Positions 1-60,687 of a DNA stretch of 60,687 nucleotides are shown here, piece after piece (within the stretch, counting starts at the first letter, position 1; each line of letters starts with the position of its first letter). The stretch is taken from assembly GCF_002379365.1 (NCBI RefSeq), contig NZ_JQIU01000008.1:1340909-1401595 (forward strand). The letters are read 5' to 3'. Under the pieces are notes generated by a model, which was not told the origin of the DNA, searched no databases, and saw nothing but the letters and a program-made list of their open reading frames with translations. This DNA is from Brachyspira sp. G79 (GTDB lineage: Bacteria; Spirochaetota; Brachyspiria; Brachyspirales; Brachyspiraceae). A program made the translations under genes and the position numbers.

Positions 1-362
1 ATTCGCTCTTATAATAGTTCTTCCACTGAGCATATATCATTTTTTCAATATTAAATCTAACTTCTATAATAGCTAATATATTTGCAGTGCCTTTATCGTT
101 TATAATACTTTCATCATCAATAATAACCATAGTTTCATATATAATATTTAGTCCCATATCAGTTTATCCTGCTTTGACAGTAGAATTTTGCTCTTCACTA
201 TTAATAGATTTAGCATACAAATTCAGCAATATAAGTTTTTTAAAATATGATGTAAAATTAAATTTATATCATGCATTGTTTATTACATTCATAATAGCAT
301 TGATAGGAATAATCATAAGAATAAAAATAAACAAAATTAATGCTGAGAAAAAAACTGCTTAA
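1..362 (+). pseudogene. comEC: ComEC/Rec2-like competence membrane protein, C-terminal part, frameshifted
   Basis: The gene enters from the left edge. One frame is open from base 2 to a stop at 74-76, and a second frame is open from base 30 to the stop at 360-362. Joining them at the T6 run (40-45), with one T removed, gives a hydrophobic segment reading LPLSIYHF, then SILNLTSIIANIFAVPL. This fits the conserved pattern of the ComEC competence domain (Pro-Leu, Tyr/His-Phe, then Ser..Ala-Asn....Pro about eleven residues later). The rest is membrane helices and a Lys-rich tail, with no C-terminal beta-lactamase-like domain. ComEC forms the inner-membrane channel for DNA uptake. The GTG at 87 could be read as a start, but it has no Shine-Dalgarno and lies inside the conserved motif, so I read this as one broken gene. 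The family call is by motif memory and moderately sure. Confidence 0.6.
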
Positions 363-440
363 TAAGCATTAAATAGTTTTTAAATAAAACAATAACTAAA
401 AAATTTAATAAAAATTTTTTCAATTTCTCATAATTATATA

Positions 441-471
441 TTGACATTGGAGTGAACTCTAATGCTATAAT
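441..471 (+). promoter_or_regulatory. MerR-family-type promoter with 19-bp spacer and central dyad
   Basis: TTGACA at 441-446 and TATAAT at 466-471 are separated by 19 bp. The spacer carries the dyad TTGGAGTGAACTCTAA (447-462), with 7-base arms and one mismatch. An over-long 19-bp spacer with a GAGT..ACTC dyad is the hallmark of MerR-family activated promoters, including the AdhR/NmlR-type aldehyde and electrophile sensors. It stands 33 bp upstream of the cupin lipoprotein gene. A near-copy lies at 1538-1568. No MerR gene is in the window, so the regulator must lie elsewhere. Confidence 0.82.
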
Positions 472-503
472 CAGAAAACATTTTTTACAAATAAGGAGAG
501 AAA

Positions 504-1025
504 ATGAAAAAATATTTACTAATTACTTTTACTTTATCAATAATATTTACTGCTATATCATGTAATGCAGGAAATAAAGAGGTTTCAAACGGTTATGAAT
601 ATGCAAAATCACCAACAGAAACAGTATTGACAAAAAATGGAGAAGGTCAGAAATATAAAGGTTCAGCAGACTATTTTACAGGCGATGTTGAAGTTGAAAG
701 TATAGCAGCACCTAATGAAACATCTAAATTCTCAGTAGCCTATGTTACGTTTCAGGCAGGAGCAAGAAGTGCATGGCATACTCACCCAGCTGGACAGCAT
801 TTAATAGTAGTTGAAGGTATAGGACTTACTCAGGAAGAAGGAAAACCTATTCAAGAGTTTAGAGCAGGAGATATTTTATACTGCCCTTCAAATGTTAAAC
901 ATTGGCATGGTGCTTCTCCAAATTCTTATATGAAACATGTTGCTATAACAGGTGATTCTAATGGCAACAATGTTACTTGGATGGAACATGTTACTGATGA
1001 GGAATATTACAGCTATACTAATTAA
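504..1025 (+). CDS. Cupin-domain lipoprotein
   Basis: This is a 173-residue protein with a lipoprotein signal (lipobox ...TAIS-Cys20). The mature part is a single small cupin barrel. Motif 1 holds His92 and His94 with Gln98/His99, and motif 2 ends at His133/His135, enough to bind one metal ion. Such small cupins often sit beside carboxymuconolactone-decarboxylase-like and aldo/keto-reductase genes in stress operons, as here; the substrate is unknown. It is expected at the periplasmic face of a membrane. A strong AAGGAG (493-498) sets the start. It is the first gene behind the MerR-type promoter at 441-471 and is probably co-transcribed with the next gene 38 bp downstream. Confidence 0.85.
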   Translation: MKKYLLITFTLSIIFTAISCNAGNKEVSNGYEYAKSPTETVLTKNGEGQKYKGSADYFTGDVEVESIAAPNETSKFSVAYVTFQAGARSAWHTHPAGQHLIVVEGIGLTQEEGKPIQEFRAGDILYCPSNVKHWHGASPNSYMKHVAITGDSNGNNVTWMEHVTDEEYYSYTN

Positions 1026-1063
1026 TAATATACAATAAAAATATTTTTACTAGAGATTTATTT

Positions 1064-1492
1064 ATGAAAAATACTATTACTTTTATATTACTTATATTGA
1101 GTATATTTACAATGAACGCTTTTACACAAAACACAAAAATAAAATTAACATTTAATGATAATGAAATTTATGCTTTAATAACAAATTCAAATGCTGGAAA
1201 TGATTTTTTATCACTTCTGCCTATGAATTTGAAGATTGAAGATTTTAATGATACAGAGAAAATATCATATTTGAGTAAAAAACTAAATACTCAAAATGAA
1301 CCAGATGGTATAACTCCAAAAGCAGGTGATATAACTTATTATTCTCCTTGGGGTAATTTGGCTATATTTTATAAAAATTTCAGGTATTCAAATAATTTAA
1401 TTTATTTAGGAAGATTTGAAAATATTTCTGATATATCAAAACTTTCAAATATAAAAGGAGATTTTGAAATTCGTATAGAGAAAGCAAATTAA
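1064..1492 (+). CDS. Secreted cyclophilin-like fold protein
   Basis: This 142-residue protein has an N-terminal Sec signal of about 22 residues. The mature part has the layout of the cyclophilin-like family (PF18050 type): a beta strand with Lys-Ile-Lys-Leu-Thr-Phe near the start, a Gly-Asp-Ile-Thr-Tyr-Tyr turn, and a Pro-Trp-Gly-Asn-Leu-Ala-Ile-Phe-Tyr strand. These proteins share the barrel of cyclophilins but lack the proline-isomerase active site, and their role is not established. It is paralogous to the gene at 4093-4530 in the same island. The ribosome binding site is weak. It probably depends on the promoter at 441-471 and is the last gene before the second MerR-type promoter. Confidence 0.7.
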   Translation: MKNTITFILLILSIFTMNAFTQNTKIKLTFNDNEIYALITNSNAGNDFLSLLPMNLKIEDFNDTEKISYLSKKLNTQNEPDGITPKAGDITYYSPWGNLAIFYKNFRYSNNLIYLGRFENISDISKLSNIKGDFEIRIEKAN

Positions 1493-1537
1493 AAATTATT
1501 AATTTATAAAATTAAATAAAAAATTAGAATTTTGCTA

Positions 1538-1568
1538 TTGACATTGGAGTAAACTCTAATGCTAAAAT
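1538..1568 (+). promoter_or_regulatory. Second MerR-family-type promoter with 19-bp spacer
   Basis: TTGACA (1538-1543) and TAAAAT (1563-1568) are 19 bp apart, with the dyad TTGGAGTAAACTCTAA at 1544-1559. It matches the site at 441-471 almost base for base from the -35 to just before the -10, which is much more than neighbouring intergenic DNA shares. It is placed to drive the aldo/keto reductase and probably the genes after it to 8040, since no comparable site occurs further down the island. Confidence 0.82.
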
Positions 1569-1605
1569 AAAAAAATAATTTATGTATAGTAAAAATGGAG
1601 AGATT

Positions 1606-2451
1606 ATGAATAATATAAAATTGAATAATGGTGTTGAAATGCCTATTCTTGGATTTGGAGTATACCAAATAGATAATTACGAAGAATGCAAAAAATCATG
1701 TCTTTACGCTATTGAAGCTGGCTACAGACACATAGATACAGCATCTATATATATGAATGAAAAAGCGGTAGGAGATGCTATAAAAGAAAGCGGTATAGAT
1801 AGAAAAGAGATGTTCATAACAACAAAATTATGGATACAAGATGCGGATTATGATAAGGCAAAAAAAGCATTTCAAATATCTATGGAAAAATTAGGATTAG
1901 ATTATTTAGATTTATATTTGATCCATATGCCTTTTGGTAATTATTATTCCGCTTGGAAAGCAATGGAAGAATTATACGAAGCAGGACATATAAAAGCCAT
2001 AGGGGTTTGCAACTTCTATAAAGAAAGATTAATTGATTTTGTATATAATCATAAAATAATTCCAGCTATTAATCAAATAGAAACTCATCCATTTTTTCAA
2101 AGATGGGAAGACCAAGAATTAATGGAAGAATATAATATTACATTAGAATCTTGGGGTCCTTTAGCAGAAGGCAGTAATAATATTTTCAATAATGAAATAT
2201 TAAAAAGCATAGGAAAAAAATATAACAAAACTGCTGCTCAAGTTATTTTAAGATGGCTTACTCAAAGAAATATACCTATTATACCAAAAAGTGTTAATAA
2301 AGATAGAATAATAGAAAACTCTAAAATATTTGATTTTATATTAGATGATAATGATATGAATCTTATAAAAACTTTAGACAATAATAAAAATATAATATTT
2401 CTCAATGAAGATGAAAAGTTTATAAAAAAATTATTAAATATGAAATATTAA
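1606..2451 (+). CDS. Aldo/keto reductase
   Basis: NADPH-dependent reductase of aldehydes and ketones, of the 2,5-diketogluconate reductase-like branch (AKR5 type), 281 residues. The catalytic tetrad is visible as Asp44, Tyr49, Lys74 and His107, in the motifs HIDTASIYMNE, ITTKLW and LYLIHMP. The C-terminal part keeps the Ile-Pro-Lys-Ser cofactor-binding segment. I place the start at ATG 1606 because GGAG at 1597-1600 precedes it. An in-frame ATG at 1582 has no ribosome site and would lie only a few bases after the predicted transcription start of the promoter at 1538-1568. As first gene behind an aldehyde-type MerR promoter it most likely detoxifies reactive aldehydes (inference). Confidence 0.93.
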   Translation: MNNIKLNNGVEMPILGFGVYQIDNYEECKKSCLYAIEAGYRHIDTASIYMNEKAVGDAIKESGIDRKEMFITTKLWIQDADYDKAKKAFQISMEKLGLDYLDLYLIHMPFGNYYSAWKAMEELYEAGHIKAIGVCNFYKERLIDFVYNHKIIPAINQIETHPFFQRWEDQELMEEYNITLESWGPLAEGSNNIFNNEILKSIGKKYNKTAAQVILRWLTQRNIPIIPKSVNKDRIIENSKIFDFILDDNDMNLIKTLDNNKNIIFLNEDEKFIKKLLNMKY

Positions 2452-2470
2452 AATATAAGGAGATTATTAA

Positions 2471-3313
2471 ATGAAAAAAATATTAAAATTAAGTTTATCA
2501 ATATTCTTATTAATGACAATATTATCTTGTCAGGCAAACAATAATACCAATATCAAAGGAGAAAATTTAACTATGACAGAAAAAGCAAACAGTAAATATA
2601 ATGAATTATTAAAAAGAGATGCCGCTTCTACAAAACCCAATGATGAAGAATTAGAAAGTATATTCAATAACTTTTTATACGGCGAAGTTTATAATCATGG
2701 ATCATTAGATGCAAAATTAAGAGAGCTTGTAACATTAGTTTCTTTAACAGCTTCGCAAGGAACTGACTTTATAAAAGATCATGTAGAAATAGCTTTAAAT
2801 GTAGGAGTTACACCTATAGAGATAAAAGAGGCATTATATCAATGTTCGCCTTATGTAGGTTTTCCAAGAGTATTTGCTGCATTAGAAAAAGCAAATGAAG
2901 TTTTTAAAGCAAAAAATATATCACTTCCTATAGAATCTCAATCAACTGTTACAGAAGAAACAAGATTTGATATAGGATTAGAAACTCAGGTAAGCATATT
3001 TGGAAATGCAATACTCACTGCTCATTCAAATGCGGCTCCTAATCAAAAACATATTCAGAACTATTTATCAGCTAACTGTTTCGGAGATTTCTATACTAGA
3101 ACAGGTTTGGATTTAAAAACAAGAGAGCTTTTAACATTCATAATGATAATATCTTTGGGAGGTGCTGAACCTCAGGCTATAGCACATGCAAATGCTAATA
3201 TGGCGATGGGAAACACAAGAGATATGTTGATAGAAGCTGTAACTCAATGTCTTCCTTATATAGGATACCCAAGAACATTGAATGCTATAACTGTAATTAA
3301 CAATATACAATAA
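2471..3313 (+). CDS. Carboxymuconolactone-decarboxylase-like (AhpD-fold) lipoprotein, two domains
   Basis: The protein has 280 residues with a lipoprotein signal (lipobox ILS-Cys20). Two AhpD-fold domains follow in tandem, each with the family pattern of a Arg-Glu-Leu-(Val/Leu)-Thr helix followed by an Ala-His or Asp-His helix and a Gln-Cys-x-Pro-Tyr-(Val/Ile)-Gly-(Phe/Tyr)-Pro-Arg segment. Only single cysteines are present instead of the CxxC of peroxidase-type AhpD, so thiol peroxidase activity is doubtful. Two-domain versions often neighbour cupins and flavodoxins in bacterial stress operons. It is 20 bp after the aldo/keto reductase and belongs to the same transcript. It is probably anchored at the periplasmic side. 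Confidence 0.82.
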   Translation: MKKILKLSLSIFLLMTILSCQANNNTNIKGENLTMTEKANSKYNELLKRDAASTKPNDEELESIFNNFLYGEVYNHGSLDAKLRELVTLVSLTASQGTDFIKDHVEIALNVGVTPIEIKEALYQCSPYVGFPRVFAALEKANEVFKAKNISLPIESQSTVTEETRFDIGLETQVSIFGNAILTAHSNAAPNQKHIQNYLSANCFGDFYTRTGLDLKTRELLTFIMIISLGGAEPQAIAHANANMAMGNTRDMLIEAVTQCLPYIGYPRTLNAITVINNIQ

Positions 3314-3432
3314 AAAATAAATAAGAATAATACTTATTATATACATTGATAATAACATAAATAAAAATGCAAAATAACTATACATTTTTTATAAAATCTA
3401 ATGAAAAAATTAATTAAAAGGAGAGTTTAAAT

Positions 3433-3990
3433 ATGAGAAAAATTATCAAAACAATATTAATGTATGCACTTATTTCATCAACATTATTAATAGGAGGTTT
3501 ATACGCTCAAAGCTCAAAAACTTTAATAGTGTATTTCTCTTGGGGAGGAAACACCAGAACAGCTGCCAATATGATAAAGAACCTGACACAGGCAGATATG
3601 TTCGAACTAAAAACCGCAGAAAACTACCCTACTGATTATAATGAAACTATAAATCAGGCAAGAGATGAATTAAATAATAATGTTTTACCTAGATTAAGTG
3701 CTAATATAGATAATTTGGCTAACTATGACACTGTAATATTATGTTATCCTAATTGGTGGGGTACTATTCCTCAGGCAGTAAAACAATTATTACAAACTCA
3801 TAATTTCAGCGGTAAAAAAATAGCTCCTTTATGCACACATGGAGGAGGCGGTATGGGAAGAAGTTTAAATGATATAAAAACTTTATGCCCTAACTCTGAG
3901 ATATTAAATCATTTAAGTATATCTGGAAGAGGTGTCAATGGCTCAGAAAATAATATAAGAACATGGCTTCAAAATATAAACATACTATAA
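3433..3990 (+). CDS. Exported flavodoxin family protein
   Basis: A 185-residue flavodoxin with an N-terminal Sec signal of about 25 residues ending in an Ala-Gln cleavage region. The FMN-phosphate loop is SWGGNTRTAANMI, following the core strand LIVYF. The second flavin loop carries the YPNWWGTIPQAV pattern and the third the CTHGGGGMGRS pattern, typical of the Flavodoxin_4 group. Flavodoxins are usually cytoplasmic, so a signal-bearing form is notable; two more follow in this island (4642-5256 and 6140-6814). AAGGAGAG upstream sets the start. The electron donor is unknown; the DUF4405-like protein at 6860-7546 is a candidate. Confidence 0.85.
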   Translation: MRKIIKTILMYALISSTLLIGGLYAQSSKTLIVYFSWGGNTRTAANMIKNLTQADMFELKTAENYPTDYNETINQARDELNNNVLPRLSANIDNLANYDTVILCYPNWWGTIPQAVKQLLQTHNFSGKKIAPLCTHGGGGMGRSLNDIKTLCPNSEILNHLSISGRGVNGSENNIRTWLQNINIL

Positions 3991-3999
3991 AAATTGTAA

Positions 4000-4049
4000 A
4001 CTTGCTTTCAGTTGATAAATTAGTAAATATTTTTTAACTGAAAGCAAGT
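4000..4049 (+). repeat. Perfect 14-bp inverted repeat (mRNA hairpin)
   Basis: ACTTGCTTTCAGTT (4000-4013) pairs perfectly with AACTGAAAGCAAGT (4036-4049) around a 22-base AT loop. There is no U-run after the right arm on the plus strand, so it is not a standard terminator. Lying between two co-directional genes of the island, it may be an RNA processing or stabilising hairpin. Confidence 0.6.
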
Positions 4050-4092
4050 AAAAAATAAATAATAATAAAATTAATTACGGAGTTTATATATT

Positions 4093-4530
4093 ATGAAAAA
4101 AATTAGTATAATGATGTTTTTTATATTCTTTAGTCTATGTAATGCTCAAAACAATAATAATACAAAAATCAAAATTACTATAAACAATCAAGTATTGGAA
4201 GGAGTTATTTATGATACAGAACTATCAAAAGAGATAATGAATATATTTCCAATTACTGTTTCTATGGTAGGTTATGGCAGCAGAGAATATTACGGCTCAA
4301 TAGATTATAAACCCAAAAATGTAACAAAAGGACAATTAAATTTTCAAAATGGAGATATAACATACTGTGCCAGAAATAATTCACTTGCCATATTCTACTC
4401 ACAGTCATCTAATCCTAATCTTACTATGGAAGTTATACCAATTGGAAAAGTTACATCAGACTTAAGTATTTTTCATGATTTATATAACAACGGAGAAAGG
4501 ATAGCAGATATAACTTTTAGTTTATACTGA
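4093..4530 (+). CDS. Secreted cyclophilin-like fold protein (paralogue of 1064-1492)
   Basis: This 145-residue protein has a signal peptide of about 18 residues ending near Asn-Ala-Gln. Its core keeps the same pattern as the protein at 1064-1492: a Lys-Ile-Lys-Ile-Thr strand, then Asn-Gly-Asp-Ile-Thr-Tyr, then Asn-Ser-Leu-Ala-Ile-Phe-Tyr-Ser and a closing Ile-Gly-Lys-Val strand. The PWGN turn of the paralogue is replaced by Arg-Asn-Asn-Ser. It belongs to the cyclophilin-like family without an obvious isomerase site; the function is unknown. Its position between two exported flavodoxins suggests a shared envelope role, but nothing in the protein itself shows redox chemistry. Confidence 0.68.
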   Translation: MKKISIMMFFIFFSLCNAQNNNNTKIKITINNQVLEGVIYDTELSKEIMNIFPITVSMVGYGSREYYGSIDYKPKNVTKGQLNFQNGDITYCARNNSLAIFYSQSSNPNLTMEVIPIGKVTSDLSIFHDLYNNGERIADITFSLY

Positions 4531-4531
4531 C

Positions 4532-4590
4532 AATTTTTAAGTTTGTAAATTTTTTGTTATTCTTTTACCGCCTTCGCTCTGCGAAAGCTG
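4532..4590. repeat. Remnant of dispersed intergenic repeat
   Basis: The left end AATTTTTAAGTTTGTAA matches the end sequence of the element at 50651 and, inverted, the right end at 14319-14336. It is followed by a short GC-rich hairpin (TTCGC TCT GCGAA, 4573-4585) that stands out from the AT-rich surroundings. The core of the family is missing, so this is at best a truncated copy. Confidence 0.4.
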
Positions 4591-4641
4591 ACAATACATT
4601 TATAAAACATAGAAATTAATTTTATTATAAAAGGAGTGTAC

Positions 4642-5256
4642 ATGAAAAAATATATTATTATAATGCTTTATCTAGTATTTACATGCATAGGGTATGGACA
4701 GAATTCAAAAATTCTGATTGTTTATTTTTCAAGAGTAGGAAACACTTTGTTTAAAGATAATATAGATGCCTCAACTTCAGCAAGCATTATAGCTAATAAC
4801 AACAGAGTAGGTACTACAGAATATGCTGCTAATATAATAAAAAATGAATTAAATGCTGATATAAGATTAATAGAAACAGTTGATAAATACACTGACAACT
4901 TTGATGATTTAGTGGATAAAAATCATGAAGAGATGCGTAACAATTATTTTCCGAAAATAAAGCCATTAAATATTGATATAAACAAATATGATACTATTTT
5001 TATAGGATATCCTGTATGGGCAACTGATGTACCAATGGCAGTGCGTTCATTTATAAGAGATTATAATTTATCATCAAAAACTATAGTCCCATTTTGTACT
5101 CATGATGGATACGGTGCTGGAAGATCATATAATACTATTAGAAACATGATAAAAAATGCCAATATACTAGATGGCTTGGCATTAAACGCTTCTAATATAC
5201 AATACGAGGACGATAGAATAAAATCTTGGATAAGAAATTTAAAAATAAATAATTAA
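4642..5256 (+). CDS. Exported flavodoxin family protein with loop insertion
   Basis: A flavodoxin of 204 residues with a short signal peptide ending near Gly-Tyr-Gly-Gln. The flavin loop begins SRVGNT but is then interrupted by about 20 residues, including the motif NIDASTSAS, before TTEYAANII. The lipoprotein flavodoxin at 6140-6814 has a comparable insertion (PDAETSAS). Later loops are intact (GYPVWATDVPMAV and CTHDGYGAGRS). The start is ATG 4642: the GTG at 4636 overlaps the Shine-Dalgarno AAGGAG (4631-4636) and cannot be used with it. The SDR gene follows 11 bp later, so the two are probably translated from one mRNA. Confidence 0.84.
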   Translation: MKKYIIIMLYLVFTCIGYGQNSKILIVYFSRVGNTLFKDNIDASTSASIIANNNRVGTTEYAANIIKNELNADIRLIETVDKYTDNFDDLVDKNHEEMRNNYFPKIKPLNIDINKYDTIFIGYPVWATDVPMAVRSFIRDYNLSSKTIVPFCTHDGYGAGRSYNTIRNMIKNANILDGLALNASNIQYEDDRIKSWIRNLKINN

Positions 5257-5267
5257 GGAGAATAAAA

Positions 5268-6101
5268 ATGAACAATAAAAAAGATGTATTTGTTTTAACA
5301 GGTTCTGGTTCTATAGGAATTGCAATAGCCAGAAGAATGGGAATAGGAAAGCATATAGTACTTGCAGATTTGAACATAAAAAATGCTGAAAGAGAATCTC
5401 AAATATTATATAATGCAGGATTTCAAACTTCTGTATATGAAACAGATATTTCTTCAAGAGAATCTATATTAAAACTTATTGATTTTGCAAAAAGTTTTGG
5501 AAAAATAAAATATTTTGTTAATGCTGCAGGAGTTTCGCCGTCTCAAGCATCTATTGAGGATATTTTAAAAGTTGATTTATACGGAACAGCTGTACTTCTT
5601 GAAGAGTTTGGAAAAGTAATAGAAGAAGGAGGAAGCGGCGTAACAATATCTTCGCAATCTGGCTACCGTTTAGGTTCTTTGACAGATGAAGAAAATAAAA
5701 TACTCGCAACTACTCCTACTGAAAAATTATTATCTTTGCCTATACTTGATAAAGCAGCAGATACTTTAAAGGCATATCAATTATCAAAAAGATGTAATTG
5801 TTTAAGAGTAATGTATGAATCTGGGAATTGGGGTAAAAGAGGAGCAAGATTAAATTCAATAAGTCCCGGTATAATAATTACACCTTTAGCCAATGATGAA
5901 TTAAACGGACCAAGAGGAGAAAGCTACAGAAAAATGCTTGAACTTTGCCCTTCAAAAAGAGCAGGAACTCCAGATGATGTAGCAAATGTAGCTGAACTTT
6001 TAATGAGTGATAGAGGGTCTTTTATTTCTGGAAGTGATTTTCTTATGGACGGAGGTGTAACAGCTTCTTGGTGGTATGGAGAATTATCAAATAATAAATA
6101 A
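5268..6101 (+). CDS. Short-chain dehydrogenase/reductase (SDR)
   Basis: Classical SDR of 277 residues with no signal peptide, hence cytoplasmic. The nucleotide-binding motif TGSGSIGIA spans residues 11-19, the structural NAAG is at 85-88, the catalytic Ser lies in SSQSGY (128-133), and Tyr170-x-x-x-Lys174 is the active pair. Asp34 after the second strand (VLADLN) suggests NAD(H) preference. The C-terminal SPG...TPL and GSDFLMDGG segments are standard. The substrate cannot be read from sequence. Its place among aldehyde and quinone reductases suggests a carbonyl-reducing role in the same response. Confidence 0.9.
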   Translation: MNNKKDVFVLTGSGSIGIAIARRMGIGKHIVLADLNIKNAERESQILYNAGFQTSVYETDISSRESILKLIDFAKSFGKIKYFVNAAGVSPSQASIEDILKVDLYGTAVLLEEFGKVIEEGGSGVTISSQSGYRLGSLTDEENKILATTPTEKLLSLPILDKAADTLKAYQLSKRCNCLRVMYESGNWGKRGARLNSISPGIIITPLANDELNGPRGESYRKMLELCPSKRAGTPDDVANVAELLMSDRGSFISGSDFLMDGGVTASWWYGELSNNK

Positions 6102-6139
6102 TATGAATATTATTAAAAAATAATATTTAAGGAGGTTAT

Positions 6140-6814
6140 ATGAGAAATTTAATATTTTTACTTTTATTAATTATAATATCATGCAGTAATAATACTTCTA
6201 ATAATAAAGAAGATACAAATAATTATACAAATAATTATGTTAATATTAATTATACTCAAAGCAATTCAAAAATATTAATAGCATATTTTACTTGGGCAGA
6301 TAATACTGTAGTGGAAAATCCTTCATCTATAGACCCAGATGCTGAAACTTCTGCAAGCGTGCTTCCTATCGGAAATGCTGCGTTAATTGCAGGCTGGATA
6401 CAAGAAGAAACAGGAGGCGATTTATTCAGCATAAAAACACAAAATAAATATTCAAGCGATTACGATGAATGTCTTAATCAAGCTAGAAAAGAAAGGGATA
6501 ACAATGAAAGACCAAGACTTACTGAAAAAATTAGTAATATAGATGATTATGATGTTATATTTTTAGGCTTTCCTAATTGGTGGTATACTTGCCCTATGGC
6601 AGTTTTTACATTCGTTGAAAGCTATGATTTATCTGGAAAAACTATAATACCATTTTGTACGCATGGAACAGGAGGACTCGCAAGAACTATAAGAGATTTA
6701 AAAAACTTACTTCCAGATGACTGCAAAGTATTAGAGCCTATAGGAATATACAGACCAGAGGTAAAAACATCAAAAAATAAGGTTTTAGATTGGCTTAGAA
6801 AGTTGGATTATTAA
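6140..6814 (+). CDS. Flavodoxin-like lipoprotein
   Basis: The protein has 224 residues with a very short lipoprotein signal (lipobox IIS-Cys15), an Asn-rich linker of about 35 residues, and then a Flavodoxin_4-type domain. The flavin loop TWADNT is followed by an insertion with PDAETSAS, as in the 4642-5256 paralogue. GFPNWWYTCPMAV and CTHGTGGLART form the other flavin loops. The Asn-rich tether would let a lipid-anchored flavodoxin reach partners in the periplasm (inference). A strong GGAGG at 6131-6135 precedes the start. It is directly upstream of the membrane cytochrome-like gene. Confidence 0.86.
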   Translation: MRNLIFLLLLIIISCSNNTSNNKEDTNNYTNNYVNINYTQSNSKILIAYFTWADNTVVENPSSIDPDAETSASVLPIGNAALIAGWIQEETGGDLFSIKTQNKYSSDYDECLNQARKERDNNERPRLTEKISNIDDYDVIFLGFPNWWYTCPMAVFTFVESYDLSGKTIIPFCTHGTGGLARTIRDLKNLLPDDCKVLEPIGIYRPEVKTSKNKVLDWLRKLDY

Positions 6815-6859
6815 GAAATTATGATGAATATAATAATATAAAAAGGAGTAAAAATATAT

Positions 6860-7546
6860 ATGACTAAAAAAATAATAAAAATAACAGTAGATATAATAAT
6901 GACTTTACTATTTTTTATTTTGATGGCATATCATTTCACTGGAGATGCCGTACATGAATATTTGGGTTTTCTTCTTTTTATATTTTTTATACTTCATCAT
7001 ATACTTAATTTTAATTGGTATAAAAACTTGCCTAAAGGAAAATATAGTTTTAATAGAGTTTTAAGTACATTTATTAATACTATGCTTTTTTTATGTATGA
7101 TAGGATTAATGATAAGCGGAATATTATTTTCTCAAAGGGTACTTGGATTTTTGAATATTCATAACAGCGGAATGTTTACAAGACGCCTTCATATGATTTC
7201 AAGCTCTTGGGGATTTATATTTATGTCGGCACATTTGGGAATGCATTGGGGTATGTTTATCAATATGAGTAAGAAGTTTATCAATATAAAAAAACAAACA
7301 GCATTAATAATAGCTTCATTAATTGCTGTATATGGTATTATTTCATTTATAAAAAGAGAATTATATAATAAAATGTTTTTGCTTGTAGAGTTTGCTTTTT
7401 TTAATTATGAAGAGCCTGTAATACTTTTCTTTACGGATTATTTATCTATAATGGGTTTATTCATATTTATAAGCTACTATTTACCAAAAATTAGAAAAAA
7501 TAATAATAAAATAAAAATTAATATATCAAAGGAGAAAAGAAAATGA
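6860..7546 (+). CDS. DUF4405-like multi-helix membrane protein (putative b-type cytochrome)
   Basis: A 228-residue integral membrane protein with about five to six helices. It resembles the DUF4405 family, flavinylation-associated membrane cytochromes related to formate dehydrogenase gamma subunits. Histidines placed in or at helix ends could ligate haem: His25, His32 (VHEYLG), His46/His47 (ILHH), His111 (RLHMISSSW), His125 and His129. The last codons overlap the next start (ATGA), implying translational coupling to the NAD(P)H oxidoreductase at 7543. It could move electrons across the membrane to the exported flavodoxins, but no FMN-transferase gene lies here. Haem use would agree with hemH at 35297. 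Confidence 0.7.
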   Translation: MTKKIIKITVDIIMTLLFFILMAYHFTGDAVHEYLGFLLFIFFILHHILNFNWYKNLPKGKYSFNRVLSTFINTMLFLCMIGLMISGILFSQRVLGFLNIHNSGMFTRRLHMISSSWGFIFMSAHLGMHWGMFINMSKKFINIKKQTALIIASLIAVYGIISFIKRELYNKMFLLVEFAFFNYEEPVILFFTDYLSIMGLFIFISYYLPKIRKNNNKIKINISKEKRK

Positions 7547-8040
7547 AAACACTTATAATTTTTTCACATACCTATTGGAATAACTCAAAAGTTAATCGTA
7601 AACTATTAGAATCAATAAAAGATTTTAAAGATATCACAATTCATAATTTAAATGAAACATATAAAGATAATAAAATAAGTAAAGACAATGTAAAATCAGA
7701 AATATCTTTATTAAAGGAACATGAAAAAATAGTATTTCAATTTCCATTATTTTGGTTCAGCACTCCGAGCCTACTAAAAGAATGGGAGGATACTGTTTTA
7801 ACCGATATACTTTATGGAAGTGAAAGCAAATGTTTAGAAGGTAAAACTTTTCAAATAATTACTACAGCAGGCGGAGAAAAATCTTTTTATGATTCTTTGG
7901 AGTTTGGTATTAACACTATACTATCTCCTATAACAACAAGTTTTAAATATTTAGGCTTAAGAGTAGAAAATCCATTATGTATATATCATGCTAATTCTGA
8001 TAATTTAGATATAAATGAATATCATAAGTATTTAAGATAA
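7543..8040 (+). CDS. NAD(P)H-dependent oxidoreductase (flavodoxin-like fold, NQO/KefF type)
   Basis: This protein of 165 residues has no signal and is therefore cytoplasmic. It has the flavodoxin-like fold of NAD(P)H:quinone reductases: MKTLIIFSH strand and loop, then FQFPLFWFSTPSLLKEWEDTVL, the hallmark of the YwrO/KefF/MdaB group, and a TTAGG loop. Such enzymes reduce quinones with two electrons and counter electrophile stress. The start overlaps the stop of the DUF4405-like gene by four bases. It closes the island; the next 400 bp are repeat-derived and gene-free. Confidence 0.88.
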   Translation: MKTLIIFSHTYWNNSKVNRKLLESIKDFKDITIHNLNETYKDNKISKDNVKSEISLLKEHEKIVFQFPLFWFSTPSLLKEWEDTVLTDILYGSESKCLEGKTFQIITTAGGEKSFYDSLEFGINTILSPITTSFKYLGLRVENPLCIYHANSDNLDINEYHKYLR

Positions 8041-8063
8041 AATTAATAAAGTTATTTCATAAT

Positions 8064-8275
8064 TAGGATTGTTTCAAAACTACTTGATAAGATTAGTATA
8101 AAATTATAAATATTATGTTTTACATTTGGTATATAAATATGCAGTCTTTCGCGACTACGGGCTGTGCCTGCTTCTTTGGGTCACCACTGAGTAGGTGCCT
8201 AGACGGCAAAATAAGTGGTGGCGTGGGTGCTAGTCCCCACAATTAATAAATAAAATTAGTTTTGAAACAAGCCTA
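8064..8275. mobile_element. MITE-like element with 19-bp terminal inverted repeats
   Basis: A 212-bp non-coding element bounded by 8064-8082 and 8257-8275. The left end reads TAGGATTGTTTCAAAACTA, and the complement of the right end differs at one position only. The interior is GC-rich and structured: CACCACT (8182-8188) pairs with AGTGGTG (8214-8220), and GTGGG (8223-8227) with CCCAC (8236-8240). Bases 8139-8170 match, inverted, the core of the repeat at 14234-14270. The right 30 bases recur at 20341-20371. There is no transposase and no clear target duplication. Confidence 0.7.
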
Positions 8276-8479
8276 TTAACATTATTATTTATAGCTGCCG
8301 TATGAAGCACACAGAGTATTATAGCAAAACCATACTTGATTACACTATCAGTCTTGCAAATGAAGTCATTATGTATGCCAGCAGCTTTAACAAGGTCAGA
8401 TAAAAAAGTTAATAATAAATTTACAAAAATATAAAAATTGACAAATATAATTGTTTATATATAATATTTTTATTAAAAA
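8276..8479. other. Gene-free stretch with a consensus promoter facing pgeF
   Basis: No credible coding sequence is seen. The only notable item is a perfect TTGACA (8438-8443) and TATAAT (8460-8465) with a 16-bp spacer on the plus strand. It points into the 3' end of the oppositely oriented pgeF gene. It could make an antisense RNA or be a chance match in AT-rich DNA. Confidence 0.4.
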
Positions 8480-9190
8480 CTAAAGAATAACCCCAACAGT
8501 AATCATTCTCCCCACCTGTACACCATCACGCCTATAAGAATAAAACTCTTTATCATAAGTATTGAGTGAAGAAATTTCTATATTGTCTTTTAAAACGCCT
8601 AAATTAATCATCTGATCTCTTATTTCAAGACCATTATCAAAATGCCATCTATTGTTAATCATAGTTTTATTATTAAAATGTACAGCAACCTCTTCACCAA
8701 CTTCATAATTTTTTAAAGCTATATAAGGAGCAATATAAACATACATTTTTGAAGGTTCAGCATTATATTCTTTTATCATTAATTCAATAGTTTTCGGTAC
8801 TATTTTATCGCGTGTTCCTTTCCAACTGGAATGAACAGCAGCCATAGACTTTGTTTTATTACAATATATAATAACAGGAGCACAGTCTGCTGTCTGTACA
8901 ACTAAAGGTACATTCTTAAGATTTGTTATTAAAGCATCGGTATTTTCAACAAGTTTTTCTCTTCCGCCAAACTTATTAATATTATTTTCATCTATCTTTT
9001 CTATATTTACCTGATGAACTTGACGCATAAAAATGGATTTATTTATATCAAGATTTATATACTTAAAAAACTCATCTTCTTTTTTTCTTCTGTATTCGAT
9101 AGTCACATATTTAGCTTCAATATTTGCACCTTTGGCAAGTACTGCTATATATATGTTATCATTTTTTGAAGGATAAAAAATATCAGGCAT
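8480..9190 (-). CDS. pgeF: PgeF/YfiH-family (laccase-domain) protein
   Basis: This 236-residue member of PF02578 comprises the peptidoglycan-editing factor PgeF and the purine-nucleoside-cleaving enzymes formerly annotated as polyphenol oxidases. The metal-binding residues His59 (RQVHQV), Cys103 (TADCAPV) and His120 (AAVHSSWKGT) are all present. PgeF removes wrongly incorporated amino acids from peptidoglycan precursors in E. coli. It is cytoplasmic, with no signal. The start is supported by AAGG about eight bases upstream. It overlaps the small coiled-coil gene upstream by eight bases, so the two are co-translated. Confidence 0.88.
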   Translation of the reverse strand: MPDIFYPSKNDNIYIAVLAKGANIEAKYVTIEYRRKKEDEFFKYINLDINKSIFMRQVHQVNIEKIDENNINKFGGREKLVENTDALITNLKNVPLVVQTADCAPVIIYCNKTKSMAAVHSSWKGTRDKIVPKTIELMIKEYNAEPSKMYVYIAPYIALKNYEVGEEVAVHFNNKTMINNRWHFDNGLEIRDQMINLGVLKDNIEISSLNTYDKEFYSYRRDGVQVGRMITVGVIL

Positions 9191-9419
9191 TTTTAAGCCT
9201 TTTTATCTCAGCTTCCAATTCTTTTACCCTATTAGTTAATTCTTTAGTTTCATTTCTTGATTGTTCCATAATATTTTCATATAAAGTAAAAAATTTTTGG
9301 GCATACTCTAGTTTTTGTTTTAATTCATTTATCTCTTCTTTATAAATATCAATTTTAGAAGAAAGCAGTTTATTATCTTCCTGTAGTTCTAAAATGATGT
9401 CTTTATCGCTGTATTCCAC
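9183..9419 (-). CDS. Small coiled-coil protein
   Basis: A 78-residue protein that is almost one continuous coiled coil of Leu/Ile heptads with many Glu and Lys, and no signal or membrane segment. It begins with GTG; no ATG lies nearby. A well-formed promoter (9458-9485) sits upstream and its end overlaps pgeF, which supports it being real. It resembles small septum or DivIC/ZapB-like coiled coils only in general character, and no function can be assigned. Coupling to a peptidoglycan-quality gene makes a cell-wall or division role conceivable. Confidence 0.7.
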   Translation of the reverse strand: MEYSDKDIILELQEDNKLLSSKIDIYKEEINELKQKLEYAQKFFTLYENIMEQSRNETKELTNRVKELEAEIKRLKNA

Positions 9420-9457
9420 TTCCCTAAAGTCCTCAATTATTTAATATCATATTATCT

Positions 9458-9485
9458 ATTATGTACATTATAAAACGATTGTCAA
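9458..9485 (-). promoter_or_regulatory. Sigma-70-type promoter for coiled-coil gene and pgeF
   Basis: Read leftward, TTGACA (9485-9480) and CATAAT (9463-9458) are separated by 16 bp, about 40 bp upstream of the GTG start at 9419. Confidence 0.6.
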
Positions 9486-9500
9486 GTATAATTGAATAAT

Positions 9501-9546
9501 AATTATTGCAGTAATTAAAAATAAAATCATAATTACTGCAATAATT
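9501..9546 (-). terminator. 17-bp perfect hairpin after leuB
   Basis: AATTATTGCAGTAATTA (9501-9517) and its exact complement (9530-9546) flank a 12-base loop, 17 bp after the leuB stop. No long U-run follows, so it may be a weak terminator or a 3'-end-protecting hairpin for the leu mRNA. It also separates leuB from the promoter at 9458-9485. Confidence 0.55.
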
Positions 9547-9562
9547 TATATTTACAAACTTA

Positions 9563-10651
9563 TTATATATTAGATACTATAATATCACCCATTTCAGAAC
9601 ATCTTACCTGTTTATACAAATAAGTCATCATATTATGTTTAGGCATAATATCAGCAGTTCTATATCCTTCATCTATAGCCTTATAAACGGCATCTTCTAT
9701 GGCTTCTGCTTCATTAAACATACCAAAAGAATATCTGAACATCATAGCAAGAGAAAGTATAGTACCTATAGGATTAGCCAAATCCTTACCTGCAATATCA
9801 GGAGCAGAACCATGTATAGGCTCATACATACCAACAGATCCGTCAGAAAGACTAGCAGAAGGAGCCATTCCTATAGAACCGCTTATAATACTTGCCTCAT
9901 CAGAAAGTATATCTCCAAACATATTTTCTGTAACTATAACTCCAAACTGCGAAGGATTAGCAGTTATCTGCATAGCAGCATTATCAACATACATGTCATT
10001 ATACTGAACATCGCTGTATTCTTTAGAGAGATTATTCATAATTTCACGCCATAATTTTGAAGTATGAAGAACATTGGCTTTATCTACAGAAGTTAAAGGT
10101 TTTTTAAGATTTCTAGCCAAATCAAAAGCTACTTTTCCTATTCTTAATATCTCATCTTCTTTATAAACCATAAGATCAGTTGCCTGTCTTACTCCATTAA
10201 CTACTTCAAATTTATGCTCACCAAAATATACGCCTCCTGTGAGCTCTCTTACAATAACAAAATCAACTACATCTTTACATATACTTTCTTTAAGAGGAGA
10301 AGCATATTCTAAAGATTTTAATATTTTTATAGGTCTTATATTGGCATATAATCCCATACCTTTACGAAGTTTTAATAAACCTCTTTCTGGTCTGTTTTCT
10401 GGAGCTACTTTATCCCATTTAGGACCTCCAACAGAACCTAAAAGCACAGAATCAGACTTAATACATTTTTCTAAATTTTCATCAGTAAGAGGAACTCCGT
10501 ATTTATCAATGGAGCAGCCTCCCATATCAACATATTCTAAATTAAACTTATGAGAATATTTTTCAGCTATTTTATTTAATACATCAATAGCTTTGTCTAC
10601 TATTTCAGGACCTACTCCATCTCCTTTAATAACAACAATATTTTTTTCCAT
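9563..10651 (-). CDS. leuB: 3-isopropylmalate dehydrogenase
   Basis: Oxidative decarboxylation of 3-isopropylmalate to 2-oxoisocaproate with NAD, the third step of leucine synthesis. It has 362 residues, the usual length. The sequence shows KGDGVGPEI at the N terminus, the RPERGLLKLRKGMGLYANIRP substrate segment (given here in two halves: RPERGLL, then LYANIRP), the VRELTGGVYFG motif, and the NMFGDILSDEAS metal-binding segment (Asp residues) followed by GSAPDIAGK for NAD binding. It starts six bases after the leuD stop and is the last gene of leuCDB. It is cytoplasmic and probably homodimeric. Confidence 0.97.
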   Translation of the reverse strand: MEKNIVVIKGDGVGPEIVDKAIDVLNKIAEKYSHKFNLEYVDMGGCSIDKYGVPLTDENLEKCIKSDSVLLGSVGGPKWDKVAPENRPERGLLKLRKGMGLYANIRPIKILKSLEYASPLKESICKDVVDFVIVRELTGGVYFGEHKFEVVNGVRQATDLMVYKEDEILRIGKVAFDLARNLKKPLTSVDKANVLHTSKLWREIMNNLSKEYSDVQYNDMYVDNAAMQITANPSQFGVIVTENMFGDILSDEASIISGSIGMAPSASLSDGSVGMYEPIHGSAPDIAGKDLANPIGTILSLAMMFRYSFGMFNEAEAIEDAVYKAIDEGYRTADIMPKHNMMTYLYKQVRCSEMGDIIVSNI

Positions 10652-10657
10652 AAATAA

Positions 10658-11146
10658 TTACCCCTTATTCTTTATAGAGTTCAAAAGCCCATTAGAGTTA
10701 ATGATATTTTTAATAAACTCTGGGAAAGGCTCTGCTTTATAGCTTTCATTTTTAGTAATATTTGTTATAACGCCGCTGTCAAAATCAACTTCAACTTCAT
10801 CTCCATTATCTATTTTTTTGCTTGCCTCTTCGCATTCAAGTATTGCAAGCCCTATATTAATAGAGTTTCTGTAAAATATTCTGGCAAAAGAAGAAGCTAT
10901 AACGCAGGATATACCAGATTCTTTAATGGCAATGGGAGCATGCTCTCTTGAAGAACCGCATCCGAAATTCTCTCCTCCTACCATTATATCGCCTTTCTTT
11001 ACCTTGCTTACAAAATCTTTATCAATATCTTCCATACAATGAGCTGCTAACTCTTTATGATTTGCAGTATTTAAATATCTTGCTGGAATAATAACATCAG
11101 TATCAACATTATTTCCATATTTATGAACGAAACCTCTAGCTTTCAT
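10658..11146 (-). CDS. leuD: 3-isopropylmalate dehydratase small subunit
   Basis: At 162 residues this is the short, archaeal/clostridial-type LeuD (the E. coli form is about 200). It contributes the swivelling domain of isopropylmalate isomerase, which works with LeuC. The diagnostic [13 protein letters not shown] near residue 16 and [15 protein letters not shown] near residue 57 are present. It lies between leuC (44-bp gap) and leuB (6-bp gap) in one leftward operon. Its compact form matches the equally compact LeuC next to it. Confidence 0.96.
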
Positions 11147-11190
11147 TTACTTAATCTCTCCTATTTTATTATAATCATTTGTTATAATCA

Positions 11191-12438
11191 TTATTTAGGC
11201 TCTGTTATATATCCAGTCAAAGCACTGTATGCAGCAGTAGCTGGACTAGCTAAATATACTTTAGAAGTTTTATCTCCCATTCTTCCTACAAAGTTTCTAT
11301 TAGTTGTAGTAACAGCAACCTCATCATGGGCAAGTATTCCCATATATCCGCCTAAACAAGGTCCGCAAGTAGGAGTAGATACTGCACAGCCTGCATCAAT
11401 AAATATATCCATATAGCCTAATTTTATGCATTCTTTATATACTTTCTGAGTAGCTGGTATAATTATGCATCTTACATTTTTAGCTATTTTCTTTCCTTTT
11501 AAGATGTTTGCAGCAGTAGCCATATCAGACAATCTTCCATTAGTACAAGAACCAATAACAACTTGATCAACTTTTATATCTTTTAATTCTTTAGCATCTT
11601 TTGTGTTTTCTGGTAAATGAGGACAAGCTACTGTAGGCTCTATTGAAGATAAATCAATATCATATTCTTTTTCATATACCGCATCATCATCAGCTTTAAA
11701 AATAGTATAATCTCTTTTTACTATATCTTTTAAGTATTCTATAGTTTGATTATCTACTTCAAATATTCCGTTTTTAGCACCTGCCTCAATAGCCATATTA
11801 GCAATACAAGCCCTATCGTCCATAGTAAGAGATGAAACACCTTCTCCTCTAAACTCCATAGATTTATATAAAGCACCGTCAACACCTATCATACCTATAA
11901 TATGAAGTATAACATCTTTACCAGATACATTTGGCTTTAATTTACCTTTAAGATTAAATTTAATAGCAGAAGGCACCTTAAACCAAACCTGACCTGTAGC
12001 CATAGCAGCAGCCATATCAGTGCTTCCAACACCTGTAGAAAAAGCCCCAAAAGCTCCGTAAGTACAAGTATGAGAATCAGCACCTATTATAACCTCTCCT
12101 GGAGCAACTAATCCTTTTTCTGGTAAAAGAGCATGCTCAACTCCCATATCGCCTACATCATAGTAGTTGGTAATATCATATTTATTTGCAAAATCTCTGC
12201 ATTGTTTGCATTGTTCTGCAGCTTTAATATCTTTATTAGGAGCAAAGTGATCCATAACCAAAGCTATTTTTTCTTTATCAAAAACCTTATCAAAACCGTA
12301 TTTTTCAAATTCATTAATTGCAACAGGACTTGTTATATCATTTCCTAAAACCAAATCAGTTTTAACCATAATAAGCTCGCCTGCTTCAACCTTATCAACA
12401 CCTGCATGTGCTGCTAAAATTTTTTGAGTAATAGTCAT
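11191..12438 (-). CDS. leuC: 3-isopropylmalate dehydratase large subunit
   Basis: This 415-residue aconitase-family protein carries the [4Fe-4S] cluster of isopropylmalate isomerase. Cluster cysteines are in IGSCTNGR and in [19 protein letters not shown] and [20 protein letters not shown] (20 residues) are the conserved substrate-site segments. The length fits the short LeuC type that pairs with the 162-residue LeuD. AAGGAT upstream is the ribosome site. A terminator hairpin lies between leuA and this gene (12455-12494), so leuCDB is either expressed by read-through or has its own promoter inside the end of leuA. Confidence 0.97.
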
Positions 12439-12454
12439 AATTTTATCCTTAAAT

Positions 12455-12494
12455 TAAAAAAGGGCTTTTACAATATTTTAATCGTATAAGCCCT
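12455..12494 (-). terminator. Rho-independent terminator/attenuator between leuA and leuC
   Basis: Read leftward, AGGGCTT (12494-12488) pairs with AAGCCCT (12467-12461) and is followed at once by a run of six or more T residues (12460-12455). It lies only 13 bp after the leuA stop and 16 bp before the leuC start, inside what would otherwise be a single leu operon. Confidence 0.78.
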
Positions 12495-12506
12495 ATTATA
12501 TATTTA

Positions 12507-14006
12507 TTATAATTTATTCAAGCCGTTAATATAAGCCATCAAACTGGCCTCTATAATATCTGTACTAACTGCTCTTCCTATAACTGTTTTATCATCAGAA
12601 GACAATCTGACAATAACCTCTCCCAAAGCATCTTCTCCCTCTGTAATAGCATTAATACTGTAATTAACCAATTTAGCTCTATTTGAAGTAAGAGAATCTA
12701 TAGCTCCAAATGCTGCATCTATAGGACCGTTTCCTTTACCTATAGCCTCAACAATGTTTTCTTTATTGTCAAGTATAGATACTGAAGCAAAAGATGATAT
12801 AGAATCGCTGTCATTAACCATAAAACTTTTTAAAGTATACATAGGGTTTTCTATACTAGCATTATTTCCTATTAGCAAAGCCTCTATATCAGTATCAGTA
12901 ACTATTTTTTTCTTATCTGCTAAGTTCTTAAACTTGATAAAAGCCTCTTCCAAAGTCTTATCATCAATATCATAACCTAAAGATTCTATTCTGTCTTTAA
13001 AAGCATGCTTTCCAGAATGTTTACCCAATACCATTTTATTCTGAGGTATTCCTATATCTTCAACATTCATAATCTCATAAGTAGAACGTTCTTTTAATAC
13101 TCCATGCTGATGAATGCCAGCCTCATGAGCAAAAGCATTAGCACCAACTATAGCCTTATTAGGAGCAACTACCATACCTGATATAGTAGATAATAATTTT
13201 GAAATTTTATAAATACGTTTTGTATTAACATCAGTATAAGCATTATAAAAATCTTTTCTGGTTTTAATACCCATTACAATTTCTTCCAAACTAGTATTAC
13301 CCGCACGCTCTCCTATACCATTAATAGTACATTCCACCTGAGTAGCACCAGCCAAAACAGCCGATAAAGAATTAGCAGTACCAAGTCCCAAATCGTCATG
13401 ACAATGCACAGATATATCAACATTATCTATACCCTTAACATTAGCTTTTAAATACTTAATAAGTTCAGCCATTTCTAAAGGAGTAGTATATCCTACAGTG
13501 TCTGGAACATTGATTGTAGTAGCTCCATTTTCTATGGCTGCTGAATATGCCTGAACTAAAAAGTCTTTATCACTTCTTGAAGCATCTTCAGCAGAAAACT
13601 CTATAAACTCAAATTTTGTTTTAGCATAAGAAACAGATTCTTTTATTGTTTCCAATACCTGCTCTCTGGTCATCTCTAATTTATGCTTTAAATGTATATC
13701 ACTTGTAGCTATAAAAGTATGAAGCATCGGGTGTTTAGCCTCAGCAAGTGCTTCATAGGCTCTATCTATATCTTTTTTATTGCATCTTGCCAAGCTAGCT
13801 AGCTTAGCATTTTCTACAACCTTGCTTACTTCTCTTATAGCATTAAAGTCATCATCAGAACATATAGCAAAACCAGCCTCTATAACATCAACGCCTAATT
13901 TATCAAGCTCGGATGCCATCTCTAATTTTTCTTCTAAATTCATAGTACAACCAGGAGATTGTTCTCCATCTCTTAAAGTAGTATCAAAAATCTTAATCTT
14001 TCTCAT
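12507..14006 (-). CDS. leuA: 2-isopropylmalate synthase
   Basis: The enzyme condenses acetyl-CoA with 2-oxoisovalerate, the committed step of leucine synthesis. It has 499 residues. The catalytic TIM barrel opens with DTTLRDGEQSPG, and the metal ligands HCHDD and the GIGERAGN motif follow. The KxxxGxHSGKHA segment links to a C-terminal regulatory domain of about 110 residues that in the family binds leucine for feedback inhibition. It is separated from ilvC by a repeat element (14098-14339) and from leuC by a terminator, so it may be its own unit. AAGGG about nine bases upstream of ATG is the likely ribosome site. Confidence 0.96.
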   Translation of the reverse strand: MRKIKIFDTTLRDGEQSPGCTMNLEEKLEMASELDKLGVDVIEAGFAICSDDDFNAIREVSKVVENAKLASLARCNKKDIDRAYEALAEAKHPMLHTFIATSDIHLKHKLEMTREQVLETIKESVSYAKTKFEFIEFSAEDASRSDKDFLVQAYSAAIENGATTINVPDTVGYTTPLEMAELIKYLKANVKGIDNVDISVHCHDDLGLGTANSLSAVLAGATQVECTINGIGERAGNTSLEEIVMGIKTRKDFYNAYTDVNTKRIYKISKLLSTISGMVVAPNKAIVGANAFAHEAGIHQHGVLKERSTYEIMNVEDIGIPQNKMVLGKHSGKHAFKDRIESLGYDIDDKTLEEAFIKFKNLADKKKIVTDTDIEALLIGNNASIENPMYTLKSFMVNDSDSISSFASVSILDNKENIVEAIGKGNGPIDAAFGAIDSLTSNRAKLVNYSINAITEGEDALGEVIVRLSSDDKTVIGRAVSTDIIEASLMAYINGLNKL

Positions 14007-14349
14007 TGTTAAAACCCTTATAATAAAAACATCATTTATAACTAAAGATGCTTTGGATTATAAAAAATATTTATTATAATATATAACTAAACAACTATAG
14101 TTTGTCAAAAAATATTTTTTAAATTCAAAATATTTGCGGGGCTTTGCCCCCGCTCTGCATGCCGACGAAGTCCACCTTTGGTGTCAGTAACCCCAGTTCT
14201 TTTGGACACTGTCCGTGCCATAGGCAGGCGTGGTACAGGCACAGCCCGCCTGCAGCGAAAGAACTGCATTTTACGAATTCCGTCAGTGGTGTGCGGTGAG
14301 AAAAAGTTGAATAAAAAATTACAAACTTAAAAATTTTCAGCATATATTA
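14007..14349. other. leuA upstream region plus repeat insertion; no gene
   Basis: This 343-bp stretch holds the leuA leader (14007-14097, AT-rich, with no convincing promoter pair) and the repeat element at 14098-14339. A 72-codon open frame across the repeat is a by-product of its GC-rich core and has no ribosome site. Confidence 0.6.
14098..14339. repeat. Dispersed GC-rich intergenic repeat, fullest copy
   Basis: The left end TAGTTTGTCAAAAAAT and right end TTACAAACTTAAAAATTT are roughly inverted copies. The interior is strikingly GC-rich for this genome, with a GCGGGGC/GCCCCCGC hairpin at 14136-14153. The core at 14234-14270 matches, as its complement, 8139-8170 (ATGCAGT.CTTTCGC ... CGGGCTGTGCCTG) and aligns with copies at 34984-35055 and 50718-50757. 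It is inserted between ilvC and leuA. No coding capacity. Confidence 0.72.
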
Positions 14350-15905
<1,556 letters not shown>

Positions 15906-15924
15906 TTTTTACTCCTAATATTTA

Positions 15925-17598
15925 TTAATCTACTATTATATCATCTATAGTTCCGCCAGCTGGTATCATAGGCAAAACTCTTAAATCTTTATCTATAATA
16001 CATTCTATCCATACAGGACATTTACATTTTAAAGCCTCTTCAAAAGCCTCTTCAAATTCTTTTATAGTTTCACATCGAAAACCTTTGGCTCCAAAACCTT
16101 CTGCAACTTTTACATAATCCATTTTTTTATTTATATCAGTACTTGAATATCTTTTATCATAAAATATAGTCTGCCATTGTCTAACCATACCTAATGTACT
16201 GTTATTGAGTATTATTGTTATAACAGGCAATTCATATTCAACAGCAGTAGCTACTTCATTTAAGTTCATATAAAAAGAGCCATCCCCTGTTATATGTATT
16301 ACTCTTCTATCTGGTTTAGCAAACTGACAGCCTAAAGCAGCACCGTATCCGAATCCCATAGTACCCAAACCTCCGCTCGTTATAAAACTTCTAGGTTTAG
16401 TATGCCTTATATACTGAACAGCCCACATTTGATGCTGACCTACATCTGTAACATAAATAGCCTCGTCTTTAGTTTTTTCTCCTATTATATCCATAACCTT
16501 ACTAGGATAAATTCCGTCTTTATTGGTATTCCTGTCAGAATCCTCTTTCATCTCTTTAGCTCTTAAGTCTGATAGATATTTTACCCATTCATCATCATCT
16601 ACTCTTTTTACTAATTTATTAAATCTATCTAATACATCGTTCAAATCACCAATTATACTGTAATCAACATTAACATTCTTATTAATCTCGCTTCTGTCAA
16701 TATCTATATGAATCTTTTTAGCAACTCCTCCAAATTTAGAAGTATTTAAAGCAACTCTGTCGCTGAATCTTGTACCTACAGCAAGTATCAAATCGGCTTC
16801 ATTCATTACTTTATTTGCAGTAGCAGATCCATGCATTCCTAAAAGTCCTATGTTCAATTTTTCATTATATCCTAATACTCCAGCCCCCATTAATGTATGT
16901 ACTGAAGGTATATTAGAATTAATCATAAACTCTCTTAATTTATTGCTTGAGTCTTTTGCCCCACCTCCAAAATATATAATAGGTCTTTTAGATTCATTTA
17001 TTAATTTTGCAACTAACTCTATAGTTTTTTCATCTTCTGCACTTATCTCTGCTTGTTTTGGAGAAAACTTTTCTCTTTTAATAAACTCTGTTTCTGCCAA
17101 TGTGAAATTTTTTGGTATATCTATTAAAACAGGTCCTTTTCTTCCATTATTTGCTATTACAAATGCTTTTCTTATAGTGTTTGCAAGTTCATTGATATCT
17201 CTGACAACAAAATTATGTTTAGTTATAGGCATTGTTATACCTGCAATAAAAACTTCCTGAAATGAATCTTTTCCTATCAAACTTTCAGGAACATTAGCTG
17301 TTATTGCAACTAAAGGTACACTGTCCATATAAGCAGTAGCTAAAGGTGTTACCAAATTAGTAGCTCCAGGTCCGCTTGTAGCAATTACAACACCTGTTTT
17401 TCCGCTTGCTCTGGCATAACCGTCAGCAGCATGACATGCCCCTACTTCATCTACAGGCATTATATGTTTTATTTTATCTCTATATTTATAGATAGCATCA
17501 TATATAAATAAAGCTGCACCGCCCGGATATCCGAATACAGTGTCTACCCCTTCTTCTATTAAAACTTCCATTATTATTTCTGAACCATTCAACTTCAT
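15925..17598 (-). CDS. ilvB: Acetolactate synthase large subunit
   Basis: A 557-residue thiamine-diphosphate enzyme forming acetolactate and acetohydroxybutyrate from pyruvate and 2-oxobutyrate. The N-terminal domain has the catalytic Glu in PVDEVGACHAADGYARA, the middle domain binds FAD, and the C-terminal ThDP motif runs from GDGSFYMN to LNN. A clear AAGGAG (17605-17610) sits seven bases before ATG. Upstream lies a leader peptide gene (17727-17876) rich in Ile, Leu and Val codons, pointing to control of the whole ilvBNC operon by charged branched-chain tRNA supply. No ilvD or ilvE lies in the window. Confidence 0.97.
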   Translation of the reverse strand: MKLNGSEIIMEVLIEEGVDTVFGYPGGAALFIYDAIYKYRDKIKHIMPVDEVGACHAADGYARASGKTGVVIATSGPGATNLVTPLATAYMDSVPLVAITANVPESLIGKDSFQEVFIAGITMPITKHNFVVRDINELANTIRKAFVIANNGRKGPVLIDIPKNFTLAETEFIKREKFSPKQAEISAEDEKTIELVAKLINESKRPIIYFGGGAKDSSNKLREFMINSNIPSVHTLMGAGVLGYNEKLNIGLLGMHGSATANKVMNEADLILAVGTRFSDRVALNTSKFGGVAKKIHIDIDRSEINKNVNVDYSIIGDLNDVLDRFNKLVKRVDDDEWVKYLSDLRAKEMKEDSDRNTNKDGIYPSKVMDIIGEKTKDEAIYVTDVGQHQMWAVQYIRHTKPRSFITSGGLGTMGFGYGAALGCQFAKPDRRVIHITGDGSFYMNLNEVATAVEYELPVITIILNNSTLGMVRQWQTIFYDKRYSSTDINKKMDYVKVAEGFGAKGFRCETIKEFEEAFEEALKCKCPVWIECIIDKDLRVLPMIPAGGTIDDIIVD

Positions 17599-17726
17599 AA
17601 CAAACTCCTTAAATTATTTTATAGCCTTTTTAAATTTTATCATTGGTATTTCTATTCATAGAAACTTTATTATAAAACTATGTTAACTTAAATAAAATTG
17701 TATTATATTTTTAGATATTGGATTAA
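17599..17726 (-). promoter_or_regulatory. ilvB leader RNA between leader peptide and ilvB
   Basis: A 128-base untranslated stretch between the leader peptide stop and ilvB. I see no strong GC-rich terminator, only a weak hairpin (TTTCT/AGAAA near 17656-17673). The leader codons contain CTCCT, which is complementary to the AGGAG of the ilvB ribosome site, so translational attenuation is an alternative to transcription attenuation. This is an inference from complementarity only. Confidence 0.4.
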
Positions 17727-17876
17727 TTATAACAGGATATTGACAAGAATAGAGAGGAGAATATTGAGAATAATATTTTTTATTGATTTATTAGAATTAT
17801 TAAAATTAATTGCAGATGAGATTTGTTTAATAAAAACAGAATCATAGGTCATACTGTAAGCAGGTGACATTTTCAT
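17727..17876 (-). CDS. Branched-chain leader peptide of the ilvBNC operon
   Basis: A 49-codon reading frame missed by length cut-offs. It has a good AGGAG (17888-17884) seven bases before ATG 17876. The last 15 residues are IILNILLSILVNILL, so 12 of 15 are Ile, Leu or Val. The Leu codons there are CTC three times, CTT, CTG and TTA, and Val is GTC, although this AT-rich genome favours TTA and GTT/GTA; slow-decoded codons are typical of attenuation leaders. A promoter at 17906-17933 precedes it. The peptide itself need have no function; ribosome stalling on these codons when charged tRNA is scarce would switch on ilvB, which starts 128 bases later. The first 30 residues are not notable. Confidence 0.78.
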   Translation of the reverse strand: MKMSPAYSMTYDSVFIKQISSAINFNNSNKSIKNIILNILLSILVNILL

Positions 17877-17905
17877 CTTCTTTCTCCTTTCGATATTTGA
17901 TACAT

Positions 17906-17933
17906 ATTATAATATTTTTGAGTAATATTGCAA
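17906..17933 (-). promoter_or_regulatory. Promoter of the ilv leader and operon
   Basis: Read leftward, TTGCAA (17933-17928), a 16-bp spacer and TATAAT (17911-17906). Transcription would begin near 17899, about 23 bases before the leader peptide start. It is divergent from the sanA promoter 45 bp away. Confidence 0.65.
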
Positions 17934-17977
17934 TACTTAAAAACAATTTTTTTATTAACTTTTAATGTTTATTATAA

Positions 17978-18005
17978 TTGACAATATAAATTATTTTAGT
18001 ATACT
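17978..18005 (+). promoter_or_regulatory. Sigma-70-type promoter of sanA
   Basis: TTGACA (17978-17983), 16-bp spacer, TATACT (18000-18005). Transcription would begin near 18012, which rules out the upstream in-frame ATG at 17965 and favours ATG 18034. Confidence 0.65.
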
Positions 18006-18033
18006 AATTCATAAAGCTAATAATGCAGGATTT

Positions 18034-18853
18034 ATGAAGATATTAAAAAACAGATACAAGAAAAAAATATTAGAAATAAAAAATAATAAATCTCTTATAA
18101 AAGAAACTGTTAAAAACAAATCTTTTTTTAATAAATTTATTAATTATATCATTTTTATATTTTTATCCGTATATAAATTTATACCTGAAATTATAATACT
18201 TTCTATTTTTTTTATATCAGCATTGTATTTATCAGTATCATTATACTCAAAAAAAATATATATACTCTTCTATAGAAAAAATACCATACAATGATGTTGC
18301 CTTAGTACTTGGCACAAGTAAATATTTATATAATGGGAAAATAAATATGTATTTCAAATTTAGAATGGATGCTGCTTATGAATTATACAAAAGCGGAAAA
18401 GTAAAGTATATACTTGTAAGCGGTGATAACAGACACAGATCCTACAATGAACCTAGACAAATGCGTCTTGATCTAATAAAATTAGGCGTAGATAAAAAAC
18501 ATATATTTCTTGATTTTGCTGGGTTTAGAACTAGAGATTCCATTATAAGAGCTAATAAAGTTTTTGAACTAACTAATTTTACTATAGTCTCTCAGCCTTT
18601 TCACAATGAAAGAGCAATACTTATAGCAAGGCAGAAAAAAATTGATGCAATAGCATATAATGCACATAATGTACGAAAACTATATAGATTAAGACAATTT
18701 CCAAGAGAAATAGGAGCTAGGGTTTTGATGTTTATTGATATTATATTAAACAGACCTCCGAAATTCTATGGAGACATTATAAAAATAGAAGAGCATGAAA
18801 ATACTATTATAAATAAAAGCAATAAACTCGATAAATCAAAAATAAAATCATAA
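18034..18853 (+). pseudogene. sanA: SanA/YdcF-family (DUF218) membrane protein, frameshifted at poly-A
   Basis: SanA-type proteins have a single membrane anchor and a DUF218 domain and affect envelope permeability (vancomycin sensitivity in E. coli). Frame 1 from ATG 18034 encodes a basic N terminus and the anchor, and stops at 18294. The domain continues in the next frame: PYNDVALVLGTSKYLYNG, KVKYILVSGDN, YNEPRQM, FLDFAGFRTRDSIIRA and QPFHNERA are classic SanA motifs. The switch falls in the A8 run at 18249-18256; seven A would restore one continuous protein of about 273 residues. The short 18347-18853 frame starting at an internal Met lacks the LVLGTSK strand and is not a natural gene. The cause is sequencing error, mutation or slippage. 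Confidence 0.85.
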
Positions 18854-18903
18854 CAAATAAATAATAAAAAAATAAAAACAATTCAATTTTTAAGGAAACA
18901 AAC

Positions 18904-20328
18904 ATGACATCTCAAATCTTAACTCAATTACTTCAGGCTTTATCTTTGCTTTCACTGCTTCTTCTTTTGGGAGTATTTTTAAGGGCTAAAGTAAAACTAT
19001 TTCAAAAACTATATCTTCCAGCCTCAGTAATAGGAGGTTTTATAGGGCTTTTAATATCTCCTGAAATATTAGGGCGATTATCAAGCATATCAATATCAGA
19101 AGAATATATAAAAACTTATTCTCTTCTTCCCGGTATCTTATCTGTTCCTATATTTGCGGCTGTACCTTTAGGAATGTTTTTAAATGAAAAGAAAAATATC
19201 AAATCTTTATATCCTACAAAAGTATTAATAGCATTTGGTATATTTCAATGTGCAAGTATGTTTCAGTCAGCTATAGGATATGCTACTAATATGTTATTTA
19301 CAAAAATAAATCCAGAAATAGGAATGTACAGAACTTTTGGATACGAACTTTCAGCTGGGTTTGCAGGAGGTCATGGACTTGCGGCCGCTACTGGAAAACT
19401 GCTTGAAGGTTTTGGAATACCTCAATGGGAAATAGCTCAGGGTGTTGCTTTAACTACCGCTACTATAGGTCTTGTAGGGGGAATGATATTCGGTATTATA
19501 TTTATAAACATAGCAGTTAGGACAAATAAAACAAGCGTTATAAAAAAAATAGTTAATGAAAATACTGAAAATATAAATAAAATAGATAAAAATATGGAAA
19601 GAGGATATAATAGTGATATAAATACCCAAGCAAGTTTAGGACGTGAGACTTTTTTAAGCAGTTCTATAGAAACTATTACTTTTCATTTGGCTATTATATT
19701 TGCAGTATGCGGTATTGCCTATGTAGTTTTAAACTTTATAAAAAAAATAGGTGTAGCTGGATTAGATGTTCTTCCAGTATGGACTTATTCTATGATAATA
19801 ATGTTTGCTTTAAATATGCTCATAAAAAAATTAAAACTTGAATGGATGGTAGATTCAAAAGTAAAGGCAAAAATAATTGGTACATTAAGCGACTTTGCTA
19901 TAGTATCTGCAATAACAAGCCTTCCTATAAAAGCTATAATACATTATATAGCTCCTATAATAGTTATGTGTATAGCGGGATTTATATTCACTTACTTAAT
20001 AGTATTTATATTTAATAATATGCTATTTAAAAATGATTATGCATTTGAAAGAGCAATAATTTCTTGGGGTACTTTAACAGGAGTATTAATAACTGGAATG
20101 ACTCTTCTAAAAATATGCGATCCAGAATATAAAAGTCCTGCTCTGACAGAGTTCTCTCTTGGGTTTTCTCTTATGTCAGTTACTGGTCTTTTAATAGTAC
20201 CTATACTTAATACTGTACTTGCTGTAGGTTCTACTTGGGATAATTTTATTACTGCTATAATAAGTTCAGCACTTTATTTAGCATTTGCATTTATAGTGTA
20301 TTTTTTTCAAAGAAAGGTAAAAGCATAA
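18904..20328 (+). CDS. gltS: Sodium/glutamate symporter family protein (GltS type)
   Basis: This is a 474-residue inner-membrane protein with about 12 hydrophobic segments. The paired GltS signatures are clear: LPASVIGGFIGLL in the first half and the re-entrant loop GFAGGHGLAAATGKLLEGFG (20 residues), with an inverted second half containing the WGTLTGVLITGMTLLKICDP segment. A hydrophilic linker of about 40 residues joins the halves. GltS uses the sodium gradient to import glutamate. The repeat end at 20341 lies just after the stop. Substrate is assigned by family only; some relatives carry other acidic solutes. Confidence 0.85.
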   Translation: MTSQILTQLLQALSLLSLLLLLGVFLRAKVKLFQKLYLPASVIGGFIGLLISPEILGRLSSISISEEYIKTYSLLPGILSVPIFAAVPLGMFLNEKKNIKSLYPTKVLIAFGIFQCASMFQSAIGYATNMLFTKINPEIGMYRTFGYELSAGFAGGHGLAAATGKLLEGFGIPQWEIAQGVALTTATIGLVGGMIFGIIFINIAVRTNKTSVIKKIVNENTENINKIDKNMERGYNSDINTQASLGRETFLSSSIETITFHLAIIFAVCGIAYVVLNFIKKIGVAGLDVLPVWTYSMIIMFALNMLIKKLKLEWMVDSKVKAKIIGTLSDFAIVSAITSLPIKAIIHYIAPIIVMCIAGFIFTYLIVFIFNNMLFKNDYAFERAIISWGTLTGVLITGMTLLKICDPEYKSPALTEFSLGFSLMSVTGLLIVPILNTVLAVGSTWDNFITAIISSALYLAFAFIVYFFQRKVKA

Positions 20329-20340
20329 AAATATATTAGA

Positions 20341-20371
20341 CTTGTTTCAAAACTAATTTTATTTATAATTG
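20341..20371. repeat. Solo end of the MITE-like element found at 8064-8275
   Basis: Bases 20341-20371 match the complement of 8241-8272 with a single one-base gap (CTTGTTTCAAAACTAATTTT and the next 11 bases). No matching second end is visible nearby, so this is a remnant. Confidence 0.7.
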
Positions 20372-20418
20372 AGATTTATATCATACATAAATAAAAAATA
20401 AAATACTATAAATATTCA

Positions 20419-22101
20419 TTATTTATTATATATATATTTTTTTCCTCTTAAAATATCTTCAGATAATATTTTTTGAGCATGATTTACTATATATGAAGTG
20501 CTGTCTTTTTTTACTTCTATTTTTTTTATGTTTCCATTATCATTAGTATAGAAAGCATTATAATATCTTATAATATTATCTATCTTATCCTTATATAAAA
20601 GCGATATTATAGAGTTAGTATAATTTGCTTTTGTATTTACTGCTACAAACATAGGGATATTTTCTGGAGGAAATCCGTTTTCTTCAAATTTATAAGCTCC
20701 GTTTGTACCATTCCATATTAACATTGGAGATACTGTATTATCATTTAAGAAATCTTCTTTTATGTTGTTATCTATAGATGAGTTTTCTATTATTGTTTTT
20801 AAATACGGGTATAAGTGATCATGTTTAAATATTATAATTGCATCAGGATATTTTTCTAATATAGTATCTTTTGTATCTATTATATCTTTAGCCGCTAATG
20901 CCGAGTTTTCCATAGTCTCTATAAGTACTGGTATATCTTTTTTACTTATTTTATCCATCAATCTTTTGTTGTTTTTATATACGTTTAAATCATTTGAAAC
21001 ATGGCTTCCAGCATGCCCCATAAATGTAAAACCTGACAAAAATATAGGCTTATCATAATTATTAGTTTTTATATAATTTTTTATATTAGTAAGTCCCAAG
21101 CTGAAAACTACTTCCTCCATTCCAATATTTGGAAGTAATGCATCAAGATAATAAGTTACTCCCGATTCTTCTAGTGCTATTGTATGATATCCGTTATCTT
21201 TCATAATATAAGGCAAAGCTGAATATATAGGAGTTTTTTGTTTTTTAGGAAATAAAGGAGAAGAAGCTATAAGACCTGATGTTCTTGCAAATAAACTTCC
21301 ATGACTGTCATTAGGTCCCACTCTTGTAGAATTGCTTGCCCATTCCCTATACTCTTTTGGAAAAGGGTCTTTATCCATAAGAGGGAGAAAATGTTCATAG
21401 TCATAAAATGATTCCATAAATATTACAAATACATCTCTTTTTTTATCGGTATCATATGGAAGTATTAAGTTTGATACATCTCTTTTATTTTGAATGTCTG
21501 TTAATAATTTCAAAGCCTCTTCAACACTTTCTTTATTGTCTCTTGCTTCTACAGACTTATCGTATGATATTCTGTAGCTTATAGTGTTGATAATGCCGTA
21601 TTTATTTGCTATATCATTATAGTCAGCATATATTGAATTAATCTTTACAGGTCTGAAAAATGATATATAAGTTACAAGAGCAACTATTATTGTCATTATG
21701 ATAGCTTTTATTATATTTGTTTTATACATTTTATAAAGTACGTATATAAAGTACAAAGCATAAGCAAGTAATAGTCCGAAATAAAGGGTTGTTGCAGTAA
21801 TGGTTATTATCTGCATATATAGCGGAAGTACCTCTATAAGAGAAGGATACATGTCTGGCATGTCAGTAAAAAATAAAGGTTTTGCTTCTATTGTCATTCC
21901 TAATGGTTCTATAGTAAAAAAAGAAAATACTGCAACTATTATAAAAAAGTATGAAATTAATTTATTTTTATTTGAAAGTATATATGATATTATTGAAAAC
22001 ACATATACATAAATTATATCTATAATGCTGAAATTCATTTTATTTACAGAGAACATTGGAAATATTAATTGAGTTATAGAATAGTACATTGCTGTTATCA
22101 A
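20419..22101 (-). CDS. LTA-synthase-like membrane sulfatase/phosphoglycerol transferase
   Basis: A 560-residue protein with about five N-terminal membrane helices and a large extracytoplasmic alkaline-phosphatase/sulfatase-fold domain of the LtaS/MdoB type. The metal site is suggested by VIFMESF (near residue 230), the DSHGSLFARTSG segment where the nucleophile Thr/Ser lies in relatives, and FKHDHLYPY for the second metal pair. Relatives transfer phosphoglycerol or phosphoethanolamine to envelope glycans or lipids. The start used here is a TTG without ribosome site, and the frame is open upstream only to a stop at 22125-22123. Restoring one T in the T6 run (22117-22122) connects it to an ATG at 22151 with GGATAA upstream, adding about 17 residues. 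Confidence 0.78.
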   Translation of the reverse strand: MITAMYYSITQLIFPMFSVNKMNFSIIDIIYVYVFSIISYILSNKNKLISYFFIIVAVFSFFTIEPLGMTIEAKPLFFTDMPDMYPSLIEVLPLYMQIITITATTLYFGLLLAYALYFIYVLYKMYKTNIIKAIIMTIIVALVTYISFFRPVKINSIYADYNDIANKYGIINTISYRISYDKSVEARDNKESVEEALKLLTDIQNKRDVSNLILPYDTDKKRDVFVIFMESFYDYEHFLPLMDKDPFPKEYREWASNSTRVGPNDSHGSLFARTSGLIASSPLFPKKQKTPIYSALPYIMKDNGYHTIALEESGVTYYLDALLPNIGMEEVVFSLGLTNIKNYIKTNNYDKPIFLSGFTFMGHAGSHVSNDLNVYKNNKRLMDKISKKDIPVLIETMENSALAAKDIIDTKDTILEKYPDAIIIFKHDHLYPYLKTIIENSSIDNNIKEDFLNDNTVSPMLIWNGTNGAYKFEENGFPPENIPMFVAVNTKANYTNSIISLLYKDKIDNIIRYYNAFYTNDNGNIKKIEVKKDSTSYIVNHAQKILSEDILRGKKYIYNK

Positions 22102-22288
22102 TATTAATGATATTATAAAAAACTATTATTTTTTAATGTATTGCTTTTCATATTATTATCCGAAGTATAAAATATATCAATGTTAAATTATACAATATAA
22201 TTTTTTTTACACAATTTATTTTTTGTTTATTTTTGCTTAATTGTTTATATTATAATATGCATATTTGTTTGAAATGTAAAAAAAATGC

Positions 22289-22317
22289 TTGAATAATATG
22301 TTAACATATGATAATAT
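22289..22317 (+). promoter_or_regulatory. Promoter with palindromic spacer upstream of surface-protein pair
   Basis: TTGAAT (22289-22294) and TAATAT (22312-22317) are 17 bp apart. The spacer contains the perfect 14-bp palindrome ATATGTTAACATAT (22296-22309), placed where a repressor would block RNA polymerase. AAAGGA precedes the ATG at 22345. Confidence 0.5.
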
Positions 22318-22344
22318 AACTTTATACTAAAAGAAAGGATAAAG

Positions 22345-23130
22345 ATGAAAGCATTAAAAATATTACTAGTATTATTTGCTTTTACTTCTGTTTCGTTTGC
22401 AAAAAGCGGATTAGAATTAGGTGTTTTTGTACCGCTCGGCATAGGTGTAGGAATTCATTATTATAATAAACCTCCTTCAACACTAAATAAAGCTCAGAGC
22501 AATACATATAATAACTATATAAGCAATAATACAATGACTTCACAGGTGGGCTTTGAAGCAGGCGTTTTGTTTCAGGCAGGATACAGACTAGAGCTTAATA
22601 GAGATATGAGTTTTAGTTTTATGGGTGAGTTTGGATACAGCAGAGATACTCTTAACTACAGAGGCAATGATATTAATACTAATTCTCTTGCTTTAAGGAT
22701 GCAGAAATATAAATACTATAATTTTGATAGTATTGTTATAGGATTACTGCCTAAATTTAATTATCAGAGATTTTCTATAGGTATAGGATTTGGTATGAAA
22801 ATTATTGTAAGCGGTACGTTTAATGATTCCAGCTATAATAAACTTTTGGGCTATTCTACAGAAACTATTAAAATGATTGATACGAAAAATTATAAAAATT
22901 ATTTTTCTTCTAATATAATACCATATTTAAAAATAACACTTGATTATGCAGTATATACATCTGCTAAATTTGATTTTGTTGTAGGAGCATATTTAGGATA
23001 TGACTTTGCTTTAAAATATCCTAATAATGTGGGAAAGATCAATAATACTCAGGTAGATGTCCCTATAGGAAATATGTCTAGTGTTGATTTAGGAATTCAG
23101 ATAGGCACTAAAATAAGACCTATGAATTAA
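22345..23130 (+). CDS. Putative outer-membrane beta-barrel surface protein
   Basis: A 261-residue protein with a cleavable Sec signal (cut after SFA). The mature part begins KSGLELGVFVPLGIGVGIHY, then alternates hydrophobic strands and polar, Tyr/Asn-rich loops. It ends in a strand with conserved spacing, as in small spirochaete outer-membrane barrels. It shares its opening (KSG-E-G-FVPLG-G-GI) and layout with the next gene, so the two are tandem paralogues with divergent loops, which suggests surface-exposed variable regions. No enzymatic motif is seen. Its promoter has a palindromic spacer. Confidence 0.65.
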   Translation: MKALKILLVLFAFTSVSFAKSGLELGVFVPLGIGVGIHYYNKPPSTLNKAQSNTYNNYISNNTMTSQVGFEAGVLFQAGYRLELNRDMSFSFMGEFGYSRDTLNYRGNDINTNSLALRMQKYKYYNFDSIVIGLLPKFNYQRFSIGIGFGMKIIVSGTFNDSSYNKLLGYSTETIKMIDTKNYKNYFSSNIIPYLKITLDYAVYTSAKFDFVVGAYLGYDFALKYPNNVGKINNTQVDVPIGNMSSVDLGIQIGTKIRPMN

Positions 23131-23178
23131 TTTTTAAGTAAAAAAGGATATAAGTAAAAAATAATAACAGAGAAAATT

Positions 23179-23952
23179 ATGAAAAGATTATTTTATATAT
23201 TGATAATAGTATTACTATTTGCAGGAAGCAGTCTTTTTGCTAAAAGCGGTATAGAGATAGGTATATTTGTACCTTTAGGAATGGGAATAGGTATAAATAG
23301 CTATTCTCTTACTAATAAAAAAGCAACTAAGCAGCAGACAAATGATTTTGAGGCAGCTGTAAAACAAGCCAACAGACATTCGGGTGTAGGTTTTGATGCA
23401 GGAGCTTTATTTCATATAGGCTACAGGTTTGAAATAAACAAAGATATGAGTGTCAGTGTCCTCGGGGAATTGGGATATTCTCATGATGAATTTGTTTTTT
23501 ATAGAAAAAGTACTGATAAAAACTATAAAAATACATACACATATATGTTTGAGAGTTTGGCTATTGGAATATATCCTAAATTTAATTGGAAGAAGTTTTC
23601 ATTTGGATTAAATGTGGGCATGAAAATTCCTTTATATGCAAAATCAATGTCAGCGTATACCGATTATAAAGCAGAAACTATAGATAGAAATATAGAACAT
23701 TATAATGTTTCTCAGATGAAAGAAGTATTTAATGTTCCTTTAATGGCTTATTTGAGATTTTCAGTAGATTATTCTATTTATACAGATAAAAAATTTGCTC
23801 TAGTACTTGGAGGATATATAGGCGGAAATTTTGGCATGTCATTAAAAAGTCCTTTAATTAATAATCAAACTATTGCTAAAATGACTAAACAGACTATATC
23901 TAGTTTTGATATAGGTTTTCAAGTAGGAGTGAAAATACTCCCTAACAATTAA
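23179..23952 (+). CDS. Putative outer-membrane beta-barrel surface protein (paralogue of 22345-23130)
   Basis: A 257-residue paralogue of the preceding protein. The signal peptide ends at SLFA, and the mature sequence opens KSGIEIGIFVPLGMGIGI. Strands around FDAGALFHIGYRFEINKDMS and FGLNVGMKI align with FEAGVLFQAGYRLELNRDMS and IGIGFGMKI of its neighbour, while the loops differ. It is 48 bp downstream and probably co-transcribed with it and with the lipoprotein genes that follow 16 bp later. Confidence 0.65.
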   Translation: MKRLFYILIIVLLFAGSSLFAKSGIEIGIFVPLGMGIGINSYSLTNKKATKQQTNDFEAAVKQANRHSGVGFDAGALFHIGYRFEINKDMSVSVLGELGYSHDEFVFYRKSTDKNYKNTYTYMFESLAIGIYPKFNWKKFSFGLNVGMKIPLYAKSMSAYTDYKAETIDRNIEHYNVSQMKEVFNVPLMAYLRFSVDYSIYTDKKFALVLGGYIGGNFGMSLKSPLINNQTIAKMTKQTISSFDIGFQVGVKILPNN

Positions 23953-23968
23953 TTTTAAGGAGAAATAT

Positions 23969-24769
23969 ATGATAAAAAAATTATTTGTTTTTATTTTATT
24001 AATATCAGTATTAAGCTGTACTAACAATGCATTAAAACCAGATGATTTCAGTAAGGAAACTATAGATAAGAAATATCCTTACTGGCAGGTAGGAGTATCA
24101 CGTTTTGAGATTGCAAGTTCTGAGAAAACATATACTACAATAACAGTTGAAGAAAAACGTTTTATATTATTATGTATGGCATATATGAGATTAGTTGTCA
24201 ATACTGAAGAGTTTGTAGAAGAGATATATAAAAATAAAGATCAGCTTAGATCTTCGGTAACAGATCAGTTTGCAGCAAGTGCTTATAAAATAAAACAAGA
24301 TGAATTATATGATCCAGACAGGCTTATAGAAATAATAAGAACTCTTAAATATGATTTTTTATATAGAAAATCAAATTCTAATCCTGCAGGTGCAAGCGGT
24401 GCTGTTGGAGATATAAGATATGTACGTTACGGATATACTACAGTAAAAACTGGTGATTTTGTACAGTTTGTAAATGCCAACTGGATATCTTGGTCAACTT
24501 GGCCGGGCGGAAATACCATAGGAGGCTTTGCAAGTACGGCAGCATTGCTTTTTCATGAACATATGCATAATATAGGCTTTCAGCATGTTGGAAAAAATCA
24601 GGTTCCATATGTACTTCAGGGTATAGTGCAGAATATTTTAAATAGAATATTGGCTGGAGATTTGAAAGATAAATATGCTAAACAATTAGATGAGCTTACT
24701 GCTTACTACTATACAGCATATAAAGATTTATTAACAGAAGACAGTGTTTTTGACCCTAATTTGAAATAG
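23969..24769 (+). CDS. Lipoprotein with metzincin-type zinc motif
   Basis: The protein has 266 residues with a lipoprotein signal (lipobox VLS-Cys17). Residues 196-206 read HEHMHNIGFQH, an exact HExxHxxGxxH motif as in metzincin zinc proteases (His196, His200, His206; Glu197 as general base). The helix before it (ASTAALLF) is hydrophobic, as expected for an active-site helix. No Met-turn is obvious afterwards; a VPYVL segment lies nine residues on and may take its place. The N-terminal 130 residues match no family I recognise. It would be a lipid-anchored, probably surface or periplasmic, metalloprotease. It is followed by a duplicate. Confidence 0.72.
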   Translation: MIKKLFVFILLISVLSCTNNALKPDDFSKETIDKKYPYWQVGVSRFEIASSEKTYTTITVEEKRFILLCMAYMRLVVNTEEFVEEIYKNKDQLRSSVTDQFAASAYKIKQDELYDPDRLIEIIRTLKYDFLYRKSNSNPAGASGAVGDIRYVRYGYTTVKTGDFVQFVNANWISWSTWPGGNTIGGFASTAALLFHEHMHNIGFQHVGKNQVPYVLQGIVQNILNRILAGDLKDKYAKQLDELTAYYYTAYKDLLTEDSVFDPNLK

Positions 24770-24777
24770 GAGAATAT

Positions 24778-25622
24778 ATGATAAAAAAATTATTTGTATT
24801 TAGTTTAGTGTTATTATCTGTTTTAGGGTGTACTAATAGTGCATTAAAACCAGATGATTTTAGTAAAGAAACTATTGATAAAAAATATCCTTACTGGCAG
24901 GTAGGTATAGATCGTTTTGAAATAGACAGCAGATTGACAAAATATACTACTATTACAGTAGATGAAAAAAATATATGTTAATATGTATGGCACTTATTAG
25001 ACTGGCAGTTAATACTGAAGAGTTTGTAAACGGTGTAAATGCAAAAAAGAATGAATTAGGCTCTTCTGTAAATGACAGCTATGACGGGCATGTATTAAAA
25101 ATAGGAGATAAATATGATGCCCAAAAAGTTATAGACTGTGTTCGTTCTCTTAAATACGATTTTGTATACAGAAAAATGAATACTGCAGCAGGTGCTGGTA
25201 CAGGTGAAATGGGAAAATCAAGATATTTACGTTATGGACTTCAGCCAGAAAGTCAAATACCTACAGGCGGATGGGTAGGATTTAGTAGCGGCAAATGGGG
25301 CAGTTTAGACGATCCTTTGTATGGCGACTATTATACATATATGAAGAGTCAGGAATATGCAAATGTAGCAGCTTTAATGTTTCATGAGCATATGCATAAT
25401 ATAGGTTTTCATCATGTAGGACAATATGCTGTTCCTTATACTCTTGATGGTGTAGTAAGAGATATTTTGAATAGAATCTTATGGAAAGATGCAATAAACG
25501 GGACTACGCCAAATTTAAAAAATAAATATAAAAAACAGATTGATGAACTTATCGCTTATTATCTTACAGAATATAAAGATTTATTAAATGAAGATACTAT
25601 TTTTGATCCTAATATAAAATAA
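24778..25622 (+). pseudogene. Second metzincin-type lipoprotein, frameshifted
   Basis: Tandem paralogue of 23969-24769. The first frame (24778-24981) gives the lipoprotein signal and the shared ALKPDDFSKETIDKKYPYWQ segment, then stops after DEKNIC. The second frame (to 25622) resumes at the equivalent point (LICMALIRLAVNTEEF versus LLCMAYMRLVVNTEEF). Adding one A to the A7 run at 24965-24971 restores a continuous protein of about 281 residues. The zinc motif is intact as HEHMHNIGFHH. The ribosome site AGGAG overlaps the stop of the upstream copy, so they share one transcript. Whether the break is real or an error cannot be told from sequence alone. Confidence 0.85.
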
Positions 25623-25641
25623 TTAAATATTTATAAAAAAT

Positions 25642-25675
25642 AAAGGACTTATGATTATTCCATAAGTCCTTTTTA
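25642..25675. terminator. Bidirectional rho-independent terminator
   Basis: AAAGGACTTATG (25642-25653) pairs with CATAAGTCCTTT (25661-25672), with T-runs on both strands. It separates convergent genes. Confidence 0.9.
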
Positions 25676-25695
25676 ATTATTTAATATTTAAACTA

Positions 25696-26134
25696 TTAGT
25701 CTAATTTATCACCTACTATTTGTCCATTATTATTAACATAAACTTCTCTGTTATTTCCTAATTTTAATTTGTAGCTTAAATATTCTTTGCTTATTTCTAG
25801 CACTGCAACACCTTGATATTTTCCTTCAACAGCTTTCATTATATTTGCAGGTATGAATTTTGTAGGCAAAGGAGTGCGTTCAGAAGTTACATCAGTCCAG
25901 TCGCCATTTCTATCAAAATCGATTTCTACTCCGCTTTGAAGTTCTGCCTTAAAACTGTTTCTGTCTTGTTCTGCATATACTATAGCGTCATTTGCAAAGT
26001 TAGCAGCTATGAAATCCTGAGCCTTTTTTTGGAAGCTGATTGGCTTGTATAGGCATGTCAGCAGCAAATACACTCGCTATTGATAACATCATCACAGATG
26101 CTAGTAAAATAATTTGTTTTAATTTTCTTTTCAT
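25696..26134 (-). pseudogene. PepSY-like periplasmic protein, frameshifted
   Basis: Paralogue of 26361-26798. From ATG 26134 (AGGAG upstream at 26148-26144) a signal peptide ending VFAADMPIQANQLPKK is encoded, then the frame is lost. The remainder, from KKAQDFIAANF to the stop at 25696, continues in another frame and aligns residue by residue with the neighbour. The junction is next to the A7 run at 26024-26030, where this gene has GG and the paralogue a single G. PepSY-like (PF11396-type) proteins are small secreted proteins with FKAELQSG-E-DFDRNGDW repeats, of uncertain role. A good promoter lies at 26174-26202. Confidence 0.85.
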
Positions 26135-26173
26135 AAAAAATCGCTCCTTTTTTTATTTTTTTATTATAACTAC

Positions 26174-26202
26174 AGTATAGTAAAAAAACAGATTTTTGTC
26201 AA
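26174..26202 (-). promoter_or_regulatory. Consensus promoter of the 25696-26134 gene
   Basis: Read leftward, TTGACA (26202-26197), 17-bp spacer, TATACT (26179-26174), 40 bp before the ATG at 26134. Confidence 0.75.
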
Positions 26203-26310
26203 TATTTTTTACATTAAAATCAATAAAAATTTACTTTTTTATATGAAAAGTAAATAAAAGGTAAATAAATATACTATTAAGTAAATATTTATGTATGTAT
26301 TTTTGCAATA

Positions 26311-26334
26311 AAAAAACTGGTATAAAAATACCAG
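26311..26334 (-). terminator. Rho-independent terminator of the 26361-26798 gene
   Basis: CTGGTAT (26317-26323) and ATACCAG (26328-26334) form a tight hairpin; leftward it is followed by a run of T residues (complement of 26311-26316). Confidence 0.85.
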
Positions 26335-26360
26335 CTTTTATTATTTTTTAGTAAAATGTA

Positions 26361-26798
26361 TTAGTCTAATTTATCACCTACTATTTTACCGCTGTTATCA
26401 ACATAAACTTCCCTGTTGTTTCCTAGTTTTAGTTTATAACTATTATATTCTTTACTTATTTCTAGTACAGGGACTTGAGGATATTTTGCTTGTACTGGAT
26501 TTATAATATTAGCAGGTATAAATTTTGTAGGCAAAGGAGTACGTTCAGAAGCTACATCAGTCCAGTCACCATTTCTATCAAAATCAATTTCTATTCCGCT
26601 TTGTAGTTCTGCTTTAAAACTATTTCTGTCTTGTTCAGCATATACAACAGGGTCATTAGTAAAATTAGCACTTATAAAATCCTGAGCTTTTTTTGGAAGC
26701 TGATTGGCTTGTATAGGCATGTCGGCTGCTGTTAGTATTGAAGCTTGCAAGATAGTTAGAAATAGTATAGAGATGAAAAGTTTAGTATTTTTTATCAT
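26361..26798 (-). CDS. PepSY-like periplasmic protein
   Basis: A 145-residue secreted protein with signal peptide cut near LTAAD. The mature part has two similar halves, each with a short helix, then an EIDFDRNGDW or VYVDNSGKIV strand pair, the layout of the PepSY-like/beta-lactamase-inhibitor-like fold (PF11396). Such proteins are common in host-associated bacteria and their targets are unknown. It is the intact member of a tandem pair with 25696-26134, about 80% alike by eye in the mature part. AAGGAGG lies upstream of the ATG at 26798, and it has its own terminator. Confidence 0.8.
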   Translation of the reverse strand: MIKNTKLFISILFLTILQASILTAADMPIQANQLPKKAQDFISANFTNDPVVYAEQDRNSFKAELQSGIEIDFDRNGDWTDVASERTPLPTKFIPANIINPVQAKYPQVPVLEISKEYNSYKLKLGNNREVYVDNSGKIVGDKLD

Positions 26799-27056
26799 AC
26801 TTTACCTCCTTGTTGTTTTTGGATAATAATAAAACATATAGCTACATAAAAAGTAAAATTAGTACATAAAAAATATAATATATTTTACAATTTTATGTAT
26901 GTTTTGTTTGTATTATGTAATTAAAAATAGAAATAAATAGCTATTTATGATTTTTTTATACAAAAAAGAGAATTTATGTATTATTTGATTAATATATTTA
27001 ATTGACTTTTTTATAAAAATTCTTAAATTCTGTTTATATTAAAAATTGGAGGAAGT

Positions 27057-27296
27057 ATGGCTCACAATATTATAGACGGATATAGAAAAATAGAGGGCAA
27101 TTACCCTACATACAGAGAGTATTTAATTCATTTTTACTGTAAAGACTGTTCAAATTTCTGGGCAGTAGATGATAAAGAAATCAATATATCCGAAGATGAT
27201 GATATAACTCAGATTGATGATATAATAGAGGATTCAGTATCACATTGTCCTATATGCGGCTCTACTAATATAACTAGAAGCAATAACAATAATTAA
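27057..27296 (+). CDS. Small zinc-ribbon protein
   Basis: This 79-residue cytoplasmic protein has two CxxC pairs, Cys-Lys-Asp-Cys near residue 28 and Cys-Pro-Ile-Cys near residue 64, which together form a likely zinc ribbon. The pairs are linked by an acidic stretch. I do not recognise the family. The start has GGAGG upstream and a clean terminator follows, so it is a single-gene unit. Confidence 0.75.
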   Translation: MAHNIIDGYRKIEGNYPTYREYLIHFYCKDCSNFWAVDDKEINISEDDDITQIDDIIEDSVSHCPICGSTNITRSNNNN

Positions 27297-27308
27297 CAAT
27301 TTTTTAAG

Positions 27309-27340
27309 GAGGTATTTATATCTATTTAAATACCTCTTTT
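27309..27340. terminator. Bidirectional terminator between convergent genes
   Basis: GAGGTATTTA (27309-27318) pairs with TAAATACCTC (27327-27336), followed by TTTT. Confidence 0.85.
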
Positions 27341-27812
27341 AGTTTGCTTTATTTTCTATAAAATCTGTAATTTCTTTATATCCCAAATCTTTAGCAATAT
27401 TTAAAGCATTTTTATTATCCTCATTTTTGATGTTCAAATCTGCCCCTTTTTCTATCAGTAACTGAGATGCTTTTATATTATTGTTTTTTACAGCTATAAT
27501 TAAGGCACTGTCGCCTCTAACATCAGTATCATTAATATTAGCACCGTTTCTTATTAAAAAGTCAATAGTGTCTACCGCACCATCTTCTGCTGCATACATT
27601 AAAGGAGTTTTATTGCTAAAATCTTTAGAATTAATATTTATTCCAGAGGCAAGAAGTCTTTTTATTTTAGACAAATCACCATAAAGGCAAGCTATATGTA
27701 TGCTTTCAGAGTTCTCTATCTTTATATTTTTGGTAATTTTTTTGATAATAGGCCACAATATAACAACAGCTACTATTATTACTATAATCAGAGTATTGAT
27801 ATTGATGTTCAT
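27339..27812 (-). CDS. Membrane-anchored ankyrin-repeat protein
   Basis: The protein has 157 residues. It starts with a single transmembrane helix (about residues 7-24) followed by a Lys-rich stop, then about three and a half ankyrin repeats (SIHIACLYGDLSKIKRLL, TPLMYAAEDGAVDTIDFLIRNGA (in two parts: TPLMYAAEDG, then IDFLIRNGA), SALIIAVKNNNIKASQLLI). The repeats would face the cytoplasm if the Lys-rich end stays inside. Ankyrin repeats mediate protein binding; the partner is unknown. It is one of three small ankyrin proteins in the window, each with a different N terminus (membrane, cytoplasmic, secreted). Confidence 0.86.
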   Translation of the reverse strand: MNININTLIIVIIVAVVILWPIIKKITKNIKIENSESIHIACLYGDLSKIKRLLASGININSKDFSNKTPLMYAAEDGAVDTIDFLIRNGANINDTDVRGDSALIIAVKNNNIKASQLLIEKGADLNIKNEDNKNALNIAKDLGYKEITDFIENKAN

Positions 27813-27891
27813 TTTTTATTCCAGTTTTTATATGACATTACATACATATAATAACAATAGACATTTGTTAATGTAAAATATGGTTTTTTAT

Positions 27892-29343
27892 CTATTTTTT
27901 TAAATAAATAACTTTACCCTCTTTATTTTTGGTATCTATTACTATTTCTTTACCCTTTAACTGCATAGCATATGGAAATATTATATAAGGTACATTCAAT
28001 GATTTTAATAATATGGCAGCATGAGACATAGCACTTCCATTAATAGATATAACACCTTTTATATTTTCGCCTATTTCTGTTACTATAGAAGCATATATAT
28101 TGTCTACTATGAGTATTACATCATCTTCTTCTGGTAAGTTTATTTTTACATCCAATAAGTATTTTAATACCTGATAAAGTATGTCCTCTACATCATATTT
28201 TCTTTCTTTTATATATCCGTCATCTAATGAATCAAAACTTTTGAATATATTTCTCATAACTTTATTGTATGAATAAGCCGCTGAATATTTTTTATCTTCT
28301 ATTAAGTTGTAAACTTCTTTTAGAGCATAATCATCAAAAAGCATTGATATATATGTTTCAAATATTAAATATTCATTGTTCTGCAATTTCTTTTTTTCTA
28401 TAATACTTTTTTGTTCGAGAAGATCCTTTTTTACATTTTCAATTGCCGATTTAAATTTTTCTTTTTCGGACTCTATATCTTTTACATATTCTTTTTTTAC
28501 ATTTATATCAAAATACATATATACAGCCTTACCGCTTACAAATCCATCACATACAACTTTATAATCACTTTCTATATCTTTATCTTTTGACTGCTGAGTT
28601 TTGTATTTTGTCTCAAATTTTCCATTTACCAAATATTCAAATCTTTCTAATACCTCTTCGGCATCTGGACCTTTAGCATAAATCTCCATTACATCGCCGT
28701 ATTCTATATTGAGCAATGTTACTTTGGTTATACTGTCAGCAGATACAGGCGGTTTATGTTTTGTTTTATTAGAAATAAATACCTTACTTTTTGAGTTAGC
28801 TATTATATTAATAAACATAAACACTGGTCTTGCATGAAAACCATTTTCCAAAAGTATTTTATATTCGCCTTTTATATAATCTTTAAACTCTATATCTTCA
28901 AGCAAATCATTATTATTTATAGAATAATCAAATTTGTCTTTAACATATGATATTTTAGGAGTCAAACTTTCAAGTGATTCATTAATAACATCATCAATAT
29001 TTTTGCCCAAAGATGACTGTATAGCAGCATTAATACCTCCCTCTATAAATGGGGCTGAAGTCATTCTTACATTTTTTGCTTTTTCTTCATCAAGCATAGA
29101 TAAAGCAAGTTCAGAACTTATCAATGCACTTCCCAAATCACAGAATATTATAACCCCATCATAAGAATACACACTTTCTATAGCATTAAAAACTTCTACA
29201 GCATCAGTACCAAGCTCTTTATGATCGTCTCCGCTTCCTCCAGAAAAAGCTATAGGTATATCCGTATTTGTAACTTTTTTTATATATTCAGCTGTAGTTT
29301 TAGCAAGATCATAGCTATGTGAAACAAATATTAAACTAACCAC
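27892..29343 (-). CDS. dhaM: PTS-dependent dihydroxyacetone kinase, phosphotransferase subunit
   Basis: DhaM passes phosphate from the PTS to ADP bound in DhaL. At 483 residues it is the long three-domain form: an EIIA(Man)-like domain (1-125) with His9, an HPr domain (about 158-235) with His170 in GFHARP, and an enzyme-I N-terminal-like domain (about 255-483) with the phospho-histidine segment GSAMSHAAIL (His441). All three phosphorylatable histidines are present. It is the last gene of dhaK-dhaL-dhaM, 36 bp after dhaL. E. coli DhaM has the same three domains; many Firmicutes have only the first. Confidence 0.92.
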   Translation of the reverse strand: MVSLIFVSHSYDLAKTTAEYIKKVTNTDIPIAFSGGSGDDHKELGTDAVEVFNAIESVYSYDGVIIFCDLGSALISSELALSMLDEEKAKNVRMTSAPFIEGGINAAIQSSLGKNIDDVINESLESLTPKISYVKDKFDYSINNNDLLEDIEFKDYIKGEYKILLENGFHARPVFMFINIIANSKSKVFISNKTKHKPPVSADSITKVTLLNIEYGDVMEIYAKGPDAEEVLERFEYLVNGKFETKYKTQQSKDKDIESDYKVVCDGFVSGKAVYMYFDINVKKEYVKDIESEKEKFKSAIENVKKDLLEQKSIIEKKKLQNNEYLIFETYISMLFDDYALKEVYNLIEDKKYSAAYSYNKVMRNIFKSFDSLDDGYIKERKYDVEDILYQVLKYLLDVKINLPEEDDVILIVDNIYASIVTEIGENIKGVISINGSAMSHAAILLKSLNVPYIIFPYAMQLKGKEIVIDTKNKEGKVIYLKK

Positions 29344-29379
29344 ATTAATTCCTTTTAATATTTTTATTTTGTTAATATT

Positions 29380-29997
29380 TTATAATATATTTATCAATTC
29401 TTTTATCATCATATAAGAGGAAGCAGCACCCGCATCCTGATGTCCCTTGCTTCTATCCCCCAAATAACTAGCCCTTCCTTTAGTAGCTATCATATCAATT
29501 GTAGATTTCATTCCATTTTCTGCAGATATTAGCACTTCTTTTTTGAAATTTTCTAAATTATCAGTATTATTTTTCATAGCCTCTAAAGCAGGATAAAGAG
29601 TATCAAGCATAGTTTTTTCACCAGCTTTTGATTTTCCTAGTGCAGATATAGCATTTGTTCCTTTATTAAATATTTCTGTTATGTCATTTAATGATAATTC
29701 TTCCTTATTTGAAGATACACTTACAGCATTAAGAAAGAATGTGCCATATAGAGGTCCTGAAGCTCCGCCTACATTTTTTATAAGCATAGTGGCTGTTTGT
29801 TTGAATATTGATGATATAGAAGCATTTTCATCTTTATTAAGAGCATCTCTTACAAAACCAAAACCTCTGCTTATATTTATACCATGATCAGCATCTCCTA
29901 TATCAGCGTCTAGCTTTGTGAGATAATCCTTATTTTCATCATAAACTTTAGAGAGATTAATAAGCCATTCTTTTATTTTTATGCTGTTATACATCAA
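29380..29997 (-). CDS. dhaL: Dihydroxyacetone kinase, ADP-binding subunit
   Basis: A 205-residue all-helical subunit that keeps a tightly bound ADP, recharged by DhaM and used to phosphorylate dihydroxyacetone on DhaK. The Mg-coordinating aspartates are in LDADIGDADHG, GGASGPLYGTFF contacts the nucleotide, and KGRASYLGDRSKGHQDAGA is the C-terminal nucleotide loop. It lies 39 bp after dhaK in the same leftward operon. Confidence 0.95.
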   Translation of the reverse strand: MMYNSIKIKEWLINLSKVYDENKDYLTKLDADIGDADHGINISRGFGFVRDALNKDENASISSIFKQTATMLIKNVGGASGPLYGTFFLNAVSVSSNKEELSLNDITEIFNKGTNAISALGKSKAGEKTMLDTLYPALEAMKNNTDNLENFKKEVLISAENGMKSTIDMIATKGRASYLGDRSKGHQDAGAASSYMMIKELINIL

Positions 29998-30036
29998 TAT
30001 CTCCTTTTTTATTTAAGATTCATTTATTTTCTAATA

Positions 30037-31032
30037 CTACATACCCCATCTTAAAGCTGCAGTATGAACAGGATAATCCCATAATTTCAGTATATCATCA
30101 TTAACTTTTATCAAACTTATAGAAGCTCCTGCCATATCTATAGAAGTAACATAATTTCCGATAAGATTTCTTACTATTTTTATGCCTTTTTTTTCAGCTA
30201 TTTTTTGAACATCATTGTATAATATATAAAGTTCCATCAAAGGAGTAGCCCCCATACCATTAACCATACATATAACTTCATCTCCGTTTTTGTATGGTAT
30301 ATCAGAACATATTGCCTCCATCATAGTTTCAGCGATTTTTTGAGAACTTATTAATTTTATTCTTTCTCTTCCGGGCTCTCCATGTATTCCTATTCCCATT
30401 TCTATTTCATCATCAGATATATCAAAAGTAGGTTTTCCAACAGCAGGTACAGTACATGAAGTTAAAGCCATACCCATAGAACGTGCATTTTCTTTGCAGT
30501 AATTAGCATATTCCAAAATTTTGTCTATGTTATCGCCTCTTTCAGAAGAAGCTCCGCAAATCTTTTCAAAAAATACTGTAGCACCTACGCCTCGTCTTCC
30601 AGTTGTATACAGACTATTTTTTACAGAGACATCATCATCTATAATAACACTTCTAACATCAATATTTTCAGCTTTACATAGATCTTCAGCCATTTGGAAG
30701 TTCATTACATCACCAGTATAGTTTTTTACTAAAAATAAAACCCCTTTTTCATAATTTACAGCTTTAACAGCCTCTTCCATTTGATCTGGTGTAGGAGAAG
30801 TAAATATTTCTCCCGGACATGCTCCGTCAAGCATTCCGTATCCTACAAAACCTGCATGCAAAGGCTCATGCCCAGATCCACCTCCAGAAATTAAAGCCAC
30901 TTTACTGCTTTTAGAGACTCTCGTTACAAATATAGGATCATAATTTACTTTTATTAAATTATGATATGCTTTCTGCATTCCCAAAAGTTCTTCTGTTATT
31001 ATATCGTTTATATTATTGATGATTTTTTTCAT
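30037..31032 (-). CDS. dhaK: Dihydroxyacetone kinase, substrate-binding subunit
   Basis: A 331-residue subunit that binds dihydroxyacetone covalently through a histidine. The substrate-site segments [16 protein letters not shown] and [11 protein letters not shown] are present, the second carrying the hemiaminal-forming His. Product dihydroxyacetone phosphate enters glycolysis. It is the first gene of dhaKLM, with GGGAGG upstream and a promoter at 31100-31127. No glycerol dehydrogenase or DhaR-type regulator lies nearby. Confidence 0.95.
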
Positions 31033-31099
31033 ATATCCTCCCTTACATACTTATGTATTTTTATTTTTGGGCATATATGTTGTATTATGTATACTAATA

Positions 31100-31127
31100 A
31101 TTATAAATATAAAACATCTTTTTGCAA
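31100..31127 (-). promoter_or_regulatory. Promoter of dhaKLM
   Basis: Read leftward, TTGCAA (31127-31122), 16-bp spacer, TATAAT (31105-31100), 67 bp before the dhaK ATG. Confidence 0.6.
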
Positions 31128-31247
31128 GAGATTATTAAAGAATTTGTAACAAATATAATGTAAAAATAAAAAGAATATGTAAATTCATTTTATATATTTG
31201 TATGCTGTTTTTGGTATAATTATTTTTTATAAATTTATTAAATTTGC

Positions 31248-31276
31248 TTGCAATTATTGGCTAATAATAGTATTAT
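31248..31276 (+). promoter_or_regulatory. Promoter of HEAT-repeat gene
   Basis: TTGCAA (31248-31253), 17-bp spacer, TATTAT (31271-31276). Transcription from it would exclude in-frame starts upstream of 31309. Confidence 0.55.
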
Positions 31277-31308
31277 TAATAGAACTTAATATATTAAGGG
31301 GTTGTATA

Positions 31309-32034
31309 ATGCTCAAGAAAATATTTATCGTAACATTAATGTTTGCATTTTCTTTATCATCTGTTTTTGCTCAAGACACTACTGCTGCTGAAACAACAAC
31401 AGAATCTGAAGGTAATAAACCAAGAGAGGAGTTGTCTCAAAATTTTGTAGATGCCTTAGCTGGTCAAGATGAAAGACTTTTAATATCAGCTATAGAGGGT
31501 GGCTCTCCTCAAGTTAAGGCTTTATGTTTTAAAGCTTTAAGCGAAAAAGGTGCTAATTCAGAAACTTTATTAGAAGCAATTAATAGATATGTAAGCTATG
31601 GTTTGAATGCTCCTACTACTCACAATTCTGACTCTATGGTTCGTTATCAGGCTTTACAGGCTGCTAAAGCTGCTAAATCAGAAACTTCTGTAGAATATAT
31701 ATCTCAAATGTTATATTCTGAACAAGAAACTTCTAATATAATAGCTGCTGCTCAAGCATTAGGTGAAATAGGAAGTCCTAAAGGTGTAGCTGCTTTGCTT
31801 TTTCAATTAAGATTAGCTAAAACTCAGGCTATTGTTTATGAAGTTGCTGTTGCTTTAGGTAAAATAGGCGATCAGGCTGCTTTAAGCGATTTAATAGATT
31901 TAGCTCAAAATGATCAATACTTTGTAGTTGTTAGACAGGCTGCTGTTGATGCTATAAAAAACATTAAACCTGCTTCAGGTGATAATGGCAGTTCTTCAAC
32001 TACCACTACTACTGATGATACTGCAGCTCAATAA
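31309..32034 (+). CDS. Secreted HEAT-repeat protein
   Basis: A 241-residue protein with a Sec signal peptide (cut after VFAQ), then an acidic Thr/Glu-rich linker and about four HEAT-type helical repeats, such as AAQALGEIGSPKGVAALLFQL and VAVALGKIGDQAALSDLIDLA (each shown in part: ALGEIGSPKG, ALGKIGDQAA). A Ser/Thr-rich tail ends the protein. HEAT repeats form scaffolds for protein binding in the periplasm here. I chose ATG 31309, which has AAGGGG eight bases upstream and follows the promoter at 31248-31276; a longer reading frame back to 31198 lacks a ribosome site and would bury the signal peptide. Confidence 0.8.
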   Translation: MLKKIFIVTLMFAFSLSSVFAQDTTAAETTTESEGNKPREELSQNFVDALAGQDERLLISAIEGGSPQVKALCFKALSEKGANSETLLEAINRYVSYGLNAPTTHNSDSMVRYQALQAAKAAKSETSVEYISQMLYSEQETSNIIAAAQALGEIGSPKGVAALLFQLRLAKTQAIVYEVAVALGKIGDQAALSDLIDLAQNDQYFVVVRQAAVDAIKNIKPASGDNGSSSTTTTTDDTAAQ

Positions 32035-32060
32035 TTAAGACATTAATTTTATTTTAATAA

Positions 32061-32092
32061 AAAAGCCTATCAGTAAAATGATAGGTTTTTTT
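32061..32092 (+). terminator. Rho-independent terminator
   Basis: CCTATCA (32066-32072) pairs with TGATAGG (32079-32085), then T7. Confidence 0.9.
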
Positions 32093-32245
32093 ATGCTTTT
32101 TACTTCTTGTACTTGATGTTTAATAATTTTTTGTTATTGTAAAAATATTATTTTGCGATAATATAATAATTATAACTCGATAAATAAAAATTTAGCTGTT
32201 ACAATACCGCATTAATTTTTATAATAAATATTTTAAGGATTATTG

Positions 32246-33253
32246 ATGATAAAAGTTGATAATATAGTTAAATATTATGGAGAACATCTTGCTCTTAAGG
32301 GTGTATCCTATTCTATAAATAAAGGAGAAATAGTAGGTTTTTTAGGTCCTAACGGAGCTGGTAAAAGCACTATGATGCGTATAATTACTGGTTATCTTCC
32401 TGCCACAAGCGGATACGTTTATTTAGATGATTATGAAGTGTATGATAACCCTATAGAAATAAAAAAAAGAATAGGATATATGCCTGAAAATGTTTCTTTA
32501 TATACAGAAATGACTGTAATAGATTATTTAAGATTTTGTGCAAAACTAAAAGGCATACCTAGAAAACATATAAAAACTGCTTTAGAAAATACCATAGAAA
32601 TTACTGGACTTACAAAATACAGAAATAGAATAATAGGTCATTTATCAAAAGGTTATAAACAGCGTACTGGAATAGCTCAGGCTATAATTCATGATCCTGA
32701 AGTTTTAATATTAGATGAGCCTACAAGCGGACTTGACCCTAATCAGTTAATAGAAGTAAGATCCCTCATTAAAAGTTTGGGCGGAACTAGAACTGTTATA
32801 CTTTCTACTCATATATTAAGCGAAGTAGAAGATACATGCGAAAGGGCTTTGATTATAGACAGCGGGGAATTAATAGCTGAAGATACTATTGAAGGCTTAA
32901 AAATGGCTATGGACAGAGAAATATTAGGAGGAAATATTGAACTTAAAGTGGCTGGAAGATATAATGATGCTCTTTTATGTGTGAGAGAAGTTAATGGAGT
33001 AGTACAAGCTGAAGCTAACGCTTTCGGAGATATACTTATAGAATGTGAAAGAGGTAATGATTCTAGAGCTGCAATAGTTAAGCATTTAGTTAATAATAAT
33101 TTTGATGTTTTAGAAATAAGGGCTAAAGAGAGATCTTTGGAAGAAGTATTTATTTACTTCACAGATAAAAAGAAAAATGAAGATTTTGATAAATCTAAAT
33201 ATATAAGAGATGAAATAATTTCTTATAATGATAAAGAAAAAACTGATAATTAA
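32246..33253 (+). CDS. ABC-2-type exporter ATP-binding protein
   Basis: A 335-residue ATPase. Walker A GPNGAGKST is at 34-42, the signature LSKGYKQR at 133-140, Walker B LILDEP at 154-159 and the switch His in STH. A C-terminal extension of about 120 residues is typical of GldA/NodI-like exporters. It pairs with the permease 16 bp downstream. I prefer ATG 32246 over the TTG just before it because AAGGA is spaced for the ATG. The substrate is unknown. In gliding bacteria the related GldA/GldF acts with GldG, which is not encoded here. Confidence 0.9.
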   Translation: MIKVDNIVKYYGEHLALKGVSYSINKGEIVGFLGPNGAGKSTMMRIITGYLPATSGYVYLDDYEVYDNPIEIKKRIGYMPENVSLYTEMTVIDYLRFCAKLKGIPRKHIKTALENTIEITGLTKYRNRIIGHLSKGYKQRTGIAQAIIHDPEVLILDEPTSGLDPNQLIEVRSLIKSLGGTRTVILSTHILSEVEDTCERALIIDSGELIAEDTIEGLKMAMDREILGGNIELKVAGRYNDALLCVREVNGVVQAEANAFGDILIECERGNDSRAAIVKHLVNNNFDVLEIRAKERSLEEVFIYFTDKKKNEDFDKSKYIRDEIISYNDKEKTDN

Positions 33254-33269
33254 TGTTTAAGGGGTTAAA

Positions 33270-33977
33270 ATGAGAAATATATATGTTGTATTTTCAAGAG
33301 AGATTCAATCCTTTTATGTATCGCCTTTATACTACATATTGGGATTTATATATTTGGCTTTGACTGGATATTTCTTTACTATAGAAGTTTATTATAGCAG
33401 ATTGGCAGTTATGGAAAACACTATGTATAATATAGGTTTTTTTACAATATTATTTCTTTCTATTCTTTGTATGAAACTTATAGCTGAAGAACGTGCTTCT
33501 GGTACTTTTGAACTTATAATGACTGCTCCTATTACTTCTTTGCAGTATGTTTTGGGTAAATATTTATCCGTACTAGTTGTTTATGCTTCTCTTCTTGTTA
33601 TGACTTTTGTTTATCCTATACTTCTTATGATATTTGGAAAGCCAGATATAGGAGTTATATTCAGCGGATATTTGGGATTATTCCTTCTTGGAACAGCTAT
33701 ATTAGGACTTGGTCTTATTGCTACAAGTATATCTAAGAGTCAATTAGTTGCTGCCATTTTGGGCGTTTCTATGGGAGTATTTGCCTATATAATCAATTGG
33801 CTTAGTGAAATGTTTACGGGGGCTAGCAAAATATTAAATGCTATTTCCATTACCACATATTTTTCAGATTTTACTAAAGGTATGATAGATATACAGAATG
33901 TTATATTCTTTTTTATTTGGGCTGTTGCCTGTATAGCGATATCTACTATGTTTGTAGAATCTTATAAATGGCAGTAA
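33270..33977 (+). CDS. ABC-2-type transporter permease
   Basis: A 235-residue integral membrane protein with six predicted helices of the ABC2_membrane type (GldF-like). The pattern ERASGTFELIMTAPIT between helices 2 and 3 is the conserved coupling segment of this group. It forms the channel for the ATPase encoded 16 bp upstream, probably as a homodimer. The start is preceded by AAGGGG. Its 3' end is close to or overlaps the ankyrin gene, depending on the start chosen for the latter. Confidence 0.88.
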   Translation: MRNIYVVFSREIQSFYVSPLYYILGFIYLALTGYFFTIEVYYSRLAVMENTMYNIGFFTILFLSILCMKLIAEERASGTFELIMTAPITSLQYVLGKYLSVLVVYASLLVMTFVYPILLMIFGKPDIGVIFSGYLGLFLLGTAILGLGLIATSISKSQLVAAILGVSMGVFAYIINWLSEMFTGASKILNAISITTYFSDFTKGMIDIQNVIFFFIWAVACIAISTMFVESYKWQ

Positions 33978-34009
33978 TTTATAAATCTATTAAAAAAGGC
34001 TTTGTCAAA

Positions 34010-34585
34010 ATGTCTGATATAGTTGAGTATGTGAAAAATAATGATTTTGATAATGTAAAAAAATGTTTAGAGGCTGACAGTAGTTTATCTGATGCTAGAG
34101 ATGAAGAGTCTAGATTTACATTACTTATGATATGTGCTAAAAAAGGTTATTTTGATATAGCCAAACTTTTGGTAGAAGAGGGTGCTAATATCAATGCAAG
34201 AAGCAAAACTGGTATAACTGCATTGATGTTTGCATGTGCAGAAAAACATAAAGATATCGCTGAGTATTTAATAGACTCTGGTGCTGATATTAATTTAAGA
34301 GATAAGCCTTTATTTTCAGCTTTGTTATATGCTTCTCTCACAAAAGAGTATGATATAATAAAAGCATTAGTTGATGCTGGGGCTGATGTTAATGCTAAAA
34401 ATTTTAAACTTGTAACACCTTTAATGTTTGCTTCTGGCATTGGTGATATTGATACTATTAAACTTTTAATAAAAAATGGTGCTGATATAGAGCATAAAAA
34501 TAAAGACGGAGAAAGGGCTTTGGAATTTGCTATTCGTAAAGAGCAGAAAGAAGCAGCAGATTATTTAAAAACTCTCTCTAAATAA
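34010..34585 (+). CDS. Cytoplasmic ankyrin-repeat protein
   Basis: This protein of 191 residues has five ankyrin repeats, from MSDIVEYVKNNDFDNVKKCL onward, with well-formed TALMFACAEKHKDIAEYLI and TPLMFASGIGDIDTIKLLI units. There is no signal or membrane helix. An in-frame ATG at 33968 overlaps the permease gene by ten bases but lacks a ribosome site; ATG 34010 has AAAGG about ten bases upstream and starts where the first helix begins, so I use it. Being downstream of an exporter it may be co-transcribed, but a functional link is not shown. Confidence 0.8.
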   Translation: MSDIVEYVKNNDFDNVKKCLEADSSLSDARDEESRFTLLMICAKKGYFDIAKLLVEEGANINARSKTGITALMFACAEKHKDIAEYLIDSGADINLRDKPLFSALLYASLTKEYDIIKALVDAGADVNAKNFKLVTPLMFASGIGDIDTIKLLIKNGADIEHKNKDGERALEFAIRKEQKEAADYLKTLSK

Positions 34586-34871
34586 CTTTGTATTTTTAAT
34601 ACACAAATAAAATAAATAATTATACTTTCTAATATCAAAGAAAAAGTAAATATTATATTTATAAAACATACTTGATTATCTATAAATGTATTTAAAACTA
34701 ATGCATGAGTATTTACATAATATAAAATACTAATAAAGAAATAAGTAACTAAGAAGAAATTAATATTTTAATTATAAATAAAATTATATGAAGTTTGACT
34801 AATAATTTTATATCTATATTAAAAAAGTTAATTAAAAAGAATTTTATTATTAATATATACCTAAACACCTA

Positions 34872-35065
34872 CAGTTTGTCAAAAAATAAATTTTTAGTAT
34901 TTGTAGTGACTAGCCTTGTTAAGCACACAGTCGACCCACAGTTATTTTACGACCGTGGGAAGTCCTGTGTATTGGTATAATGGCAGCCCGCCTCTCTGTG
35001 CGTACCTTTGCATGCGAGAACCATACACTGTACACATTCTATGAAAGAACTACATTTAATCCTGT
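34872..35065. repeat. Dispersed GC-rich intergenic repeat
   Basis: It begins CAGTTTGTCAAAAAAT like the copy at 14098. A nested hairpin joins ACACAG and CCCAC (34924-34938) with GTGGG and CTGTGT (34955-34970). The end GCAGCCCGCCT ... GAAAGAACTACATTT (34983-35055) parallels GCACAGCCCGCCT ... GAAAGAACTGCATTT at 14239-14271. Same orientation as the 14-kb copy. Confidence 0.62.
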
Positions 35066-35236
35066 TTAAATATGTAATTTATACAATATATAAACATTAT
35101 TTTTGCTAAATTATAAAAATTTTATATATAATGTTGTCAAGTACTTTTTAAACAACTCTATCGTTATGTGTTTAAGATATATTTTATTAGTTGATAAAAA
35201 TATTTTTATATTATTAATAAAAATCTTATTTTAAAT

Positions 35237-35265
35237 TTGACTAATTATGAAATACAAATTATACT
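35237..35265 (+). promoter_or_regulatory. Promoter of hemH
   Basis: TTGACT (35237-35242), 17-bp spacer, TATACT (35260-35265), 32 bp before ATG 35297. Confidence 0.65.
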
Positions 35266-35296
35266 AATAAGTAATTATTATTAATAAGGATATATT

Positions 35297-36289
35297 ATGA
35301 ACAATGATAAAAAAGAAACAGTTATACTTTTTAATATGGGAGGAGCTAACAGCATAAAAGAAGTAAATACATTTTTAACTAATATGTTTAATGATTATCA
35401 TATATTAAATATAAAAAATAGTTTTATGAGAGGCATCATAGCAAAGAAGATAGTAAATAAGATTAAAGCTAATGTAGTAAAACATTATGAAGCTATAGGA
35501 GGAAAATCTCCAATAAATGAATACACAGAAATGTTAGTTAATAAACTTAATGAATTGGACAGTTCAAGAGATTATAAATACGCAATGAATTATAGTAATC
35601 CTTTATATTATGATGTATTAAAAGAACTAAAAGATAATAACGTGAGAGAAATTACATTATTCAGCATGTATCCTCAGTATTCCGAAGTTACTGTAAAATC
35701 ATCATTAGAAAGTATTCATAAAGCTATGAAGAAATTGAAATATAAAGCAAAAATCAATATAGTTGACAGATATTATTATGATGATAATTATAATAATGCT
35801 ATAGTAAAATTAATAAAAGATAGTATATATGGAAAAAATATTAATGAATATATATTAATATTTTCTGCTCATTCAATACCAAAAATGTACATTGAAAAAG
35901 GAGACCCTTATAAATATGAATGCAATTGCAATGCAGAAATATTAAAAGAGAAACTCCATAAAGAAGGATTACATTTTAAAGATATTGTACTTTCTTATCA
36001 GTCAAAAATAGGAAAATTAGAATGGCTTTCTCCTACTACGATAGACATGATAAAAAAATACAGCGGTGAAAAATTAATAATATATCCCTTGGCATTTACT
36101 ATAGATAATTCTGAGACAATTTATGAAATAGATATAGAATATAGAAAAGAAGCATTAAATAAATACAATATTAAAGATTTCATATTATGCCCTTGTTTAA
36201 ATGACAGAGCATACTTTGCCAAAACTATTATTGAATTATCAAAAATGAATAAAAAACTTAATATTAGTTATAATGAGAAAATTATTTAA
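35297..36289 (+). CDS. hemH: Ferrochelatase
   Basis: At 330 residues this is a normal-length ferrochelatase, which inserts ferrous iron into a porphyrin. The catalytic His is in FSAHSIP, the conserved ISEY-equivalent and YPLAFTIDNSETIYEID segment carry the acidic residues of the metal path, and ETVILFNMGGA opens the protein as in the family. Cysteines near ECNCNAE and CPCLND might hold an Fe-S cluster, as in some ferrochelatases, but this is speculative. No other haem-synthesis gene is in the window. It stands alone with its own promoter. Protoporphyrin versus coproporphyrin use cannot be told. Confidence 0.92.
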   Translation: MNNDKKETVILFNMGGANSIKEVNTFLTNMFNDYHILNIKNSFMRGIIAKKIVNKIKANVVKHYEAIGGKSPINEYTEMLVNKLNELDSSRDYKYAMNYSNPLYYDVLKELKDNNVREITLFSMYPQYSEVTVKSSLESIHKAMKKLKYKAKINIVDRYYYDDNYNNAIVKLIKDSIYGKNINEYILIFSAHSIPKMYIEKGDPYKYECNCNAEILKEKLHKEGLHFKDIVLSYQSKIGKLEWLSPTTIDMIKKYSGEKLIIYPLAFTIDNSETIYEIDIEYRKEALNKYNIKDFILCPCLNDRAYFAKTIIELSKMNKKLNISYNEKII

Positions 36290-36465
36290 TAACATAGTAC
36301 TTTTTTTGTATTTTTTTAGTTTTATATAATGATATGTAATTTTATAGTAAATAAAAAATATTAGAGTACAATATGTATAAAATATTTTTACTTTTTATAG
36401 TTTACTTTTAAATTATATATGATATAACTTTATAAAATTAAAAATATAGTTTGTCGGAGAAGTTT

Positions 36466-39400
36466 ATGTTAAATATGTTAAAATTGAAAACTATTTATTA
36501 TGCTGTTATTATGTTATTTATAATGGGGGTAAGTATGTTTGCAGCTGTTGCTATTGATAGAACAAGTCCAATAGGTGAAAATACGAGCAGATATAATTAT
36601 GAAGCAATAACTGTAACATTCAATCAGCAGATGGTTGCTTTGCAGTCTATAAAAGAAGTAACTAATGAATATTTCAGTTTTAATGTAGAAGTTAAAGGTA
36701 CTTATAGATGGCTTTCCATTAATACTTTAGCTTTTTATCCTAGTGAGCCTTTGCCTGATAATACTGCTATTGAAGTTACACTTAAAAAAGGAATAAAAAG
36801 CGAACTTACAGGAGAAGTATTAGAAAATGATTATACTTGGAGTTTTAATACTTTAAGACCTATAATGCAGAAAAGCTCTCCTTATGACAGACAGTCAGAT
36901 TTGGCTACTGATGTTAATATAGTTGTTTATTATAATATGCCTATATATCTTGAAAGTGCCAAAGAAAATATAGAATTAATTTCAAGCAATACCTACAAGA
37001 ATATAGATTTTGATGTTAGATATGCAAGATTAGAAGATTTAAGAGAATGGGAAACTAATGAATACAAACTTGAACAGGTATTAGTTATAAAGCCTAAAAG
37101 TGTTTTAGATAAGAACGATAAAATAACAGTGTATATAGAAGAGGGGCTTGCTGCAATTAATGGAAATTTAGGAACTGCAGATAATGATAGTTTTACTTTT
37201 TCTACACATGATGAATTCTATTTCAATGGAGATAGTGAGCAGACAGTAACGGCATCATATTCTCCAGACGCACCTAGAATTAATTTTTCTACAAGAGTTG
37301 AATGGGCTGACTTGATAAGAAATATTGAAATCACTCCAGCAATTCAGCTTCCTACAGAAGAGGATATTCAGCAAAACTCTTGGAGCTCTAAAAGTTTTTC
37401 ACTTTATTCACTCAGATTTAATCCTAATGTTACATACAATATAAAAATAAACGGAAGTCTTAAAGATGCTTATGGTCAAACTTTAGGAGAAGAACAAAAC
37501 ATTACATTAAATGTTACAGACTATAATCCAAGCCTTTCTATACCTTCTGGAATGGGAGTTGTAGAATCTTATGAAGGAATAAAACTTCCAGTACAGGTAA
37601 TGAATCCTAATACTATTAATATACAAAGTAGATATGTTGATAAAGAAAATATCATACCATTTTTATTTGTGAATAAAGAAGTATACAGATATGATGAAAG
37701 TGCAGAGTTTAGAAATTATACAAATCAATATAAAAACTTATTAGGCTATAATAATACTACACAATACACTCCAGATGTTGAAAGAAACAGATACATCACA
37801 ACAGCACTTTATTTAACAAACTATATGAACAATAAACAGTACGGACTTTTATCAATAGAGTTTAAAAGTAAGACTGGATATCAAAGTCAGTATGATTATT
37901 CATCATCTTCACAGATACAAATTACATCTATGGGAGTAACAGGAAAATTCTCAGGAGATTCAAATACAATATTCGTAACAGATTTAAAAACAGGAATGCC
38001 TATTGAAGGAGCTACTGTAGAAATAAGAGATGACTTTAACAGAGTATTAGAAAAAGCTACTACCGATGAAAACGGAATAGCCACTACTAAAGGATTCAGA
38101 GCTTTAGGAATAAGCAGAGTAAGCAGATGGTCATCACCAAGACAATGGGCTATAGTTACAAAAGGTGATGATGTATCTTTTATAAATAGTGATTGGGGTA
38201 CAGGCGTTTCACCTTGGAGAATGGATATAAGCTATAATGATGCTCCTCCTACTAAAGATTATAACGGCTCTATGTTTACAGAAAGAGGTATTTATAAAGC
38301 AGGAGAAGAGGTACATATAAAAGGTGTTATAAGAGAAAATAGAATAGGAAGTTGGCAAATACCTAATGATTTGAAAAACGGAACATTTACAATCAACAAT
38401 TCAAGAGGCGAAGAGATACATAAAGGAACAATTACTTTAAATGAATACGGTTCTTATTTGATAGATTTCACTCTTCCAGCTGATGCTCCTACTGGTTATT
38501 ATAATGTAAATGCTGAGTTTAAAAGCGATTCTAATAATGACAGAGAAGAAAACACTTCATATAGTTTATCGCAAAGTTTTAGAGTAGAAGAGTTTAAACC
38601 TTTAGAATATGAAAGCAGATTATGGGTTGAAGATAAAAATTATTATTTAGGCGATACTATGCCTATAAAAATGTCTGGCTGGTATTTATTCGGCGAGCCT
38701 ATGATATCAAATCAGGTAGATTATAATATATCTATGAATGAAACTTTCTTTACTCCGCCTAATAATGCAGGATTCAGATTTACAAAATTAAGCTGGTTTG
38801 AAGATGAGTATTATAATAATTATTATTCTATGATAGCAAACGGCACAGCTTCATTAGATGAAAACGGAGAATATGCTTATGCTCCTACTGTAGATGCAAG
38901 CCGTTCAATACATGCAGCTTATGTTACTATAGAGTCAACTGTATCAGGCGAGGATTCTCAAAGAGTAAGCACAACTAAAAGTGTATTAGTTCATGGAAGT
39001 GATTATTATATAGGTATAAAAAGACAAGGCTATTTCTTGGAAACTGACAAGCCTACGCAATTAGAGTTTATAGCAGCAGACCCAGAAGGCAATAGACTTG
39101 AAGGCAAAAAAATAGAAGTACAGGTTATAAGAAGACATTGGGAATCTGTGAAAAAGGCTATAACAGGCGGAAGATTTGAATGGGAATCTAAACAAATTGA
39201 TGATGTTGTTGAAACTACTACAGTTACAACATCTAAAGACCCTGTTGCTTTTAGTTTTACTCCTACAAACTCTGGACTTTATATAGTATTGGCAAGAGCA
39301 AAAGATTCTAAAAACAGAGAAGTTGCTTCTGATGAGTATATGTATGTTATAGGTAAAGATTATGCTCCTTGGGCTATGTTTGATGATGATTTGCTAGAGC

Positions 39401-42216
39401 TTATCACAGAAAAAGAAGAATATAAACCTTATGAAACAGCTAGAATAATGGTAAAATCTCCTTATGAATCTGCTACTGCTTTGGTAACAGTTGAAAGGGA
39501 ATATGTAATAGATTCTTTTGTAACAAATATAGAAGGCTCTACTGCTTTAATAGAAATACCTATAAAACCAGAATATTTACCTAATGTTTATGTAGGTGTT
39601 TCACTTGTTAAGGGAAGAGTTGAAAATGAGGCTTATACTAATTATGCCACTGATGAAGGTAAGCCGTCATTTAAAATAGGTTATGCAGGACTTTCAGTTT
39701 CTCCGCGTGAAAAAGAGCTTAATGTAAAAATAACAAAATCTGCTGACAGCCTAGAGCCACGCGATGAAATGACAGTTGATTTGTATGTTGAAACAAAAGA
39801 AAGCAAACCTATGGAAACAGAGATAATGTTAAGCGTCGTTGATGTTGGAGTATTAAATTTAATAGGATACAAAACTCCTAATTGGTTTAATACTTTCTAC
39901 GGAAAAAGACCTTTGAGTGTTGCAAGTGCCGATACAAGAATACATTTGATAGGTCAGCGTAACTACGGAGAGAAAGGAGATACACCGGGCGGAGATGGTA
40001 TGAGAGCTAATGCTTCACTGATGGCTAAAGCTGAAGCTATGGGTATGGACGTATTCAGCATAAGAAAAAATTTCCTTACTACTGCTTTCTATCAAGGAAG
40101 AGTAAAAACTGATGCTGAGGGTAAAGCTACAGTTACATTTAATTTACCAGACAATATTACATCATTTAGAATAATGGCTTCTGCTATAAATAAAGACGGT
40201 TATTTTGGTGCTTCTGATGATGTTGTTGTAGTTAAGAAAAATATTATGCTTATGCCTACACTTCCAGAGTTTGCTTATGTTGAAGATAAATTAAAAGCTG
40301 GTACTTTAGTTTACAACTATTCTGATAAAGATTTAGAAATAGAAGTTCAGGCCGTTGCCTCTAATGCTATGATAGAAAATGATGTTCAAAAAATAACAAT
40401 TCCTAAAGGCGGAAATGCTGATGTAAGATTTGATATTATAGCTACAAACAGAGGGGAAGCTAAAGTTACAATACTTGCTAAAGGCGGAGAATATACTGAT
40501 GCTGTAGAGAAATCATTTGAAGTTAATGTACCTATGACTACAGAGTCAGTTGCAGTATTCTCAAGCACTACAAACAATAATACCGACTTGATGATAAGAG
40601 TACCTAATATTACAGAAGCGTATAAAGGTGCAGGAAGTTTGGAAGTTTATATGTCGCCTAGTGCATTTAGTGAGCTTTCTGGAGGAATTAATTATCTTAT
40701 TAATTATCCTTATCTTTGTTTAGAGCAGCAGTTATCAAGAGTTTATCCTATAATAACAAGCAAAAGATTATTAGTAGACATGAAACTTACTGATATAGCA
40801 GAGGCAGAATTAGATAAAACAGTAACTGATTTCTTGAAAACTATGCCGACATATCAAAGTCTTAACGGAGGATTTTCATACTGGCCTAGCAAAACTTGGA
40901 TATCACCATGGCTTACTGCTTATGCTGCTGATGCTATGATTAAGGCTAAAAAAGAGGGATATGCTATTGATGAAAACTCTTTACAGTTGGCATTAGAATA
41001 TATAAACAATTATGCTAAAAGCGGAAATTCTGAAAAACCTAGCTTCTGGAATGATGAATACATTAATTTATCTTCTATAGCTTATATTGCGGCAGTTCTT
41101 GCTGAGGGCGGATACAAGAATAACGATGTAAAAGCCATAATAGACAGAATATACCCAGAAGTTAATAATATTCCTTTCTATGGGCAAGTTCAATTAATGA
41201 GAGCAATGTATTATAACAAATACGACAATAATGCATTTACTAATGTAAGACAGTATATACTTAATACTATTAAAGAAGACCCTACTACTGCTCATTATGA
41301 ACTTGAAGGAAGATATGCTAATCTTTATTGGATACACTCTTCATCAGTAAGAGATACTTCTGTTGCTTTATATGCATTAATAGAAACAGGATATGATAAT
41401 GCTATTAATGAAAAAGTGGTTCGCTGGCTTGTTCAGTCAAGAAAAAACGGCAGATATTTAAATACTCAGGATAATGTTTCAGTATTTGCTGCTATGAATA
41501 TGTATTATAAAAAATATGAAAATGTTAGTCCTAATTTCAAAGCAGAGTTTATATATCAGGGACAAACCTTACTTGCAGAAACATTCAGTTCAAGAACTCA
41601 GCCTAGCCTAACAAAAAATTATGCATTAGATGAGTTTATGAATGACAGATTAAGTAATTTAAATACTAGAAGTGCTTTAGCAAGTATTAAAAGAAACGGA
41701 GATGGCAGACTTTATTACGGAGTAAGACTTACTTATGCACCTCGTGATTTGGCTGTTAATAGAGATGCTGGAATAAAAGTTGTAAGAGAGTATCAAACTA
41801 AAGACGGAAAAGTATTAGACCTTACAAAAGATAAATTCAAACAAGGTGAGGAATACGTTGTTGTAGTGAAAGTTACAGTTCCTTATGAGAGACATTTTGT
41901 TGTAGTTGACACTCCTATTGCTTCTGGTATGAGAATATTAAACTCTTCATTTGCTACAGAAAGCAGCGAAGTTAAAAACATTACTGGTAATCAAGGTACA
42001 AGCTGGTGGGGCGGATTTAATCATATTGAAAATTACAATGACAAAATATTATTATTTGCTGATATTCTTGACAAGGGAGAACATGTGTACAAATATGTAG
42101 TTAGAGCAGCCACACCTGGTGAATATTTGCTTCCTGCTACTAAAGCTGAAGAGATGTACAATCCAGAAGTATTTGGTTATGATGGACAGTATAAAGTAAT
42201 AATTGATGCTAAATAA
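36466..42216 (+). CDS. Bacterial alpha-2-macroglobulin with thioester
   Basis: A 1916-residue secreted protein, the largest in the window. A signal peptide is followed by Ig-like macroglobulin domains; an MG2/A2M_N-type domain contains TERGIYKAGEEVHIKG, and the A2M domain (about 1190-1285) reads LPDNITSFRIMASAINKDG. The thioester motif CLEQ begins at Cys1418, then comes an alpha/alpha toroid thioester domain and a C-terminal receptor-binding-like domain. It traps proteases in the periplasm by covalent capture. Unlike E. coli YfhM there is no lipobox Cys and no pbpC neighbour. ATG 36466 has GGAG six bases upstream; a TTG 15 bases earlier overlaps that site. A terminator follows. Confidence 0.93.
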   Translation: MLNMLKLKTIYYAVIMLFIMGVSMFAAVAIDRTSPIGENTSRYNYEAITVTFNQQMVALQSIKEVTNEYFSFNVEVKGTYRWLSINTLAFYPSEPLPDNTAIEVTLKKGIKSELTGEVLENDYTWSFNTLRPIMQKSSPYDRQSDLATDVNIVVYYNMPIYLESAKENIELISSNTYKNIDFDVRYARLEDLREWETNEYKLEQVLVIKPKSVLDKNDKITVYIEEGLAAINGNLGTADNDSFTFSTHDEFYFNGDSEQTVTASYSPDAPRINFSTRVEWADLIRNIEITPAIQLPTEEDIQQNSWSSKSFSLYSLRFNPNVTYNIKINGSLKDAYGQTLGEEQNITLNVTDYNPSLSIPSGMGVVESYEGIKLPVQVMNPNTINIQSRYVDKENIIPFLFVNKEVYRYDESAEFRNYTNQYKNLLGYNNTTQYTPDVERNRYITTALYLTNYMNNKQYGLLSIEFKSKTGYQSQYDYSSSSQIQITSMGVTGKFSGDSNTIFVTDLKTGMPIEGATVEIRDDFNRVLEKATTDENGIATTKGFRALGISRVSRWSSPRQWAIVTKGDDVSFINSDWGTGVSPWRMDISYNDAPPTKDYNGSMFTERGIYKAGEEVHIKGVIRENRIGSWQIPNDLKNGTFTINNSRGEEIHKGTITLNEYGSYLIDFTLPADAPTGYYNVNAEFKSDSNNDREENTSYSLSQSFRVEEFKPLEYESRLWVEDKNYYLGDTMPIKMSGWYLFGEPMISNQVDYNISMNETFFTPPNNAGFRFTKLSWFEDEYYNNYYSMIANGTASLDENGEYAYAPTVDASRSIHAAYVTIESTVSGEDSQRVSTTKSVLVHGSDYYIGIKRQGYFLETDKPTQLEFIAADPEGNRLEGKKIEVQVIRRHWESVKKAITGGRFEWESKQIDDVVETTTVTTSKDPVAFSFTPTNSGLYIVLARAKDSKNREVASDEYMYVIGKDYAPWAMFDDDLLELITEKEEYKPYETARIMVKSPYESATALVTVEREYVIDSFVTNIEGSTALIEIPIKPEYLPNVYVGVSLVKGRVENEAYTNYATDEGKPSFKIGYAGLSVSPREKELNVKITKSADSLEPRDEMTVDLYVETKESKPMETEIMLSVVDVGVLNLIGYKTPNWFNTFYGKRPLSVASADTRIHLIGQRNYGEKGDTPGGDGMRANASLMAKAEAMGMDVFSIRKNFLTTAFYQGRVKTDAEGKATVTFNLPDNITSFRIMASAINKDGYFGASDDVVVVKKNIMLMPTLPEFAYVEDKLKAGTLVYNYSDKDLEIEVQAVASNAMIENDVQKITIPKGGNADVRFDIIATNRGEAKVTILAKGGEYTDAVEKSFEVNVPMTTESVAVFSSTTNNNTDLMIRVPNITEAYKGAGSLEVYMSPSAFSELSGGINYLINYPYLCLEQQLSRVYPIITSKRLLVDMKLTDIAEAELDKTVTDFLKTMPTYQSLNGGFSYWPSKTWISPWLTAYAADAMIKAKKEGYAIDENSLQLALEYINNYAKSGNSEKPSFWNDEYINLSSIAYIAAVLAEGGYKNNDVKAIIDRIYPEVNNIPFYGQVQLMRAMYYNKYDNNAFTNVRQYILNTIKEDPTTAHYELEGRYANLYWIHSSSVRDTSVALYALIETGYDNAINEKVVRWLVQSRKNGRYLNTQDNVSVFAAMNMYYKKYENVSPNFKAEFIYQGQTLLAETFSSRTQPSLTKNYALDEFMNDRLSNLNTRSALASIKRNGDGRLYYGVRLTYAPRDLAVNRDAGIKVVREYQTKDGKVLDLTKDKFKQGEEYVVVVKVTVPYERHFVVVDTPIASGMRILNSSFATESSEVKNITGNQGTSWWGGFNHIENYNDKILLFADILDKGEHVYKYVVRAATPGEYLLPATKAEEMYNPEVFGYDGQYKVIIDAK

Positions 42217-42251
42217 TTTAATATCTTAAATTGTTAGAATAAAATTTTCAG

Positions 42252-42285
42252 GGCGGTATCTTTTTTAAGATATCGCCATTTTTTT
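42252..42285 (+). terminator. Rho-independent terminator after A2M gene
   Basis: GGCGGTATCTT (42252-42262) pairs with AAGATATCGCC (42267-42277), one G-U pair, followed by a T7 run. Confidence 0.92.
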
Positions 42286-42458
42286 ATTATTTAAACAATT
42301 ATAATTTACAAAATTCGATAATTTAGGAATTATATATTGTTTATTTTAATATATAGTAATTTATATTAAATAATACTATTTTTTAGATGCTTTATATTGC
42401 TATAATAGAACTGATTAAAAAATAATTTTTATACTATATTTAACAATGGGATAATTTC

Positions 42459-44000
42459 ATGCTTAGAAAAAATTACTATATTTTTATTTTTGTTTTAATG
42501 ACAATTTTATTATGCCAAAATAATATTTTAAACTCACAAGAGGCTTCATCAGGAAATCTTATTATAATACATATGAATGATACACATGGAAAAGATGAAG
42601 AGGAAAACGGAAAGTATGGAGCGGCTAGAAGAGCATCGTATATAAAACAGGTAAGAGCTACTAATAATAATGTTTTGGTTCTTCATGCGGGTGACACAAC
42701 GATAGGAAGTATATATTCAACAATTTTTAAAGGTGATGATGAAGTAAGAATTATGAATAAACTTGGAGTAGGAGCTGTAACAATAGGAAATCATTTTACA
42801 GATTATGGATTAGATAATTTTAATAAAATAATGAAAGATAGAAATTTCCCTACTCTTTCAGTAAATATAAAAAATAAGAATAATAACAGCTATTATGCAA
42901 AGCCTTATATGGTTACAAATATCAATGGTATAAAAATTGCTGTAATAGGGGTAACATCAAAAAATTCAGGATATAATCCAAATGATCTTAAAAATTTGAT
43001 ACTTGAAGATGAAATAACTGCATTAAATAAATTCATGGAAGATATACCTTTAAATACTACCAATGACATTACAATACTTCTAAGCCATGCAGGATATAAT
43101 ATGGATGTAGAAATTGCTAATGCCATAACAAATAAATTTGATTTTATAATAGGAGGTCATACACATACTGTAATGAAAAAAGCTGAAATTGTTAATAATA
43201 CTCCTATAGTACAGGCAGGTTCTTACGGACATTATTTAGGAAATATAAATATAAACATAAATAATGGGAAGGTTTCAAACTTTAATTATAAATTAGTTGC
43301 AATGGACGAAACAATAAAGCAGGATGCAGATATGCTTGCTTTAGTTAATGAAATGAAAAAGGAAGTTGACATTAAATCTAATATGAAAATAGGTACATTG
43401 CCTATGGATTTGCCTTATGATGTTGTTACTATAAGACAGCAGTCTACAGCATTAGGAAATTTTATATGCGACTTGGTATTAGATTCCAATCAGGAAGGCG
43501 ATAAAGCTGATATGGTTTTGATTAATGCAGGAGGCATTAGAGAAGGATTTACTAAAGGAGATATAACATTAGCAAATATAATGACTATTTCATCATTTGA
43601 TAATGAGGTAATATTAGTATCATTAACTGGAAAAGATATACTTGATTTACTTAAGATATCTTGTAAAAACAGCACTATAATTCCTACAAATTCAGGAGGC
43701 AGTTTTTTACAAGTGTCAAGAGGAATGGAAGTTGTATACAGTAGTGATGGAAAACTAATATCTGCTAAATTAAATGGTAAAGCTATTGATGAAAAACAAT
43801 ATTATAGAGTGGCTTTATCTTCATACATATACAGCGGAAAAAGTTATGTTGATGAAAATGGAAATTTTATAGCTCAAAAAGGAAAGAATGTAAATAATAC
43901 AAATAAAGACTTTAGAAATGATATGGAATCAAAAATTAGATCTCTTAATAATATACCTTCAAGTTATATAGACGATACACTTAGAGTAAAATTGCAATAG
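42459..44000 (+). CDS. 5'-nucleotidase/2',3'-cyclic phosphodiesterase family protein
   Basis: A 513-residue exported metallophosphatase of the UshA group. The signal ends in a possible lipobox (LLC). The N-terminal dinuclear-metal domain shows IIIHMNDTHGKDEEENG, LVLHAGDT, TIGNHFTDYG and LLSHAGYN ... GGHTHT. The C-terminal domain (from about residue 330) has TALGNFICDLVLDS and the NSGG-type substrate segment. Such enzymes strip phosphate from extracellular nucleotides to salvage nucleosides. A near-identical tandem copy follows at 44280. A possible extended -10 (TGCTATAAT, 42398-42406) lies upstream. Confidence 0.92.
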   Translation: MLRKNYYIFIFVLMTILLCQNNILNSQEASSGNLIIIHMNDTHGKDEEENGKYGAARRASYIKQVRATNNNVLVLHAGDTTIGSIYSTIFKGDDEVRIMNKLGVGAVTIGNHFTDYGLDNFNKIMKDRNFPTLSVNIKNKNNNSYYAKPYMVTNINGIKIAVIGVTSKNSGYNPNDLKNLILEDEITALNKFMEDIPLNTTNDITILLSHAGYNMDVEIANAITNKFDFIIGGHTHTVMKKAEIVNNTPIVQAGSYGHYLGNINININNGKVSNFNYKLVAMDETIKQDADMLALVNEMKKEVDIKSNMKIGTLPMDLPYDVVTIRQQSTALGNFICDLVLDSNQEGDKADMVLINAGGIREGFTKGDITLANIMTISSFDNEVILVSLTGKDILDLLKISCKNSTIIPTNSGGSFLQVSRGMEVVYSSDGKLISAKLNGKAIDEKQYYRVALSSYIYSGKSYVDENGNFIAQKGKNVNNTNKDFRNDMESKIRSLNNIPSSYIDDTLRVKLQ

Positions 44001-44220
44001 ATATAAAAATTAATATTTTTATCAAATAACAAAAATTATTTTAAAGTATAATAAATTGGTATATACTAAAACAATTTTATTTTTAACAAAATTTAATAGT
44101 TTAAGCATATTTAATCAGCCAAACATATCGTCAACATTTTGATGATACATGAATACTATAGAACAAGCCTTATATAGAGTTCTTAAGTGTATATGTTTAG
44201 TATTTACTATAAAATACACA

Positions 44221-44249
44221 TTGACAAATGTATTATATAAATATAACAT
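44221..44249 (+). promoter_or_regulatory. Promoter of second 5'-nucleotidase gene
   Basis: TTGACA (44221-44226), 17-bp spacer, TAACAT (44244-44249), about 30 bp before ATG 44280. It suggests independent control of the two copies. Confidence 0.55.
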
Positions 44250-44279
44250 CATAATATTGTATTTTTAATAAGGATAATT

Positions 44280-45815
44280 ATGATGAAAAAAATTTATTAT
44301 ATTTTTATTTTTGTTTTAATGATAATTTCATCATGCAGAAATAATACATTAACTCCAAAAAAAAATATATCAGGCGATATTATTATAATACATATGAATG
44401 ATACCCATGGAAAAGATGAAGAAGAAAATGGAAAGTATGGGGCAGCCAGAAGAGCATCATATATAAAACAGCTAAGAGATACTAACAATAATGTCTTAGT
44501 TCTTCATGCTGGTGATACAATTACTGGAAGTATTTATTCAACAGTTTTCAAAGGTATGGATGAAGTAAAAATTATGAATAAACTCGGAGTAGGAGCAGCA
44601 GCAGTAGGAAATCATTTTATAGATTACGGATTAGATAATTTTAATCAAATAATGAAAGATAGAGACTTCCCTACTCTTTCAGTAAATATAAAAAATAATA
44701 ATAGCTATTATGCAAAACCTTATATGGTTACAAATATCAATGGAATAAAAATTGCTGTAGTAGGAGTAACTGTAAAAAACTCAGGATACAATCCTCAATA
44801 CACTCAAAATTTAGTATTTGAAGATGAAATAGAAGCATTAAAAAAATTCATCTCAGAAATTCCTTTAAACAAAACTAATGATATTACAATACTTCTAAGC
44901 CATGCAGGATATAACATTGATGTAGAAATTGCTAATGCTATACCTAATACTTTTGATATTATAATAGGAGGACACACTCATACGGTGATGGAAAAACCTC
45001 AAACTGTTAATGGTACTCCTATAGTGCAGGCAGGCTGTTACGGACAGTATTTAGGAAATATAAATTTAAATACCTATAATGGAAATATTTCAAGATTTAA
45101 TTATAAATTAGTTGCAATAGATGAAACAATAGAAGAAGATACTGATATGCTTGCTTTAATTAATGAAATGAAAGCTCAAGTTGAACAGGAATCTAATGTA
45201 AAAATAGGTACATTGTCTGAAGATTTGAATTATGATGTTATGACAATAAGACAGCAGTCTACAGCTTTAGGAAATTTTGTTTGTGATTTGATACTAGATT
45301 CTAATCAGGAAGGAGATAAAGCAGATATAGTTTTCATTAACTCAGGCGGCATTAGAGCAGGATTTAGTAAAGGAGATATAACATTAGCAAACATAATGAC
45401 CGTTTCCTCATTTGATAATGAGGTAATATTAGTATCATTAACAGGAAAAGATATACTTGATTTGCTTAAAATATCTTGTAAAAACAGCACAGTAATTCCT
45501 ACAAACTCAGGAGGCGGATTTTTGCAAATGTCAAGAGGAATGGAAGTTTTATACACTAGCAGCGGAGATTTAATATCAGCTAAATTAAATGGTACGCCTA
45601 TCAATGAGTCTCAATCTTACAGAGTGGCTTTATCAACATATATATACAGCGGAGGAAGTTATGTTGATGAAAACGGCAATTCTATAGCCCAGAATGGAAA
45701 TAATATTAATATGACAGGTAAAGACTGCAGAGACGATATGATATCAAAAATTAAAGCTCTTGGAACTATAGACAGCAGTTATATAGATAATACAGTTAGA
45801 GTAAAATTTCAATAG
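44280..45815 (+). CDS. 5'-nucleotidase/2',3'-cyclic phosphodiesterase family lipoprotein (tandem paralogue)
   Basis: The protein has 511 residues, clearly a duplicate of 42459-44000 (the catalytic-domain sequence is nearly identical by eye). It carries a better lipobox (ISS-Cys). Metal ligands are conserved: NDTHGKDEEENG, LHAGDT, VGNHFIDYG, LSHAGYN, GGHTHT. Differences cluster in the signal/linker and in surface positions of the C-terminal domain. It probably works in the periplasm or at the cell surface, anchored by lipid. Two ATG codons stand in tandem at 44280; either fits the AAGGA site. Confidence 0.92.
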   Translation: MMKKIYYIFIFVLMIISSCRNNTLTPKKNISGDIIIIHMNDTHGKDEEENGKYGAARRASYIKQLRDTNNNVLVLHAGDTITGSIYSTVFKGMDEVKIMNKLGVGAAAVGNHFIDYGLDNFNQIMKDRDFPTLSVNIKNNNSYYAKPYMVTNINGIKIAVVGVTVKNSGYNPQYTQNLVFEDEIEALKKFISEIPLNKTNDITILLSHAGYNIDVEIANAIPNTFDIIIGGHTHTVMEKPQTVNGTPIVQAGCYGQYLGNINLNTYNGNISRFNYKLVAIDETIEEDTDMLALINEMKAQVEQESNVKIGTLSEDLNYDVMTIRQQSTALGNFVCDLILDSNQEGDKADIVFINSGGIRAGFSKGDITLANIMTVSSFDNEVILVSLTGKDILDLLKISCKNSTVIPTNSGGGFLQMSRGMEVLYTSSGDLISAKLNGTPINESQSYRVALSTYIYSGGSYVDENGNSIAQNGNNINMTGKDCRDDMISKIKALGTIDSSYIDNTVRVKFQ

Positions 45816-45889
45816 CTTAAAAATATTAATATTTTTAAATAAGTTTATTATTTTTATTGTAAAATTAATATGTATTTATTTACAAAAAA

Positions 45890-45917
45890 TTGACAATTAT
45901 TGTTTTTTTGTTATACT
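45890..45917 (+). promoter_or_regulatory. Promoter of secreted ankyrin gene
   Basis: TTGACA (45890-45895), 16-bp spacer, TATACT (45912-45917), 40 bp before ATG 45958. Confidence 0.7.
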
Positions 45918-45957
45918 ATTTTTTAAAGCATAATTATTTTATAATTGGAGATTTTTT

Positions 45958-46392
45958 ATGAAAAATATAATTATTTTTATAATTATTTTTAGTGTAAGTT
46001 TATTTGCAAAACAGTATGCTTCACCATTAATGGAGGCTTTAGAGAGAAGAGATGTAAAAAAAGCAATAGAATTAATAAATTCAGGAGCTGATATTAATAT
46101 AAAAGATAGAATGGGTGAAACTCCATTAATAGAAGCTGCAGAAGAGGGATTGACAGAGGTAGTTCAGGTTTTGGTTGATAAAAAAGTTAATCTTAATATA
46201 GGTAATGTTAGAAATAGAACAGCATTAAGCAGAGCTTCTTCCAGAGGTCATATAGAAATAGTACGTATATTGGTAAAAGCTGGTGCTGATATTAATATCA
46301 AGGACAAGTATGGTAAGACTGCATTAAATTATGCATCTGAAAGAAATCATAAAGAGATAGTATCGATATTAAAGAACGCAGAAGCAAGATAA
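45958..46392 (+). CDS. Secreted ankyrin-repeat protein
   Basis: This 144-residue protein has a cleavable signal peptide (cut after LFA) and about three and a half ankyrin repeats (SPLMEALERRDVKKAIELI, TPLIEAAEEGLTEVVQVLV, TALSRASSRGHIEIVRILV, TALNYASERNHKEIV). The signal places the repeats in the periplasm or outside the cell, unusual for ankyrins but recurrent in spirochaetes. The partner is unknown. It has its own promoter and a GGAG ribosome site. Confidence 0.86.
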   Translation: MKNIIIFIIIFSVSLFAKQYASPLMEALERRDVKKAIELINSGADINIKDRMGETPLIEAAEEGLTEVVQVLVDKKVNLNIGNVRNRTALSRASSRGHIEIVRILVKAGADINIKDKYGKTALNYASERNHKEIVSILKNAEAR

Positions 46393-46472
46393 ATATTATT
46401 GATTTTAATTGATTATTTAAGTGTTTTTATAAAAAATATTAGTAGTTTTTATAATTATTACTATTCATAACA

Positions 46473-46501
46473 TTGATAATTAAATTTAATTATAATATAA
46501 T
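46473..46501 (+). promoter_or_regulatory. Promoter of META lipoprotein gene
   Basis: TTGATA (46473-46478), 17-bp spacer, TATAAT (46496-46501), 33 bp before ATG 46535. Confidence 0.65.
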
Positions 46502-46534
46502 ATTGTTCAAAATTTTAATTTTGAGGAAAATAGA

Positions 46535-46996
46535 ATGAAAAAATTATTATCACTAGTTCTCGCAGGTATGGGAACAATCTTTGCAGTATCATGTTCAGGA
46601 AATAAAACTGATACATCATCTAATAATGCTGCACCTACTGATACAGCTATAACAGCAGCTGTAATTACAGTTGATGATTTAGTAGGTAAAGAATTTTCTC
46701 TTACTAACATGTATGAAGGAAAAGAAGTTACTATAGCTTTTCCAGTAACTAATATGTTAGGCGGAAAATCAGCTGTTAATAGCTATACTACAGAGTTTTC
46801 TTTAGACGGAGACAAAATTACATTAACTGCTTTAGCTTCTACTAAAATGGCAGGTCCTGAAGAAGATATGGCTGTAGAAAATGAATATTTACAGATATTA
46901 AACGGAGCAAATACTATTTCTTTGAATGGAGATGTATTAACTATAACTACAGCTTCAGGAACAAATTTAGTTTATACTTTTAAAGGTAATTTATAG
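46535..46996 (+). CDS. META/HslJ-like lipoprotein
   Basis: A 153-residue lipoprotein (lipobox AVS-Cys20) with a Thr/Asn/Ser-rich linker and then a META-type domain: LVGKEFSLTNMYEG, GGKSAVNSYTTEFSLDGDKI, TKMAGPEEDM, and SLNGDVLTITTASGTNLVYT. This order (x-W/F-x-L, G-x-x-N-x-Y, M-A/T-x-M-x-C/P-x-x-x-M, L-x-L) is that of the HslJ/META family, linked to heat-shock or novobiocin resistance in E. coli. The role here is unknown. Terminator at 47044-47077. Confidence 0.8.
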   Translation: MKKLLSLVLAGMGTIFAVSCSGNKTDTSSNNAAPTDTAITAAVITVDDLVGKEFSLTNMYEGKEVTIAFPVTNMLGGKSAVNSYTTEFSLDGDKITLTALASTKMAGPEEDMAVENEYLQILNGANTISLNGDVLTITTASGTNLVYTFKGNL

Positions 46997-47043
46997 CTTC
47001 CTGTTGCTGATACTAACAATTAATAATTATTTAAACTTAATTG

Positions 47044-47077
47044 GCAGGGTAATATTTTATTATTATCCTGCTTTTTT
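47044..47077 (+). terminator. Rho-independent terminator
   Basis: GCAGGGTAATA (47044-47054) pairs with TATTATCCTGC (47061-47071) followed by TTTTTT. Confidence 0.9.
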
Positions 47078-47213
47078 ATTTTTAAATAATTTAATTATAA
47101 AAAATAGTTTTACTATAATAATATAAATTTGTAAGTAAGTATTGACTTTTACAGTTAGTAGTATAATATAAAAGTATATTATAGTTTTTTTATGAAAATA
47201 GTTTGGAGTAATT

Positions 47214-47804
47214 ATGCAGTTAACAAAATATATTTCTACAACATTATTATTTAGTTTAGTTTTTGTAATATCCTGTTCAGAAACTATGCCTCTAAAAGAA
47301 TATAAAGATGCTTCTACTTTAAGAGAGAAAGCTATTAGGTATGATTTGCAGAACTATTCCAAAGAACAGTTTGATATAGCTGAAGCAAATTTTTCAGAGG
47401 CTGTAATTCTTATAGATGAAAATAAAGAGCCTGAAAAAGTAAAAGAACTTCTTACTACTGCATCAAATAGTTATCAAACAGTGCTTAATGAAGGTTTGCC
47501 TCAGTATGCAGAAGTATTGAAAGAAGAAACATCTTTGGATAGAGTTTATTCTAAAGAAATAAAAGCCTATAGAGTAGATAAAGATAATTATGAGTTTGCT
47601 GAACTTAATTATATAAATGCCTTATCAGCTTTAAGCACTAATGATTATGAAGGAGCTGTAAGTTGTTTCTTAAATGCTAAAAAATATCATCATAAAGCAT
47701 ACTTTACAACTAAAATAAGATATGATGAAAGTGTAAAAGGAATAAAAGAAGCATCAGAAAAAATTAAACAAGTTGATGAATTAGAGAAAACATCTGCTAA
47801 ATAA
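47214..47804 (+). CDS. Helical lipoprotein, partner of LysM protein
   Basis: A 196-residue lipoprotein (lipobox VIS-Cys21). The mature part is all-helical with many Glu, Lys, Tyr and Ala, in pairs of helices that look TPR-like (KEQFDIAEANFSEAVILIDE, then DNYEFAELNYINALSALSTN). These segments resemble the helical repeats of the next protein, which starts 62 bp later. I do not recognise a named family. Together they look like a lipid-anchored and a wall-binding component of one envelope assembly (inference). Confidence 0.72.
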   Translation: MQLTKYISTTLLFSLVFVISCSETMPLKEYKDASTLREKAIRYDLQNYSKEQFDIAEANFSEAVILIDENKEPEKVKELLTTASNSYQTVLNEGLPQYAEVLKEETSLDRVYSKEIKAYRVDKDNYEFAELNYINALSALSTNDYEGAVSCFLNAKKYHHKAYFTTKIRYDESVKGIKEASEKIKQVDELEKTSAK

Positions 47805-47866
47805 AAAACAACAATATTTATTTTTATTATAACTTATATTTTATAAAATATTTTGGAGTTTATAAA

Positions 47867-49375
47867 ATGAAAAAAGGACTATTTTTATTTATTACTTTAT
47901 CATTATCATGTTTATTGTATGCTCAGGAAGAGTTAGTACTTCCGCCAGAACTTCCTGCTGATTTACCTTTGTCTATAAAAGAAAGTGATGATTATAAATT
48001 GGCACAGAGATACAGAGAAATGGCTATAGAAGCACATGATGCTGGTGATTATAATCAAAGTATAGAATATTCAAAACAAAGTAAAGAGTATTCAGATAAA
48101 ATTATATCAAGATATGGTGTTTATGAATATGTTTTAAATAGCCAGAGAGATGCTGAAAGAAAATTAAGTTTATTTAAAGGTGTGGGCGGAGATACTAATG
48201 AACTTACTATGAACTTATACAATTTATCAGTTAATGATATTAATTCAGCAAATAATATGTTTGATTCTGCTACTAACAGTACAGATTATACAAATACTAT
48301 GCTTGAATATAATAAATCCGCTGAAAAGTCAGAATTGGGTTATAATGTACTTGCTATAGATTTGAGAAGAGAATATTTAATCAGTGAATCAGTATTAACT
48401 AACGGAGATGCTAATGATACTCAGATAACTAATTTAAGAGATGAATCTGCAAACTTATTGGCAAGTAATGACTACACAAACTCTCTAACAAAATCAAGAG
48501 ATGCTATGAATATACTTGACAGATTAGAGGCTCCTTTAGAGTATGCAAAAGCTCAGAAAGCTATGGATAAAGCTAAAAAAGATGGTTATAATGAAAGCAA
48601 ACCTAATACATATAATGAAGCTTCAAAATCTTTATCTTCTGCTGGAGAAACTTTGGTAGCTAATAATTATTCAGAATCTTTAATGCATTCAAAAAATGTT
48701 ATTAGTTTAGTAAATTCAATGGGTGTTTCAGGCGATAACATTGATGAAGAGGTTGTAATAACAGATGGAGCTTTCCCTAAATATTATACAGTTCAGGCTA
48801 GAAAAGCTAATACTGACTCTTTATGGCGTATAGCTTCTTATGATTTCATATATGGTAATGGTAATTTATGGAAAAAAATATATGAAGCAAATAAAGATAA
48901 AATTAAAGATCCTTCTGTAATAAGAGCAGGACAAATATTAACTATACCAAGCCTTAAAGGTGAACTTAGAGAAGGTACTTATAACTCAAATCAAACTTAC
49001 AGCAGTATAAAAAACTTCTCTACAAATAATCAAAGAACTCCTGAAACAAATGTTAATGAAGAGACTTCAGCAGTAAATGAAAATATAGCAGTAGATGAGG
49101 AAATAGCAGAAGAAGAAACTATGACTGCTGATGAAAATGTAACTGCTGATGAAGAAGTTGTAACAGAAGAAGAAATGGCAGAAGAAACTGTAACTGAGGA
49201 AGAAACAGCAATTGAGGGAGAAGAAGATACCATCACATCCGAAGAGAGAGCAGCTGTTAAAGAAGGTGAAATTGTTGTAGAAGATGAAGAAGATGTTCAG
49301 GAACAAACAGAAGAAACAGAAAATTCAGTTATAGATGAACAAATAGATAATACTACTGAAGTTGAAAATCAATAA
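47867..49375 (+). CDS. Secreted LysM-domain protein with acidic tail
   Basis: The protein has 502 residues: a signal peptide (cut near LLYAQ), about 280 residues of helical repeats with Asn/Ser/Tyr-rich turns, a LysM domain at about 305-362 (YTVQARKANTDSLWRIASYD ... IRAGQILTIPS), and a low-complexity Glu/Thr/Val tail of more than 100 residues (about 395-502). LysM binds peptidoglycan. The LysM signature DSLWRIA with ANKDKIKDP and GQILTIP is convincing. The acidic tail could hold cations or reach to the outer membrane. It follows the helical lipoprotein gene and shares its style of repeats. Confidence 0.85.
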   Translation: MKKGLFLFITLSLSCLLYAQEELVLPPELPADLPLSIKESDDYKLAQRYREMAIEAHDAGDYNQSIEYSKQSKEYSDKIISRYGVYEYVLNSQRDAERKLSLFKGVGGDTNELTMNLYNLSVNDINSANNMFDSATNSTDYTNTMLEYNKSAEKSELGYNVLAIDLRREYLISESVLTNGDANDTQITNLRDESANLLASNDYTNSLTKSRDAMNILDRLEAPLEYAKAQKAMDKAKKDGYNESKPNTYNEASKSLSSAGETLVANNYSESLMHSKNVISLVNSMGVSGDNIDEEVVITDGAFPKYYTVQARKANTDSLWRIASYDFIYGNGNLWKKIYEANKDKIKDPSVIRAGQILTIPSLKGELREGTYNSNQTYSSIKNFSTNNQRTPETNVNEETSAVNENIAVDEEIAEEETMTADENVTADEEVVTEEEMAEETVTEEETAIEGEEDTITSEERAAVKEGEIVVEDEEDVQEQTEETENSVIDEQIDNTTEVENQ

Positions 49376-49456
49376 AAAAATTATATAAAAAATTACTATT
49401 ATCATTATGATCGGTTAATTGTTTAATAGTAAAAAATAAATTAAGAGGTACATATT

Positions 49457-50032
49457 TTGGGTAAAAAGTTAAAAATTATTCTTATTTCACTGGTTTGTGT
49501 TGCAGTGTTTGGAGCTGTACTTATAGCACAGAAACCTAAAGCTTCAAAAGAACATTTATTTATTGAAACAGATTTTGGTACTATAGAAATAGCTTTCTTT
49601 CCAGATAAAGCACCAAAACATGTAGAAGCTATTAAAAAACTTGCTAATGAAGGTTTTTATAATGGTACTCTTTTTCACAGAGTTATACCAGGTTTTATGA
49701 TTCAAGGTGGAGATCCTTTGAGTAAACAACCTAACAGAGCTTTGCATGGTACAGGAGGTCCTAATTTTGTTATACCTGCTGAGTTTAATGATGTTTCGCA
49801 TAGAAGAGGAATATGTTCTATGGCTAGAAGTCAGAGCATTAATAGTGCTGGTTCTCAATTCTTTATATGTGTAGCTGACAGTACATTTTTAGATGGTCAG
49901 TATACAGTTTGGGGAGAAGTTGTAAGCGGAATGGATGTTGCAGATAAAATAGCAGCCTTAAAAAGAGATGCTAATGATAACCCTATAGAACCTGCTAGAA
50001 TGAACAGAGTTTATGTAAAAGAAGTTAATTAA
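49457..50032 (+). CDS. Exported cyclophilin-type peptidyl-prolyl isomerase
   Basis: This 191-residue protein starts with TTG (49457), supported by AAGAGG eight bases upstream. An N-terminal hydrophobic segment (about 7-24) acts as signal or anchor. The cyclophilin domain shows FHRVIPGFMIQGGDP, the GTGGPNF loop, ICSMARSQSINSAGSQFFI and LDGQYTVWGEV; Arg in HRV, Gln in FMIQGG and Phe in QFFI form the active site. It should assist folding of periplasmic proteins. The gene after it is a signal-less copy. Confidence 0.93.
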   Translation: MGKKLKIILISLVCVAVFGAVLIAQKPKASKEHLFIETDFGTIEIAFFPDKAPKHVEAIKKLANEGFYNGTLFHRVIPGFMIQGGDPLSKQPNRALHGTGGPNFVIPAEFNDVSHRRGICSMARSQSINSAGSQFFICVADSTFLDGQYTVWGEVVSGMDVADKIAALKRDANDNPIEPARMNRVYVKEVN

Positions 50033-50066
50033 TATCGTTATAATATTTTTAATAAAGGAAAGTATA

Positions 50067-50555
50067 ATGGAACATTTATTTATAGAAACAGATTATGGTA
50101 CTATAGAAATAGAATTCTATGAAAATTTAGCACCAAAACATGTAGAAGCTATTAAAAAACTTGCTAAGGAAGGTTTTTATGATGGAATTAGATTTCATAG
50201 AGTAATACCTAACTTTATGATACAAGGCGGAGATCCTGTAAGCAAAGATGCTACAAAAAGATATCTACATGGTACTGGAGGTCCTGGATTTAATATTCCT
50301 GCTGAGTTCAGTAATAAACCTCATAAAAGAGGAATATGCTCTATGGCTAGAAGTCAGCACCCAGACAGTGCTGGTTCTCAATTTTTTATTTGTGTTGCTG
50401 ATGCTCCTCATTTGGACGGTCAGTATACAGTTTGGGGAAATGTTGTTAATGGAATGGATGTTGCTGATAAGATAGTTTCTCTAAAAAGAGATCATAATGA
50501 CAATCCTTTAGAAAATTCTACTATGAATAAAGTTTATATAAAAGAATTAGAATAA
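50067..50555 (+). CDS. Cytosolic cyclophilin-type peptidyl-prolyl isomerase
   Basis: A 162-residue cyclophilin starting at the catalytic domain (MEHLFIETDYGTIEIEFY). It matches the exported neighbour over almost its whole length (FHRVIPNFMIQGGDP, GTGGPGF, SMARSQHPDSAGSQFFI, LDGQYTVWGNV). The lack of signal puts it in the cytoplasm. The pair arose by tandem duplication with gain or loss of a signal. AAAGGAAAG precedes the ATG. It ends the transcript at the terminator 50583-50620. Confidence 0.95.
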   Translation: MEHLFIETDYGTIEIEFYENLAPKHVEAIKKLAKEGFYDGIRFHRVIPNFMIQGGDPVSKDATKRYLHGTGGPGFNIPAEFSNKPHKRGICSMARSQHPDSAGSQFFICVADAPHLDGQYTVWGNVVNGMDVADKIVSLKRDHNDNPLENSTMNKVYIKELE

Positions 50556-50582
50556 TTTTATTGTAAAGTTTTATATAAAAAT

Positions 50583-50620
50583 AAAGACGAGGTATATTAT
50601 TTGTATACTTCGTCTTTTTT
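50583..50620 (+). terminator. Rho-independent terminator after cyclophilin pair
   Basis: GACGAGGTATA (50586-50596) pairs with TATACTTCGTC (50604-50614), one G-U pair, followed by six T. Confidence 0.92.
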
Positions 50621-50648
50621 ATAATAATTTTATAATGGTAATACATCA

Positions 50649-50790
50649 AAAAATTTTTAAGTTTGTCAAAAATAAAATCATATTTTGTTTTTAATATTTA
50701 GCTTTAACCAGTCCCAAGTTCTTTTATGTCATCTGTCCGCCTGCAACCGAAAGAAATACCGTTAGATATGGCATGATATAAAATAACAAT
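50649..50790. repeat. Dispersed GC-rich intergenic repeat, degenerate copy
   Basis: It starts AATTTTTAAGTTTGTCAAAA (50652-50671), as in other copies. The core CCCAAGTTCTTTT, then GTCCGCCTGCAACCGAAAGAA (given as GTCCGCCTGCA and CCGAAAGAA; 50712-50756) parallels CCCAGTTCTTTT and CCCGCCTGCAGCGAAAGAA at 14192-14263, with the middle shortened. Same orientation as the 14-kb and 35-kb copies. Confidence 0.6.
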
Positions 50791-51255
50791 ACGCTCTATG
50801 GTAAGCTAAATTTCAAATATTAGCATACATTTAATACATATGTAAAAATATAAAGTTATAACAATTGAGTTTTTCATGAAGTAACTTTTGGCTAAGCCCA
50901 CCTATGCGTGTGCAGTAAAAAAGTTGATAATTCTGTATAAAATGTATTAGTTGACAAAATAAAATTGTTCCAGTATATACCAAATTTCAACAAATATAAC
51001 GCTTGAAGAGCTTTAAAAATAGGAAAATATATTAATAAAAGTCTATCAAATAAAATCTTAATGGATAAAAATTGCAAAAATTATAGTTTAAATATAAAAT
51101 TCATAGCTGATAATACAAGATTAAGTATAGAAAAACAGCAAAATTGTAAGTGATTAATATTACTAATAATGAAACTATTTATAAACATCTTTTTTATAAA
51201 TAAACATAGCTAACTATATCATAAAAACTTATGCGTTAAAATAATCAAATTTCAA
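50791..51255. other. 465-bp stretch without recognisable gene; one promoter-like site
   Basis: AT-rich DNA after the repeat. A TTGACA (50951-50956), 17-bp spacer, TATATA (50974-50979) lies on the plus strand, followed by a 31-codon frame at 51060 without ribosome site and unlike known proteins. A GCCCACCTATGCGTGTGCAG patch (50896-50915) may be repeat debris. A small RNA is possible but unsupported. Confidence 0.4.
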
Positions 51256-51786
51256 TTAATTATCTTTAATGACAAACTTATCACTGCATAATATCATACT
51301 GATAATACCAACTATACTGCCAGTTATAATAGAAAGTATAAATACAGGTACTATCAAAAAACTAATATCTGGAAGACTGAATAAATACTTTGATAAAAAT
51401 GCCTGCGATAAATTACTAACAAGAGAGCCAGCCAAACTTATACCAAAAATAGAAAATATATTTTTTAAATAGCTCATCATCTTCATCACTATAATAGAGC
51501 TAATACCTCCACATAATCCCAAATAGAAAGGAGGTGTTAGTATATATGCAAATACTAAAGCAACCGATACATTTTTTATAACTATAAGAAGAATAAGCTC
51601 TTTAAAACTAAATACATCTATTACCATTAATATTACAATAAAAGAAAAACCTATTCTAAAATAAGGTATAGGTCTTGGAAACATATTTTCAACAGCAGCT
51701 ATAAATGATGATATAAAAGCAAAAAATATTACATCATATATTCTTCTTTTTCCAGTATGATTTTTTATATTGTTAAAAAATTTCAT
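51256..51786 (-). CDS. Gx transporter family membrane protein
   Basis: The protein has 176 residues with about five membrane helices. It resembles the Gx_transp family (PF07456, also called heptaprenyl diphosphate synthase component I): ENMFPRPIPYFRIGFSFIVI, PPFYLGLCGGISS and ISLAGSLVSNLSQ fit the conserved helices and loops. These are thought to be small-molecule uptake subunits. ATG 51786 with AGGA eight bases upstream is preferred over a TTG two codons earlier. It follows the NusG-domain-II gene nine bases on and is last in the cda operon. Confidence 0.8.
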   Translation of the reverse strand: MKFFNNIKNHTGKRRIYDVIFFAFISSFIAAVENMFPRPIPYFRIGFSFIVILMVIDVFSFKELILLIVIKNVSVALVFAYILTPPFYLGLCGGISSIIVMKMMSYLKNIFSIFGISLAGSLVSNLSQAFLSKYLFSLPDISFLIVPVFILSIITGSIVGIISMILCSDKFVIKDN

Positions 51787-51795
51787 AAACAATTC

Positions 51796-52161
51796 CTATT
51801 GAACAATAGAATCTATCTCTATATGATTTTCAACATTTTTTTCAAATCTTATAGATATACCATTAGGCATACATATTATAGGAGCATTTTTCAAAATACC
51901 TGCCTTTACACATAATTTATCTCTGCAGCAGGAATCTGAAAACATTACATTACCATTAGTTATAAGTATTTTAGACTCACCAAGCAAGCCTTCAATAATA
52001 ATTTCTCTATCAGTATTCAAATCATATCTTAATGATTTATTATATGAATCTATTATTATTTTACTGCTTTTATTTTGTATAAGAGTTTTAGCATAAAGAA
52101 AAGAAAATAATATCATAAAAATAAATATAATAATATCCCCAAATCTTAAATTTCTCATCAA
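51796..52161 (-). CDS. NusG domain II-like (DUF1312) membrane-anchored protein
   Basis: A 121-residue protein with one N-terminal membrane helix (about 8-24) and an extracytoplasmic NusG_II domain. The family signature with four cysteines is present as DSCCRDKLCVKAGILKNAPI followed by CMPNGI. Proteins of this type neighbour Gx transporters, polyprenyl synthases and FMN-transferase genes; the domain is not a transcription factor here. The start is directly at the end of cdaR. Confidence 0.84.
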   Translation of the reverse strand: MMRNLRFGDIIIFIFMILFSFLYAKTLIQNKSSKIIIDSYNKSLRYDLNTDREIIIEGLLGESKILITNGNVMFSDSCCRDKLCVKAGILKNAPIICMPNGISIRFEKNVENHIEIDSIVQ

Positions 52162-53178
52162 TTACTGAGCTGCCTCTTCATTGTTTAATTCAATTCTATT
52201 ACTAATAACTGCTTCTCTGTCAATAACTTCTACATCAAAATATGAAGGCTCTATTTGTACCAATTTTGTATGAAGAGGTATATTTGCCTCAACAGATATA
52301 TTTGAATATATACCTGCATTTGTAATATCCTTCAAATCTATAGAAAGCACAATATCATTCACAAATACATTTGTAAGTAAAATATTATTAGCTTCTAATA
52401 CCACCTTATTAACAATAAAGGCACTGTCGCTGTTAATATTAAATCTGCTATTTAAATTATCTATATTAACTGCAATATTATTAAACTCCATTCTCTCAAC
52501 GTCTTTATTAAAAATAACATTAACATTAACCCTAGATACATCAGATTTAATATTTCTAGGTAAATTAAGTCTTGATATTGTTGAATAGTCCAAATATTTA
52601 TCAGTTAAATCAAGATTATAAGTTTTTATTTCATCTATAGCAGATATTAGACTTTTAGGTCCTGATATAATTGTATTTGAAGGATTAACTATGATATCAT
52701 CAACACTAAGCCCAAGAGAAGCTACTCCTATAGTAGGCACTTCTATAGGCACAGTCTTATATGCTAATTCATCTAAAACTATAGGAAGTTTATTCGGAGA
52801 TACTGTAATATTCATTTTACTATAATCTATATCGCCAGCTAAATAAATTTCATACATATTACTCCCTATTGCGGCATTTGTAAGGTCTATATAGGCACTA
52901 AACTCTGTAGGAAGCTCATAAACATTGTCTTTAAAACCTTTTAATGTTATAGTAATATTTTCTGGCAACTGATTTGCTATAAGAAGCCTTGAAGGTATAT
53001 TTCTAATTTCTATTTTAGTAATATAATCTTTAGTATATTCCTTTTGATATCTTACAAATAAAAAGAGCAAAAAAGACATAAGAAGGCATAATAGTTTTAT
53101 CCAAAACCTATTCGTTATATAGTTTAACGCTTTTTTATAACTAAACTTTTTAAGCTCTGTTTTTCTTTTTTCACTCAT
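52162..53178 (-). CDS. cdaR: YbbR-domain protein, regulator of CdaA
   Basis: A 338-residue protein with one N-terminal membrane helix (about 28-46) and about three to four extracytoplasmic YbbR repeats, each with a P-x-x-V-x-V-x-G or similar strand pattern (ITVSPNKLPIVLDELAYKTV, IIVNPSNTIISGPKSLISAI). CdaR binds and tunes the diadenylate cyclase CdaA. Its first codon overlaps the cdaA stop (ATGA), the usual cdaAR arrangement. No glmM follows; NusG_II and Gx genes take that place. Confidence 0.88.
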   Translation of the reverse strand: MSEKRKTELKKFSYKKALNYITNRFWIKLLCLLMSFLLFLFVRYQKEYTKDYITKIEIRNIPSRLLIANQLPENITITLKGFKDNVYELPTEFSAYIDLTNAAIGSNMYEIYLAGDIDYSKMNITVSPNKLPIVLDELAYKTVPIEVPTIGVASLGLSVDDIIVNPSNTIISGPKSLISAIDEIKTYNLDLTDKYLDYSTISRLNLPRNIKSDVSRVNVNVIFNKDVERMEFNNIAVNIDNLNSRFNINSDSAFIVNKVVLEANNILLTNVFVNDIVLSIDLKDITNAGIYSNISVEANIPLHTKLVQIEPSYFDVEVIDREAVISNRIELNNEEAAQ

Positions 53179-53957
53179 TTTTTTATCTCTAAAAGCTCAC
53201 CTATTCTTTTGTCAAGCTCTTCTCTGCTTAAATTATATTCCAATATTCCGTTATGCACTATAGATACGCACTGAGTTTCCTCTGAAACAACTATAACAAC
53301 AGCATCAGTCTGCTCAGAAACACCGAGTGCCGCTCTGTGCCTAGTACCGAGTCTTCTGTTTTTTATCTGAGGCTCTATTTCTGTAAGAGGCAAATATGCA
53401 CTTGCTGCAGCTATTCTATTTTCCATTATTATAGCAGCACCGTCATGAATAGGATTATTCTTAAAAAATATAGACTCTACAAGCTCCATAGATATATCAG
53501 CATTGAGTTTAACTGCTCTGTCTACTAAAGAGTGAAGAGATATATTTCTCTGAAAAACAATTAATGCTCCATATCCTTTATATGACAAATTAAAAGTAGC
53601 ACTTAATATCTTTTGAATTTGATCTTCATCATATCGGAAAGACTTTTTTAAAAAAGCTCTCCCTCCCAATATTCTAAGCCCATGTTTAATTTCTGCCTGA
53701 AAAAGTACAACTATAGCTATAAGTCCTACCTGAAAGAATTTGTCAAATATCCATGATAGTGTAGAAAGTCCAAATATTTTTGCTATTATTGTAATGAAAA
53801 AAAGAATAATAAATCCAACTGCTATGCTGTATGCCCTAGTATTATACATGAGCATATATATTATATAAAACAGTATTGCAACTAAGATTATATCAAGACC
53901 ATAAAAGAAATATCGCCAATTTGTTGTTGATATAAAATTACTAATACTGTAAAACAT
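53175..53957 (-). CDS. cdaA: Diadenylate cyclase
   Basis: The enzyme makes the second messenger c-di-AMP from two ATP. It has 260 residues: three N-terminal membrane helices (about 20-85), then a DisA_N domain with the active-site motifs NPIHDGAAII and GTRHRAALG. It is the first gene of a leftward operon with cdaR. There is no Shine-Dalgarno before ATG 53957, and the best promoter (53967-53994) has its -10 only nine bases upstream, so the mRNA may be almost leaderless. c-di-AMP usually controls potassium and turgor; no c-di-AMP receptor gene is evident here. Confidence 0.93.
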   Translation of the reverse strand: MFYSISNFISTTNWRYFFYGLDIILVAILFYIIYMLMYNTRAYSIAVGFIILFFITIIAKIFGLSTLSWIFDKFFQVGLIAIVVLFQAEIKHGLRILGGRAFLKKSFRYDEDQIQKILSATFNLSYKGYGALIVFQRNISLHSLVDRAVKLNADISMELVESIFFKNNPIHDGAAIIMENRIAAASAYLPLTEIEPQIKNRRLGTRHRAALGVSEQTDAVVIVVSEETQCVSIVHNGILEYNLSREELDKRIGELLEIKK

Positions 53958-53958
53958 A

Positions 53959-53994
53959 GCTATAATATTATAGCATAACTGTAAAGATTTGCAA
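53959..53994 (-). promoter_or_regulatory. cdaA promoter overlapped by a 16-bp palindrome
   Basis: Read leftward, TTGCAA (53994-53989), 16-bp spacer and an extended -10 TGCTATAAT (53975-53967). GCTATAATATTATAGC (53959-53974) is a perfect palindrome covering the -10 and the predicted start of transcription, one base from the cdaA ATG. Confidence 0.6.
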
Positions 53995-54036
53995 ATAACT
54001 TTATACCTTTATAAAAAGTTTAATTTTATTAAAACA

Positions 54037-55728
54037 TTAATTCTTTTTTGTATACAAAGTTTTTCCTTCTTTGATAGTTTCAAGTACTTCTATATCCTTT
54101 ATTTTCATAGGCTCGCATGTTAGAGGATTATCGCTTAATATTACAAAATCTGCCAATTTACCCTCTTCAATAGTTCCTTTTATATCCTCTTCTTTGTTTT
54201 GATAAGCTGCATTAATCGTGATAGCCTTTAAAGCCTCATAAGGAGTAACTTTCTGATTCTCTCCTAAAAGTACTCCGTCTCTTGTAACCCTATTAACTGC
54301 ACACCAAATAGTTTCAAGCATATTAGGCTTAATTACTGGAGTGTCCTGATGATATGTGAAGCCCAAATTATTGTTTAATGCAGTTTTTGAGGCACTAATC
54401 TGAGAAGCTCTTTCCATACCTAAATTTGCCAAATGAACATCTCCCCAATAATATACATGTGCTACAAATATAGAAGGTATAATATTAAGGTTTGACATAG
54501 ATGTATACTGCTCTTCTCTTATTATCTGACTATGTACTAAAACTGCCCTGTAATTATTAGTAGTATCTCTTTTTATCATAACATTGCTGAATGCATTGAT
54601 ATACTGATCTGCTGCTGCATCTCCGTTGCAATGAGCCTGAAGCTGCATTTTATCATCTAATGCGGTTTCTACAAATTTTTCTACATCGCTGTTACTATAT
54701 ATTCCATATCCTCTGTATCTTGCGGGACCGCTTACATAAGGCTGTTCAAGCCATGCGGTTTTTGCCTGAGGAGAACCGTCCAAAAATATTTTATATCCGC
54801 CTATCTTAAATCTGTTGCTATAATTACCTATCATATCGCTATTAGTTTTGGCTAGCGAATAAGAATTTTTCAAATCTATAAAACCTATAACATCAATTCT
54901 AAATCTGTTATTAGTTATCATATTATTTATAAGAGGAAATTCTGCTGTAGAAATTAATGCATCCTGTGCTGTTGTAATGCCGTATCCTAAATAAACATCT
55001 TCTGCCTGATTAATAAAGTTCATCAAATCCTCATCTGTAAAAGAAAATTTGATACTCTGTGCATAATGCATAAATGCAGCCTCTTCCATATATCCAGTAG
55101 GTTTTCTGCTGTTAGGATATCTTGCTATTACACCTCCGGGTATATCTGGAGTATTTTCATTAACTCCAAACTCTTCTAATGCCTTTGAGTTCATAGCTCC
55201 GACATGTCCTGAAGCATGAGTTATGAATATTGGGTGAGTAGTTGAGATTTTATCCAAGTCATCTCTGTCTGGATTTTTTTTATTTGGCAGTAAATTATTA
55301 TCATATCCAAAACCAACTACCCAAGCATCTGGTTTTAATTTATTAACTTCTATATAATTAGTGATTTTCTGAGCAATCTCAAGCATATTAGTAGAGCCTG
55401 TTAAATCTACTGTAGTAAGTGACTGAGCAAATCTCACCATATGACTATGAGCATCTATAAAAGAAGGCATTAAAGTTTTTCCTTTTAAGTCTACTATTTC
55501 AGCATATACATTATTTACTAAACTTTTTTTATCTTCTTCTGTATACGCTACTTTCATAATAGTATTATCTCTTACTTCAATAGCCTTAGCATAAGAAGCT
55601 TCATCTCCTTTCATAGTAAGTATATTGCCGTTATGATAAACTTTTATTTTATGCGATGTTTTATCATAACATGAGTTAATAATAAAGCCTATTAGTAAGC
55701 AAAAGATAAAGAAGTATATATTTTTCAT
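54037..55728 (-). CDS. Amidohydrolase family (YtcJ-like) lipoprotein
   Basis: A 563-residue Amidohydro_3-type enzyme (PF07969). A lipoprotein signal (lipobox INS-Cys20) precedes it. The metal site opens with MPSFIDAHSHMV, later GFGYDNN, THASGHVGAMNS, KIFLDGSPQAKTAW, QAHCNGDAA and a terminal EEGKLADFVILSDNPL, all standard for the family. These enzymes hydrolyse N-substituted amides or cyclic amides; substrate unknown. A lipid-anchored form is less common. AAGGGG precedes ATG. The VOC gene lies 10 bp upstream, so they form one unit. Confidence 0.9.
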   Translation of the reverse strand: MKNIYFFIFCLLIGFIINSCYDKTSHKIKVYHNGNILTMKGDEASYAKAIEVRDNTIMKVAYTEEDKKSLVNNVYAEIVDLKGKTLMPSFIDAHSHMVRFAQSLTTVDLTGSTNMLEIAQKITNYIEVNKLKPDAWVVGFGYDNNLLPNKKNPDRDDLDKISTTHPIFITHASGHVGAMNSKALEEFGVNENTPDIPGGVIARYPNSRKPTGYMEEAAFMHYAQSIKFSFTDEDLMNFINQAEDVYLGYGITTAQDALISTAEFPLINNMITNNRFRIDVIGFIDLKNSYSLAKTNSDMIGNYSNRFKIGGYKIFLDGSPQAKTAWLEQPYVSGPARYRGYGIYSNSDVEKFVETALDDKMQLQAHCNGDAAADQYINAFSNVMIKRDTTNNYRAVLVHSQIIREEQYTSMSNLNIIPSIFVAHVYYWGDVHLANLGMERASQISASKTALNNNLGFTYHQDTPVIKPNMLETIWCAVNRVTRDGVLLGENQKVTPYEALKAITINAAYQNKEEDIKGTIEEGKLADFVILSDNPLTCEPMKIKDIEVLETIKEGKTLYTKKN

Positions 55729-55738
55729 TTTTATCCCC

Positions 55739-56122
55739 TTATATTGTTATTTCTATTTTATTATTTTCATTATCAAGTATTACACTCTCATAATACCCAT
55801 CTCCTGTAGTTCTTGGATATGACGCTATTCTAAATCCGTCACTCTCCAATTCTTTTGTGAGGCTGTCAACTTTTTCTTTGCTTCCAACAGACAAGGCAAT
55901 ATGAGCAAATCCGTATATGTCATCGTTAGTGTTTCTTTCTTTTACATTATTCCTAGTCATTATTTCCAATCGGCAGTTATCTTCAAATGTAAGAAAATAT
56001 GATTCAAAACCTTTTTTTTCATTAACATATTTATCATTGCATTTACAATTAAAATACTTAATATAAAAATTTTTAATGCTCTCTAAATCTTTAACCCAAA
56101 CAGCAATATGAGATATTTTCAT
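55739..56122 (-). CDS. VOC (glyoxalase/bleomycin-resistance fold) protein
   Basis: A 127-residue cytoplasmic protein of the vicinal oxygen chelate superfamily: paired betaalphabetabetabeta units, with [18 protein letters not shown] at the start and [20 protein letters not shown] (20 residues) in the second half. Likely metal ligands are His5, Glu53 (CRLEIM), His73 and Glu123 (NKIEI). It resembles lactoylglutathione-lyase-like proteins; the substrate cannot be told. It is translated ahead of the amidohydrolase. Confidence 0.88.
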
Positions 56123-56352
56123 TTTATAGCCTCATAATAAAATTCTTATATTATTATAACATTAATATAAAAATTAAAAATAGTTATTTTCTTTTTATAT
56201 GAGTAATTAGATAAAAAATAATGAACTATTGATTAAAAATTATATAAAATTTTCTATTAATAATAATTATAACAAAAACTACTTTTCAAAACTATTGATA
56301 TAATAACTATTGCATATATAATATTAAAAAAATTAATTAGGAAATTATATCA

Positions 56353-59300
56353 ATGAATTATCGTATCTTTATAGAAAAAAAAGACGGCTTTAATTTGGAA
56401 GCTAAAAGATTAGAAAATCAATTAAAAGAAAATTTTAAAATAAAATCTAGTATAAGACTTCTTAATGTTTATGATATATTTAATATAGAAGAAAGTCAGT
56501 TACAAAACTCTATTAAAGTAATATTTTCAGAACCCCCTACTGATAAAATTGTTGAAAAGAAAGACTTTGAACACTTAAAACATTTTGCAGTTGAATATTT
56601 ACCAGGACAGTTTGACCAAAGGGCAGATTCAGCAGTTCAATGCCTTAAATTAATATATAATAATATTGAAAATGTTTCTATAGTAAGCGGTAAAGTAATA
56701 GTTTTTGAAGGCAATATTGATGAAATCACTATAGAAAAAATAAAAAAATTCTATATTAACCCAGTTGAAAGCAGAGAAAAAGATTTAAGCAAATTAGAAA
56801 TAGAAGAATCTCAAAAAGCTGATGATATAAAAGATGTAGAAAACTTTATTAATTTCAACAGTGATGAACTATCAGAGTATAGAAATAATCTTGATTTGGC
56901 TATGACATATAAAGATATAGAGTTCGTACAGAATTATTTTAAAAATGAAGAGAAAAGAAACCCAACAGAAACAGAAATAAAAGTTCTTGATACATATTGG
57001 TCAGATCACTGCAGACACACAACATTTATGACAAAAATTAATGATGTGCAGTTAGAAGAATCATTAAAAGAAAATAAAAGTAATTTTGCAGAAATTGTAC
57101 TTAACGCTATTAATAGATACTATGATATGAGAAAAGAGCTTTACGGTGAAGATGTTGACAGTAAAAGAGATATTAACTTAATGGACATGGCAACAGTATC
57201 AGCAAAATATATAAAGAAAAAAGGTAAACTTGAAGATTTAGAGATTTCAGATGAGATAAATGCATGTTCTATTTATATAGATGTTGATGCTATAGATGAA
57301 AATGGAAAAAACAAAACAGAAAAATATTTATTAATGTTTAAAAATGAAACTCATAATCACCCTACAGAGATTGAGCCTTTTGGAGGAGCTTCTACTTGTT
57401 TGGGAGGTGCTATAAGGGATCCTCTATCTGGAAGAAGCTATGTATATCAGGCAATAAGAGTTACAGGAAGTGCCAACCCTTTAGAAAAATTAGAAGATAC
57501 TTTGGCTGGAAAACTTCCTCAAAAGAAAATTACAACTACTGCAGCAGCAGGATATTCTTCTTACGGAAACCAAATAGGACTTACAACTTGTTTAGTTAAT
57601 GAAATATATGATGAAGGATATAAAGCAAAAAGGCTTGAAGTAGGTGCAGTTGTAGGGGCTGTTCCAGTAAGCTATGTAAGAAGAGAAAAACCAAAAGCTG
57701 GAGACATTGTTATAGTGCTTGGCGGAAGAACAGGAAGAGACGGATGCGGCGGAGCTACAGGTTCATCAAAAAGCCATACTGACACATCTTTAAGACTATG
57801 CGGTGCTGAAGTACAAAAAGGCAATGCCCCAGAAGAGAGAAAAATACAGAGACTATTTAGAAATAAAGAAGTTACAAAATTAATAAAAAAATGTAATGAC
57901 TTTGGGGCTGGTGGTGTTTCAGTTGCTATTGGAGAATTATCTGAAGGAATAGATATTAACCTTGATGTGCTTCCAGTAAAATATTTGGGACTAAATGGTA
58001 CTGAACTAGCAATATCTGAGTCTCAGGAGAGAATGGCAGTTGTAGTTGAAAGTAAAGATGCTGATAAGTTTATAAAATTAGCCAATGATGAAAATATTGA
58101 AGCTACAAAGGTTGCTGTAATAACTGATACTAATAGACTTGTAATGTATTTAAAAGGCAAAAAAATTGTAGATATAAGCCGTAAGTTTTTGGATACCAAC
58201 GGAGCTAAACAAGAAACTAATGCTGTATTAAAAAATATTGACTTTGAAAATAACCCTTTCAGTACAAAAAATGCATGCTCTTTAAAATCGCATTGGTTTA
58301 ATATGGTAGAAGATTTAAATGTTGCTTCTCAAAAAGGTTTAGTTGAAATGTTTGATTCATCAATAGGATCTTCTACAGTATTAATGCCTTTCGGAGGAAA
58401 ATACCAAATGACTCCAATTGATGTTAGTATTCAGAAAATACCTATATTTGATAACAATGCCAAAGAAATAAATACGGCTTCTGCTATTACTTGGGGATAT
58501 AATCCTTCTATTATGAAATGGTCAGAGTTTCATGGCGGAATATATTCTGTAATAGAATCTATGTCAAAACTTGTTTCTGTGGGAGTAGATTATAAAAATA
58601 TAAGATTATCTTTCCAAGAATATTTTGAAAAGTTAGGCAATGACGCTAAAAAATGGGGAAAAGTTTACTCTGCATTACTTGGTACAATATATGCTCAGAC
58701 AGAATTTGACATACCAGCAATAGGAGGTAAGGACTCTATGAGCGGTACTTTTAATAATATATCTGTGCCTTCCACTTTGATATCATTTGCAGTAGCAGCT
58801 ATAAACACTAAAGATGTAATTTCTCCAGAGTTCAAATCTTCTAATAATTATGTTTACTTGATAAAGCATAACATGAAAAAAAATTATATGCCTAATATTG
58901 AAGAGATAAAAGAAAACTTTGATTTTATTCATAAAAATATAAAAGAAAAAAAATATTATCCGCCTATACAATTAAATTCGGAGGTATTGCTGAGGCTTTA
59001 ACAAAAATGTCTTTCGGCAACAGAATAGGTGTTGATATAAAAGATGAGCTTTACTTCTTTAATTTAATGCCTGCTTCATTTATAGTAGAAACTAGAGAAG
59101 AATTAAATTATAAAAATGCTCTATTAATAGGAAAAACTATAAATGAATACAAAATAAAAGTATGCGGTGAAGTTATAGACTTAGAGGAAATAGAAAAATC
59201 ATGGCTTGAAAAATTATCAAGTGTATTCCCATACAAAACTAATGAAGATATAGAAACTTATCCACTAGCTATTTATGAGAGAAAAACTCCTTTTATATGC

Positions 59301-60110
59301 AAAAATAAAAAAGCTAAACCTAATGTTTTAATAGCTTCATTCTTAGGTACAAACTGCGAATACGACACTCAAAAAGCATTTTCTGATGCAGGAGCTTGCA
59401 CCGACATATTTGTATTTAGAAATATAAAACCAGAGTACGTAAAAGAATCAATTGAAGAGATGTCTAAAAAAATAGATAATTCACAAATATTTATGATACC
59501 GGGAGGATTTAGTGCTGCTGATGAGCCAGATGGTTCTGGAAAGTTTATTTCAGCAATACTTACAAATGAAAAGATAAAAACTTCTATACATAAATTATTA
59601 GAACGCGACGGACTTGTTTTAGGTATATGCAATGGTTTTCAGGCATTAATAAAGTCTGGACTTCTTCCTTATGGAAAAATAGGAAACATTACAGAGAACT
59701 CCCCTACTCTTACATTCAATAAAATAGGAAGGCATATTTCTCAAATGGTAACAACAAAGGTAGTGTCAAACAATTCTCCTTGGCTTTATAATATACCTGT
59801 TGGAAGTGAATTAGTAGTTCCTGTTTCACATGGTGAAGGCAGATTCTTTGCTGATGAAAATATTATAAAGGAGCTCATCAAAAAAGGACAAGTTGCTACA
59901 CAATATGTTAACTTCAAATCAGAACCTACTAATGAGTTTAGATTTAACCCTAATGGCTCAGCCTATGCTATAGAAGGTATAATTTCAGAAGACGGAAAAG
60001 TATTAGGTAAAATGGGACATAGTGAAAGATATGCAAATAATCTATACAAAAATATCATCACAAAAGATATTTACAATATTTTTGAAAATGGTGTGAACTA
60101 TTTTAAATAA
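56353..60110 (+). pseudogene. purL: Phosphoribosylformylglycinamidine synthase, frameshifted at A8
   Basis: Large-type PurL, which converts FGAR to FGAM with glutamine. The first frame (56353-59001) carries the N-terminal, linker (DTYWSDHCRHTTF) and AIR-synthase-like domains (NETHNHPTEIEPFGGAST, GGRTGRDGCGGATGSSKS). The second (ending 60110) carries the end of the second AIRS domain and the glutaminase with GICNGFQALI (Cys208 of that frame) and PVSHGEGRF. The true junction is the A8 run at 58946-58953: switching there yields KKILSAYTIKFGGIAEAL, the expected family sequence, whereas the first frame's last 17 residues fit nothing. One extra A restores about 1252 residues, the normal length. The ATG at 59007 has no ribosome site and lies inside the conserved segment. 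Confidence 0.9.
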
Positions 60111-60138
60111 AAAATTATTAAATATTTTATATAAAAAT

Positions 60139-60174
60139 AAAGCTGCAGTTTTAAGTAAAGACTGCAGCTTTTAT
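60139..60174. terminator. Bidirectional rho-independent terminator
   Basis: AAAGCTGCAGT (60139-60149) pairs with ACTGCAGCTTT (60161-60171), with A/T runs on both sides. It lies between purL and the convergent methyltransferase gene. Confidence 0.9.
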
Positions 60175-60184
60175 AATAATTATA

Positions 60185-60687
60185 TTATTCTTTTACAAAT
60201 AAAATATCACAGCCTATATCAATTAGAACTTTATATCCTTTAGTTTTCATAAAGTCAATTAGTATATTTTCTTTTTCATTATTTTCAATGGTTAAAAGTC
60301 CAAAACTATAAGTATTAAAATCTATAGTTTTCAATATATCTAACTCTCCGCCTTCAATATCAAGAGATAAAAAATCTATATATTTTATTTCACTATGATA
60401 ATTCTTCATTAAATCATTAAAAGTAATAGATTTAATATTTATATATTCTAAATCATTTATTTTAGCTTCAGATTTTATCCTTTTAGCATGTTCATCAGAA
60501 CAATGTTTTTCTAAAACATTTAAAGCATCTACTTTAGATTTAATAAATTTAATACTATCTGAATTTTCACTATTAATAGCAAAATTATATGTATAACATT
60601 TTCTATTCTTTTTTAAAAGTTCAAAATTATCAGGATCTGCTTCTATACAAATACCATTCCAGCCTAATTTTTCAAATATATATGTAT
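60185..60687 (-). CDS. FkbM-family methyltransferase, C-terminal part
   Basis: The reading frame is open leftward from the window edge to the stop at 60185, about 167 residues. In order it shows TYIFEKLGWNGICIEADPDN (SAM-binding strand and loop), a segment with NFAINSENS, SITFNDLMKNY and IDFLSLDIEGGELDILKTID, the hallmark of the FkbM methyltransferase domain (PF05050). A short Met start at 60409 is inside the domain and not the real start. FkbM enzymes methylate sugars or natural products, in host-associated bacteria often within polysaccharide or flagellin modification loci. The N terminus lies outside the window. Confidence 0.88.
   Translation of the reverse strand, partial: TYIFEKLGWNGICIEADPDNFELLKKNRKCYTYNFAINSENSDSIKFIKSKVDALNVLEKHCSDEHAKRIKSEAKINDLEYINIKSITFNDLMKNYHSEIKYIDFLSLDIEGGELDILKTIDFNTYSFGLLTIENNEKENILIDFMKTKGYKVLIDIGCDILFVKE

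Follow-up and report, generated by a model that had tools for sequence, protein, structure and literature searches.

The nearest known architecture to the leader described here is the LEU element of the Actinobacteria, which is located before leuA and in which the run of Leu codons of a leader ORF pairs with the Shine-Dalgarno sequence (SD) of leuA, with no terminator described (PMC1262725). Mutations of the Leu codons in the leuA leader reportedly do not behave as classical attenuation predicts (PMC1262725). Similar to the LEU element, the leader found in Brachyspira has codons complementary to the SD of the downstream gene and no terminator; unlike the LEU element, it occurs in another phylum, precedes ilvB instead of leuA, and its codons can also pair with the SD of the leader itself. 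The LEU element further includes a pseudoknot, which the kind of consensus fold calculated for Brachyspira is unable to display. Among spirochaetes, the Leptospira ilvB motif (WRC-14-1) contains a predicted upstream ORF (uORF), rich in codons for branched-chain amino acids (BCAA), some 70 nt ahead of the main ORF (PMC8632094, PMC10272879). It shares with the Brachyspira leader both the phylum and the BCAA-rich uORF before ilvB but, as far as the two can be set side by side by description, differs in having a Val run, in being threonine-rich and in its seven representatives. The leucine-rich attenuator peptide of the S. aureus ilv-leu operon has Ile and Leu codons that are conserved genus-wide and a terminator 52 nt past the leader (PMC5794164), and the ilvBNC/ilvB-II attenuator of Corynebacterium combines a BCAA uORF with a strong terminator stem (PMC10272879). 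With the former, the Brachyspira locus shares a BCAA leader that precedes ilv and leu genes joined in one operon, and with the latter a BCAA uORF before ilvBNC, whereas neither the terminator of S. aureus nor the terminator stem of Corynebacterium is present. Control of a downstream operon by codons for its product amino acid, without an intrinsic terminator, was reportedly described by Canestrari in 2020 for mycobacterial polycysteine short ORFs, which differ from the Brachyspira leader in that they are leaderless and specify cysteine. A full-text search found no papers on BCAA leaders in Brachyspira within the limits of the library searched, and the present locus is a well-supported case of an amino-acid leader peptide for this spirochaete genus.

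The DNA analysed, here called the window, is a stretch of 60,687 nucleotides from Brachyspira sp. G79. An ORF of 49 amino acids (MKMSPAYSMTYDSVFIKQISSAINFNNSNKSIKNIILNILLSILVNILL) is located on its minus strand at 17727-17876, with an ATG start and the terminal residues IILNILLSILVNILL, as claimed in the original prediction. The good ribosome site and promoter attributed to it were also recovered: the SD is AAGGAG (17884-17889, minus strand), and the promoter consists of the -35 element TTGCAA (17928-17933, minus strand) and, at 16-nt spacing, the -10 element TATAAT (17906-17911, minus strand). These signals are kept in relatives, the promoter being near-identical in form in all aligned genomes; both promoter and SD are predicted from their match to the consensus, which does not in itself prove transcription or translation. 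According to the codon tables, the last 15 sense codons (17730-17774, minus strand) form a control-codon run in which 12 of 15 specify Ile, Leu or Val and which is rich in CTC, CTG, GTC and ATC. Within these codons lies an anti-SD element (ATTCTCCT, 17755-17762, minus strand) which, by folding and duplex energies, complements the leader SD (AGGAGAA) as well as the ilvB SD (AGGAG). The latter is part of AAGGAG at 17605-17610 (minus strand), the presumed regulatory target. Covariance models of the Rfam leader and T-box families gave no match at the gathering score in the window, in the leader region at a permissive E-value or in six relatives.

The genes behind the leader, all on the minus strand, start with ilvB for the large subunit of acetolactate synthase (15925-17598, Pfam TPP_enzyme N/M/C), ilvN for its small subunit (15378-15905, ACT_AHAS_ss and ALS_ss_C) and ilvC for ketol-acid reductoisomerase (14350-15345, KARI_N and KARI_C). 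The earlier assignment of the downstream genes as ilvBNC was correct but incomplete, since the same-strand row continues with leuA (2-isopropylmalate synthase, 12507-14006, Pfam HMGL-like and LeuA_dimer), leuC and leuD for the large and small subunits of isopropylmalate isomerase (11191-12438, Aconitase; 10658-11146, Aconitase_C) and leuB for isopropylmalate dehydrogenase (9563-10651, Iso_dh), the last three being assigned by Pfam domain and gene order. From this gene order we infer that ilvB-ilvN-ilvC-leuA-leuC-leuD-leuB are co-transcribed as one operon. Between ilvC and leuA, a G+C-rich element (14105-14320) stands out from DNA of 26% GC, and pieces of it of 36-64 nt are repeated at about 18 other sites of the genome. 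On the other side of the leader, a divergent DUF218 gene (17965-18853, plus strand) consists of two frames here and of one frame in several relatives, which reflects either a disrupted gene or a sequencing error.

IlvB was sought in 26 Brachyspira genomes and found in 25, with readable upstream DNA in 24. A leader ORF with ATG and SD precedes ilvB in all 24, and the sole genome without ilvB (G019) gave no leader match. The leaders are 24-52 amino acids long, lie 92-134 nt from ilvB and end in a run of Ile, Leu and Val, for example NILLSILVNIL(L) or SIILLSLIIIL, these residues occupying 10-12 of the last 15 codons (for L021 the start was tabulated three codons too far downstream, which leaves its tail unaffected). 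Within the 17-genome main clade, gap runs are a multiple of three in 30 of 30 cases inside the leader versus 14 of 100 in the spacer, and mean pairwise identity is highest in the tail (0.79), followed by the spacer (0.70) and the N-terminal part (0.64). The N-terminal DNA is thus no better conserved than the spacer; conservation applies to frame, start codon and tail. A degenerate pattern of the tail has exact matches in six named GTDB records, all from Brachyspira. The lack of conservation feared at the outset was therefore not encountered, frame and I/L/V run being kept in 24 of 24 genomes.

Conservation and the codon bias described below fully support the Ile/Leu/Val leader peptide proposed upstream of ilvB, and the ORF is almost certainly a BCAA leader peptide dominated by leucine. 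Short ORFs of this composition can be found elsewhere in AT-rich DNA, about 2.2 Mb containing four others that are preceded by an SD and have at least nine I/L/V in 12 residues, but an origin of the present frame by chance is refuted by its retention in 24 genomes, its frame-preserving gaps and its rare-codon score of 16.8. The hydrophobic C-terminus would also suit a small functional protein, such as a membrane peptide, that is located upstream of ilvB by chance. This explanation is very improbable in view of the drifting N-terminal part, the wide range of lengths, the restriction of the codon bias to the tail, and the strict position of the ORF and its co-occurrence with ilvB.

Codon use was compared with a reference of 301,489 codons from long ORFs of this genome, a count over 554,455 codons giving similar values. 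Rare codons are CTC and CTG (2.1% and about 1.7% of Leu), GTC (1.8% of Val) and ATC (3.8% of Ile). The genome-wide count thereby confirmed the rarity that had been assigned by eye to CTC, CTG and GTC and removed the objection that CTC and CTG might be common, but CTT, originally listed with them, is a common codon (28% of Leu). At least five CTC, CTG or GTC codons within any 15-codon stretch were found in none of 843 ORFs. A table of 17 distinct 15-codon tails (89 Leu, 92 Ile, 10 Val) showed CTC at 0.39 and CTG at 0.19 of Leu codons, versus 0.021 and 0.016 in the genome, GTC for 10 of 10 Val (genome 0.018), and ATA at only 0.03 of Ile codons (genome 0.667) with ATC at 0.24; since related genomes are not independent, these figures are not formal P values. 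Asn is unskewed (AAT 0.89 versus 0.85 in the genome), so the rare-codon bias is centred on the three product amino acids of the operon; the eight Phe codons of the tails also tilt toward TTC. The N-terminal parts contain one Leu in 612 codons versus about 49 expected at the genome rate, and a sensor that works by stalling would require just such a scarcity of Leu ahead of the control codons. The genome encodes tRNA Leu-GAG, which reads CTC and CTT, Leu-TAG, Ile-GAT, which reads ATT and ATC, and a single Val tRNA (TAC). Carter reportedly studied rare leucine codons in the Salmonella leu leader in 1986 (cited in PMC1183508), and the unusually clean genus-wide codon evidence from Brachyspira allows a direct test of ideas on attenuator codon choice.

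Intrinsic terminators were searched with a scan for a hairpin plus T-run, which finds 153 of 1831 gene ends and 0 of 1853 gene interiors and, as a positive control, 22 of 24 metY upstream regions. None of the 24 Brachyspira leaders has such a terminator before ilvB, which bears out the statement in the original prediction that no strong terminator is present there. With no terminator to oppose, there is no mutually exclusive antiterminator either, and the leader lacks both hallmarks of a classical trp/ilv-type attenuator. The spacer between leader and ilvB does contain a small hairpin (TTTCTA-TGAA-TAGAAA, 17649-17664, minus strand), visible in the alignment and the consensus fold. The 17 genomes of the main clade retain it, with a broken pair in one and no compensatory changes found, and the other two groups lack it; it may serve as a protein site. 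A helix between the leader tail and this hairpin (TCTATTC with GAATAGA) is perfect in the window genome and was rejected, as it is lost in several relatives in an alignment read by eye.

Outside Brachyspira, L141 (genome G073, same family; MQSLLVIIIIAILVAFYSVTQREA) and L139 (VTSIICNIVIIMIGAVIIMGCAPTS...) have what by eye are classical BCAA leaders followed by intrinsic terminators before ilvB, so within the phylum the BCAA leader occurs in both forms. Most other spirochaetes examined have no comparable leader before ilvB by the criteria of SD and I/L/V content. These two loci, and an intrinsic terminator that the genus itself places after a Met-rich leader before a metY-like gene, would favour classical transcription attenuation by a terminator that the scan misses because it is weak or atypical. 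Such a mechanism is nevertheless quite improbable for the Brachyspira ilv leaders, given the scan result in all 24 and the fact that the sole conserved spacer hairpin has no U-run and is missing from two groups. Rho-dependent transcription attenuation would dispense with a terminator hairpin: a finished leader would expose its pyrimidine-rich, G-poor tail and the spacer to Rho, and a stalled ribosome would mask them. Per 48 nt, the leader tails of all genomes contain 7-13 C and 1-4 G, the spacer is G-poor and rho is encoded in the genome, but the spacer is also C-poor (1-11% C), unlike known rut sites, and we consider this mechanism unlikely. The absence of an intrinsic terminator before ilvB would agree with it, and Rho has been proposed to act on the terminator-less mycobacterial cys leaders (PMC1262725).

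Involvement of the ilvB SD was explored by folding, the folds being equilibrium structures of RNA alone in which masks stand in for ribosomes. The partner preferred by the tail CTCCT in naked RNA is the leader SD, with a mean pairing probability of 0.72 versus 0.29 for the ilvB SD. Closure of the leader SD lies above the synonymous null in most of 15 genomes, and neither opening cost nor closure of the ilvB SD does so in this set. By duplex energy, the tail binds the leader SD more strongly than the synonymous null does in 23 of 24 leaders (p<0.1) and the ilvB SD in 11 of 24, and permutation of the codon order abolishes most of the excess. When a ribosome sits on the leader start, the tail pairs with the ilvB SD (mean 0.73), and opening this SD costs 4.5 kcal/mol (24 genomes). 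The pairing of CTCCT with the ilvB SD suggested by the original prediction is thus real in this state, but naked RNA favours the SD of the leader itself.

Stalling of a ribosome at 5-9 codons from the stop reduces the computed opening cost of the ilvB SD to about 1.9 kcal/mol. At the best stalled position the ilvB SD becomes more than 1 kcal/mol easier to open in 21 of 24 leaders, a somewhat flattering figure because it takes the best of four positions; with the ribosome fixed at 7 codons from the stop, the count is 20 of 24. L012, L018/L020 and L028 show little effect, and in many species a ribosome at two codons from the stop leaves the SD closed (mean 3.8 kcal/mol). The cost in the occupied state is ~2.2 kcal/mol above the synonymous null, and in 15 of 20 species at most 10% of the null leaders reach the real value. 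It is not above that of codon-order permutations (mean z 0.46), which produce similar sequestration in most species. The folds computed with and without a stalled ribosome differ in this way, but the real codon order has no advantage over permuted ones in most species, which means that there is no evidence of selection for the exact register and that the pairing of CTCCT with the ilvB SD may simply follow from the use of C-rich codons. Compensatory base changes supporting the pairing were not found. Codon choice thus makes the switch possible, and the switch may or may not be the reason for that choice. Stalling might also act without an RNA switch, for example by stabilisation of the mRNA, in which case the complementarity to both SDs would merely accompany the use of C-rich codons. 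The similar pairing of permuted tails and the specificity of the codon bias for Ile, Leu and Val agree with this explanation, but the preferred codons generate an anti-SD in nearly all species, and it appears improbable.

As an identification, leader-peptide control of the ilv-leu genes through the charging of BCAA tRNAs is nearly certain, and the leader probably turns the pathway on under shortage of Leu, Ile and Val. Translational attenuation is the most likely mechanism, with the Rho-dependent alternative ranked second. On the folding model, we give an even chance to the proposal that the leader controls ilvBNC-leuACDB through ribosome stalling with a translational output via the ilvB SD. 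With ample charged Leu, Ile and Val tRNA, ribosomes would finish the leader and leave, upon which CTCCT would re-pair with the ilvB SD and translation of ilvB would be low. Uncharged tRNAs would instead make a ribosome stall on the CTC, ATT, CTT, GTC, ATC or CTG codons and cover CTCCT, leaving the ilvB SD free. In the idle leader, CTCCT would close the leader's own SD. Combining these steps, the leader may be a self-closing device with three states in which a single CTCCT of rare Leu codons acts as anti-SD for the leader when idle and for ilvB when the start is occupied, with a starved ribosome opening ilvB; this fuller scheme is possible and is put forward tentatively. If it is true, the rare codons would be sensor and switch together, without a terminator.

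Additionally, other leader-like ORFs were found in spirochaetes and in this genome. L135 (genome G146), from the same family and with 61% IlvB identity, has an ORF rich in Ile and Leu (MLFKIKKNVSLKKEIINIILDIILKIILQSKIIQ...) that follows an SD and overlaps the start of ilvB, an arrangement that would point to translational coupling in this one genome. When about 2.2 Mb of the Brachyspira sp. G79 genome were searched for further BCAA leaders, four candidates emerged, all of them weaker, scoring lower for rare codons and located before unrelated-looking genes. Matches of the leader DNA to other places in the genome are short and AT-rich and were taken as chance. Another type of leader, rich in Met (MKSIIVMNQMHCLMQMCMFNNDGCII in this genome), precedes the metY-like gene, which encodes a PLP enzyme of Cys/Met metabolism (upstream region L227, G000:C8:1654112-1655404). 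If the ilvB ribosome site is the control point of the BCAA leader, the same genomes would have ilv-leu leader control without a terminator beside a leader of the terminator type. The Met-rich leader is conserved with the pattern VMN.M.CLMQM.MFNNDGC, occurring also in L228-L248, and is followed by a terminator of -15 kcal/mol. Its tail (GATGGCTG) can pair with the 5' arm of the terminator, the competing helix having -14.1 kcal/mol, and to judge from these features it looks like a textbook methionine attenuator. The more distant homologues L249 and L250 have a leader with Met-Met-Met.
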